DNA from: Morinoia aosen
Taxonomy: Eukaryota; Arthropoda; Malacostraca; Amphipoda; Talitridae
Assembly (NCBI GenBank): GCA_030386875.1
Contig: CM059563.1
Span: 15,580,001 to 15,644,000 of the forward strand
DNA length: 64,000 nt
Direction of reading: 5' to 3'
Shown here: piece after piece, positions 1 through 64,000 of the stretch
Layout: every line of letters starts with the position of its first letter
Position numbering within the stretch: the first letter of the stretch is position 1
Notes under the pieces: generated by a model
Seen by the model: only the letters and a program-made list of their open reading frames with translations
What the model was told of the DNA's origin: nothing
Databases searched by the model: none
Position numbers and translations under genes: made by a program

Positions 1-3000
1 TGGTTGAGAGTAAATGAAAATGCTGTTCATGAACTCAGATGTGTCAGTATAGAAATCCCCTCACTGACCATCGGTGGATCACCCTAAGCTTTCTAGGAGT
101 TAAACCAAGCGAACTCACTCTCCTGAGTGATTTGTTGATCATTGGATGCCAGGCGGAAATGGAACGAAGTTAAGGCCTGTAGCGGTGAAGTGTTGCATGC
201 ATACAGACTCTTAGGCAGAGAGTAATTTTACCATTGAAGTGATATACGAGTACTATGTATTGCCTGACAAAGGGTCTGCTATCAGAAGCCTTATACAAGC
301 CTTATGACAAAGGGTCTGCTATTGGAAGCCACAGTGTGTCAGTTCTTGGAAAAATTACTCAAAAACTGGTTTGTTTAACGAAAAGAAAGTGTAGAGAATA
401 CTGCTCTAGCGAATTTCCTTTTCTTGTTATGGTAATCGCACAACAAAATCGAGCAAATAAAGCAGAATTCCTCTGCCAACGTTGTGGGACAGGGATGTTA
501 AAAAACTGAGTCCAGTGGAAATAAATGAGACTAAAACACCAGAGTTGCCTCGATCGTGCTTGTCACTCAAATAAGATCTTTTAAGGGTCAAACATGCCCA
601 AAGATCAACATAGTGAATTCGAAAATCTATTGACTGCACCGAATGTTCAGAAATTGTTTGTTGTGCGCTAATTGATGACCATTCCCTTGGACTTAGATGA
701 TGCGGCGAAATAGTGGTGATACCGACTCCTAGACTTTATTTAATTGTGGGTAATGTCACTGAGCGTTGAAAGACATGCAAGTCTCCAGGGGAGCAGATAT
801 AGCAAAAATTAAGCAATGTAATTTCCGTTAAGTACATAGGCTTGTTCAGAATTTCTGAATTGTCAAAGGAGTTGTTATTGTAGTGTTGATCCTCAGTTTT
901 CAAGAACATTTCAGTTGCATAGTTGCAAGCCATCATCAGCTAAATGCATGGTAGATCAGAAGAACCATTAATGATCGGTTGCCGCAGCTCTTGACCGAAT
1001 GAAAATCTAGCAAGGGTGAGTGAAGGATTCTCTATGGGTGATAAACACAAAAAATATACCAAATGAGAACTGTTTCATTGTTTCATGTTGTTAAGAACTG
1101 GTTCACAGCTTCAAAAGAATTATAAAATTGTCTATAGAGAAAGAGATATTAATCAAAATTATGTGGCTGTGACTCATGGAGAGCATTTCTAACACAATTA
1201 GACATCTGGAGAGAAACGTGGAAAAATAAGAGTATAGGAGGACGGGATTGGCAGCATGTACTCGTATTTGGCACGTGACATATTTGATGTTGATGTTAAC
1301 TTTGAGTATGCATCGCGATGTGTTTGGCAGCGTGCGTCTAAGAAATCATACGAATCATGACGCAAACTCAGAGTATGCGGGGTGAGTCGTTGGCTAGATA
1401 AAAAAGGCATGGTCACCATATTGCCATACTGAGGCCTGTCGCTAATTTTAATACTAACAGAGGGTATTGAACTTTAAGAAAGAAAACGCTTTAAAAAGAA
1501 CTCTTACGAGACAATATAACGTCGTAAAAACTTCACACCCCAACAATGAAAATGAAAATATTACTAAATTCGTCATCGAGCCTCTGAACATGAATTATTT
1601 TAAAGACATTCTATTATACTCGTAAGATGCCTGGAACTTCAATGGCACTACATTTCACTGTTGAGGTACAGATATTCATTGTGATTACATTTATCGGAAC
1701 AAACTACAGAACTGTTGTTTCACATGCATATTTTTGAACATTTTTGGGTCAGCGATTATCTAGCTTGCAAGGTAGCTAAATTATTTATTGGTAACGAAGA
1801 GGTAAGATATTTCTCATTTTCAATAGCTCACTAATGACATAATATTATTTCAAATAATTTTTTGCTTAGTTTTACTGCTTGGTTTCTTGCTGTTCAGTTC
1901 GAGGTTGTGACTCCACAAACGAGCCGGTCTCTTTCAATTTGTCATGCCGTGCTTATCCGAATGTATTAGTTTTTCAATAATACATTTTGTAGAAATGATT
2001 AATTTTTTATACTTTGCTATCCGAGCGAATTTCGTCCTGAAAATTTGGTATTCTAAAGTTACACAATGTTTCAAGATTTTTCGCTTGAAAACATCTCGTA
2101 AATGAAAACCTGTTTTCGAATAAACCCAATAATGGTGTACAAAATACGGCCTTAAGTGATCTGAGCTTGTGGGACATCTGGCAGAATTTTTTGCAGTGAC
2201 ACCTACCAAATGCACCAAACGCAACACACATCATACGCTCAACAAATAATACTCATGTACCGCATTGAGAAATAGATGTCATGCTTGTTTTAAAGCAATT
2301 GGCTTTAATTCACGCAAAAATTTACACTAAACTTTCCTTATGAGCTCAATGATCACAGCAATATTTTCCTTTTCACGGAGGAGTATGAATCATCGATGCT
2401 GTCCACAGAGCCGTCTAAGTACCTTCTCTTCCCTCCTTCTGCAATCATTTGCGTTTGAGTTAACGAGCGAATCACGCCGCCTAAAGTTTGCTTGTTCCGA
2501 GACGGGGAAGAGAGAAAATTAGCTAGATGCTTCTTAGTCACACCTCCAACACAGTGAGATGAACGAGGATCTAGCGAATCTTGGCAGTAAGGTAGACACG
2601 TCCTCATATTTTGGTAGGTACGCTGTTTAAAGTGTTAAAGTCTGCTTACACGTTCCTAGCGGCTCAGCTGACAATGAGGAACTTCAAATTCGAGTTCATT
2701 TGCTATATTGAAAAATAAAAGTTAGGAGCAAAAATAATTTCCACTCATATAATAGGTAATTTAGAAGCAGTACTCTTCACCCTTCTGCTCTGATTATTGC
2801 ATCATATAAGCCATATTTGACAATTTTTGGTATGTTAATGGATTAAATATTCTCTTCATCTTAGGTTCTTGAAGAAATGAATAGTATTATGATAATTCCC
2901 TCTTGGTTATTATGATTTTGAAAACTAACTGCAAAATCAGCAATATGCTCAGTGGTAATCAATCAGCAAATCATTCCTGAAACTCTTCGCCTTCACGAGC

Positions 3001-6000
3001 TCTTGTTTCTAATTCATTTCCCTCCCCACAGTGTCGACATGAGGACATTTACGTCGCTTGTCAGGGCAGCCAGCACACATGGTTCAGACTGGAATCAACG
3101 CATAGCTGTCAATAAGCCCCTAATAAGTAATAAATTCCATTTCATTACACTGGCCTCGGCGCATAATTTTGTACATTACGGTGCGCTGGCAACGGTTTTC
3201 TGAAAATTTTGTTGAATTTAAAACATTTTTCTCTATCACATTTTTCCATCGATTTTTCCCACGAGTAATTTCCCACCCATGTTTTTGTAAGTTTTCACCA
3301 GCCGTCGCTCGGCGTTACATTTTTTTAGGCTTGTAACGTTCGCTTGATTTTGACTGGGCTTTAGGCCCCTGGTTAAATTAGTGTACTTAATATAGCCAGT
3401 TTGTATCCAGTGTACGCCTCTGTAACTACTGAATGCTTCTAATCAGTTTACCCTCTGTGCCTATTTTACACCACGCTTGCCGCTAACTTGTACCCTGCTC
3501 GTACTCAATGTGCGTCCGGTCCCGCAGTTCCCACAAACATTGTCGCAGGAGCACAACTTCCTGTGTGCTGCCTGCTTGCTGGCCCCAACTGCCTGCGTGA
3601 CAGCTAACGAACTATCGTTCACAACTATTTCCACACAGTCATCATCATTTTTTTATCATTTTCTTGAATTCGGAATCAAATTATTAGCTGATTTTTCGTA
3701 CCATGCAATGGACAGTATCCCAAGCAATCTATATTCATATAGAATACTAGCAATCTAATATTCATGTTCACATCAATTTCTGCATCAAGTTGAAAAAATG
3801 GATTTTAGGACATGATAATTTTTCATCCATAAAAAGATACGATTAGGCTAAACTAGAAGAAGAATCTAGTCTAAATCTGATTGAACACTGCAGAAAGTCT
3901 TAAATGCACACAGCAGGCATCATTTTCATGAAAAACCAGAGGCCAATTGCAACGACTCCAAATAAATTCTCGAGTAAAAACGATCTAACAAACTCACTAC
4001 TTGAAATTGGTAGAGCGGAATAGCTTCTCTAGCTCAGCGACAAAAGTCTTCCTTATTACATCGGATGCCTGATATTGTTTCCTGTTGGCTGCTGGTGTCA
4101 GCAGCAGGTGCGGGCCGTCGGCGCGGCGCGGCTGCCAAAACAGGGCAGGCGCGACTCTACGAGCGTCCCGCGGCGCGGTGGGAGCGAGTGACGGCACTTT
4201 CGCCTCAACTGGTGAGCACCGCAAAATTTTGACAAGTTCTGCGAGAGAACCAGGAATTTTTAGACCAAATTTCCCCCCATCTCGATAAAGGTATTATGTA
4301 AAGTAAAAATCAATGCTGCTGGGATTCAGTTGGAGTAGATACTAACTCGCACAGATAAAATGTTTTCGTTTTACGTAGTCAGTGAAGAAATGATATCAAT
4401 ATTATTACGCAAATTTTGAAATTGGTAACAGTTTGCTCATGAATTTTTTCATTTTTGGGGAGCATTAAAAGGTGCACTTACACTGCAGATACATGCATTA
4501 TAATCTTCAGCATTACTATACAGATGTTTCATCGAAGAGTATTTGATGCGAAAAATCGTAAATAATATATACTAGTCCACCCCCCTTTATTTGAAATAAA
4601 AAAGAGGGCAAATTGAGAGAAAGGCCGTAGTAAATTAAAAAATACAATCTCTCGAGAGTTGATGAGGCCGCGTGAACACGGCCCGGCAAAATATATAGGG
4701 CTGGAGCTTGTATCACAGATACGCTCATCACACACTTTCGGCTGGCTTCGGACAGACCGACCGACCGACGGACGCGGCTCTTATTATAGTATAGATTTTT
4801 TTTAGACTAAACAGCAAGCAGTCTTCGGCCGGAGTCCTGAATGACATCTTTCTTCATTTGAATAAGAAAACCACATGTTTTTTTATAACCATATCGGCTC
4901 AAATTTTATACCAAAGAGAGCCTGAAATCATCATTGAGTACATAAATTTTTACACATGACGTGATGGGAATGATTGATAAATAACTCAATGTTACTGACT
5001 TGGATGGAACAATGCTACGTAAAGTAGAGTTTAATTCTACAATCTCATGGTGCGTTTCACTGAGGAGATCGAAGCGCATTTTAGTATGCTTCAATTGAAG
5101 TGCATATGATATGAAAAATCTAAACTATCAGTGTTTTAAAATACTGAAGATCGCGCATTCTTGTATTAATTTCGATTAGAATTTGATCTTAGGCTTCTCA
5201 ATCTGCACTCCTAAAAAGTGGTGCCATCCCTGTTATAAAAACGCTAGAAAATTGTCAAAACCGGAAGTAACAAGATCAATGTATTTCGTGTCACGCTTGT
5301 GCTGTTGATACCTGGATGAAATAGGACTTAGCTTGTTGATCGCAGAAGATGCAAGAGCCACTGAATGCAGACATACAAGGTTGGGGTACGCCAGATCGTT
5401 ACCTCATGTGCTGAACACTTTCAAAAGGAGTACTTCAATTACGAAGCCAGAGCTTTGTCAAAGCTACGGGCATGCTTGTCTAAGCGCAGTTTTACAACAA
5501 CACCCACCAAGCGCTAACGAACACAAATAAATACAATTAGAGAACGTTTAAAATATTTAGAGGCACTTGCAAATAATTTCAGTGGCGACCAACCATAAAT
5601 GACGCAGGGAACAAGCACAAAACTTGAGGCCCGTAATGGCACAAAAGTGATTGTCTGTGGACTCGGCTGCCTATCGAGGCTTTTATCTAGCTCGTTATCC
5701 TGCGCGAGTAGCAAATAATTGCTCGAGTTATCCGAGTTATTCTGACCATTAAAGTCCTTCTAATGGAGGCTTGAGTTGAGTAAATTGTTTGAGTGGTCGG
5801 GCGCTGGCTGCTGCCGCTGCTGACCTTCCAGTAAAAGTTGGCTCGAGAAGATACGTATTTCTTTGTCTGGTGCCCAGCCGGGCCACCAAAGTCACTCCGG
5901 CAGGACAAAAAGGCTGTCACCCACTTATGAAAAGGATGAGTGGCAGCTTGAAACTTCATGAGATGACGTTGCTTTTTGAACATCGCTCAATAATTTGTGA

Positions 6001-9000
6001 CGAACATTACGGAAAGGTTGAGAGTTTTGTAAAATTGCCGTGAACTTTAGAGGAAGGAGGAGCATTGTATGAAATTATAAGATGATGACTAGGATGAACT
6101 TATTCTATAAAGGACCTTTCAATGAAATACGTTAAACCATATTGTAAGAAGATGTTTTGTTGGTAATATCTAAAGCCATATTACTGGACAGAGCATTTTA
6201 TGAAATGCCTCAAACAATTCTGCGAGGTGTAGGCAGAATAAAACACGATGAAATTTATTGCAAAAAGGAAAAGTTTAAAAATTGTTAAAGCGTGTGCAAA
6301 AAATTAGGAAATTGATCTCTTGCAATAACGCAAACCGCACGTAAATCTCTAATGCTTGACATCACTTACAGTGGATGAACATAATTCAGTGAACATAATT
6401 GATTATATTATAGAAGTTATTCATGTATTTGCAGATGCGCTAGTCTATAACACTCGTCATGCACTCATATATAACACTCATCATAACGAACTCGTAGAAA
6501 ATAAGGGAATTCTTATGAAGCGGTAATTCTCAAACAACAGGAGAATGGATGCCTATGCATCACGTGCCAGAATGTCACAGCCCAAATTTTTCCTTGAGGC
6601 TTCTATAAGTTTAGCCATCCGAACATAGGTTATGCGTAGGATAGCTAAAATTGTAGATGATTTGGCAAAAAAGTTAGACTGGAAGGAGCATCCTGAGGAG
6701 TTTTGTTCTCGCATTCGATAAAGTTCACTGGTCTTAAACAGTTTATAATTTTCATCCGCTGGACAAGTGTCAGATTGTAGAGACAAAAAGCAGGTAATTG
6801 TGAAGATATCATTCAATTGAAACAGCATTTGCCTGAATTTCACTACATTTCCAAGATATTTGAAAGGTTTCTCAAATGGATTGGAATATTTCTTGTATGG
6901 GTTTTCGACAGCATTTTTTACTTTATTAGTCATATGTCATCACTAAGTTATTCTCGAGTTTTATTACAACACAAAAATAACGCCATATTATTCAAACGTT
7001 TATAAGTTGCAAATTTGGTATTAACGGCTTCCTTTACATTAGTTACCTTTTTTTCTCACTTTGATTTAGATTTGAATCACGAGAATTATCAGTGAATGAC
7101 TTAAGCTATGCTTGACGAGAGATGCAGTGTAAGTCAAGCACGACAGGAAGCTCTTGACAATAATCTTAATGATGATGATAAGATTAGGGTTATCTCGCTC
7201 GGGCGGTAAAAAAATGAGGACATAAATAGCAAAGAGAAATTTTAAAGACTTTAAGCGTACGTCTCGTTTGTACGCTTATTTTAAAAAAATTATGTAAACA
7301 CCTAATAAGGCATTTAATTGAAATTTACATTCAAATTATTACCTCGTTAATTTCATTGCGAGAGAAGGATAAAAAATCTTAGAAATTAGAGAATACACAT
7401 TGAACACGACATCCATTTATGTTACGAAGGCAGTTCTGGAAACATGGATGTTGCACTCAGGTATCAGGCAGCTCATGAAGAAAGGAGGAAGTGTTAAGTT
7501 CGTAAGAGTGTGCGAATTGATAATGAAAAGCAATATGAGTGAGGAAATTACAACGCCTGAAGAAATATTCCAAAATCTGTGAAAAATAAAGCTTACTAAT
7601 TTTCGTGTGAAATAAGTATAAGCTGTCGGTGTACAATTTTGAGAGGATATGAGCTCTACATGTCATTTAAGGAAAATTTCATTCTACATGTGCATGTACA
7701 AGGCATTTAAATACAAAGGTTAAATTCAACTGAGCGCGCATCAAATATTTTAAATTGATTATTATTGATAATTTCACTGCAGTCAGTAATGTAGAGCTCT
7801 CTAAAAATGAACTGCGACTAAAAACCTACCCTAATATGATGACTCCGTCTATCATGCTCTGCTACCCGTATGTGCAGCGCTCAGACAGTTGAGCCGACGT
7901 ACTGTGATGCGCTTTGCGTACAACTGTAATTAGAGACTCCATAAGATCGTTATGGAAAAGCATTTTTGAAACGAAAAAATTAAATTATTGTTCGTCTATT
8001 AATTAACCAACAAGAATATTGATTAAGATTGATGTATAAGCAAAATTAATTGTAAAAATTATTATAAACTTTATCAATGTATTTAAGGCTTTCCTCGATC
8101 CGCCTAGCACACCTTGACATGGCAGTTAATAGCAAATCAGAAATTTTTTCATGGCGTTCATTCTAAAAGCAAAAAGGGGGTACACCACAATAATTCATAC
8201 ACGAGTAGCTCTTTTTGTGCGTTGAATAAAACATTATCTACTGGAATATTATGTGAATGAATCTGTCTGAAAATTTGTTAGTTTAATTACCTACAGGTAG
8301 AACAGAGCATTTGTATTTCCATCACATGCCTTCATGTCATGAACTTTACAAAGATAGGCAATTTGATGAATTGGTGAATTATAGGACTCAATCATAGAAA
8401 AATTTTATTTAACCTCAAGTACTCTTTGTTAAAATACACGAACGAACTGCGTAATTATTATGATAACCAAACGTGCGAGGAGATTCCCCTAGATTTTCTC
8501 ACATGCATGCATTAACTTGTCAACAATTTTTAATTTTTCGTCATAAAAAATTAATGTTTTTGATCCGTATTGTGCGACCAAAACCCAAATATCATTGTAT
8601 TAATATGCCTGCTTCTAATAATATCAAGGGTTTCCAGGTGTAGCTATACACAGCATCCTTTTTAACATTAGTATTATCACCACTGCGTATCTTTAATGCA
8701 TTTTCATTCTAATAGATTGACACTCCAGAGATTCTAATTTAGTTGTTTTAAAGATCACAAATCTATCTAAAACTTATAAAGAGTGTGTTACGAGAAAAAA
8801 AACTAAGCAAAAACAATTTCCAAGAACTTGAAAGTACACTTATATTTTCGAGCATTTCATCAAAGGAGTGTTATTTTAGCGTTATGAAATGAGTAACGGA
8901 ATACAATGGCAGCATCTTAATTTTCATTCAAACTGTATTACTGGTTGGAATTACTGCCAACAAACAAGTATCTCGAATACGGTGGAAGTTTGTAATAAAT

Positions 9001-10141
9001 ACTTTGGGGAGAGTACGATATTTTTAACGTATTTTGGTTTCACTTTCCCGACTGCGCAAGAATTATTTCCGTTTGGTATTTACAGGGCAGCCACGGCATA
9101 CATTCATTAAGACTCATCCATACAGTTTTTCTCGGTCATATTCACATCATGATCATCACGCTCGAGCCCCGCCAAAAGCATCATTTCTGTGGACCCAGAA
9201 ACTGCTCGCTGAGTTTACTTGCTATGAAAGAAACGTCAAAAAATACCACGCACCGTGAAGAAAAAACACATTTTCTTTCCAGAGCTAAATTTGGATCTCG
9301 TTAGCGTCGTGCAAATCTATTTGCTCATCATTCAAGATCCTGTATGACTCCGAGGTACTATTGAGAAGCATCCTTTGTAAGAAGAGCATCGAGTGCGCAC
9401 TCGTGGGTCGCAGCGCAACACGCGTGATGTAAGACAAGGATGCGCTCTAGCCTCCCGTCATGCGCCGCACAAAGCCGCTATTGTGACAAATGTTGCGCCA
9501 AATGGTGCGCGGATTAGCCTTGTTTAAAGAAACATATCACTTCCTGGGCCTCATTTATTTTGGGCGGGTATTGCTGCAATTGATGGTAGAGGTGCACTCG
9601 ATCATTATGAAGTGTTTCCTCTCGGTAATGATATCCGTCATGTGCCGCATTCGCTGAATTCAATGAGAGGCAGTCGTGTCTTGGCGGACGCTTCTGTAAC
9701 GATGGCATTTTTCTCGTAATGATACTGCACACAAATTTACAGATCGCTCACGCCGCCTCCGAAGTGAGAGAAAGCTGACTGCGAAGCTATCGTGTTGTCC
9801 AATATTGAGAACAACGAACAATGAACCATCATCATCTCTGTTAGGTTTACTTAAAAATACATTTGAAACTTCCTAGTCAAATGGATTTCTCCATACGCAA
9901 TCTGTACAGCATTTCGTACTCAGTGACGTCAATCAGAATCCGATTTTAAAAATTCTGTTCAAGATAGGTTTTATTTCTTTCCTGGTGCTTCAACAATCAG
10001 AGTAATAATTATGACACTTTCAGTGAAGAAACGAGTTGTTAATTGCAAAAGACACAAACGGTATTTTGATGATACCTTCATCATTGCAAAAGTTCCTATA
10101 AACCATTCAGACAGGCACTGCCTATTTGTGGAACTAAATTT
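1..10141. other. Upstream DNA without a recognised gene
   Basis: AT-rich sequence with only short chance frames. Visible structure: a two-copy 40-bp repeat (TGACAAAGGGTCTGCTAT at 265 and 305), GC-rich patches at 4083-4230 and 9370-9510, a GACC microsatellite near 4757-4775, and a small hairpin AAGCGTAC/GTACGCTT at 7253-7278. The 4083-4230 patch has a GTGAGC donor-like site after CTCAACTG, but no recognisable protein. Confidence 0.6.
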
Positions 10142-10297
10142 GGTTACTCCAATCAAGAGCTATTTCTTTACCGAAAGTTGAATTACTCCAACCAAGAGAC
10201 GTTTATTTACTGAAAATTGGGTTACTCTAACCACGAGCAGTTTATTTACTGAAAGTTGGGTTACTTCAAACATGTGCGATTATTTTCTGAAAGTTGG
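10142..10297. repeat. 39-bp tandem repeat, 4 units
   Basis: Units start at 10142, 10180, 10219 and 10258, each like GGTTACTCCAACCAAGAG followed by TTTATTTACTGAAAGTT. Confidence 0.85.
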
Positions 10298-10943
10298 GTT
10301 GAGACAAGCGCTCTCTACCTAATAGTTTGGTAACGCTAAAAAAATTGAACTGAAAAACTTGTAATTTCTGTAAATTTTGAAAAAATTTAACCAACTGGAA
10401 AGCACAAAGGAATGAATCACAGTTACATAAGAGTTGGTGTCATTCTGACTACATTTCTGCAGCTAAAGATGACTACAAATTGAAAGAGTAGAATTATGCA
10501 GGTGATATTTAGAAAAAAATCTAATTGACGACTTTGATACAGCTAAACCTTCAAAACAGCACTGCAAAAGGCAATTTTGATAGCATAAGAAAAGGCAGAT
10601 GTGATTATATTAGTTAGATATGTTTGATAAAGTAGACGTTGTGTTGAGTTGATTAATTGGACATCTCATAAATTAGATTGAAACGCTACGCGGTGAACTA
10701 TTTCGATTGATGCCTATTAGCTGCACGAGCAAATTTTAGCTTTGCGTTCGAATCGAAATGACAATCCGAATCGACCATTTCTATATTAATGCAACCGAAT
10801 TAAAATAAATTAAAATTTTGAGAAAAGTGGAAAGCAGGTTTTGAATGCTTTCTGGAGAGGTTTACTCTTAAGCTCTTTTAATTTAAATTACAAATCCTAC
10901 GCACAACCAAGAAGGTTAATCGAAATACAGAGATAATAAACGA

Positions 10944-11271
10944 GTTTATTAGTTTATTAGTTAGTTTAAGCCTCCCTATCCTCAACAATGAGATGTAAAG
11001 AGAGGAAGGAAGAAGGCACCATTTAGTATGGAGTTAAGGGAACGTGGAATCTGTGCAGAAAGGGCACAGAAACAGAAAGCTAAGAAAGAAGTTCATGAAA
11101 CAAGAAAAAGTTGAAGAAGAAAGTAGTAGGCGGTGAAAAACAGGACAGCAGTGAACCGAAAAAAGATGGTCCGTAACAAAACAAAAACCTATTCTATTTT
11201 AACAAAAGAATGTCTACCTAACCTTTAGCTCGGGCCCTCACATTGTCCCCCTGGGAGCGCTAGTTCCCATA
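10944..11271 (-). mobile_element. Short retroposon family A, copy 1, with 13-bp target duplication
   Basis: A 328-bp element flanked by perfect direct repeats AGATAATAAACGA (10931-10943 and 11272-11284). Body as in copy 3 (47238-47606); its lower-coordinate end carries TTATTAG repeats, a likely retroposon tail read on the minus strand. Slightly shorter at the other end than copy 3, as expected for 5' truncation in target-primed reverse transcription. The 13-bp duplication points to non-LTR-type retrotransposition. Confidence 0.82.
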
Positions 11272-11284
11272 AGATAATAAACGA

Positions 11285-12740
11285 ATATTATTGTTTATTG
11301 TGAGATGTTTAATTAGTTCCCCATCATTGTCTACGTCTTTGATATAGGCGAATATATATGACTGTACGTTTTACTCATATTCGGATCACATGCACTCACT
11401 AAGACAGTTACGCCTCACTTTTCAATAAGTGAAATGTTATCTTAAGGGCAGGTTCTCTTCCGAGCAAACTCCCCGTGGTCGACTTCTACCCTAACACAGC
11501 AAATATGCACCTGACCTTTAATGCACTCTATAATCAGAACACGACGCAATCGCCACCAAAACAGACTCTGCACACCTTATCAGAGAAATGCACGCGGATC
11601 TTAGCTTCTTGAAGTAATTGAACCCCTGCATCAGCTCTATTTAACCAAGTTGTATCCGTCAAAATGTAATTGTTCATCTAGCTGGTTTATTTTGAGCCCT
11701 AGGACTACTTCTATTGGCATTCTTGCCTTCGTTATTTCTGTGTAGGTGAATCATTTCTAGGTCAATGTGTTCGAGTAGTAAATTTTACAAAACTTCCTCA
11801 GTTTTTTAAGTCCATCAGTATCGGAATAGCTCTGTAGGATTTTATCATGAATTGTCATCATTGGTCACATTGCTGCGCCGAATCTTCCAGACTAGAGATT
11901 AAAGGTGCCACTGACTAACATCACACCACGAGATTTCTCATTTATCGTAGTCAGGTGCCAAACTGTTGAGAATCTTTTCTCAAAGTAAAATCATAGTCGT
12001 AACATTACAGATAAACTCATAAGATACCGTAAGACTAAGTGTCTGTGAGTGACTACACAGCGCCTGGCTTGAGGGGTGCGTTTGCATAAAAAAGATGCAA
12101 TGAGAAACGGAATGACTTCCGGCAGCCTTTTTACCCAAAAAACGTTTTTTTTACGGACTTCTCATACGAAAGCTAAGCTAACGTACGCCCTCATATGCTG
12201 TGATAACGCGCATCCCATACCTTGCGTTAGAATTACGCAGTTATCTAACTTATTCATTAATATTATTGAGGCATAAAGCCTCAGTAGGACAAATTCAAAG
12301 AGTATATCACCTAGAAATTGTTCTTGAATACAATTATCATTCACTTTGGATTTAGTGCAGCCATGATTCACAATTCATCATTTTACTAACGAGGTAATGA
12401 GTTCCCCACATTTTACAGTTTTCGGTCAAGGTCACTATCCATGTAACTCTCTAAACAAACGTGAAGCATAACATGCTCACTTATAAATCACTGACATCAA
12501 AACCTCAAATAAAATATTTGCCCATGACTTGCCTCAAATCTGGACTAATATTGGTAAAATATTTCTGCTCCTATAAACATGGTATGTACGTATATTTGTC
12601 ATTCGGAAATCCTCTTATCTCTCTTTCTTTTTTTTCTTTTCTTTCACGCATATTAGGCATTTACTTTATTTCAATATTTTGTATCTTTTCAAGCAACTGA
12701 ACACGTAACAAACACCGTGACCACTCAAGATTTGCCCAGT
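11285..12740. other. Non-coding stretch
   Basis: No gene or clear structure; a pyrimidine-rich tract lies near 12618-12648. Confidence 0.5.
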
Positions 12741-14100
12741 TGAATTGAACAGCGTTGGTGCGCACACTATTGAATTGAACCCGTTTGGTGTACACACTAT
12801 TGAATTGAACCCGTTTGGTGTACACACTATTGAATTGAACCCGTTTGGTGTGCACACTATTGAATTGAACACGTTTGGTGTACACACAATTGAATTGAAC
12901 ACGTTTTGTGTACACACAATTGAATTGAACACGTTTTGTGTACACACAATTGAATTGAACACGTTTGGTGCACACACTATTGAATTGAACACGTTTGGTG
13001 TACACACAATTGAATTGAACCCGTTTGGTGTACACACTATTGAATTGAACCCGTTTGGTGTGCACACTATTGAATTGAACACGTTTTGTGTACACACAAT
13101 TGAATTGAACCCGTTTGGTGTACACACTATTGAATTGAACCCGTTTGGTGTACACACTATTGAATTGAACACGTTTGGTGTACGCACTATTGAATTGAAC
13201 CCGTTTGGTGTACACACTATTGAATTGAACACGTTTTGTGTACACACAATTGAATTGAACCCGTTTGGTGTACACACAATTGAATTGAACCCGTTTGGTG
13301 TACACACTATTGAATTGAACACATTTGGTGTACACACTATTGAATTGAACCCGTTTGGTGTACACACTATTGAATTGAACACATTTGGTGTACACACAAT
13401 TGAATTGAACCCGTTTGGTGTACACACTATTGAATTGAACACATTTGGTGTACACACAATTGAATTGAAGCCGTTTGGTGTACACACTATTGAATTGAAC
13501 ACATTTGGTGTACACACAATTGAATTGAACACATTTGGTGTACACACAATTGAATTGAACACATTTGGTGTACACACAATTGAATTGAACACATTTGGTG
13601 TACACACAATTGAATTGAACACATTTGGTGTACACACAATTGAATTGAACCCGTTTGGTGTACACACAATTGAATTGAACACATTTGGTGTACACACAAT
13701 TGAATTGAACACATTTGGTGTACACACAATTGAATTGAACCCGTTTGGTGTACACACTATTGAATTGAACACATTTGGTGTACACACAATTGAATTGAAC
13801 ACATTTGGTGTACACACAATTGAATTGAACCCGTTTGGTGTACACACTATTGAATTGAACCCGTTTGGTGTACACACAATTGAATTGAACACATTTGGTG
13901 TACACACAATTGAATTGAACACGTTTGGTGTACACACTATTGAACTGAACACATTTGGTGTACACACAATTGAATTGAACCCGTTTGGTGTACACACAAT
14001 TGAATTGAACACATTTGGTGTACACACAATTGAATTGAACACGTTTGGTGTACACACTATTGAACTGAACACATCTGGTGCACACACAATTGAATTGTAC
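12741..14100. repeat. 30-bp minisatellite, about 45 copies
   Basis: Unit TTGAATTGAACCCGTTTGGT followed by GTACACACTA, with variants ACGTTTGG, ACATTTGG, ACGTTTTG and CACACAATTG. The unit contains palindromes GTGTACAC and, in many copies, CAATTG. The length is a multiple of three and three reading frames lack stops, so frames of 465-481 codons exist on both strands with a 10-residue period (for example HTIELNPFGV on +). No promoter, signal or non-repeat flank supports a gene. Confidence 0.97.
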
Positions 14101-14350
14101 GGTAACAGCACGAATATATCAATCAGTCAAAAACTGAATTGAACGATATCAACACAATTGAGCTGAAAGTTAAACATTTGAATTTAACGGTAACAACACA
14201 ATTGACTTGAAAGGTAAAAGTTTAAATTCAACAGTATAACAGCACAATTGAGTTGAAATGTAAAAATTTCAATTGATCGCTTATAACACTATTGAGTTGA
14301 GAGGTGAAAATTTGAATTAAACGGTAACAACACAATTGCATTAAACAGTA
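14101..14350. repeat. Degenerate ~45-bp repeat adjoining the 30-bp array
   Basis: About five diverged units containing GGTAACAACACAATTGA, TTGAAAGGTAAA and TTTGAATT. They share the core ACACAATTGANTTGAA with the 30-bp array, so the array may have arisen from this older repeat. Confidence 0.7.
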
Positions 14351-17300
14351 AAAAAAAAGTCATCGCTGCTAGCCATACAGTGTACAGCTGCGCGCACTCC
14401 AGGACAACGCCGTTGATGCCCGTCCAAACATCTGTAAAGAATACCAGCGCAAATGTTTGCATTTAAACGTCGTCAGTAACGTGGCCAGCAAAACGACGTC
14501 TTGCAATGAATACGTGTTTCTTATAGAACATTTGTGTACAGTACTGTGTCCCGGAGTACTTCATAGTGTATTTTAAACTCATAAATTTTGGAATCTATTT
14601 CTAATAACTTATAAGCACTGGTTTTTAGTTTTCTCCCCGTCATACTCTGTTGTAGCCACGATCAACGTCGCTTTCTGAAATAGTTTTTTCAGGGTTCTGA
14701 AAAATCCTCTCGGTAAAACTAGCTATACTTTACGTGAGACATTTGATGGTGTTTAATATAACGCCAATGCAGTGTGACACTCGAAGACATTAATGACGAA
14801 ACACCATGCATTGATTTCGATGCGGTGAAAATTCAAAAGTTCTCTCCAGAAAACTCATCGACAGAATAAAGAGAAAAATATCTTTGCCGATGCGTCACAA
14901 GCAGAAAGACAAGAAAGACGCTCACTGTATCGTTCGGAACAAAAACGAGCGAAATTTAAACAAAAGTCAAAACTGAAGATCGCTGCTTGAATGAGCCAGG
15001 AGACCTACTCTTGAGAGCCTCATTATGCATTCAGGAGCTCATCTTTTTATTAATATCGTGTGCGACACCCAAGTGCGCTCCTCCTAGAATTCCATAGAAC
15101 TCAGGTATTCATTATTAGACCGCGATTCTTAACGGCACTCAAAACAAATCTAATGAAGTAAAAACGTCAATGTAATTGCTACGGTCCTAACGAATAGCAA
15201 TTATTGGGTTTTTCTCGTAAAAGCCATTGAGTGAAGGGACTGCTATTCCGATCACCTGACTTTCAATAGGCCGCTTCTCCTCAAAATGTACTCATTAACC
15301 AGGCAGCGTCAATGACGGAATGAGGCTTCAGAAACAAGCGGTCGAGGTTTTGCGAAAATCCATCGGAGCAAAAAGGCGCGTTTTGTTTCGTTCTGAGGGA
15401 ACGATGTCGTGTGTTCTAATAAAGAACTCAAGCCTTCTCACGGACAACCGAGTTACTGCGCTGAAATAAATATCTTCGACACTACTCGAATCAGAAACAG
15501 TGCATCGAATTTCTTCCGTTGTGGTCTTAATTTGAAGTGGAGTTACATTTGATATAAAGCCCCAAAATTTTGGCATTGCATTTCGGGTTTGAAAGACTTC
15601 ATTTACCATAAGCGTGTACAAAGTCACAAAAGAGGGGCACAAAAATATATTTAGTGTCTTACAGTTAACAATATTAGTATTATAGCTCAAGTGAGCAACG
15701 AGACTTTTATGGCAACCTATCGGGTATTATTCTGAAGTAATTCTGAAGCGTTATTCTGAAAATTGTATAATAAAATACTTATGCCCCTAACCCAGGATTA
15801 GTTAAGTATTTAACACAGAGTACGCCTATACCAAACTGAGGGAAATTTAGTCTGACTATGTTTTTATCAGAAGCATTTTATATGCATATGCATATACAAA
15901 CGTACCTGCGCATATGCTAACACACATAAACGTGCATACTCATATCGGTAGCTCTATGATTACAGTTTATGCTACACATTATTCAAGGACAGGAACACAG
16001 TGCGAAGATGGTACGTTGTTTGGTCTTGCCTAACTTGCTTCGCTTTCCTTTCTATCTTTATTTATCCTACACTTGGCAAGTATTTTGAGAACATGCAAGA
16101 CTCAAGCCTACTTTTGAATGATGAATATGAGGGAGCATCGCAAACACCGTTAGTGATGGAATTCTAGGATTTGATACCAGCAAATAGAAACTGATTTTAG
16201 ATTTAGCTTGTGGGTAACGCAGGACTATTTAGTTGTTTTTGTTTCTAGTCTAGTAATTATGGTGGTCTGTTAGGACGTTAATTCGCTATCAAAATTCTGA
16301 GTTCTTCTTGGTTCGGAGTATTTTATACGTAAAACATTTTACAGAAAACCAGTACTAGAAGAACAGTTGCTGAATTTTTCAGTTCTCAAAGGAATCACTC
16401 GAGCGAGCGTTGGTTTCTCAGTTGGAGGAGATAGTTTTTTAATTTTTTGTAGTGTGACCGGACCACTCTGTACACCAGTTTATTTGTGTCTGTGCCAAGC
16501 TTCAATGCAATGTTGAATTAACGAATGAACCAGTGTACTGTAAAAAACTTTAGTGGATCCGTTGATGGAATATATACGACTATGTGCTAAATTCCAATGG
16601 AATTTGGCAATTTTACGCACATATGAATAATTTTATTAGCAAAAATCAAATTTTTATCAGGAATCATGCCCCAAATTTGCAACTTTCTGTTTCTTGAGTT
16701 TTTCATTGCTAGTAATAATGCATAGAATTTTTCGTAATTCTAATTATATATTTTTCGACTTCAATTAGGGATTCAATGATTCAAGAATTTTATTCGGGCG
16801 TTTCAATTATTTTAAAATTCATGACGATGCATCCTAAACTTTAATATTTAATTTGAATGAATCTAAGTTCAGGCCTCAATAGTTTTTATTTTATCGGTGT
16901 GAAAATGTTCCCACTTTTATTTCGGTAAATAATCAAAGCAAATTACAATGAAGTGCAAATGTTCGGGCAAGAGCCAAAAAAATTATGATTTTGTAAACAA
17001 TCTTTTTATGTAAACAATCCGTCAATTTGGACCTTAAAATCACGAAAGCAAAATAAGCAAATAGTAGCCCATCATAAAAACTATGCTTACTATTTTCATC
17101 AGTGGTTTTTATATGTAGGGTTGTGCGTAGCCGTACATATTTTTCACTGCAAGAGCAAGCCAATCATGGAAAATTACTGTCCATCCATGATGAATAAAAT
17201 TGTACAGTTGTGAACAATACTTTTAGTTTTTGCATCGTGTCTAAGTTTCGGTTGCTAGAATGTATTTCAAACTAGTGCTGAATTCCTGAAAATTCAGTTA

Positions 17301-20300
17301 TAAAAAAAAGTCATGTCCTACATACATCGCCTCAATTTAAGTGTCGCTTAATTTTCTTTCCTACAAAGTATAATTTTACTTGAATATGTGATTCTTATTA
17401 TTTAATAAAACCACCTGAATTATTTTTATCTCTTCTCATGGAATTGAAATAGAGGTTGATACGCGTGATGTAATTGGAGTTCTCCCTTCACTGGAGACTT
17501 TATCTTATTGTTTGAAGGTGAGTATTTTCTCACCTGGCTCTCCCATCCCCGTAGATGATGAAGCAAATTTCAAATGCCATCTTCTGTTTCAGGGCTCAGA
17601 CGCGCGCTCGCTCACTTCTTTTTTAGCGCTTACTCTACCGTCAACTTTTTCGGCGTGGCATCAATGATTTTAGCCTGCCAGCACAGAGATAATACTTAGG
17701 TAGAGGCTATACTGAAAGCATTTATGCTCCCGCTACCTAGTAAGCTGGGTTTACCATTTAATTTAACCCAGCAGAGTGTCTGCAAACAGAATACACGAAA
17801 ATGTCCTCTAAATACAGCCGAAAGAACGGGTTGGAGAAAACAATTGGCATTCTTGCTTATAAAATAAGGGCAAATAAGGACACGTAATGCAACTGACTTT
17901 TGTGAATGATAAAAACAACGAAATAAAGCAGTATTGGCGGGATGACATGGAAATGAAGCGCCTTTACTTTGCTCGTGTGACAGGAAAGTTAAAGAAAAAC
18001 TATAAATAAAGCGTACAAATGACCGTACATCAATTTTACCATTTCTCACGTTGATTATAATAATGTGGTATTTTTGAAAACCGCCTTTTTTTGATAACCA
18101 TGATAATTCTAAACACTTATTGATGATGGTAATGGTATCAAATAAAACAATGGGAAGTCTTCATGCAACATTTTAAATGCAAAGTAAAGAGTATTTTGAA
18201 ACAATTTTGACGCAAAACTTGAAATGATGAAACTGACTGTCTGAGGTAACGGTGAGTTTTGAGTTATACTTGAAATTACCATTGTTTTCGAATTTTTTTT
18301 GACCTATTAAGACTATTAAGAAATGTAGAGTTACAGATGTGGAAAATCGAGTAGAAATACTTTTCATAGAGAAGGCTGACACTCAAGTTCACCCAACGCA
18401 ACTGTGCCGTGCGTGCATAACTTTTGAGTTGATTTTGATAGTGAATAGATGGCATACATTTATCATCTATTCTTTGATGGGTAACTTAAATTTTTCGAAA
18501 ATTTGAGTAGAAGTAAATTTGGCATAAAATACCCTTAAAATATTTTTTTTTGTAGGAGATTCAGTTTCGAGTTGAAAAGTTACACAGAGGAACGATAATT
18601 TCTGCTTCAGGTTTAAATATTCGTTTTGATAGCTTCAGGAACTAAAGATAAGGAAATCATGCATTGAAAAGCTATTAAAATTACGACACAAACATCTGAT
18701 CAAATTACGTAACCAACCTCGTGAAGCTTAAGCTACATAAATTGCATCATAAATAGTTGCGCAAATGTTAAGGCAACCCTTAGTTGAAATTTACGCTTAA
18801 ATTAATTTTAAAATGGTTTGGTCAAGAGTCAGAAATTTGTACTCTATGGATTTCTGCACGATGAAAATAAAATAAAGTTCCTCTTAGCCTATACCGTCAC
18901 CGAAGGGACACACGGCGTCACACTGTATGTCTGGGTTTTTCTCCATTTCAATCGTGTTCTGTGAGCCGTATCTGGATTAATTACTTAAGACTCAACAGTT
19001 CAACCTCTTCTCTGTGAATCTGACTGCTACTTTTTACGCATGCGTTAAGTTCAACTAGCATTATATAGCTCACACCAAGTCAGGGACAGGGAGAGGTTTA
19101 GTGCTACGTTGTCAATGAATTTTCTGGTGTTTAGTGTTATTTAATTAGCATATCTAGCCAAATACACAATGAAAGTAATACAAAAAGTTATTCTTGATTA
19201 CCAATAATGAACGGTAAGCGCCTGTACAAAGTGAAGCAAAAACTTAGCGCTAAAAAAGCTGGGTACGTGCAATACGTTGGAACCGTTCATGAACGGCTGT
19301 GATCAGGTTAAAATGCTAAAAGATCTGGAAGCCAAACCGCATCAATATAAAACCTGTCTTCACAACTGTATGAACATCACCTTCTATCCGCGTTCTGATA
19401 TCAATCTTGATATTTCTGTAGAAATTAAGCAGTTTTTTCTTCTTGGCCCGTTCTGTCAGAGATATTTTTGAAAATGTTTTTCTTCAAGCCGACACATGTT
19501 ATAACTGAATTTGCAATCACTTGTTAATATGATTTTATTTGAGTGTGCAAATTTTTTTCGGGTGCCCACTTCCCCTTCTTTTTTCGTGGTACAGGACGAG
19601 AAAGAAGGCAGTAACTGCTTTTCCAGACCGTAAATAACCATGCTCATCGTTTGCACACACGTGCGTGACCGTACGATAGCAATGGCAGTCCCTTCCTTAA
19701 TAAGATGAGGGCACAGGTGCTTTCTTGTAATGAAAATATGGTGCCACCCATTCTGATTAAGGACAGGTGGGTTATAAAATGTCAAAAGGTAGTGTAAAAA
19801 AGGAAAAAAGGGGAAAAATGGCACTGAAAGACCGCCTATGGTTAACACGCTCTCACTGAGTCCTTGCAGCGTTTTAAAACGTAGTGTCTCAAGGAACATT
19901 GACTCGAGACGAGTGCTGGTACTCTATATGCCATCGCAAACGCCCCAATTTTCCTAGGGAAAAATAGAAGGGAAATTTAAGCATGAATTTTTCAGGTAGA
20001 GATAAATTTCATGCATATATTTTTCGGAAATTAATATGTGCTGAATTTCTCCTTTTCCTTTGAATCTCTTGAGTTCTCATACATGTAAAAAATACAGATA
20101 AATATTACCATCAATCTCCCCACTTTAGAATAGCTCAACTCGCTGACCGTGAGATGAAATTACGGAGAATTTACCAAGACACAGGTGAGATCCCAGAATT
20201 GCGATGCAGGAGCGTCCGATTTCTCAAGGAATGTTGCCAAACATTTGGTTACGGTGCAGGAAGCATCCTTGTTCGAGTATTGGTTCATCATCTGCAGGTT

Positions 20301-21848
20301 TCTATTATCCATTACCTTCTCCCGGCCACGATGATCAGCAATCAATGGAGAGTTTAGGCTCCGTTTTGAGGCGCACAATAGCATCTGTCGCCGGCCGTGA
20401 CTCGGCAGTACGCGCTTCCACCAGCTCCAAAGGGCCTCTCGACAACACCTCGACTGCCTCTTAGTCTTCACCGTTTTTTGATGTCCGTTTTGGCCGCGCG
20501 TCGACGTCAATTACAGACACATTGACTCTCCCCGTCCCGAGCTGGGCATCGTAGTCGGCTTCGCAACAATACCGTAATTATCATATCATCAGTGATAGCT
20601 GTCTCTTCATATCACCGTCTCTTACTTTCTAAAGCGTATAATTATGATTCGAAACGCCTAGCAATAGCTGTTTGTCAGCTTTTGAATCCTAATAGACGGG
20701 CTGGATGGCGAAATATTTTTTCCAGCCGAGGGGCATAAAATTTTCACTCTGCGGAGGGGAAGTGTCGGTATTTGTTTAATCACTGTGAGTGCCATGCAAA
20801 TAAACCTAAAATTGCACCAATGCATGCTGATAGATTTGCAATACGACTGAACTTAGTACAGAAAAGTTTAGTTTTCTTAATGCGTGTTGATGGTATTTTA
20901 TAGAAAATTTTGTGTTTTCCAAGATTGGAGCACTTGAAAATGTTATGCATTTATCTCCAAATCTTCGATACTAAAGTCTTGAACGAATTTATGTAGCGTA
21001 CTTCTATTAACGCCTGATTTGACGGACGTTATTTCAACGAAGCTGAGCTGCAGCAGATAGTTTTGCTGGTAGAAAATAAACTTCCAATTTATTTAGGTGT
21101 GTGTGTTGTAGAACTTAAATGAAATGAAAGGGTCTAACAAGGTTTAAAAATGCAAAAGAAAACTGTTTTAATGCATACTTCAAAACCAGGCAATTTTTTC
21201 GAGTCTGAGTATCCTTCATTTGACAGTTTGTGAACGCAAATATATTTCGTCCGCTTGAAATGACTTAAATCAGAGCAAGAGAGGAAAACATCAACGTATC
21301 TAAGGTACAGAATAGTATTGGGGTCCAGAGCGTTGTCTGACACAAAAAATTACTGAACAAAATTCGAGCAGTCGTTTCCTTTCTTAACAAGCAACGCTCA
21401 TCAACGGGAAAAGCATGAAAATTTGAATTAAATGGACACACGCACTTGAAATTCTGGAGCTAGAAGTGAAACGTTCAGAGTGCTTCGTTCAATGTAAATG
21501 CTGATTAATTACTGATTTTCGGGAGTCTGAAATGATGCACACTGCGTGCACTGCCTCATAGCAACACCTAACTACATACATGCTCCACTAGTGTTCGCAC
21601 TATAATGAATGACTTCCCTTATAATTTTCAAGTTTATAATGAATTCAATGTCTGCAATAAATCGTCTTAAAATCTTCCAGAATAATACCAGTGGCCGTTT
21701 GCGTTGTAATGAGTAGTTAAATTTTGTGATATTTTAAAAAATTGAACAATTTCATGAGCATAGAATTAATGAATGCATCGTAGTTATTTGCGACAGATTC
21801 TACCCGCTGAATGACGGGGTTTGAAAAGCAGGCTCTAAAATACCTGCT
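14351..21848. other. Intergenic stretch without a recognised gene
   Basis: Short chance frames only, the longest being minus 15328-15690 and 19456-19899. A 9-bp perfect hairpin TAATTGCTA/TAGCAATTA lies at 15173-15203. Sequence with coding-like composition occurs at 19214-19471, and a moderately GC-rich patch with frames on both strands at 20154-20560. Confidence 0.5.
19214..19471 (+). pseudogene. Possible gene fragment, frameshifted; weak DEG/ENaC-like cysteine motif
   Basis: Two overlapping + frames have coding-like codon composition. The first starts with ATG at 19214 (MNGKRLYKV) and stops at TGA after HERL. The second, open from about 19235 to the TGA at 19469-19471, contains KTCLHNCMNITFYP. 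The Cys-Leu-x-x-Cys-x-x-Ile pattern vaguely recalls the CLPxC segment of DEG/ENaC (pickpocket) channels. No membrane segment or splice structure supports it, so this is a low-confidence guess at a fragment. Confidence 0.15.
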
Positions 21849-21849
21849 T

Positions 21850-21902
<53 letters not shown>

Positions 21903-21944
21903 GATGATGATGAAGATGATGATGATGATAATGACGATGTTAAT
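21849..21944. repeat. GAT trinucleotide microsatellite
   Basis: About 30 GAT units with a few interruptions (GGT, GAA, ATAAT, GAC). The minus-strand Ile-rich open frame across it is an artefact. Confidence 0.95.
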
Positions 21945-22085
21945 AACATAAATCCAACTCGTGACAAAAAAATTGACGTTGAAATTGATTTTATTGCTAC
22001 CACTGATATTAGAGAAAAATAGCAATTATAGTTTGTCCAGTGTTAAGTCGAGCAATTCTTCTTAATCTAAACGTCTGACCCTATA

Positions 22086-22285
22086 CAGTATGTCCCACAA
22101 AAACCCGAACCGCGTATATATTTTCCCGTATTACTAATACCATCAAAATCAGTAATATGTACCTTTTCTATAGGTTTATTTTGAAGAAATATTTTGCTAG
22201 AAATTAAATGCTTATGGTATTCTTATGATGGTATTACTGAACCCTGAAGATAAATACTCGGTTCTTGTTTTTGTGGGACCTACTG
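22086..22285. mobile_element. 200-bp Tc1/mariner-type MITE
   Basis: Terminal inverted repeats start CAGTATGTCCCACAAAAAC on the left and, read inwards on the other strand, CAGTAGGTCCCACAAAAAC on the right. Pairing continues through GAACCGCGTAT/GAACCGAGTAT and again at AATACCATCA, so the TIRs exceed 60 bp with gaps. TA dinucleotides flank both ends (22084-22085 and 22286-22287), as expected for Tc1/mariner insertion. No transposase frame; non-autonomous. Confidence 0.9.
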
Positions 22286-22287
22286 TA

Positions 22288-25200
22288 CATAAATATCTGA
22301 ATGATCGTAAAAACGTGGGTGATCTTGCTACATAACTGAAACTTCACTCGCATGAATCAATGTTATTCAACTCAATGCACAATTTTACATTGACTCTGAC
22401 TCTGACATCCCATTTCATTTATCTTATCTTTAATTATCCCGTTGCATGCTTTTTATCACGCAAACTTCTCAGTGAGTTGCTATATTATTCATTATCCATC
22501 AATGGTGAAAAATTCTAATTATTTAAATCGTTCCACTGCTGTATAAATGACTCTGATGCCAGAATCTCTAAAAATATCACAGTAGCACATACTTTTAAGC
22601 CTCTTAATTTCCCAAAAGTCAATTTTAAATACAGTCGAAAGATCCCACCCTAATTGCTATTAAAACCGCCCTATTCATTTCGCACAATTGCTTACGTTAT
22701 GCAAATATGCGGGAACATTTTTCGAATGAATCCTTTGTATTGCAATGATGCGAGAGAGGTGCACCACAAGGCACCCTCAATGCTCCTCTCACACAAAAGC
22801 CCTGCCACCTCCGCCTTCTTGTAGCAAATATTACCATCTTGTTAGAGGCCGGCGCCCTCGCTCAATGGTCCCCAAATTGTCACTTCAGAGATGATTTTCA
22901 GGACTTGTGCAGGATTTGACGATGCCTACTTGAAGACGCTAAAAGCGGTCGCAAATCTTATCTGTATGTTCTTAAACTAGGCCTAATGCAAGCAGTGCCA
23001 TCCTTCCACATTTTTTTGAAGATTCATTTTTTCGCGCTGATCGACGTTTCTGCTACAGGTCTGAGCAGTTGCAGCACCGTTCGGGATGAGAGGCGTAATA
23101 GGTAGTTATTGGGGCAAGCATGTTCTGTATTTATGTATGCTGGCTTTACGAGTACACTTGTGGTGATGTGATAACACTCCTGCAGGTACGTAGAAATATA
23201 ACGCCCGTAGACCGCCCATCAAAACTGAGGGGAAAAATACTGTGCAATGCCTGTCAGTGAAGCGATACACATTGAGCGGAAAGTCGCCTAAATAAATCAC
23301 TATACATGTACACATGCATTTCAAAAAACGAGTGTGACGGGTGCGTTTCAAGTAAGTATTTTTATGCATCATAAATATTCTCAAGCGTTGAGAGTTTAAG
23401 TTAATTTCAGCCATCTTTATTACGCGATTTTTAATTCGTGTGACCTTTTTTAATTTGTTCATAAATTGAGCTCACATTCATTGTTTATCTCAGAAATGAG
23501 GATATTTTGCTGAATGTTCAGCACAAGGAAAGTTATGGCCAAGTTTGTTGATATGTGTAATAACATGTGCGTGTAATATAATACTTTACTCTAACGCTTT
23601 GATATTTTCTTGCCATGTAAATATAGTATACAAAGTACCATGTCTGGTAGCGTAGAGGCCAGAACGATTTGATCTCACTGTTTGTAGTTGCAAATCATAC
23701 TAGCAGACCATGACAAATTATTTTCAAAGGGCACAAGCCCTCTAATTATTTTTAAGCTAACGTATATTGTTTTGTCTTGAAATTCCATCGATGGCTGGCC
23801 ATTCTGAAAATAGAAAAATGCAGACACGAGGCTGCTGATACAGAAAATTCACGCTCCTAAGATTTCAGGTGATAAAAACAAGATGGTGTAATTAAAAAAA
23901 GCTTAAATTTTATCATGATTTCTGAATGAGCAAGTTTAAAAAATACAGCGACGTCCTAAAAGAATCAATATCAGATGATCAGTCGTTAATAGGAGGCTAT
24001 TTTCACCACGACAGTTTCTTGCTTCTTTTATGAAAAATTTCCTCAATATGAAGGAAATACACAAAATTTCTCTTATAATATCAGTCCTTAATTCTTCCCA
24101 GTCTCAGACTTTTGTGACGCCTCATAAGATTAGAAATTGAGGTTGATTGGAGCTGCCAAGCGGTTACAGCACCTCGTGGAATTTAGTGCTGTTTGCGGCC
24201 AATCGGCGACTGGAAAAATACTAATCTTGTGCACGTGCAGGCATAGAGATACGAAATTCAATTTTTCGACTATTTAAAATTGAACTCTTGAACGAAAATT
24301 TTGAACACGAAAATTTACGCTCATGCTATTACACAGAAGTAATGTCTCAAGTCCATGTTTATAATTCCTTGTAAGTTAATATATAACTTAATAATACAGG
24401 CCCGATCGTCAACGAACTGTAACGTCAGCGACAGCTCTCAAGTTAGATTTTAATTTATCTTCATTCTGACTAATGTACTCGACCCTGGAGTACTGGCAAA
24501 CTTTTTTGCACTTACGAAACTAATAACATTCCCGGAAGAATATTTGTTTTTTGAAGAATTTTATCACATCATTGAATGGTAGACTAAGACCCCTTAACAA
24601 TCAATAGAATTCCAATTTCCGAACTTTTTTGAACATGCAATGATAGTCAATTTTAGGCAGTAAAAATTATGTTAAAAAAACCATTACGTTAATTGAACAC
24701 ACTCACAACGTACCTTAACCTATTAACATTAAAAATTCAGCTGATAGAAATGCGTGCCAAGCATCTAAGTAAAAATTATCACGTTTCGTCTGAGGCGAAA
24801 TAAATTGAATGAAAACTTCGTTGAAGAAAAATATGACAACGCGGGAAGGCTCGTAAGAGGCGCCAGGCTGCAGAGATCCTGAAGGCCCTCGGCGGCTCTC
24901 GAGCATCGATTAAGGCGGCCGTGTAATTCATATGGAAATTGTAAGTCAAAATTGAAGACGCCTGAGAGCGATTAAGAATCGTTAATAGTCTCGAGGTGTG
25001 CTCTTCAATATCGGACTTGCGTTAGAGGCGAGTCGGGGTCAGATGTCTTCGGACGGGTACAATGAGCTCAGTTAGTTCGCGAAAAAAAAACCTAAACCTG
25101 AATTCTTCACAGAAGTCAAATTAAATTATTTAATTACAAAGTGTCCTTTCTGTGGGTACAAAAATGCGTTATCTTCAGAGCCCTTGTAAATTGTGCTGAC

Positions 25201-25304
25201 TTTCTGAAACATGACCAGCAATGCACTGGAAGAAAGTGCTTATTGAACGCGTTATTTTTTTCACCCCGAAGGTAACGCGCCTGGTTTTTTCCTGGTCTTT
25301 TTAG
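22288..25304. other. Non-coding stretch with two GC-richer patches
   Basis: Nothing recognisable as a gene. A GC-richer patch lies at 22740-22890 (CACCACAAGGCACC and CCTGCCACCTCCGCC) and another at 24770-25070 (GCGATTAAGAATCGTTAATAG, TAAT/GATTA-type sites). Confidence 0.5.
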
Positions 25305-25438
25305 CACCTCTCAACCGAGGATTTTTGCTCTGCTCTTGCCTCTCGTAACCCAAACCTCGAACTGAAGTGTGAAAATCAACAACTCGACCGAGGCTTCACG
25401 TCAGTTCGAGGTGGCCCTCGACATGCACTCTCTCAAAG
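25305..25438 (+). other. Candidate unassigned exon (splice-site bounded, open)
   Basis: A strong acceptor (GGTTTTTTCCTGGTCTTTTTAG) is followed by 134 bp open in one frame from the first base (HLSTEDF...), ending CTCAAAG/GTGAGC, a near-perfect donor at 25439. Other frames contain stops. GC is higher than in the flanks. The peptide matches nothing I know. It could be an exon of an unknown gene, a 5' UTR exon of the Vsx-like gene 5 kb downstream, or chance. Confidence 0.25.
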
Positions 25439-25540
25439 GTGAGCTGGACCGGCAAAGCAGGGAATGTGTTTGTGGAGCTCCGAGCGTGTGGGCAGCCACG
25501 GCTCAATGTTGCTGAGAACGACAGACTTGTTCACCAGTTC

Positions 25541-26380
25541 TGATGATGTTAGTTATTGTCCTCCCAGGAATTAATATCTTATTGGAGAGTTAAGTGTTTT
25601 TGAAGCTAGTTTGGATGAAGGTTAAGTTAAATTACAAGTTAGTTTACGGCTCCTTAGCTGCGACAAAGGTGTTCCAAGATGAGTAAGGAACAAGGCTATA
25701 TGTCGTATGGGGTTAAGAGAATGGGGTATTTAATGGGGTACATGGTTGTTCGCACACAAAATCTCTAGCGCATAGAAACAGCAAGTAAAAGTGAAAGTTT
25801 ATGAAACAAGATAAAGGTTGAAGAAGAAAGTAATAGGTATTGAAAAACAGAACAGTAGTGAACCGAAAAAAGATGGTCCTCAACAAAACAAAAAAATGAT
25901 TCTGTTTCAACAAAATAGAAGGCCGTATGCCAAACCCGCTGCTTGGGATCTCACATCGTCCTCGTGAAAGTGCTAATTCCCATAAATACAATAGCTGTAT
26001 CACCCTAAGTTATCAAGTTACTTTTCACATTTAGTTCATTGGTCGTAAAAGATCATTTTGATTGTGTGAGCAATTTTTTATAGAAAATTACTTTCTCAAC
26101 ATGATATAACTGAAATGTGTTTGGATGAAGTTAGTTATTGTGCATAGAGGAATTATTTTCTCACCAGAAAGTGAGTTAGTGAGGTTGGATGTTACAGTTA
26201 TTTCTAATGAAGTTAATTATTGCAATTTTGAGAATAATTTTTACTCTGAAGTGACTTGCTGAAGTTAGGTTGGTTGGATGAAGCCATTGGTTTTGTTCTG
26301 GGAAAATTTCTTTTTAAGGTGAAATTAGTTCATGAAGTTAGTTATTTTCTATTTTCAATGGATTTATTTGTCGTCCACTA
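25541..26380. repeat. Degenerate tandem array interrupted by a retroposon
   Basis: Units of about 55-85 bp containing GGATGAAGTTAGTTATTG, AGGAATTATTTT and GTGAGTTAGTGAAG. One or two units lie at 25541-25635 and three or four at 26115-26380; family A copy 2 separates them. Confidence 0.6.
25636..26000 (-). mobile_element. Short retroposon family A, copy 2 (most diverged)
   Basis: Matches copies 1 and 3 along its length (TTTATGAAACAAGATAAAGG, GTGAACCGAAAAAAGATGG, TGCTAATTCCCATA and a TACAATAGCTGTATC end). A short direct repeat TAAGTTA may be the remains of its target duplication. It sits inside the older degenerate tandem array. Confidence 0.7.
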
Positions 26381-26399
26381 AGATAGTATTTGCTTACGG

Positions 26400-29300
26400 C
26401 CATGAAGGCAGATACTGCGTAGTGTAAAATGTTATAGAGCTCACGTTCCAATCAAGGAGAAATTATTTCTTCATGATGTCGAAATAGTTGATGCAGAATA
26501 AAATGAGTGATGCCAACAATTAGGTATTAATTACACAGACTGCAGTAAAATTAGTTATTATAATAAATCAAGAAACTATTTATAATCTATGATTATTTTA
26601 AAAGAGATCGCTATTTATTTATCGTCCATGATGAATTGAGAAAAAGTTCAAAGAGGTAGTTGTAGTTCATGAATAATTATTTATTGATGGAAATGATGGT
26701 GTCCACAACGAATATTAAGGCATACTGGCTCTTGCTGAAGATAACTACATGGTCTGCGGCAATGAAGCCATGTTGCAATTGCTGTTAATTTAGAACTTGC
26801 ATTGTCAAGCTGGAACAGCCCTGTAACGCAGGAGCGTTTCAGAACCGTTTGCAATGGGGAAATGCACTCAGTTACTGGTTTGTTTTTAGTTTATTAGTAT
26901 GATGTACCGTCGTTTTTGTACGTGACGAACAGTTTAAGCGCGTACACCTCTTTCGTCATATATTTGGCTTCTTATTCCTATCAATAAAATAATGGAGTAT
27001 TTTGCATGTTCACGTGTGTGCTGAGCTGTTTAATGAAGCTTATTCCCTACATTGTTAAGTGTCTATGCATGTTGAACTTATTCATTGGGGTACTAATTTT
27101 GGCAAAAAAAATTATTGATATTGAAAATATCTATCAGACCACTTGGTGAATGCACGCATCTCCTTCAAGGATTTAGAGAAAATCCAGGGTTTCCGAAATT
27201 TATCACTGATTTTGAAAAATTGGGATAAACTCTTCATGATTTTAACAAATTTTTTAAACAGAATGCATGAGGAAGAAGCGCTTGAGGTAAAGAACACACT
27301 TTCGTTATGTACAAAAAGCCAATACGCCAGCATGAGTAAGTTTACTCCGACGACATACGTACATGTTTGTTTTTATTTATAATTCTGAAATTACTCATTT
27401 TAGAGACTTTTAAAAATGAGGGCTCTGTTTCAGATATTGGGAACGTAAGAGTTAACTGCATAAATATAATAACCTAAATTAATTGGTTAAAATATTTAAT
27501 AGCATATTTTTGATCAGGTGACGTCATCGTTTTATCGGCCGGTTGTTTTATACACTTATTTTTTAGTAGCATCTAACGTTTTATCCTATCGGGCTTTTTA
27601 ACATTAAAATAGAGTGCTGAATTTTTTTCGTTGAAGGATCGTGCTCAAAATTGAGACAAATCTATCGAACATTTTTTACCTAGCATAATTAGTCACAGGA
27701 ATTGATTGCCTGAAAAATAGCCCGCCCCTCGTTGATCTTGAGCAGCTCTCGATCAGACGCTCAGAACGACGGACACTCTCAGACGGACAGAAAAGTCCTC
27801 AAGTGTTTTATTTGCAAAAAATATCGATATGTACAGTATGTACAGTGTACAGTGTGTACAAATTCAACGTGCGTATAGGTGACCATCGTAAAATAATTTT
27901 CATTTGTATTGGTATTTGTAGTAGTTTTTGCGTAGTCACCTGCCATAGTATATGGACAGAGCATCGTTGCAGCTGTACGGCGCAAAAGTTTTCATGGTGT
28001 GAGGATAAAATGAAACTTCAGCCTCATGTAGAATTAAGACGGTCATTGTGAAAATTCAGCCAAAGATCAACTGGCATTAGATCCTGTAGCGTTCAATCTA
28101 TACCTATGATTAAACAAAAAAGTTCATATAGCTTTATTTAAATATCGACTTGTGCTAGAGCTCCACGCTTTTATTCAATAGGCAAATTGAGAACAGTTGA
28201 TCAAGAAACAAAAAATATGATGACAGGATGAACAATTTTTGTATCCAATACAATGATGACCTATACTCGTGATTATAGGTGAAGATTACAATCTTCATCA
28301 ATACGGTTATATATAGTTTTCTACGTAGCTAATACTTGTAGCACCGTGGGGTTTGTAATTGCGACATAAATTACGTAAGTTTCTATCATCTGCAAGCCAC
28401 ACATAGAATATTTGTGCCAAATCGGTGCTTCTAAGACTTGAGAGAGCCTGTTATGGCCTCTTTTTATCGTTCCATTAGGATTAATTCCTGAATACTTCTG
28501 AAAACTCCCCGTAGATTAACGGCTTTTATATTAATTGATATAAGCCAAGTATATTTTGCTCATTACACTATAATAAACGTAAATTGCTATGAATCAAACA
28601 CCTAAGCTGAACTTGACTACTCCCAGTAAGGCGAGAGAGAAGAGGAGGATTCCCAGGAATCTGCCTCCTGCTGTCCGAGCGTAGGTTTCAAGAAACACAA
28701 ACCGAGTCGCTCGTTCGTTCCTGCTCCCAGCGTTCTGGAGCCACCAGGACCATGCACAGTTCTGAGCTTTTAGGCGAGTATTTCTTAAATTACCTTGTTG
28801 GAGGTACTGAAACTCACAAGTTCCATCCATGCATTCTTCGAACGCTTCGTAGTTGGAAAAAAAATGTTTTTTTTTTCATCAAATTCAAAACATATGTTTA
28901 TAATTGTGTACTGTATTAGTGCACAAACTGTATCATGCCGAACCCAAGTTAAGAACCACTGCTTTAGGGCTTCTCTGGGGAAGAGTATGCGCTCATGCCA
29001 AACTATAATTCATGGTCAACGAGCTGCAGTGTTATGGGGATAAGAGCTAACCTACGAGACGAGAGGCTGAAGCAGAGTTGCCTGATTAGCTTTTCTTATG
29101 GCCAGAACCCTCAAACTTGGCGCTATAACCTAATGCAATTTAACTCTAAACAAACTCAGCATCTGTCAGGTTGCCAGGTGCTGAGTGGTCTTTATGGTCA
29201 AATTTGGTTTTAAAAATTGAAAGTTTGGGCTAGAAAAGAGTGCATTATGGCATCGTGAGCTGTAGATGTGGTTCATGCCGAGGAGTGAGAGAGGAAGAGA

Positions 29301-29994
29301 GACAGGGAGAGAGGAAGCGAGACAGGGTGAGAGAGGCGGGGTTCAGAGGGAGGGAAGGAGGAGACTGTACCAAAACGACTGTAATAGTGAAGCTCGTCCG
29401 GATAATTGCTGGCTTTGAGTTGGCTATCCAAACATAGTCCCACGGCCCATCAAATGTTGCCCGCCCGTCCTCGAACCAGCAGCCTTTGTAGGCGTTGGTC
29501 TTATGACGACTAATTTGTATTTGTTTTCACGTCAGGCGTGTGCAAGGCGCATAAAAGAATATTAATCGCACACTCAAAAAAGATAAATAAAAATAATCGC
29601 ATGAATTTTCGGGTGAAACGCTTACTTAAAACTGAATTGCACGATGGAATGCTATGTTTCCTTCTTGAGATTGAGGAATCTTGCATATCTTCAAGCTGTA
29701 GCACTTCGAGGTGTAAGCAATCAGCGGAGGAATTATGAATTATTCTCTCAAGCAGCTGATTTTTGTTATTTACATATTCAAAGTTCACGATTTATACATA
29801 ACTCTGTGTATAGTTCATTCCATGAAGGTGAGTGAGAACCGCCTGTTAAGATTCATGGTCGTCTACCGTCCAAGAACGTCCAACTTCGTCGGAAATAAAG
29901 AAGTGTTGCCGCCTCTTCTGCGTGTATTAGTCAGGCGTGTAGAGTGGCACGGACCACTTGGTTCTCTTGGAAAAACTACATAATTAATTGAGAT
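26400..29994. other. Upstream flank of the Vsx-like gene, no gene recognised
   Basis: Only short frames. A purine-rich low-complexity tract (AGAGAGGAAG and GGGAGAGAGG types) spans 29246-29370, and a TGTACAG repeat lies at 27829-27860. A GC-richer patch at 28610-28770 has a 78-codon minus frame with a hydrophobic end but no recognisable protein. Confidence 0.5.
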
Positions 29995-30310
29995 TATTCA
30001 ATTTTTGAATGCGGCTGAGGGGCGTCCGCATTTCAGGTGGGCGTGGTTGGAAGGCGGAGCAAAAGAGATCGATGGTCGGTGGTGGTGAAGAAGCTCCCTC
30101 TGACGAGGGTGGTGAGCAGTCCTCCACCGTCGATGGTGGCGCCACTTGCCTACCAAGTGCAATTCTTAGTCGAAAGCCGCAGCCGCTGCACCAGAAAAGC
30201 TTTAGAGGCCGCAGGAGCCCAGAACTGTGACGATGGACGCCATGCTTGGCCGCGTCGCTACCACATCGACCGCCGATGGTGCCGCCGCGGTGACACGCTC
30301 TAGCTCAATA
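29995..30310 (+). promoter_or_regulatory. GC/CpG-rich segment upstream of Vsx exon 1
   Basis: A GC-rich block about 170-490 bp upstream of the start codon, in otherwise AT-rich DNA. It contains repeated words around CGATGGTGG and CGCCGATGG and several CCGCCG/GCCGC clusters. Candidate core-promoter or 5' UTR region of the Vsx-like gene. Open frames of 73 and 88 codons cross it, but I recognise nothing in them. A possible 5' UTR acceptor (TTTTTATCCAG) follows at about 30353. No TATA box stands out. Confidence 0.3.
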
Positions 30311-30459
30311 CTCCGCGTCGTCATTGTCGTTTCGATACACAATTTTTATCCAGGCTACTAAACATCAGCTTAAGCACAATCACGACCATTTGTTGACGTA
30401 TAAGATAATTTCAGAGTTCCTGTGAAAGTGTGTTTAGAAAGCGAAGAGCTACGTTCGCG

Positions 30460-30471
30460 ATGGAACAATAA
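30460..30471 (+). promoter_or_regulatory. Minimal upstream ORF before the Vsx-like start
   Basis: ATG GAA CAA TAA (Met-Glu-Gln-stop), ending 11 bases before the chosen start at 30483 and in another frame. The ATG has G at +4. If this stretch is 5' UTR, such a short uORF close to the main ATG would be expected to reduce initiation at 30483, mostly through leaky scanning or poor reinitiation. The transcription start is not visible, so its presence in the mRNA is inferred. Confidence 0.4.
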
Positions 30472-30482
30472 GAAACACATTC

Positions 30483-30876
30483 ATGGATACCTTCCCTATC
30501 GACGTGTCCCTGCAACTCGTTTCGCCAAGTTTGACCGCGGCTCGCGCTGACATGGGGATCTCCAGCGCCGTAAACACCACACCACGAAGTGAGTTCAGTC
30601 GCTCAACACACTCTCTGTCTACCAGAGCTGTATATGGAAATGCCTTCTCCGTACGGGACTTTTTGGGTCTTGCTGAAAACTCCCCTGCCGAACTGCTGAG
30701 GTCTGCTATGACGGATGGCCCCCGTCAGACGGCGCCGATGTTGAGGGACGTGCCGCTCAGTCTGAGCTCGAGAGGCTTGGAAGGGATCTTCGGTTGTCTC
30801 CCCCTGCTGGCCGGCGGGCGGCCGGCGGCGGAGGCGGCGTACGGACAGCGCCATCTGACATCCGCAGGCGCGCAAG
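30483..30876 (+). CDS. Vsx: Vsx-like gene, coding exon 1 (N-terminus with octapeptide)
   Basis: Codes for 131 residues plus the first base of the next codon (phase 1). Residues 55-63 read FSVRDFLGL, which matches the octapeptide of Vsx proteins (pattern F-[A/G/S]-[I/V]-x-[D/E]-x-L-G-L), an eh1-like motif linked to Groucho-type repression. The exon is clearly richer in GC than its surroundings and ends at a consensus donor (GCAAG/GTGAGC, GT at 30877). I chose the ATG at 30483 because it is the first Met after an in-frame TAG at 30435; Met24 and Met75 are alternatives. The rest of the exon (Ser/Thr- and Ala/Gly-rich) is not conserved enough to recognise. Assignment rests on the octapeptide, the GC content, and the phase match to exons 2 and 3, which lie 21 kb and 23.5 kb downstream. 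A transcript would confirm the link. Confidence 0.75.
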
Positions 30877-33798
30877 GTGAGCAGGGATGAACGAGTTCTT
30901 GAATAACATTGCCCCAAGTATTATATTATTCTTTAATATGATGCTCTAATTTTTATATGCTTTCGACTTCCATACCTAGACAGGTTGTGTTGTTCTTGCA
31001 GGCTAATCTTCGTGTGCTCATTGCTCCCGTGCCGGACACGGAGCGCTTCCTCTTTTCATTAAGCGGTTTCTTCTACATGCAGGAATGAAGACTAGGTCTC
31101 TCAAGCATGAAACTTAGAATTCACGCTAGCTCAGTGCAGACACCAGAGACAGATTTATTGCACCGCAGTAAACATGTGTGAGCAAATGACAGAGATTGGT
31201 CGTTATCAGTATCAATACATATTACCATTGGGATTGATAAGAAATGGTTATGTATTCATGAAACATCTTGAGGACCTATTATAAATGGTGAAGTTTTTAA
31301 TATCATAACTAATATTTACAATAATATTACTACTCGTGATAATGTACAAATAATAATTTCAGTAATGATAGCTTTAATCACACAATAAAAAAGTGATTTT
31401 CTTGAAATACTGATTAACTACAAAATACTGGTTTAATTTCACTAGAGTGAAATTATTGGCAATTGATAACCTGACCTAATGGTGACAGTACTATAGATAA
31501 TTTGAATGAAACCAGTCAACAATAACAAAAATGAAAATATAATAATAAATCTTACGAAATAATCAGCCAGCTATTATTTTACTGTAGATTTTTCATGTAC
31601 ATTAATATTATTTTGAGTTAAGTTCAACGTGCAATGATAATTAATTACAGTTTTTTAAATAATATGTAACATCTGCAGGCTGATCTAAGCAACCAAATAA
31701 ATGACATGCAGCATTTGCGTATTTCAGCGCGCATTGATAGCAGTGGTGAAAACAGGGCAGTTGCATGTCATTAAGCCAATTGCAATTTCCTGAAATCAAT
31801 AATATTCATGCATATTAAGATGCAAATTTTCCATACAAATGCTCGTTTAACTCAGCTAGCTAAATTTAAACAAAGAATTTAGAAAACTTATTTGTTTTCA
31901 AGGAAATTAATCAAGACAAAATCATTACCCTATACGTAGAAATGACTGAAGGATTTCTGTCACTAACAAATCTTAAGAAAAACACGGGGAACGTTTTCTT
32001 GTCCGAAACTGTGCGGGGACTGGAAAACTGGGAAGCACTTGAGCTGCACCAAGTTTGCTGTATGTGACAGGTGCTGGCGCAATTTCACGAGCAGCGCTGT
32101 AAAGCCAGAATATACCGCATTATATTTACCCTCTAAGTTGACCTCATGAAAATATTCTCTTTATGAAATGTAGGGTGTTCACGATTAGCGTATATGGCGA
32201 TTTAAAATTATAATTTTACATGTGTATTTTGCCATACATCAGTTTAATTACGACATATTTCGTTATCTTTTGTCCCTCAAAAGTGCTTAAAACGAGTGAA
32301 TACATTTTTTGTGGACATCCTATACAGAGGGATAAAAGTACTCAGTTTTTGCTTGGTTGTTAATTTGGCGAGTCCGTCCTCACTTTCACCCTGTAAACTG
32401 GACACTTGAACACTACAGAAGTACTGCGAATTTCTGTTCCGCACGGTACAATTTATTTACATTATTAAGAATTCAAACAGTTGTTACAGTAGAAAAAAGA
32501 AAAATTGAAAAATTTTAGAAATTAAAGACAGAGAAATTGAAAGAAAAAATAAAGCGCATTAAAAATTGGTTCTGCGTAAGAACTGAAAACTATTCTTTAG
32601 AAAAATTTTCCAATTTATGTAACTTATTTTGTTTATGAGACGAATTGAAAACAACTTGAACTTGAAATAAAATGCCGTCAGTATTTGACTGTGAGGTTGC
32701 ATTATAGCAAATATTAGATATAAGGAAATTTGTTTTTTCTCCGATTTACTTTGGCTGCTAGCCTGTAAAGGGTGCCCATTGAAAATACATGCTCTGATTT
32801 CAAGAATCTATGATACATTGTTATTTTATCATATTTTTCAAGCTGCATTTTGGAAATACAACAGCTAAAGAAAAATATTAACCAACCTAAACTATAGCAT
32901 CGTCTGTTAAATAATCCTTTATATTTAAAATCACTGGAAATATTTTTCAAGGGTACCCAGTATAACTATGATACATAATGAAAGAGCGCATTCTAAATTA
33001 CATTCAGGAGAATAATGGCTGTTATATTTGTAATAAATTAATGTGTATAAATATCTATATCTGAATTGCTTTGTCCATAACCATTTGAGCATTCAGCTGA
33101 AAAAGCTGATAGTGGCTGAGAAACGTATGTGTGATACAGGTATCATTAATTCATGGGTATAAATGTAAAATTTGAAACACGAGTAGTATTAGGATAGATA
33201 AATTTGGTTGGTGCCCGCATTAAAAGTATTAATTAAAGAGGGGAAAATAGTGAATGTTCCTTTATACATTTACCAAAATAATTGAATGTTTTTTTACTCT
33301 ATCCGAACATTATCAAATTTCGCCTTTTTCAATGGCTTAAAATAATTCTCTGGTATATTAGGGTTAGTAAGTCATTGAACACTTGAAATTACGCTCAACC
33401 CAGCATCCTATTTGCTCATTTTCTGAATAAGTTGAAATTATCGTGTCTTTTCCTGACCTTGTAATTTTGCTACAGCGTTCGTGCTAGTCAGTACAATTTT
33501 CTAAGCACTTGTTCGTAAATACGTATAATTTTTTGTCTCTACATGTTAAGGCAATGGTATTTTCCCAATCATCTTCGCGTATTTTGTGGTATAACATCGT
33601 CTTTGAAAATATTAACTTTCCGTATTGCTTTTGAACTTCTGCATGTTACTGGAACACGCGCGATGTTCCTCTTACCTGCAGTGTGTCCATGGTTCAAGTT
33701 TAGTCAAAGAGTCAGAAAATAGTAGAGTATAAATTGAAGGTTTTTAAATTTCAGCAATTGTACGTTCAAAGTGCGAATAGTAACTGTATTAACCTGAA

Positions 33799-33916
33799 TA
33801 GTTATAAATAAAAGTGCCAAGATACACGTCTTTAGTGAGATCCTTTTATTTAGGAAAGTCAATGAATAAAATTATCTCACTAAAGACGTGTATGTTACCA
33901 CTTTCATTGATAATTA
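33799..33916. repeat. Long inverted repeat/hairpin with 20-bp perfect core
   Basis: Arms 33822-33841 and 33874-33893 are perfect 20-bp reverse complements (ATACACGTCTTTAGTGAGAT). After two mismatched bases, pairing continues for seven more bases (TTTTATT) to a 14-base loop at 33851-33864. Pairing also extends outwards with mismatches to about 33799 and 33916, giving arms near 52 bp. TA dinucleotides sit at both outer ends. It could be a small foldback or MITE element, or a transcribed hairpin RNA; the sequence alone does not decide. Confidence 0.75.
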
Positions 33917-35047
33917 GAATTTGCAAAAAGCAAACCACTTACATACATCCAAAACTGAATGGTAACCTGCATGTTATCAAATTTTATACAATTCGCCATA
34001 AAATTACATTTTTATTTAACTATAGCAATTACAGTTTAGCTTTCAATAGCCTATCTTTCTGTTTTTTGATGTTGAAGAGAGCAGTCTTCCCAATCTTACA
34101 CTCACTAATATCTGTGCCTTTCTCTATTTATTCCAGAAATTCACGTTTATCAAACAATACTTAACTTAATTACTAACTTTCTTTTTGAATTAGATGCTAG
34201 CATTAGGGTACATTGTGTAGTAAGTTTCAAGCATATCCTGTGAGGTAGAGGAAATATTGAAATAAATGGAGCATATAGAGATAATGGTCGTTCATCGTAT
34301 TCCAATGCAATTTATGTTCCAAAAAATTGAGAGTAAATTTTAGGTTCGGAAGATGTTTCAGTTTAAGAAAAAGTTGTTCACGTTTGAGGATGACCAGTTA
34401 CTGGGGGTCCCAATTAGAGTACATTCCAGTTTGAGGGATTCTATAGTGTACGTGATCATAGAAGATCCCTAATAAAAACATTACAAAGAGAAATAATTTA
34501 AAATTTAGTATTATTGTTGGTTTTACAGGTTCACATTTGCTATTTTTTTGCAACATAATGACCGGGCGGCGACCACGGCCTGATTAGTTTCAAAAAACGC
34601 ACTCTAATATGAAGTACAATATAACAAACCTAGTTTTCAAATATATTTAAAATAACAGTACGTAAACACATAGATAAAATCAGTAACAATAATAAATGAA
34701 AGTACAATACACTTAACAATAAAGAGAAAAATAATATCGCTAACATTAGCGTGAGTTCCCCAAAATAAGACAACGTCGTAATTATAACACTAATTGATAT
34801 AAACTTTACGAGAGCCTGTTTTTGATTGTTTATTTTTTGGAATAAAATTACTAATTTTATTAGCAGTTCCCTCGTTTTAAATTTTCATTGAATCTGCGAT
34901 TTGAGTTGAGTGAACATCTGTTTAACCACTCATTCATGCCTTGAAGTTCGAGGCACTTGAGGGCTTGCAGCATTTGTGCGAATGGTATGACATCCACGTG
35001 GGCTCATTTATCTGCACCTGCAATAGTGCTATGGTTACAGTCATGTC

Positions 35048-35300
35048 ATTTATCCCTATGCAGTCGTGGCGACAATTTTGCATCAACAATATGGTTCATG
35101 GCTGCGAAAACACCATTTATGCCTACGAAGTTGTGGCAACAATTCAGCAACAAAATATCGTTTGTGAAAACAAAAATATAATTTCTGCTTTCGCAGTCGT
35201 TGTAAAAATTTGATTACAACAATATAAGGGATTATAACAACAATATCATCCATATCCCCGCTGTAGTGGCGACCATTTGTTGTTGCAAAATTCTTTCCCT
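35048..35300. repeat. Degenerate 67-bp tandem repeat, about 4 units
   Basis: Unit starts at 35048, 35115, 35181 and 35248 (spacing 67, 66, 67). Each starts like ATTTATGCCTACGAAGT and continues with a GTGGCAACAA-type stretch and CAACAATAT. The open frame over the first three units (34941-35213) shows the same period and looks like a repeat by-product, not a gene. Confidence 0.75.
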
Positions 35301-38258
35301 AAAAACAAATAATTTCGAATTTTCATCGAGCTCAAATATTAATTTCATCGAGAAATAGAATGTAGTTTATATCAAGCATTGTAGTTGATGTATAATATGC
35401 ATCAAAAATGTTTCCACTTAAGTTAACGCTGGCTATTAATTTTGAGCAAAACTTATCAACAGTTAACTTAATTCCACAATTCGTAAGATAATAAATAATT
35501 TGAACGATTTTAAACCGTGAATGTTGATGTTTTCAATTAATTAACCCATAAACCATCACAACATTCTCCCGCTCCACAGTCACGAAACAGTCTCTTACTG
35601 AGCTTTCTTCGTCATACACTCTTTTTAGACGCAATGCAATAAACACAAGTTATGAAGTTCACGCTTTTCGGTAAAACTCAATTTAATGAAGAGTAAAAAT
35701 TTTAATTTCTGTTCATTAATGCACGTCAAAAAGAGAGTGGAATGAAAAGAGCGCAGCTCAACAAATTTAGACAACGACAGTAAGCTAATTTTCAATAGCT
35801 CAATGACGGTTGATAGTTTTTATTTTTGAACGTTATTGATCAACAGTGAACTTAATTCCAAAATTAGCAGGATAATAATTCAAACGGTTTTGAATCACAC
35901 TAGATTAGATTGAATTCCCGAGTTCAGAAGTAAATTCGAAGAAATGCCGCAGGTCCATATGGTAACAGCCAGCGAGTGCGTGGGGTATTTAGATCAGCTT
36001 GTACCATTATGTAATGCCTAACGTAGAATATTATCACTTTTTCCCTGACATCTTCACTGCGCAGAGAACGCACAAAAGTTCATAACAAGCGAACTAGCGA
36101 ATTGTGCATGATTTCTACCGCTAGGAAATACAATAAATAACGTTATAAAATGTGCTAACTCTATAGCTGTTTTCTTACTTACGTTCTTGTATCGTTTACA
36201 TACGGGAGATATAACTCCTCTGAGTTTTTATGTTCCAGAAAAGAAATAATGACGGCAACGAAGATTGTTTAAAATTATTGAAGTTGTGTTTATTTTTCAT
36301 TCGAGGCAAAAATATACCTTCATTAGCGCGACAATTCAGATACGCGTAAGGTTCGTTCATTTTCTACTTAAAGTCAGTTATAAAACAGCAGCCATAACTA
36401 AAGCACGAGAGATGAGGCGGTATTACGGTGCTAAGACCCTCATCAATGCTTTGAATGCTGGAACATTAGGATGCCTTTGAAACCTGTTTGACTGTATTCC
36501 TAAACATTGATTTTTGAATTCGAGAAGCTAATGATTACTCAAGGCCACTTAACATATTGCGGTAAAATAGCTATGATGACCTTGAATGCATAAAACTCAA
36601 CGACAATAAATAAGATTTTGTCAAGGGCATTTTTAATTCCACTTAACATTTCATACGATGATAATGATGCTTCGCTATTGGTTTCAATCACGGCACACAA
36701 GTAAGGTAGACACTTGAGAAAAAAGTTCTCTGGCCACACAACACACAAGCCTGTTCCAGGCGATGTGTGTGTACCTATGTAGTTATCTTGGCAGATCTTG
36801 AGATTTTCGTATTATAGCTCTGTGTTATTTGCGCTGTAAACAGATGGCGAAAATCCCGAGGCATGAGATATATTGTTAGGCATAAGCTGTCTCCTTGCAT
36901 GCAAGAACTAGACATGGATCTAAATCGAGTAAAGTTGACGCCATGAATGTTGAAATGTGGTACAGCCCGTGTTGAAGATATGGTTGCTGAGTCAGTTCAG
37001 TTGATTAACTTCAGCAGTAAATATCCTGCGGCTCTGAATATACTTAGAAGCGTTACGTGTTTTCATAACTGGGGGCAACGTAGGACTTATCTCAACTATT
37101 ATCGCACTAAAATTCTCAGTGCAATTGAACTGGACACTATCAACCCTGCGTTACACGGATTTTAAAATACCGCTCGTTTCAATTATGATTCTATGTATTT
37201 GGATTCACCTCCTTTGACTACAGTTCCATCTCACAATTTAGTGCAATGAGTACAAAGTATCATTTCACCCAAGTTCCGTAGATCATCACAAGATTCTCAG
37301 TCCACCTACGAGACAGTACGTACCGATTACTCATCGTAGCTATTGTGCCGCATTTCGTTACTCTTGAAGTTCAGTGGAAGCGAAAGGCAGAAACAAAACG
37401 CGCGTGACGCTCGATCCCCAGCTAGAACACACCCTCCCGCCCCGCACCAGCCCTCTATTCTGACATCTCAGCTCCCCTCTTTGACGTGTTTTCCCTCACC
37501 GAGCATACGCGGCGGGAACGCCGGTCGATGAGGGAGAGGGCGCGCTCAACCTCCGAAATACGCTCAATAATAATGCGTCTCGCAGTCAAATCCTAACTTC
37601 GAGTTCTTGTGCTTATGTTAAAAAATGAGAAGTGTGAAAGACTCTACTGAAAATAAGCCAATCTAGGCAAATATATTTGTGAAAATATTTAAGCAAATAT
37701 TACACTCCTGTTATTTCAAGCTTCTAAAACGCCTGTTGAAACGGTGTTGCTGCTATCAACTTTTAGGTCAGGATAGAATTGTGAGCAGAAGTATGATAAC
37801 TCACTGTATGATAATACAATTCATTGCCTTGTCTGATACCTGAAAACGTAATTAAAAGAAATGCAGGTGGGCGTTTTCCCAAAGAAGTATGATTTTGTCC
37901 GGAGGGATCAAGGACAAGATTATGCATACACTGGCAGGTAGAAGTCAGCTGTTGAATTTTATTTTCCAAAGTTCTCACGATTGCAACGGATAGTTTTACG
38001 TAACGGTTTATTTTGCTTCAAAGAGGTAGGAATTTTAAATACTTCTCCCACAAAACGTACAGCTACTTGTCATCTGAACTATCTAGGCCTAGAAATCTCG
38101 CATTAGTGCTTACCTATTCTCACTTTCCTCTCCAACTTTAGCAGCAATGAAGCGCTGCCAACTTAGTTTCTATCTTTTACACAAGCGCAATTTGCACGTT
38201 GTGGGGCGTGCGTTTATTCCATAGGTCGCTTCAGGCTTTCATCTCGCACTGAACGGCT

Positions 38259-38490
38259 CGTTGCCATCGACTCAATCTAGCCCGTTGCCACTAACTCAGT
38301 GGTGCGCGCTGCCACCGACTCAGCGGTGCGCGTTGCCACCGACTCAGCGATGCGCGTTGCCATCGACTCAGCGGTGCGCGTTGCCACCGACTCAGCGGTG
38401 CGCGTTGCCACCGACTCAGCGATGCGCGTTGCCACCGACTCAGCGGTGCGCGTTGCCACCGACTCAGCGGTGCGCGTTGCCACACAGCCC
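38259..38490. repeat. 24-bp GC-rich minisatellite, about 9 units
   Basis: Unit built on GTTGCCACCGACTCAGCGGT plus GCGC, present from about 38259 to 38490 with the first units diverged. GATGCGC replaces GGTGCGC in two units 72 bp apart. Because 24 is divisible by three and the unit has few stops, frames stay open on both strands through it. No sign of a real gene. It lies inside intron 1. Confidence 0.93.
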
Positions 38491-38586
38491 GCGGTCCCAC
38501 AATCCCTCATAAGCCGAGGTCGCCGTAATGAAGTTAACGCTAAATTATCGGAGCGCCGCAGCAGCCCTCCGGAGCGGAGAGAAAAT

Positions 38587-38843
38587 GTACGGCCGTATAG
38601 CGGCACTTCACGGCCGTATAGCGGAACAACACGGCCACACAGCGGCACAACACGGCCACACAGTGGCACAACACGGCCACACAGCGGCACAACACGGCCA
38701 CACAGCGGCACAACACGGCCACACAGCGGCACAACACGGCCACACAGTGGCACAACACGGCCACACAGTGGCACAACACGGCCACACAGCGGCACAACAC
38801 GGCCACACAGCGGCACAACACGGTCACACAGAGGCAAAGAAGT
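38587..38843. repeat. 21-bp GC-rich minisatellite, about 12 units
   Basis: Unit built on CACGGCCACACAGCGGCACA plus A. The first two units carry CGTATAG in place of CACACAG; later units alternate AGCGG and AGTGG. It starts about 100 bp after the 24-bp array. The unit length is a multiple of three, so several frames on both strands are open across it; these are repeat artefacts. Confidence 0.94.
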
Positions 38844-39852
38844 AAAATTTTGATTGGCTAGTCAGCGGAGCAAATTTTTTTTAAAACTCTATGTTTAATT
38901 CTACAACTGAGTGGATGAATGTAATGATAGACGAAAACCTGGGTGTATTCATGCATGTTCTTAATTTTGAAAAATTTTGCTCAAAGTACTTGAATATTTA
39001 AGGAGTATAATCTCTCCATACAGTAGGCCCTATGGATAAGCCAGACCATAAAACAAGGTAAGCAATAAAGTCTTATTTAAAATTTGTGTCCCAGAATACC
39101 TAGTACTGCAGCACTAACTAAACAAACATGTTACAAACTTCAGTTTTAGGACAAGAAAAGGCAGCAAGTGACCTATGACCAAAACAATGACCTAGCTATG
39201 ACTTTGAAAAAAAAAGCAAGTCAATAATTAAACTCAAATGCCAAATATCTTATTTCTGGAACTCCAGCCCAAACTTTTCCTTTAAACGTCGGTATAGCAA
39301 TGAAGAGCTTGGAGAAAGGAAACTAAAACTGGACTAGTGCTCATAACCAAATAAAAGTGAAGACTAGAACGTTATCCAAACATGTATAAATTATTTGCTT
39401 CGTAGATATTCAGCATTCCTGCTTGTTGGTCACGGTCACCAAGGAGCTCGATTGGAAGGGAAGTAAAATTGGACTGGTACTCATCACAGAATGAAGATGA
39501 AGACCTCCAACGCACATCAAAGTGGCGTGGAACGATCACGCTTCGTGATGTGCTGAGAAGAAGAAAGGAAACTAATGCGCTGGCAACGCGACAAAAGAAG
39601 CAAAACAAAAGAAAACTTGAGTGAACACAATCAAAAGAGGATGATGAATTTCCAATTGTGTTTGAGCAGCTATTTGCAAATTGATATCAATGTAAAAGAA
39701 CGAATTCTCAGATTAGGATTCGAAACAAATCATCGAATTGGAAGAAAAAAATTCTAGAACTAAAGAGACTGATTCATTTCTCAAGTCGAAAAGACGGACA
39801 ATACGTGAGCAACAAGGGGATGCTGTTGTGAGGTTAATGTTGTAAATGAATG

Positions 39853-42800
39853 CAACATGAGAGAGTAACTGATGGTAACATGAAAGAGTAACTGACGGTA
39901 ACATGAGTGAGTAACTGATGGTAACATGAGAGAGTAACTGAGGGTATCATGAGAGAGTAACTGATGGTAACATGAGAGAGTAACTGATGGTAACATGAGA
40001 GAGTAACTGATGGTAACATGAGAGAGTAACTGAGGGTATCATGAGAGAGTAACTGAGGGTATCATGAGAGAGTAACTGATGGTAGCATGGGAGAGTAACT
40101 GATGGTAACATGAGAGAGTAACTGATGGTAACACGAGAGAGTAACTGATGGTAACATGAGAGAGTAACTGATGGTAACATGAGAGAGTAACTGATGGTAA
40201 CATGAGAGAGTAACTGAGGGTATCATGAGAGAGTAACTGAGGGTATCATGAGAGAGTAACTGATGGTAACATGAGAGAGTAACTGAGGGTATCATGAGAG
40301 AGTAACTGATGGTAACATGAGAGAGTAACTGAGGGTATCATGAGAGAGTAACTGAGGGTATCATGAGAGAGTAACTGATGGTAACATGAGAGAGCAACTG
40401 ATGGTATCATGAGAGAGTAACTGATGGTAACATGAGAGAGTAACTGAGGGTATCATGAGAGAGTAACTGATGGTAACATGAGAGAGTAACTGAGGGTATC
40501 ATGAGAGAGTAACTGATGGTAACATGAGAGAGTAACTGAGGGTATCATGAGAGAGTAACTGATGGTATCATGAGAGAGTAACTGATGGTAACATGAAAGA
40601 GTAACTGATGGTAACATGAGAGAGTAACTGATGGTAACATGAGAGAGTAACTGATGGTATCATGAGAGAGTAACTGATGGTATCATGAGAGAGTAACTGA
40701 TGGTAACATGAGAGAGTAACTGATGGTAACATGAGAGAGTAACTGATGGTAACATGAGAGAGTAACTGAGGGTATCATGAGAGAGTAACTGAGGGTATCA
40801 TGAGAGAGTAACTGATGGTAACATGAGAGAGTAACTGAGGGTATCATGAGAGAGTAACTGATGGTAACATGAGAGAGTAACTGAGGGTATCATGAGAGAG
40901 TAACTGAGGGTATCATGAGAGAGTAACTGATGGTAACATGAGAGAGTAACTGATGGTAACATGAGAGAGTAACTGAGGGTATCATGAGAGAGTAACTGAT
41001 GGTATCATGAGAGAGTAACTGATGGTAACATGAGAGAGTAACTGATGGTAACATGAGAGAGTAACTGATGGTAACATGAGAGAGTAACTGAGGGTATCAT
41101 GAGAGAGTAACTGAGGGTATCATGAGAGAGTAACTGATGGTAACATGAGAGAGTAACTGAGGGTATCATGAGAGAGTAACTGATGGTAACATGAGAGAGT
41201 AACTGAGGGTATCATGAGAGAGTAACTGAGGGTATCATGAGAGAGTAACTGATGGTAACATGAGAGAGTAACTGATGGTAACATGAGAGAGTAACTGAGG
41301 GTATCATGAGAGAGTAACTGATGGTATCATGAGAGAGTAACTGATGGTAACATGAAAGAGTAACTGACGGTAACATGAGAGAGTAACTGATGGTAACATG
41401 AGAGAGTAACTGATGGTAACATGAGAGAGTAACTGATGGTAACATGAAAGAGTAACTGACGGTAACATGAGAGAGTAACTGATGGTAACATGAGAGAGTA
41501 ACTGATGGTAACATGAGAGAGTAACTGATGGTAACATGAGAGAGTAACTGATGGTAACATGAGAGAGTAACTGATGGTAACATGAAAGAGTAACTGACGG
41601 TAACATGAGAGAGTAACTGATGGTAACATGAGAGAGTAACTGATGGTAACATGAGAGAGTAACTGATGGTAACATGAGAGAGTAACTGATGGTAACATGA
41701 GAGAGTAACTGAGGGTATCATGAGAGAGTAACTGATGGTAACATGAGAGAGTAACTGATGGTAACATGAGAGAGTAACTGATGGTAACATGAGAGAGTAA
41801 CTGAGGGTATCATGAGAGAGTAACTGAGGGTATCATGAGAGAGTAACTGATGGTAACATGAGAGAGTAACTGATGGTAACATGAGAGAGTAACTGATGGT
41901 AACATGAGAGAGTAACTGATGGTAACATGAGAGAGTAACTGAGGGTATCATGAGAGAGTAACTGATGGTAACATGAGAGAGTAACTGATGGTAACATGAG
42001 AGAGTAACTGATGGTAACATGAGAGAGTAACTGATGGTAACACGAGAGAGTAACTGATGGTAGCATGGGAGAGTAACTGATGGTAACATGAGAGAGTAAC
42101 TGATGGTAACACGAGAGAGTAACTGATGGTAACATGAGAGAGTAACTGATGGTAACATGAGAGAGTAACTGATGGTAACATGAGAGAGTAACTGAGGGTA
42201 TCATGAGAGAGTAACTGAGGGTATCATGAGAGAGTAACTGATGGTAACATGAGAGAGTAACTGATGGTAACATGAGAGAGTAACTGAGGGTATCATGAGA
42301 GAGTAACTGATGGTAACATGAGAGAGCAACTGAGGGTATCATGAGAGAGTAACTGATGGTAACATGAGAGAGTAACTGATGGTAACATGAGAGAGTAACT
42401 GATGGTAACACGAGAGAGTAACTGATGGTAACATGAGAGAGTAACTGATGGTAACATGAGAGAGTAACTGATGGTAACATGAGAGAGTAACTGATGGTAA
42501 CATGATAGAGTAACTGATGGTAACATGAGAGAGTAACTGATGGTAACATGAGAGAGTAACTGATGGTAACATGAGAGAGTAACTGAGGGTAACATGAGAG
42601 AGTAACTGATGGTAACATGAGAGAGTAACTGATGGTAACATGAGAGAGTAACTGAGGGTAACATGAGAGAGCAACTGAGGGTAACATGAGAGAGTAACTG
42701 ATGGTAACATGAGAGAGTAACTGATGGTAACATGAGAGAGTAACTGATGGTAACATGAGAGAGTAACTGATGGTAACATGAGAGAGTAACTGATGGTAAC

Positions 42801-43270
42801 ATGAGAGAGTAACTGAGGGTATCATGAGAGAGTAACTGATGGTAACATGAGAGAGTAACTGATGGTAACATGAGAGAGTAACTGATGGTAACATGAGAGA
42901 GTAACTGAGGGTATCATGAGAGAGTAACTGATGGTAACATGAGAGAGTAACTGATGGTAACATGAGAGAGTAACTGATGGTAACATGAGAGAGTAACTGA
43001 TGGTAACATGAGAGAGTAACTGAGGGTATCATGAGAGAGTAACTGATGGTAACATGAGAGAGTAACTGAGGGTAACATGAGAGAGTAACTGATGGTGACA
43101 TGAGAGAGTAACTGATGGTGACATGAGAGAGCAACTGATGGTAACATGAGAGAGTAACTGATGGTGACATGAGAGAGCAACTGATGGTAACATGAGAGAG
43201 TAACTGATGGTAGCATGGGAGAGTAACTGATGGTAACATGAGAGAGTAACTGATGGTAGCATGGGAGAGT
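39853..43270. repeat. 3.4-kb minisatellite of a 23-bp unit, about 149 copies
   Basis: Unit CATGAGAGAGTAACTGATGG plus TAA. Main variants end CTGATGGTAAC, CTGAGGGTATC or CTGATGGTATC; a rare form has GAAAGAG with CTGACGG. On the minus strand the unit has no stop in any phase, so frames of up to 468 codons arise with a 23-residue period; these are artefacts. Each unit contains GAGAGAG and TAACTG. A 14-unit (322-bp) higher-order repeat is visible from about 40741. The array lies within intron 1 of the Vsx-like gene. Confidence 0.97.
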
Positions 43271-43719
43271 TAATGAATGAACGTCTATGTATTCCTACGA
43301 ATAAACACACACATGCGTACTATAGGTACACCTCGTGAGTAGCCCGAGTTAAGTGCGCTGGCTACATATATGCACAAAGTCTTGCATATATGTCAATAGC
43401 GTACATTTGGAGTTAGCTTCTTGCAATAATCTTGCAATTGAATATGAGCGATTTTGTTAGTTCGACTATATCGAGCATAACAGATAAATACGAGGACATT
43501 TTTGTGTTAATTCCAGATTTGATTGTAATGGCCTGGAGCCCTGAGCTGCTGTGATGACATCGTTACATATTTTAGCGGAGTAAAAAAAAAGATTAAAAAA
43601 AATAATTATTATAGAGAGGAAAATTCCCCTCAAACTGAATTCTTGCATGTACGGCTTAGGTATCCTTGGAATAATGCCACTGATGGAATTTGATGAATAA
43701 CTCGCATAAACCTGAACTG

Positions 43720-44235
43720 GTTTAAAATTTCGCGCAGAAAGCCCCGGGCGCATATTTGGCGATATTTTTACGGTCTCCGTTGTTCGGAAGGCGGATAGCG
43801 ACGTGGGTTCCTCGGAGTGATTGACGTCTTGGTTTTGTGGCCGATGACAAACCTGAGCAAAAGCGCACAAAACAATGAGCCGCCCTGCCCCGGCGTTCCC
43901 AGCTAAAGAATGCGCGAACATCGCCCGCCGCAAAACGACGAACCATCGCATCCTTTTCTATGCAAAAGAACAGCGCACGCACGCACGCATACACGTATGT
44001 TCATATATATACATGGCTGCTGTGGTGTTAAGGACAAAAATGCACGGAGAATAGCCGCCCCAACCAGGGCCGCGATCGATTGGTGCAGCTTCCTGTGGGT
44101 CGATGGGGGCAGAAGAGCTGGTTGCTCACAATATTTGTGTTCGGCAGGGCGCCAGCAGACCGTTGCTCCACGCGGAGTAGCTGCACCGCACTCCTTCCCG
44201 GCTCAGCTTTTGTGCCACTGTCCCTCTAAGGTTTT
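43720..44235. promoter_or_regulatory. GC-rich intronic segment, possible enhancer
   Basis: A half-kilobase block of raised GC in AT-rich intron, starting about 450 bp after the 23-bp array. It carries ACAAAACAATG (SOX-type core, about 43866-43876), ATGCAAA (POU octamer-like, 43960-43966), a GCACGCACGCACGCATACAC run and ATCGATTGG. These motifs are seen directly; enhancer function is inferred from composition and position in a developmental homeobox gene. Confidence 0.25.
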
Positions 44236-44774
44236 CCCCTGGTAATTTTTAACAAGGATTCTGGCGATGGTTCATGAAAACGTAATTTTGTTTCGTATTT
44301 TTTTCGTGCTCAATTAATGCAGCGTGGTATTGTGTGAGTTATTGGGGAAAATTATGAACCAGTTTCCATTCCATGAGAGGGGATAGGGTCAAACGCGTGC
44401 AACGCTCTGCTTTGTAGCAAAAGGTCAAAACGAGAATAAGTAAGATAATGCTGATGGTGGAGATCATGCAAAGACGCGATGACAATGAATCTAATCGAAA
44501 CTGTGGATTAGAACGATAACAACAAAGAAAGTCATCAGTATATCTAAGACAAAACAGACTGTACACTCACTAAAAATAATAAAAAATTACTTATTTTAAT
44601 CAAAGGGGTTATGAAGGAGATACCATACTAATAATGAAGGCAAAGCAAATACTGCCTATATATAGGAAGCAGAGACGGCTATACGTTACTTAGCAGATAC
44701 GAAAAAATATGTATGAATTTGTTTTATATGTTTTTATGAAAAACATATAAATATGTTTTTCTGTATGAAAAAAT

Positions 44775-44857
44775 ATTGCTACTGTACGAATCAGATATTG
44801 CTGCTGTAAAAAGCAGATACTGCTACTGTAGGAAGCAGAGACTGGTACAGTAGGAAG
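44775..44857. repeat. 22-bp tandem repeat, about 3.8 units
   Basis: Units start at 44775, 44797, 44819 and 44841, each like ATTGCTACTGTACGAATCAG. Just upstream (44723-44751) is a perfect 13-bp inverted repeat, TTTATATGTTTTT, around ATG. Confidence 0.8.
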
Positions 44858-45089
44858 TTCTAACAATTACGGTGATCAGTTCGCTAAACACTGTAGCAGC
44901 TGTCCTGTTCGGTGTATAATATGACCCCGGTGGCACTCAACACACCTTTCAACAAATCGATTTCTGGAAGATATTAGCGCAAATTGACCGGGCAAACTCA
45001 GGGTACATCATCACAAGTATAATGGATCCCCACACACGGAGCTTGTGTTCCCACACGGTTCTCCTCGGACAGAAATGCGCAAATCTATT

Positions 45090-45265
45090 CGTCGTATGTA
45101 GTTATTTAATCCGCATGTGCTATCAGCCAGTACAAAATAGTGTCGTACTCCATATGTGCGTCCCAGCAGCATGAAATAATGATGTATTCCCTGTGTGCCA
45201 CCAGCAGCACACATGAAGAGAGCAGCATGAATTAATGCTACTCTCCGTACGTGCTACCAATCAGC
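45090..45265. repeat. Degenerate tandem repeat, roughly 50-bp period
   Basis: Recurring blocks of the form TGTGC-CCAGCAGCATGAA-TAATG and CTCCGTACGTGCTACC-CAGCAC. At least three diverged units. A minus-strand open frame here shows the same internal repetition and is not a credible gene. Confidence 0.5.
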
Positions 45266-45654
45266 ACGGAAAGAACGCAGGGTACTTACTTAACTACTAA
45301 GTCTTCAGCTGCTCGATCACGGGTGCATGATACGCATGAATTTTCGCATCAATGTAGTTTTCTTCGGATTACAAATAAACAGAAATCTCCGTAAGTTTAG
45401 CAAAAAGTTAATTGTGGATTACTGTGGTATACTGAGTTTGTCTCGCAAGCGAAAAAAACTCCAGAGGAATGTAACATTCAGTACGTCAATTTCAAAGTTA
45501 CACAACAGTTTTTTTAACATATAATGTCCGTTTAATTGCATTAATTCTTGTTCTATTATTTTTTAATGAGATTTCTTTTATTTTCAACATTAGCCTCAAA
45601 CATTAATACGCTGCAGTATTACTTTTCTATTGGACCATTTTGCGAGAGATTACT

Positions 45655-45925
45655 TCTGTTCGCACGCTCCCTCATCGCAAGCTATTTTGGTGGGCCGTCC
45701 GCAAAGATAAAGCTTTAGCGTGAAATATTGGAATATTTCGAGGGTGGAAGGTAGGCGCGCCTGGCAATAATGGGAGCTGCTGATTGGCCAATAGAGAGCC
45801 CCGCGTCTCACCTGCCCTACCTTCCTACCTCACACCTGGCCACCGCGCCTCCCATTGGCCAGCCAAAAGTCCTGCGAATTTTTCCTTAATTAGAAGGGCT
45901 GTTATGCCCGTAATTGCCTCCAAGG
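45655..45925. promoter_or_regulatory. Motif-dense intronic element with CCAAT dyads and TTAATTAG
   Basis: Within 270 bp: palindrome GAAATATTGGAATATTTC (45722-45739, two central bases unpaired); ATTGGCCAAT, two overlapping CCAAT boxes as a perfect palindrome (45783-45792); a further ATTGG at 45854; two CACCTG E-boxes (45809 and 45833); and TTAATTAG (45886-45893), a homeodomain-type site that Vsx proteins themselves could bind. GC is raised compared with flanks. Looks like a promoter or enhancer; no exon is evident. Confidence 0.35.
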
Positions 45926-46837
45926 CAAACACTTTTGCCCATACTTAATGAGGCCTTCGATCTATTCCACCACGGGGATGGTGTTGTCACTTCATATTTT
46001 ACGTTGGGCTGTGCTACTCATGTATACAGACTGAATAATTTCATCACGTTCACCGCGATGGGCTATGCGGAAGATCAATATTCAACTCAAATTTAACGTC
46101 AATTTTAGTGTGCTATTTTCAAAATGGCTCACTAAAATTTAGTTTCATTTGGCTTTTAGCTTGTGTAGAGTACTAACAAAAATTAAGTTTGCAACCACTG
46201 GTCAGTTAGCAACATTTAAAAAAAATCCCTCCGTGTACAGTGGCGGCACACGTCGTGACCAACGAGTTAAAATATATGGGCTAAACATTTCAGCAGCGTA
46301 GTTTAGCTCATCTAAACATTTTTATTCTCGGCTTTATCTTCACAAAAACTTACCAACATTATTTAGTTAGACCATTATTATTCAAAAGCGTGTAAGTTTT
46401 CGCAATTGTAAATCACTTATAACTTATACGCTATCACCTTATATCAATTCCATTTTATACAGCTAAAAATTAACCGATGCTTGGTTCAAGTTAAGAATAA
46501 CCGGATCTAACTTTTACGTATGTCAATATAAGTTCGCATTAGATGATATCGTACAACTCGATTATTGACTGTACGGTGGCTGTGATCGCCTGTGAGGGAT
46601 AAGGACGGACGTGTACACAGGCATAGGGCATAAAACAGAGATTATTTTTTAGTAATGATATATTGACTATAAAAAAGCATTCCAGCGTCATTTAAATTAA
46701 GCCAAATGACATATTAATTGACGTTGTCGTCTGCTCACCTGTTCATTGATTCATGTTTCATCGTTAGTTTAAAGTTATTGTGTGTAGGTGTTGGCTTAGG
46801 TGAAAACCAACGGCGTTTTAGCAAAATGCTTATCTAC

Positions 46838-46841
46838 ACAC

Positions 46842-46875
<34 letters not shown>

Positions 46876-46876
46876 T
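46838..46876. repeat. AC/AT/GT dinucleotide microsatellite
   Basis: ACACACATATAT running through a TA tract into TGTGTGTGTGT; the whole tract is close to a palindrome. Confidence 0.9.
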
Positions 46877-47237
46877 TAAACCTAATTATGGTCAAAATTC
46901 AAAGGCAGATATTAAATGCGGCATTTCCAACTAACAATTAACGTGCTTTCCAACATCGACGTGCTTTCTCTTCAAAAATCTTCCGTGAACATCCTTTGAT
47001 TACAGGACAGCATAAAAATATAAGCACAGATATAATTACCGCAGCATGTCAAGTTTTCAGCACTCGTTGTTTTTTGCAAAGAACGAAATACATAACACAC
47101 AAAATTTATCTTCACATGTTGTCCCACAAAGTTATCTTCACCTCATCAAAGAAATTCTTTACTGAGCTGCGTCTGCTTCTCTGTGCAGACTGACACATCA
47201 AATACAAACTGACCAATTTTCGAGCGACAAAAAGATA

Positions 47238-47606
47238 GATTTTATTAGATGAGATTATATAGTTAGTTTCAGCATCCCTAATCGCTTAAAAAAGAGCATA
47301 TCGAAGAGAAGAAGGAGGAAGGCACCATTTAGTATGGGATAAGGGAATGCGGAATCTATGCAGCAGGGCATATATGAACAGTAAGTTGAGAAAGAAGATC
47401 ATGAAACAAGATAAAAGTTAAAGATGATAGTTACAGGTCCTGAAAAACAGGACAGCAGGGACCGAAAAAGGTGGTCCTTGACATTACAAAAAAACATTTT
47501 ATTTCAACAAAAAGAGGCCTACCTAACTCTCAGCTCGGGCCCTCACACATTTCCCCTGGGAGTACCAATTCCCATAGATACAATATAGTTGTATCCCCCT
47601 TAGGGT
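47238..47606 (-). mobile_element. Short retroposon family A, copy 3 (longest), with 12-bp target duplication
   Basis: A 369-bp element flanked by direct repeats GACAAAAAGATA (47226-47237 and 47607-47618). Its body matches 10944-11271 and about 25636-26000, sharing GGCACCATTTAGTATGG, ATCATGAAACAAG, ACCGAAAAA and GCTCGGGCCCTCACA. Minus orientation is inferred because the lower-coordinate end is rich in TTATTAG-type sequence (TAATAA when reversed), like a retroposon tail. No coding capacity and no clear tRNA-type promoter were seen. SINE-like or a short non-autonomous non-LTR element. Confidence 0.8.
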
Positions 47607-48639
47607 GACAAAAAGATATGAAATAAGAATTTTTTGGCGTTTTTACACCGTATAGTAGAGTACAGCCGGCAGCCTGAGTTCTTTTAAGTTGATTTGACTA
47701 CGCTACGGCCTGCATCAAGTATCCTAAAAAAAGTCGAACTAAAGAAGAAATTAAATTGCCAACAGTGCAATAGTGCGATGTGACGACGCAAAATGTTTTG
47801 AAAAACCAGCATCAGAACTTGAAGAGGCACGTACAGCTGCCAGAAATGCTGAGTAAAATATTCAGGGGCTGTTTCCCAAACAAAGTCTTCTTACCGATTT
47901 ATATTATTTGTAGCTCATTCTCAACCGAGTTCAATTGACGTTTTGACATAGTACATCATATACAAGTCTCGTGAACATACACATGGAAGATAAACGCTCT
48001 CACCTCACTCTTTCTTTGTTTTCCCATCTGTAGCGTGCATGCTGTGTGACAAACGTATGTAAAATGCATGCGCCGATAATTTTTTGTCGCCACGCGGAAT
48101 GTTGGTGATGTCACTCGAGATTGGCTCGCGAAGTTTTAATGGCTCTCCTATGAGTTTACCAAAGAATTCTTTTAAAAATTCTTACTACTTTCTACCACTT
48201 GATCTCAATCATAAAGAAGCTTTTATCTAATACGCAACTCATTAGCCCTTTCATTATGAAAATTAAGGCCTTTTCATCTTCTAAAACACTATTTAATTGT
48301 ACGACTTACGCATTGTGTACGTGAGGCAAACCGCTGAGTTCAAGTTGTCTGTATATCTCACTGAAGAGAGGTGTGAAAGATTATGGAATTGTGAGTTAAA
48401 TGTTTTTTTTTTAGAATGCTAATTGCCATCCGTATAGGGGTCACAAAAACTTCAAAATATTAGCTTGAGGTACCTTGAATGTGGTTTCATGAGTAAACAG
48501 ACATTCACTTCTGAATTAATAGTCAACTGACAAGTTATTCTTGAATTATACAAAACTCTTCTTGGAGCCGTAGCTTTCGGGGCATGGGACAAACAACCGT
48601 CACCCAAAGACGTCACGAGAAATGCAATATTTTCAAAGC

Positions 48640-49000
48640 CCATTTAGAGTGAGGGGGCCGTGGCTGAAGAGCAATTGAATTAACTCCGCAATTACGCGTG
48701 TGTACCCAATTTGAAAGGCGAGGAACGTTGCATTGAGGGCAAGTCGTATGTGTTATCCTGTGCCTGCACCGCCACCCCTGCCAGCCCGGCTGCCAGCCCC
48801 GCCGCCGCGTCCGTGCCCCCCGCGGTGTCCATTATGGGCGCCTTTCTCGCACTAATCAAGCAATTTGGTGCATGATTGCGGCGTGCAGGGCCCCGGCGCC
48901 TGTCACGGCCACCTGCCCGCACTAATTGACCGGCGCACCCGGACAGGGGGAGCTGGGCGCGCAGCTCTGCTGGGGAGTCTCTGCCGACCAAAAATGGGGA
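48640..49000. promoter_or_regulatory. GC-rich intronic segment with homeodomain-type sites
   Basis: Strongly GC-rich compared with its flanks. It contains ACTAATCAAG (48851), TGATTG nearby, a CACCTG E-box (48910-48915) and CTAATTGACC (48922-48931). A 99-codon minus-strand frame crosses it but is Ala/Gly/Arg-rich without a recognisable domain. Candidate regulatory element; function inferred. Confidence 0.25.
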
Positions 49001-51204
49001 CTCTTGATATCTTCACTGATGTTGGCTGTTTATAAAACGTTCATTCTGAGACCTCATTCGAAACTCAAAGCCTAAAAAGCAATCCTCAAACATCATAGCT
49101 TTAGTTAAACAGTTTTTCTGACATAGATGAGTAGATTTTAAACCATTCTTAAAAATTTAAATAGTTAACTAAAGAATCTGAGATTATCCTTGCAAAGCTT
49201 ACGTACGAACCAGGGAAGTTAGTTCTTTCAAGTCATTTAAAATATTGCGCCACAACAACCAAAGAAGTCTTGTCGTATGAGAGCATCTTATCAGTGCCAT
49301 CAACAACGAGATGCAAACCCCATTTCTGATAAAATCTGAATATGCACGTGTTGCTGCAGTTCTTAATTTTGACCTCAGTCAAGAAGTAGGATACCTGTGT
49401 CTGTGATAAGCACGGATTATTTGATTGTGTGTTTTTGCCGGTGTGACTCGTAATAATTGTGCCTACATTTTGCGATTATTCTATAGATTCATTTACCGTT
49501 ATATTTGATTTGAACCGTCACTAAACATTCTATAATGATTTATTGTTAGATTTTTACGAGTGTAGGAACAACGTTAATGCTTAGTTTACTCATATATATT
49601 TTCTTCATTTGCAGAACGAGACCCATATTATTTTCAACCCGTAGCCGTTCAGTATAGCCACCGTAACTTCAGCAGCCATTCATTGTAACTTCTGTAGCCT
49701 TTACTGTTTCCTCTCATCGGAACTACCCATAACTGTGATGTTGATACCGATCAGCAGAAAACAAAAATGTGAATTTAAAGACTATAATTTCCATTTGAAT
49801 GCGCTCTTGTTGATTTTGTGTTCGGTAAAACCAGTGGTAAATGAATAACTAAGGCCGGTGATGCCAAGCGAAGGTGTGTGGCGCCTTCAGCACGTATACA
49901 AGCTCTGAAACGACTCATATTGGAAACGATTGTAAAAAACTGTTGCATTAATTGATAAATGATCTTCAACGAACAATGTCCTCAGTAAACGTTATTAATA
50001 GGCTTGATTCAAGTATTCAGTGTTAAAAGGCATCTCTATATCCAATCAGGCCATAAGCCCCGCAACTAGAAATGCGGTTATTGTTTAAACAAGTTCATTT
50101 ATTTCACTGACCCACAAGCCATAAATATGCGAGAGGATTCTTCCGCTCTGCTGCTCTCGAAGTGCAACTGATCATCACATAAGCACGTTTAGAGCTGAGC
50201 CCGTCCCTGGCCTTGATATTCAGCATCTGAAGAGAGAAGTCTTCTCTCAGCTGCGCACATTCAATCGAACCGTATGAGTTTGATATCGTTGGCAGTTCGC
50301 GCTTTTTGATAATTGCTTAACTTTATGATGCTACAATGTGTTCATGATGGTGAAGTATTGTTATGCAGTGAAAATAATTTACGCAAGAGTAAATATGCTC
50401 CACAAGCTTCGCTATTTGTTGAAAGAGTAATTAAACATGATATTTTTGAGTTCGAATCTAACGAATCAGGTTACTATTACACAAGACTCGGAGTGAGTTT
50501 TGAACCATTTTGACAGTTGTTGAGGCTAATATAAAATTTCTCTCTCATTTACCTGTCCGAACTGAACACGACCACATTTACAAAAAAATATGAACATATT
50601 TGTATAAAGGAATGAAATTTCTACGGAATAGATATACAGTACATAAGAGCTCTACACAATTTTAGATGCGTTTAAAAAATTTTTACGTAAATTGTACGCA
50701 TTCCATATGTATTCCTGAGTATGTGAAGTAGTGTACGATTGTGGAAGAGGAACCAATTGTGGTGGGTCATGGTAGCCGGTTAATGCGGTAAGTGCTTACA
50801 GTTATAATTGAATGGAACAGGTATTTGAAATGGTTGGTTACAAAAGGTAGTAGTATAGCATGTGATTAGATTCGGTAAACAAAGCAGGTGACTGTATTAG
50901 TTGATGACAGTAGATGATTGAAAGAGATAAATAATTTTAGCCGGTTGCATACGATTAACAGTAGACTCACGTATTGAAATAGATAAATTATTGAATTAGA
51001 TGAAGTATTGAAGTATATTAAGTACTAAAGCAGGTAAAAAATTTTAGCCGGTCGCATAACAGTAGACTAAAATGATGACTTGACGATTGGTTTTACACTG
51101 TATTTTTTGCTGACAAGCGTAGAAAATTAAGTAGGTAACCTTCAAAAAAGTACAATTTTCTCTTATATTATCGTTATTATTGAGTGATGAATTGTAACAA
51201 TTTT

Positions 51205-51252
51205 TTAACGGTTTTCAAACTTCAAAATTATTTGAGTTTGAAAACCATTAAC
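51205..51252. repeat. Short inverted repeat (hairpin) in intron 1
   Basis: GGTTTTCAAACT is mirrored by AGTTTGAAAACC (12 bp perfect). Pairing continues inwards (one bulged T, then CAAA/TTTG) to a loop of about four bases, and outwards for about four more. It is 630 bp upstream of exon 2. Confidence 0.7.
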
Positions 51253-51877
51253 CCATCTACAAGAATTTCCCAATACTAATTATTTCAAAGTATAAATTTC
51301 AATCTCCAAAAAAATACCTCGGAACCCATAATTCTTAAGCAGGACACAACACTTCACTATTAAAGTATTCTCCTGTAATTAGGAAAACAAGATATACCCA
51401 AGAAACCACAGCAATCAATTTGAAATATAATTAACACATTCAGCGCGTTTCCACGGTTGTTAAAGGTTGGTTGGTTAGGTTGTAAGTAGCAGAGCTGGAA
51501 AATCGACTTTACTGCTCCATATGAAATATGACAATATAATCAATAAAGATATATGACAATATAATCGCACGATAGCATTTCACCTCGTATGATAACAGTT
51601 ATTCATTGAACCGGTCGGGAAACAAATGAAATGTCTGTAATTTATATCAGAACATGAATTAGAAATTTACTGATTGGGACACATATGGCCCAATACGCGA
51701 CAAACGTGTTAATAGCTACGATAGAAACGACAAATTCTTCATAGGATATGTCGGTTACTGCTCCACAAAAGCATATTACTTACATGAAGTAGTATGCTTC
51801 TTTGTACTACTTGATAGAAACATAGCATGCAGGGTGACTTTTTATTCTGAGCTTGTGTTTCTTCCTTCTTTCGGTAG

Positions 51878-51953
51878 GTGACGCGTACAACTACAGGGCA
51901 GGAGCAGCTGCGGTTGCCTGCCGGTCTCGCAGGAAGAAGCGGCGCCGACACAG
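51878..51953 (+). CDS. Vsx: Vsx-like gene, coding exon 2 (basic linker into homeodomain)
   Basis: A 76-bp exon too short to stand out as an open frame. It follows a strong pyrimidine-rich acceptor (TTCTTCCTTCTTTCGGTAG) and ends at CACAG/GTGCGT (GT at 51954). It enters with two bases (GT) that complete the Gly codon opened by exon 1, then gives 24 residues starting DAYNY and ending RRKKRRRH, and leaves with AG, the first two bases of homeodomain Arg5. Basic residues leading into RRHR before TIFTS are typical of Vsx proteins, where this stretch is part of the nuclear localisation signal and the homeodomain N-terminal arm. A possible inner acceptor at 51896 would put the exon in the wrong frame, so 51877 is the better site. 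Confidence 0.85.
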
Positions 51954-54070
51954 GTGCGTGAGGCGAGAAATGGACGGAAAGTAACTAGCTTGTACTCAAT
52001 GAATACCCATTACTTCGTCCTATACTGGATCATAGGATCATACCTTTCTTTTTGTAATGTGTATGCATTGATTATGACCTTTCTAGCTCATGTCTCGCAG
52101 CCTCCCCAAGTGAGTCTGATATAAAATAACGCACTGCTGAACCCGTGAACATTTGGAATAAGAGATTGTTTGGAATGAGTAAGCCGAGCTTGTACTCCAT
52201 GCCAGTGACGAATACTATCAATCTATTCTCTGTCAAGGGGTATGAGGTCATGTAATAAAATTAATACGAAGGTATCATTGCAAATTGTAAAAACACAGTG
52301 TACCCGATATGGGTGTTTTTCGCTTCGTTCTGGGTCATTATTTGTTGCAATTAACTCGCTGTTTGGGAAGCATCTTTCAAATTTCACACGGACCACTTTT
52401 TACGCAAAACCCACCCACATTTTCTTGCGCAAAATTACAGCACATTTCAGCTCGGAGTTGTTAAAATTTAGTCTACAACGTAAAAATGGAAATATTAATA
52501 AATGCAGTAGTCAAGATGAAGCAGCAAATTTGCAGACGATGCTCGTTGACCGACTTTCATACTTTATAAGAATAAAAATTTAAAACATGAATATTTCATT
52601 CAAGTTAAGATACAAGCGAAATAAATTCCGCCAAGAATTGTGAAGCAAAGATTGAGAAAAAAACTTCACTCCGTAATTAACTCACTCCCGCAATAACTCC
52701 ATATTATTTTCTCTGGGTTGGAAAATGAGTCTGCATGCTTTAGCGTTTAAAATATCACATTAACTCCGTTTTGAAAACATTATCGGGATTTAATACTCTA
52801 AGTATCTAAGTATCTATTTTTATCTATACATATTGAAACGTCATTTCAGAGCCTTCTCACTACCATCCAATTGAGGTACGAAGCGCTTACAGACAGATCT
52901 AAAACTCGTCACCGAAGCGGTTATGCACGCGTACCTGTGATACGAGACGAAACTCAGACCAGCAAGTGAGGTAGAGCCAGAATAAAGAAGCAGTCCCTCA
53001 AGTCACCGTCCTGCCCTCGTGGCTGGGCGCAATTGCGCGGCAACTTTAAACAAATGGAGGCCTCGCTGCCGCGTCGTTAGCCACGTCTCCTAATTGAGTT
53101 AGGCAGATGAGCAGCGACGTGACAGTTGCTGCCATGAGCGTTTTTGTCTCTATTGAATTAGAGGGTTTTACTCGCCTCCTTCCCCGCCTGCCGCCATCTC
53201 CAGACATCGCTCAAAGAGGCGTCTAGAGGATGCACAGGCGGCTTGCCAAGCCCGTGCATTATATGTGGCTGGGCTGGAGTGTGTTGTGTGGGTAACGTTC
53301 CTCACGAGCGAAAGATGTGGATCTCAGTAACTAGCTCTGAATTCACATCGCTGAGGTTTATTTTGTAAGGAAAATCTAGACTGCAATTGGCGACAGTATG
53401 TGAAAGGGATGAGATAGGCAAAAGTTCAATAAAAATACGGAAAAAAAGTCTTCGCTAAAACAGCTGAGTTAAATTCCTCCGGATAAACACTAACATTAAA
53501 AGTATTACAATTTTGTTCATCATTTATACACATGCTATAAATTTTAGAAAGCTAGGTTTTCACATTTTTTTTCAGACTAGCAACTTAATTCATGTTTTTT
53601 TTTCAACCGTTCGATATTACGTGAGAACTTTCACACCACTTTTTTAATGATTTCGTTAATTTGCATTTCCGTGCTAATACATAGGCAAATTTATCTACCA
53701 TGTTTCGCTAGCTCCTGTTTACCCAAGTAGTATATTGTAACTTTTTACCTCCAAGTTCTACTCCTGACATTAATTTAATATTTAACTTTTCCATGAAACA
53801 ATAAGAACATCATTTAAGCTTCCGCCATACTCTATTGACTGAATTCAAATGATTTGAGGAGCCCTAAAAGTAATTTTTTCAGTAACAACATGCTGGAATA
53901 GAATTGCTCAATATCATCTTTTCCTTTGCTCAGTCTCCAAATTCAATTAGAACTCTTAAACAATTAGAGTTAACGATAATATTTAATTTTACGAACACAA
54001 ACATCGCTGGAGTGAATTTTTTTAGCATAACCACCTTTCATAAGCTCTTTTTATAAGCTCATAAGCTCCC
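51954..54070 (+). other. Intron 2, up to the 52-bp repeat
   Basis: No exon seen. The word AGCTTGTACTC(A/C)ATG occurs at about 51987 and 52187, and GTCTCGCAG occurs in exon 2 (51924) and again at about 52093, in the same order; this may be a faint local duplication of the exon 2 region. A GC-rich segment lies at 52960-53290. Confidence 0.5.
52960..53290. promoter_or_regulatory. GC-rich segment in intron 2, possible enhancer
   Basis: Raised GC with CTAATTGAG (53090-53098), TGACAGTTG (53120-53128; a TGACAG Meis/Hth-type site overlapping an E-box), TATTGAATTAG and TTTAAACAAATGG. It lies between exons 2 and 3. Motifs are seen directly; regulatory role is inferred. Confidence 0.25.
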
Positions 54071-54336
54071 AAAGGTTCTGTATTATAGTCTTAAAGTTAA
54101 AAGAGAATGCTGATGCACTGCTGCGCAGGGGTTCAGTATCATAGTCTTTTAATAGTGAATGCTTATGCCCAGTTGCACAGGGGTTCAGTATCATGATCTT
54201 TTAATAATGAATGCTTACGCCCGGTTGCACAGGGGTTCAGTATTATAGTGTTTTAATAGTGAATGCTTATACGCTGCTGCACAGGGGTTCAGTATTATAG
54301 TCTTTTAATAGTGAATGCTTATACCCGGCTGCACAG
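54071..54336 (+). repeat. 52-bp tandem repeat ending exactly at the homeobox 3' splice site
   Basis: Four near-identical 52-bp units end in G(C)ACAG at 54180, 54232, 54284 and 54336. A more diverged unit (54071-54128) ends in GCGCAG at 54128. Each unit carries the words GGTTCAGTAT, CTTTTAATA and GAATGCTTA before the terminal CAG/G. The last CAG is the acceptor of the homeobox exon, so the splice-site context has been copied five times within the last 270 bases of intron 2. Confidence 0.93.
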
Positions 54337-54460
54337 GACGATCTTCACATCCTCACAACTACAGGAGCTGGACCGCGCCTTCAAAGACGCCCACTACCCT
54401 GACGTCGGCGCACGGGAGACGCTCTCCCTCAAGCTCGACCTGCCAGAAGACCGCATTCAG
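54337..54460 (+). CDS. Vsx: Vsx-like gene, coding exon 3 (homeobox, residues 6-46)
   Basis: A 124-bp exon that completes Arg5 and codes for homeodomain residues 6-46: TIFTS at the start, then AHYPDV and LPEDRIQ at the end. The core residues Leu16, Phe20, Arg31 and Leu40 are all present. The combination HRTIFTS, AHYPDV, LSLK and DLPEDRIQ is diagnostic of Vsx/Chx10 rather than Unc-4, Otx, Gsc or Dmbx. The acceptor is GCTGCACAG/G (AG at 54335-54336) and the donor is CAG/GTGAGC at 54461, in phase 0 between residues 46 and 47, a classic paired-class intron position. Helix 3, including Gln50, must be in the next exon, which is not in view. Odd features: a 52-bp tandem repeat touches the acceptor, and a decayed copy of the last codons and donor lies at 54565-54603. 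Confidence 0.93.
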
Positions 54461-54564
54461 GTGAGCCGTTATTTTTGTGCTGTTATGGCATATACTACAC
54501 CTGCTCCTACACATTACGAATTTGCGGTGTGTGTGAAATTTAGCTACCAGGAAGCGTGTCGCTG

Positions 54565-54603
54565 CTCTAGCTAGACTTCCCAAAAGACTGTATTCAGGAG
54601 AGC
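54565..54603 (+). pseudogene. Decayed duplicate of the 3' end of the homeobox exon and its donor
   Basis: Aligned without gaps to 54428-54466, 31 of 39 bases match, at an offset of 137 bp. In the exon frame the real sequence ends [10 protein letters not shown], while the copy reads [13 protein letters not shown]. The donor CAG/GTGAGC has become CAGGAGAGC, so it cannot be spliced as a donor. Weaker similarity runs on both sides (GGAAGCGTGT at 54550, GGGAGTGTGA at 54691), which suggests a degenerate repeat of about 140 bp starting inside the exon. It lies in intron 3 and is non-functional as coding sequence. Confidence 0.7.
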
Positions 54604-55146
54604 TAGGAGGCTGTTTTTTGCAATTTTTGTTACTGGTACTTGACACGTTTCAATCTGAATCAAATTCAAATGTTTGGAGTTTACGTTCCAGGGAGTGTGA
54701 TGCTCTCCGGCATAAAGTAAAACACAATGACTGATTCTACATTAAAAAACTTCAATCACGAAAGATTTGGCCCAATACCTATAGTACGTTCATAAATCCA
54801 TCACTAATTACTCTTGACAACTGATAACGCGTTTTTTTCAATTTAAGCGCTCTGAAATAAGGTATACATATGTGCTGCTATTAATGTCGGTCAGAGCTTT
54901 CTCTCTCCAACGAACGTACGGTAGTTAACTTCACAGAACGCATGGACGAGTTGTTGATAAAATATAATTATCTACAACGCCTTTTTTATCTATACATATT
55001 GAAACAGACAATCAACATTCCCTATCACGTCTACCTAACAAATACGAAACTTTATACACATTTTCTCATCCACCATTGAAGAGTTAAATTTCAAATTAAA
55101 GAAAGTGAACAATATGAAGCACACCCTACTTGAATTTTGACGATAA

Positions 55147-55400
55147 CTTCTTACACTAAAACGTTTATCGTTCAGAAAAATGTATTTTTTTAAATATTGC
55201 TGCTTAAAATTTGTTCACAGTGCATATGCTTTGCGCACATACGGGACTCTACTTGTATTATGGCGTAAATTGCTCACACTGAAAGCTTATCGCTCATGAA
55301 AATAGATTTATCATTAAAATATGGCTGCTTTGCTGGCAGTGTATATGCTTTGCGCCCACCCGCATCCGCCGATGGAATAATTGACCACACTAAGTCTCAC
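55147..55400. repeat. Diverged tandem duplication, period about 121 bp
   Basis: TTCTTACACTAAAACGTTTATCG (start about 55149) and TTGCTCACACTGAAAGCTTAT (about 55270) begin two units; both continue with a GTGCATATGCTTTGCGC-like block. The start of a third unit may be at 55381 (TTGACCACACTAAG). Confidence 0.65.
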
Positions 55401-55650
55401 ACAGGGCCGTAACAACGCAGTTACCAGCTCCACGGTCTCATTACGTTCTCGCAACGCCCGCGCCGCGCTTCATTTCGGCCGAACATCCGCGGCACTCCGG
55501 CGATACTGACGAGATGCCTACCTAATTCTCATCCTTGGGAGGACGAATAGATGCTCCTAAAGCCTCGCTAAGGTGTTAATCGTGCTCTCTAATTGCGCAT
55601 TAACTGATCTTTACTTGTAATTGATTGTGAGGCGATGCGTTCCTTGTAGG
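55400..55650. promoter_or_regulatory. Homeodomain-site-rich element in intron 3
   Basis: A GC-rich start followed by a cluster of TAAT-type sites: GTTAATCG, TAATTGCGCATTA (55590-55602, inverted TAAT/ATTA half-sites around GCGC) and TAATTGATTG (55619-55628). Paired-class homeodomains bind such spaced half-sites as dimers (established); use here is inferred. Confidence 0.3.
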
Positions 55651-55929
55651 TAAAATTAACCCCGGTGAAAGAAAGTTTAATGAAACGATAACATAAGTCA
55701 TTTAAAATTGAGCATGAGCTTGAATAGTAATCATTAAATGTATTTTCCTCAACATGTGACACAACTAATTTTGTGAATTTCCTCGATACATTATTCTGTT
55801 TCTGCAGTTTATGTTTGCGGTAAATCAGTTCTAGCCTTAATTAGCTACTCGAATCTCAACATCGGTTACTTGTTTTTAACATGGTGTTTTTTCCCAATTT
55901 CCTATCACTAGACAACAAAGAACACATAG

Positions 55930-56110
55930 TTTTAGACGAGGTTCCCCCAGCGCAGTAGAGCAATGGAGCACCTCCTGCAAAAGCAACCCATGAGCATTGG
56001 CGCCGCCGTACGGCTCTCTCTCCTTAATTTGGCCTTAAGACGCGTGCTCGGAGGCGGCCATTAACACTCAAATTGGTCATTGTGCTTACGCCTCACATGA
56101 CACTACTGCG
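55930..56110. promoter_or_regulatory. GC-rich segment, possible conserved element
   Basis: Raised GC with GGAGCACCTCC, GGCGCCGCC, CCATTAACAC and TCATTGTGC (SOX-like). No coding potential seen. Weak candidate. Confidence 0.2.
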
Positions 56111-56246
56111 CTTCAAGTCATTCCTGCCATTCCAGCTCATGTCTGTAATTTCAAGTGATTCCTACCACCCCCACTTGCCTGCCTTTAATTCCAAGTGATT
56201 CCTACCGTCCTCAACTTGCCTTTAATTCCAAGAGATTATCGTCCCC
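56111..56246. repeat. 38-40-bp tandem repeat with CAAGTG sites
   Basis: Units start at 56111, 56149, 56189 and 56226 with TTCCAAGTGATTCCTACC-like sequence; the middle two also contain CCACTTGCC or CAACTTGCC. CAAGTG and CACTTG are the core of NK2-type homeodomain sites and also E-box-like. Confidence 0.8.
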
Positions 56247-56667
56247 GTTATGTCAAGCAGTTCAGGCTTAGTCCAATATGAGAGAGTTGTGAGGCGCGCT
56301 CCTTGTTTGTATTAGCCGTTGTTACAGTGACGCATGAAAATGCGGATTGTCCTTTATAGAGTATGATACATTACAACACTAATTAACTATAGCTACATAT
56401 TTTTGAAAGTGGGCTTCCCAAGGTTCGTGAAATTGTGTACAACTGAGCGCTCTTATTTAGGATCGTAATAGCCCTCATGCTCATATAAGCTTATGTTGTA
56501 CATGTTGGGCCAAAATGGCTCTATGATGCTCTAACAATCTATTGCAAGTTGAGCCATTGTTACTTCTAGGATTTCATTTTCTCAAAAATTAATCTTATCC
56601 TTTACCGTTTTTACTCTTTCGTTGTAGTTCACCGGTTTTTAACCTGATGTGAACTACATTTAACCTG

Positions 56668-56769
56668 GTTCGACGTTCTCAAAATCACCAAGGACTGTCA
56701 TTTAAGTGACCGTCCTCGAACTTCTCTCATCACAAGATTATCAAAGACTTGAACTTGCCACCATTCAAG
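56668..56769 (-). repeat. Interspersed repeat family B, copy 1
   Basis: About 100 bp shared with 60949-61050 in the same orientation: GTTCGACGTTCTCAAAAT, then GTGACCGTCCTCGAACTTCT, AAGATTATCAAAGAC and CCATTCAAG. On the minus strand both copies keep one open frame ending in a stop after GRSL(K/R), but most differences change the amino acid, so no selection on protein is evident. No target duplication found. Confidence 0.7.
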
Positions 56770-58762
56770 CTTTTTATAGGATGACAGATCGAATGGCGAT
56801 CTACCGGAGTTCATAAAGCATTGGAAAGTATTGGAAACGCATGCCACGAACTTAAAGACATTGGCTACCATTCGCATGTAGCCTCCATTTGAGAATATTG
56901 TGCAGAAACAAAATATTCTAATTATCTCGCACCATAAATATAGAAACATAAGCACTGATTGAAAGCGCACTCTCGTATAGCCTTTGCACTCACTCTCACG
57001 GCGGGGTACAACGCGTCAACCCAGCGAAATTGAAAACAAACGGTACATGCACAACCTCGCTCAGAGAACAGCAAATCAGAGAAGGTCAGGGCACAACCTG
57101 GCCAAGAGAAGATAATTAAATAATTTTGTCCACCAGTGACAAAATGGTATGGTTTTGAATTATCCGCTGTCGTCAAAATCATCACAGTTAAACGTGCAAC
57201 ATATTTTAGTCGACTGGACTTTTTCAGTCAGGTAAAATCGAGTTTAGCACCATTGCACTATGGCAGCAAAATTTGACTTGCTTCTTTATGGATTCATGAA
57301 ATCATTTGTATTTCATCTCGTAAAAATATTTTATCCACTGTGATGAAATGTAAATAGTGGGATTCTATAGAAAGGTATGGAAATAACTGCTAGGATTACC
57401 CTCTTTGACGTCCAATTCTGCATCATAGACTAGTTCAATTTTGAGAGACGTAGGATGGGGAGAAGAAATTGCATCCGCACAAAAGCAATAGACGACTCTA
57501 CCATACATGCCCCAGTTCATCCCTTCATGGAGCCGGAGCGACGCACAGAGGAGCACCAGCAATCATTAGGATGCAAGAGAGGCCAGCAAATTACAGGGGC
57601 TTCAACCGAACAAGCGGTCGCGTCCACCGAAATTAACAGAAAGGCTAGCCAGGGACTGTCCAATAAAGCATCATGGTGCGTGCCGACCCCAATACTTGCG
57701 TTCAAATTACCAAGTGAAACGGACTGGTCAAGCCTACGAGCTTTAATTGAGTTTGTTCCTTGAGAGCCCGTCGGCAATCTAGTGCTGGGTGGTGAGCGCG
57801 TATTCGCATGCAGAATCCCAGGGATGTTAGCTCGCCAGTGGGAGACGGAATATTCTTGAGCTCAGATATTCCCTTCGAATCGAGTGGGTTGCACAGGCAT
57901 TGACGCGATTCAAACTTCAAGTGACGGTCTTCTTGAATTATTAGAAGAGCGTTCTTTAGATTCAAATTACCAGGTACACGTACGCACTTAAACTGACATT
58001 GTTGCGCACACGTGTTTCAACTTCGATCATCGATTTTATGTGTTTTAACTTCATGAAAATATTAGGTGTCCGTGCTACAACTTATACTATAGGCACGTCA
58101 TTTAATTAACAGTCGACCGATGTTCAACCTTACGCTACAAGAGCTTCCGAGTCGTTTACAATTCGACTATTTCAATTAATATTTTTTTCATTAGAACTAG
58201 TTTGTTTGCTAACATTCAAATGAAATGCGTCGGTTGCGAATAAGTATATTTTGGGAAATAGCATACTAGCTTTGCATGCAATATTTCTTGAACTGTATTC
58301 ATACAATACTACCATCAAAAATGTTCAAGAGAGGGAGGGTACATGGTTCCCATTCCCAAGGTTAGAAAAATTTTCAAAGATAAGAAGTCCTTGACCAATG
58401 AAGTGGCAAAGCTTCAGCCTTGCAAGCGTTTGCAGGGAAACATTGGAAGAGCTGGTGTAGGAACTTTCGTGCAAGATCTAAATTTCAGAGAGACTGGTTT
58501 AAATCTTAGAAAGGCGTGTTCGTGACACGTTACTTGCCTTTGGCGTTATCATTCTGCATTCAAAATTCATTCATGATGCACGATACGATGTACCATACGA
58601 TATGATTCACAGCATGATATTCAATGGTCTCATTTGCCTCATGTATACGCACTGTCAACGATATTTTCATAACATTTGTTATCGTGATACAGAAAGGTGA
58701 ATTGTAAGTGACGTTATCATGGTATGTATCTCAATGAGCCACATAGCTAGGTACATAAATAT

Positions 58763-58767
<5 letters not shown>

Positions 58768-58796
<29 letters not shown>
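58768..58796. repeat. TA dinucleotide microsatellite
   Basis: Uninterrupted TA repeats of nearly 30 bases. Confidence 0.9.
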
Positions 58797-58802
<6 letters not shown>

Positions 58803-60948
58803 GGGTGATTTGATTATAATATACGTCAACAGCACATGTCTATTTTCAGTAGCGTGATAATATTTGTCACCATGAGGTATACAGGTATACACATATGCTC
58901 GTATGTAGTATATGGTGTTGGTGATTCCATTGTAATTCATATCATCATGATATATACGAGAGTAGTTAGTGATTTTATTTTGTATTTGATCTCAATGAGT
59001 AGATTTTGTTAGTGTAGTTGACTGTAAACAATGCGATGGCACTGTGGTCTGTGATAGTACTCTGTAAAATATCACCGGCTGTGAAGGTGTCCCTGAACCT
59101 GATTTTTGTTCTTTTTTGACATGTGCTTTGTTACGTAGAAAGTTTCTATCAAAACGATCGTGAAAATCAGTTTACTTTTAATTATTTTATGTGAGAAGCG
59201 GTGTTTATTTCAACGTATTTTGCCACACACAGTATTTCTGTTTGGAAAAACAGTTGTTTTAAATACGATCATAAGGAGCAGAAAACTGCTGCAATACGCA
59301 CAGACTGGCAAGGGCTGTTATGTGCCTAATGAAGAGGTTTCAGATATGCAAGTCTGTAATTATAGCTAAAGTCCCAGAGTAATTTTGTAAATAAAATATA
59401 AAGTACTTAACAAAACCTTATGGAACGGCATTGGCATAGCTTTGCATAATTTGTGGTTTTACATACAAGTGAAAACATATTTCCTCCGCTTCAAATGTAC
59501 CCTTCAAATGTACTTCTTGCCCGTGAGAAGTTCATCCTTAACAATATTATTACCAGCTATTTCGGCAATACGTTTCACAAGCATTATATCTCTTTTTGAG
59601 TTTTTTCTCAGTGCATCTCCACGAGAACATGGGAGTCTTGTACGTAAAGTTTCTTATGAACAAAATTTGCACATTTACTATCTTCATAGTAAGGTTGAAA
59701 ACCAAACAAACCCTATAGCCTGCACTGTTTTTGGCGCACTTGAAAGTAAGAAAGAACTTCGTTCACTGCGAAGTATTTCAAAATTACGCCAGTTTTTGGC
59801 CCCTTTTTGCTGGACACAAAGCACCTTTCATTCGGTCGTGTAATGAGCTCCCACTCATTACAAGCTCCTTCTTCCCTCATTATCAGATGCTCAGGAAACT
59901 AATCCTGTAACAGGCTCACCTCAGAATCTAATCAATACTCACAAGGACAGGCGCCATGGAAAGCCATCGAGAACCTGAGTCTTGTTCAGAACCGTATTCT
60001 TGTCAAGAGGCAGTTCAGGCTCTCCTCGATAGCGCCGGCAACGGGCTCAGGACTTCATGGAATGAGGAAGTGTCTTTTGTGAGCAAGGTGTTGAGAACTG
60101 AAGTGTATGGCTCAATTCGGTGTTCGGAAAGTCTCTAGAATGGAAGAGCCTCAATCTCAAAGGAATTTTGCAACTTAATGCATAGAATGCAGTTATAAGT
60201 TTATTTCCAATAATAAATAAAATAACAAATATATTCACAACTGCGAATTTCATATTTTTATTTTATTGCATCATTTTAACAAAGTGAGCTTAAAGCAATG
60301 GATAAAAATGAAAGCTTCAACCTCGAAGTTCGGACGTTACCTTTTACGTGTTATTTTAGGCTCACCTGGCGTAATTAAAACATTTCTTTGAAAAAACAGA
60401 ACTCTCCAAAGTTTTTAACCTCGCTATTTTTGTTTTTGTTAGAGTTTAAAAATTTGATAACATCAACATTTGTACTTCCACCATCTTTGTGAAAATGTAT
60501 CACAGCGTAAACAGAGTACGAAATAAATGAGCGTAAGTTCAGTTGTGCTACAGCGAATGATTACTGAGTTAGCTCCTTCTGTACTCTTTTTATAGAAACA
60601 ATATTACCGCAATCATAACCAGCTGAGAGAGAGTTGCGTGCCTGTCGAATTATTAAAAAACGATTGGCTTGTGAAGCGCAAGACTAGGAAACAATTCTTG
60701 ATCTAATTTCAGCGTAAATTTTAGTAACACTTAAATTACTTTATTATTCACAGGAATGTTTGAGCATATGAAGAAATGTCCAATTTTTAACACTCTTTTA
60801 GATAATTTCCAATGGTATAAGACCTTAAGTTAAATTAGAAATAAACATGCATCTATTGATGAGCTGCGTCGCACGGGCATGTTAAAACCGGGGATAGTGA
60901 AGTAGCGCTATAGGTGCCAAAATTTGCGGCCTGTCACAATAGCGACTG

Positions 60949-61050
60949 TTCGACGTTCTCAAAATTACCCCAGACCGTCATCTAAGTGATCGTCCTTGAA
61001 CTTCTCTCACCCTAACATTATCAAAGACCTGAATTTGTCTCCATTCAAGA
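60949..61050 (-). repeat. Interspersed repeat family B, copy 2
   Basis: Second copy of the repeat at 56668-56769, with roughly 80% identity by eye. Homology stops sharply after CCATTCAAG at both loci. Confidence 0.7.
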
Positions 61051-63203
61051 TGCAAAAACATCAGCGACTCACAAGCCTCTGAAAGAAAAAACGACGGACT
61101 ACATAGATAAAATTTCGAGCATTTTTAAACAACTGCAAAGTGATTACGCTTAGAATTGATATCGCGTTTTCAGGTGAGAAATTTTTCGCTCTTGAAGCAA
61201 ATTTCAACGGCCAGAACGACAGAGTGCTGTAAAAGCGTTTACAGATGTCCCAAACTCATGAAAAACAGCGAACTAAAGATCAATGCGCGGACCGTCATTC
61301 CGAAAACGTAGAAATCTCCCCTGATTTTTCTTTACCATCAATGCCCAGTAAAACTACACAGCAAACCACTACATGTTCGGAGAAAATGAAACTAAAATTA
61401 TTTTGACGCACACTTCGGCTACATAAACTGAATTTCCTTGACTAAAATTTTGCGCGCCTAATTCAGGGCTTGTGATATTAGCCGGTGCATTTCATGGATA
61501 TAGTATAGTAGTTATAGTAGATCGAAAATGGTCCAACGCTTTGATCTCCTCTCGTACAGAGTTCACTAGACATGACGAAGTCCTGCGTTTGCGCAAAGCA
61601 CGAGATCGAAACTTCATCCCTCACACGCAGAGCAGGATTGTTACAGTCGCAATCAGCGGCGCACATCCTCTCGGCCACATACTGGCGGTCACGTGACTCG
61701 GTAACAGCATTACAGATCCGCAGTTGCTAACGATCAAATCTCTTATTTTTATTGGTCCAAGTCCCTGAACCACCAGGTTCCGTACGTGCCTCTTGCATTG
61801 AGCTGCCTAATACGTATTGTGAGTGAATAATCTGAGAACAGAGCACATACGGCGCTTGCTCGAGGGAAGAGTACTGTTTTCATTAGAAAGTGATCGAAAA
61901 ATTGTCTGTTTCTTTCAGCTCTCATAAAAATATCGAAGGTCACGTGGCGTACTCGAAACTTTCTCAAACGAGCAAAGTTCTGTGAGGTTCGATCAAAAAT
62001 CGGTAACTTTGTATCTTGAGGAAACAGACTTGTCTACTTAAAATTGTGATATTCATCTTGGTCTATCGTTATTCAAGAACGTGTGCTTAAGAACGTGTGA
62101 ACGTGTGCAACCTTTAGAAATAACCCTAAGAATGCATTTTTGTTTAAAAAAATCGCTAGCTTCCGAGAAGTAAAGATAATTTTTCTCTTTCTTACAGCGT
62201 TTGGAATTACTGTGCTGATATCATTAAAAAATTATTTCATGACCAGTTTGAAACTGATAAAACCTCTTTTCCGAATCGCTTTGTTCTGAAACGAAAACTT
62301 GCGATTGGCTGCCAAGGATTGGTCGCAAAGCAAGGAACTCCCGTGATTGGCTCTATTACAATTGTGGGCTGCAGCAAGTGCCGTGATCGCAGCGGCTGCT
62401 GCGAACTCGATGCCAATTTGGGGCTGTTTCCTCAATTCAAAATCCTCACTGATGTCGAGAGAAGTCAGAGAATAACACACTGCCGGTGTCTAAGAACTTT
62501 TCACACGGATTATTATTCGACGAGTTACAAACAAAAAACTTATTTATTGAATGAAAATAGTTTTATCTAGAATGATGCATATTTACTCGAAACGAAAATA
62601 TTTTTTCGAAAAATAAAGATTGTTTACAGTACTGAAATGTATCACTTCCTTTAGATGATTATAGACAGGTCAAAATTCTATCGTAAATTTAGTGTTTTCC
62701 ACTATCAACTAGATAGTGTCGTCACCAACAGCAGCAGAAAAACTTATTCAATTCAAATAATTCAGTTTAGCGCAATACATTCCAGCAACTTTATACTTTT
62801 ACAAGAGACGTTATAACACTAAAAATTGCTGCAAAATATAAGCACAAATTACGTGTACTTAGATTCGCAAAGACAATCAAGATCATTTTACTTTTAACAT
62901 GTACGCACAAAATTACCAGATTTCCCTAAACCTAACATATGAGCTTATAATTCCTGTCAAATATAAAGCAAACAAAGAACCACGAAGTCATGTGATTAAA
63001 ATAATGTAAATTAGTTTACTAATACTGTTGATAGAATATTCACAGCGACAGCGTCCATTGATACTGTCTACTCGGGAAAAGCTCAAATACGACGCAGAAC
63101 TGCCTTGGACTCAAGTAGGGTGCATTTGGCTCTATTCAGCCCCTCTTAAGTTCATGTTCACACCCAACATCAAACGAGTATTTTCAATGTAGCAGGTAAC
63201 TGC

Positions 63204-63788
63204 GTGGAGGGCACAATTAAGCTCATCATGGTACCTACATTAGAGATCACATTGTTAAGCAATGTACTCTGTTGTAGCGGTATAGCTGGTAACGTTAAGT
63301 CATCGAGTCCCTACAGCTCTCAACATGCAACAATCCTGTTCAATGCTCCGTCGCACGATGCGTCACTACGTCTGTTCAGAAGCACTAACGCTGCTAGCTG
63401 TACGGCTACAGCAGAAATATTATTTGAAAATCCGGCTCCTGATCAGAGGACGATCCCATTGCCTCGCACTACTCACACAGACCGCCAGCGCGCATGCGCA
63501 CGCCTGCCGTGCGTGTGTCCATTGATCAAAGGCGATAATCTCATTGTGGCTGCCGGCGCGCAGAGCAAATCCAGTCACAAACAAAGAATTCCTGAGAGCG
63601 TGTTTCTCTCACGTGAGCTCGTCGTACAGTCCTATGCTGAGTTACGCATGTTTCTGGGTGAGAAAAGTATTTTATGGCCAGCCTATCTCAATACAGGTGA
63701 ATTTGCTCAAGGTAAACTAATCAGATCAAATCTACGGACTCGTACAGAAGTGCAGCATGCTATTTGCAGATTTTTTTTTAAAGTATAA
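63204..63788 (+). other. Unrecognised 194-codon open frame
   Basis: Longest open frame outside the tandem repeats, and more GC-rich than its flanks. It starts with ATG and ends TAA. I see no signal peptide, clear membrane segment, known motif or repeat. A Cys/His/Arg-rich middle part (around residues 90-115) resembles nothing I know. Frame length alone is modest evidence; it could be chance, an exon of a neighbouring gene, or the remnant of a mobile element. Confidence 0.2.
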
Positions 63789-64000
63789 TGGCTCATGAGG
63801 ATGCAAGACGGGAATTATTCGTTTTCAATAATGTTGTATAACTTGTATTACTGGAAGAAATTTTGACACGCCTGTAGGTGTCAAACGGTAATTCAGAGTA
63901 ATCCTGATACACATTGGAGTATCACCTATGACCTCGCCTTCAAGCGGTCGAGGTAGATAAATCAAATTTTCATGTTTCACATGGCCAAATAATTCTTGGT

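Follow-up and report, generated by a model that had tools for sequence, protein, structure and literature searches.

Tandem copies of a splice acceptor in front of a Vsx homeobox exon

The intron in front of the homeobox exon of a Vsx gene, a regulator of eye and nerve, in Morinoia aosen ends in five tandem units, each of which terminates in a CAG/G acceptor of its own (a slash marks the splice boundary or its counterpart in a repeat unit). The array lies in a 64,000-nucleotide stretch of DNA, called the window here (C8:15580001-15644000), of a genome of 1.99 Gb in 29 contigs. The first-pass annotation of the window had claimed that a 52-bp repeat ends at the homeobox acceptor and offers five CAG/G sites, and TRF, alignment and shuffled sequences all bear this out. 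Judging from the sequence, we consider it likely that this array and others like it are old, length-variable tandem duplications across splice sites, which would be tolerated because the exon-proximal site is used, whereas leakage to the outer sites would give nonsense transcripts. The same genome holds two near-identical copies of the locus, one with five units and four poison sites, the other with three units and one open in-frame alternative. These two natural copies allow a direct test of how the spliceosome chooses among modules of branch point and AG, and of how such arrays evolve.

The homeobox exon and its array

TRF reports the 52-bp array at 54097-54337 with 4.6 copies and a score of 342; the top score among 200 dinucleotide shuffles of the intron (51954-54336) was 59. 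In the alignment, five units span 54073-54336, one of 56 nt followed by four of 52 nt (Table 1). Their CAGs end at 54128, 54180, 54232, 54284 and 54336, and G is the next base in all five cases. A candidate sixth unit 5′ of 54073 was rejected, its score being matched by 124 of 500 shuffles. Pairwise comparison of window units 2 to 5 gives 3-10 differences in 52 positions, with four between unit 5 and unit 2 and three between unit 5 and unit 4. Given this divergence, the array seems to be of some age and not newly unstable. The acceptor had been described as itself part of unstable DNA, and the unit number is indeed not fixed (three in the second copy).

Table 1. Features of the Vsx locus in the window (positions in the window; slash, splice boundary or its counterpart).
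Feature	Position	Strand	Length (nt)	Description
Upstream Vsx exon	51878..51953	+	76	Acceptor TTTCGGTAG/G; donor CAG/GTGCGT; out in phase 2 after RRKKRRRH+AG
Intron	51954..54336	+	2383	The array is its 3′ end
Unit 1	54073..54128	+	56	Diverged, 4-nt insertion; ends CGCAG/G; only branch-like motif CTGAT, 15 nt from AG
Unit 2	54129..54180	+	52	Ends CACAG/G; TTAAT at 28 nt, CTTAT at 15 nt
Unit 3	54181..54232	+	52	Ends CACAG/G; TTAAT at 28 nt, CTTAC at 15 nt
Unit 4	54233..54284	+	52	Ends CACAG/G; TTAAT at 28 nt, CTTAT at 15 nt
Unit 5	54285..54336	+	52	Exon-proximal; bears the position-conserved acceptor; 51 nt identical to the last unit of the second copy
Vsx homeobox exon	54337..54460	+	124	Homeodomain residues 6-46; phase 2 in, phase 0 out; donor CAG/GTGAGC
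Degenerate copy of the homeobox exon's 3′ end and donor	54565..54603	+		30/39 identical to 54428-54466, spacing 137; donor GT is GA; score reached by 0/500 shuffles

Joined, the upstream exon and the homeobox exon read DAYNYRAGAAAVACRSRRKKRRRHR^ followed by 41 residues, with ...RRKKRRRHR^ at the junction, and match the Pfam Homeodomain (E = 1.5e-12). Over the 41 residues, 29 are identical in the piece of human VSX2 used for comparison, 27 in that of VSX1, 24 in PHOX2B and 23 in ALX4, which fits a paired-like homeodomain with Vsx-type residues. In its available text, PMC4630895 names c.504-24C>T and c.627+84T>A as variants of human VSX1. From these names, the VSX1 exon (exon 3) would run from c.504 to c.627, that is, over 124 nt in phase 2/phase 0, and the homeobox exon of the window has the same length and phases. 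The acceptor at 54336 is taken as the position-conserved site for this reason. The portions available of two further VSX papers (PMC2994744 and PMC3185030) gave no more exon-boundary coordinates.

The next exon, which we call HD3, is found about 19 kb downstream of the homeobox exon, and 41 residues of it were read. These residues are presumably a Vsx-type continuation and resemble the start of the CVC domain. A second Vsx gene, with a homeobox exon of its own, is located about 126 kb further on. The homeobox exon of this neighbouring gene (L033, 661-680) opens as CAG/TCGGACG, compared to CAG/GACG in the window; it apparently starts one codon further upstream, possibly through a 3-nt shift of the boundary.

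The ends of the units suggest how the array may have formed. It begins at an AGG (AAAGG, 54071-54075), its units are joined at CAG/GG, and the last unit leads into CAG/GACG. Microhomology at the AGG of the splice junction would be a simple origin, since both the start of the array and the joints of its units fall at this motif. The module duplicated in tandem would be the 3′ end of the intron, consisting of the branch point, a short pyrimidine stretch and CAG/G, and breakpoints at the AGG would turn it into a minisatellite of complete acceptor modules adjoining the homeobox exon. The array might instead derive from a mobile element or satellite that chanced to insert at the exon, and the window does hold many tandem repeats (16 TRF rows, making up 14 arrays), with about 9.8% of the 153 kb sampled lying in arrays. 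We hold such an insertion to be very unlikely, because the unit stops precisely at the position-conserved acceptor, no further copy of it was found elsewhere in the 64-kb window, and a 390-nt query of array plus exon matched two loci in the 1.99-Gb genome, the window locus and one second copy (the search ignores very common words). No Rfam families at the gathering threshold and no tRNA genes were found in the window, and of 26 pattern matches in the search for relatives in viral_contigs none was confirmed.

The upstream acceptors of the window copy

For all four upstream acceptors, regardless of frame, translation from the phase of the upstream exon finds a stop as the fifth codon after the junction. 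The predicted products read R-G-S-V-S/L-stop, and their stops are TAG 54142, TGA 54194, TAG 54246 and TAG 54298. The earlier view that the last site alone is productive holds for the window copy. The reasoning behind it, that the sites adding 52 or 104 nt shift the frame, was too narrow, as not just the frame-shifting sites but all four run into a stop. The site adding 156 nt had been dismissed for a TGA at 54260; this codon is in frame but is preceded by TGA 54194, TAA 54254 and TAG 54257. Because every upstream site meets a stop within five codons, the potential of the array to poison splicing is stronger than the first-pass annotation had stated.

Splice sites were scored with a generic, vertebrate-like matrix that is not fitted to this species. 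On this matrix the upstream acceptors (decoys) score 4.1-5.2, the exon-proximal site 4.33 and the acceptor of the upstream exon 8.7, and the acceptor of unit 3 outscores the exon-proximal one (5.16 vs 4.33). TTAAT at 28 nt and CTTAT or CTTAC at 15 nt before the AG recur in each of units 2 to 5, unit 5 included. Based on these scores and on the branch-like motifs common to units 2 to 5, the last acceptor appears weak and its neighbours its equal.

Such parity would suit a set of regulated poison acceptors, in which the modules compete and the number of repeats determines what proportion of transcripts is nonsense, and hence the dose of Vsx. The decoys equal the exon-proximal site in score, units 2 to 4 equal it in branch motifs, and all four decoys lead to a stop within five codons. 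A known splice-site VNTR, in human ABCA7, behaves in part as this proposal would have it: a retained unit shifts the frame to a premature stop, unit-retention transcripts occur, and repeat length correlates with skipping of exon 19 (available text of PMC5954066). In that same gene, however, unit retention did not vary with length (PMC5954066, same text). Furthermore, the decoy signals bear no sign of selection, the CAG/G and TTAAT kept in units 2 to 5 being within chance (p = 0.12), and the RNA structure of the array is no stronger than that of shuffles (z = -0.79). Together with the weaker decoys of the second copy, described below, these observations make regulated poisoning rather unlikely.

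Other ways in which the array might act were tried and rejected. RNA hairpins that would hide the decoys find no favour, as 37 of 200 shuffles fold equally well. Donors for micro-exons within the array score -1.9 or less on the generic matrix at all 21 GTs from 54075 to 54311, compared to 6.6 and 8.2 for the two real donors, of which 6.6 belongs to the upstream exon. A recursive (ratchet) splice site is likewise dismissed, since the CAG is followed by GGGTTC, with no working donor GT adjoining the AG.

The reading that we prefer is tolerance of the duplicated acceptors. We infer the use of any acceptor, upstream or last, from the sequence. The exon-proximal acceptor would yield the normal mRNA, since it is nearest to the exon and its donor and is the sole stop-free, frame-keeping site of the window copy. 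Exon definition would favour the last acceptor module. The upstream sites would be decoys, and leakage to them would produce transcripts with a stop five codons past the junction, which are likely to be removed by nonsense-mediated decay. Splicing to the exon-proximal copy would keep the protein unchanged and leave the outer copies free to drift. Duplications of a splice site could persist in this manner because they would be near-neutral while the exon-proximal copy works.

A near-identical locus at a distance of 1.40 Mb

The second match to array plus exon is at C8:14230276-14230556, 1.40 Mb from the window locus and on the same assembled contig. It has three units, of 56, 52 and 51 nt, compared to the five of the window. 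The two loci are collinear across the 83.8 kb compared (the window plus 19.8 kb). Of 41 bins of 2 kb, 34 show 96.6-100% identity and 7 show 81-95.5%, where identity is that of the best local match per bin and some bins are aligned in part. Test stretches at 15.50, 15.70 and 16.00 Mb, compared with the second copy, gave 99.9-100%, 98.7-99.3% and 99.7% identity, respectively; for the test stretch at 15.00 Mb, just repeats of about 350 bp were matched within 29.7 kb around the expected partner. A segmental duplication of a single age would explain this mosaic of identities less readily than two haplotypes placed side by side; the assembly has probably kept both haplotypes, of which the second copy is one.

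Window unit 1 and the outermost unit of the second copy have the 4-nt insertion in common and disagree at 7 of 56 positions. At the exon end, the last unit of the second copy has lost one base and is otherwise identical to window unit 5 (51 nt). Between the copies, 2 of the 124 bases of the homeobox exon are changed, and the encoded protein is the same. An assembly artefact, by which the unit number would be wrong in one or both copies, has to be weighed here, as tandem arrays are prone to misassembly and the second copy is probably an uncollapsed haplotype. The 3-10 differences in 52 positions among window units 2 to 5, however, and the private changes of each copy argue that the arrays are not simply duplicated or collapsed reads. 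There is accordingly very little likelihood, in our estimate, that the unit numbers are mistaken.

Because the last unit of the second copy lost one base, the next upstream acceptor adds 51 nt in frame and without a stop, which would place 17 residues at homeodomain position 5/6. The unit could in principle be a source of isoforms, giving a longer Vsx with 17 extra residues between homeodomain residues 5 and 6, as the joined frame is open through the homeobox exon. A stretch of 51 nt is open by chance in about 44% of cases, though; the site scores 2.42 vs 4.33 on the vertebrate-like matrix and has a competing CAG 5 nt upstream; and the insertion would, on general grounds, disturb the N-terminal arm of the homeodomain. 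An isoform function is for these reasons extremely improbable.

The second copy bears on the poison acceptors in two ways. The difference in unit number between the copies is what a variable regulator of dose would show, but the decoys of the second copy score 0.5-2.6, below its exon-proximal acceptor (same matrix). A broader proposal is that homeobox acceptor arrays, whose length varies between haplotypes, set the fraction of Vsx transcripts that are nonsense or bear an insertion, and so form a heritable dial on a developmental regulator; on the present sequences we regard this as quite unlikely.

The exon-proximal units of the two copies show 0 differences in 51 positions, and the outermost units 7 in 56 (Fisher p = 0.013). 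At the divergence between the copies downstream of the exon (44/1996), 0/51 has a probability of 0.32, and at the divergence upstream (114/2150) a probability of 0.06. The intron just before the array is strongly diverged between the copies, with 48/278 and 28/299 differences in two bins of 300 columns, so that the 7/56 of the outermost unit is not unusual. An identical last unit next to a diverged outermost one is therefore no more than suggestive of constraint on the last unit.

Arrays at other exons and known repeats at splice sites

Acceptor-bearing arrays recur at the HD3 exons of both Vsx genes. In the window gene, the HD3 exon ends a 130-bp array whose copies number 3 in each block at the threshold applied; in the neighbouring gene, the array is of 131 bp, with 4 copies in one block and at least 12 in the other. 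These counts include the exon's own copy, and the 12-copy array (L030) runs off the stretch read. The units consist of the acceptor and the head of the exon, and all 17 of the upstream CAG acceptors listed lead to a stop after 1, 16 or 22 residues. On the vertebrate-like matrix, the exon-proximal acceptor is the best in all four HD3 stretches (4.7-4.9 vs 1.8-3.0), and it has the top score across the HD3 arrays and the second copy taken together (4.3-4.9 vs 0.5-3.0). Drift of the outer copies fits the weaker outer acceptors in the second copy and the HD3 arrays, and it fits the differences in length. The undiminished scores of the window decoys are unexplained by drift, and would be odd if decoys were harmful and long-standing; these decoys may be younger expansions of sequence like that of unit 5.

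In the second block of the neighbouring gene (L030, 1-1550), as compared with L028, three upstream copies still encode the 16-residue end of the homeodomain without what follows it.

Eleven of 12 further homeobox places in the genome were taken for comparison (C8:5937607 was left out). Arrays or duplicates reach the acceptor at three of these 11 exons (L037, 87 bp; L041, 16/30 bp; L042, 97 bp), and were not found at the remaining eight, nor at the homeobox exon of the neighbouring Vsx gene. At 5 of the 11 loci, the homeodomain frame is open for 47-73 residues upstream and the acceptor may be outside the stretch; they are counted as misses. On the donor side of 12 homeobox stretches, tandem copies are clear in two (L046, L049), weak in one (L052) and absent from nine, where the donor of L049 is not at the expected place and the exon of L048, one of the nine, seems to read on with no donor. 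No clear duplicates were seen at the acceptor or donor of the upstream Vsx exon or at the donors of the HD3 exons.

Myosin exons served as the comparison, 20 of 79 matches being used. Of the 20 acceptors none touched a TRF array, and of the 20 donors one did; in the similarity test, 2 of 20 passed on each side, with matches of 18-25 nt. Acceptor arrays are more frequent at homeobox than at myosin exons (6/15 vs 0/20, p = 0.003), but the excess weakens without the two related HD3 arrays (4/13, p = 0.017) and further without the window exon as well (3/12, p = 0.044). Set against the 9.8% of sampled sequence in arrays, the last of these proportions gives p = 0.11. Because so much of the sampled sequence lies in arrays, an excess at homeobox exons beyond the Vsx pair is suggestive at most. 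The myosin exons lend no support to an excess of acceptor arrays across the genome, and the absence of TRF arrays from all 20 myosin acceptors argues that the duplication process is not uniform over genes. The recurrence at HD3 of both Vsx genes and at a few homeobox exons fits a recurrent mutational process and not a purpose-built switch; since two homeobox exons of one gene pair are involved, duplicating a splice site in tandem would seem to be a mutation that happens repeatedly here and is tolerated.

One myosin locus, on the minus strand of C1 (35644596-35648320), has six consecutive matches to one myosin-head segment. Such a run would be expected of mutually exclusive muscle-myosin exons of the arthropod kind.

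The Vsx array can be regarded as a counterpart, on the acceptor side, of the donor VNTR of ABCA7, and the gene in which it lies is a conserved developmental regulator. The ABCA7 repeat, in intron 18, includes the splice donor, has a 25-bp unit and up to about 427 units in humans, and comes with RNA and disease data (PMC5954066, available text). In both cases each unit includes a splice site; the ABCA7 repeat varies in length, and the two near-identical Vsx copies, probably haplotypes, have five and three units. Unlike the ABCA7 repeat, the Vsx array is on the acceptor side, has a 52-bp unit, adjoins a homeobox exon and is known from sequence. In human duplicated genes, internal tandem repeats at exon-intron boundaries alter the gene structure between paralogous copies, through novel introns and retained exonic repeats, in contrast to the intact acceptor modules upstream of a conserved acceptor in Vsx (PMC2812944, available text). 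In dwarf German shepherds, loss of one unit of a 7-bp repeat in intron 5 of LHX3 disturbs splicing. That repeat, like the Vsx array, is intronic, tandem and next to homeodomain-coding exons of a developmental regulator; it is without a splice site, and the authors invoke a minimum distance from donor to branch point, whereas the Vsx units carry acceptors (PMC3223203, available text). NAGNAG tandem acceptors also place several acceptors before one exon, but these are 3 nt apart and share one branch point, whereas the Vsx acceptors are 52 nt apart with a branch-point candidate each; the spacing and the branch-like motif per unit rule out this class. PMC8912139 was set aside as a parallel, its repeat, as far as the available text goes, being in an intron without a splice site. 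Among the papers listed for the terms searched, including the one that combines Vsx with tandem repeat, no title or abstract opening describes a repeated acceptor module at a Vsx exon.

The window has further repeats. A 23-bp array (39854-43270), strongly GC-skewed and with about 149 units, has a counterpart of about 1.4 kb in the second copy, and a 30-bp array of 45 units that is open in several frames (12740-14097) has one of about 1.1 kb. Adjoining GC-rich arrays of 24 and 21 bp (38259-38836) fall within open frames of 190-194 codons on both strands. A dispersed family with members about 76-79% identical and in one orientation (10948-11276, 25767-25985 and 47249-47580) is possibly a transposable element.
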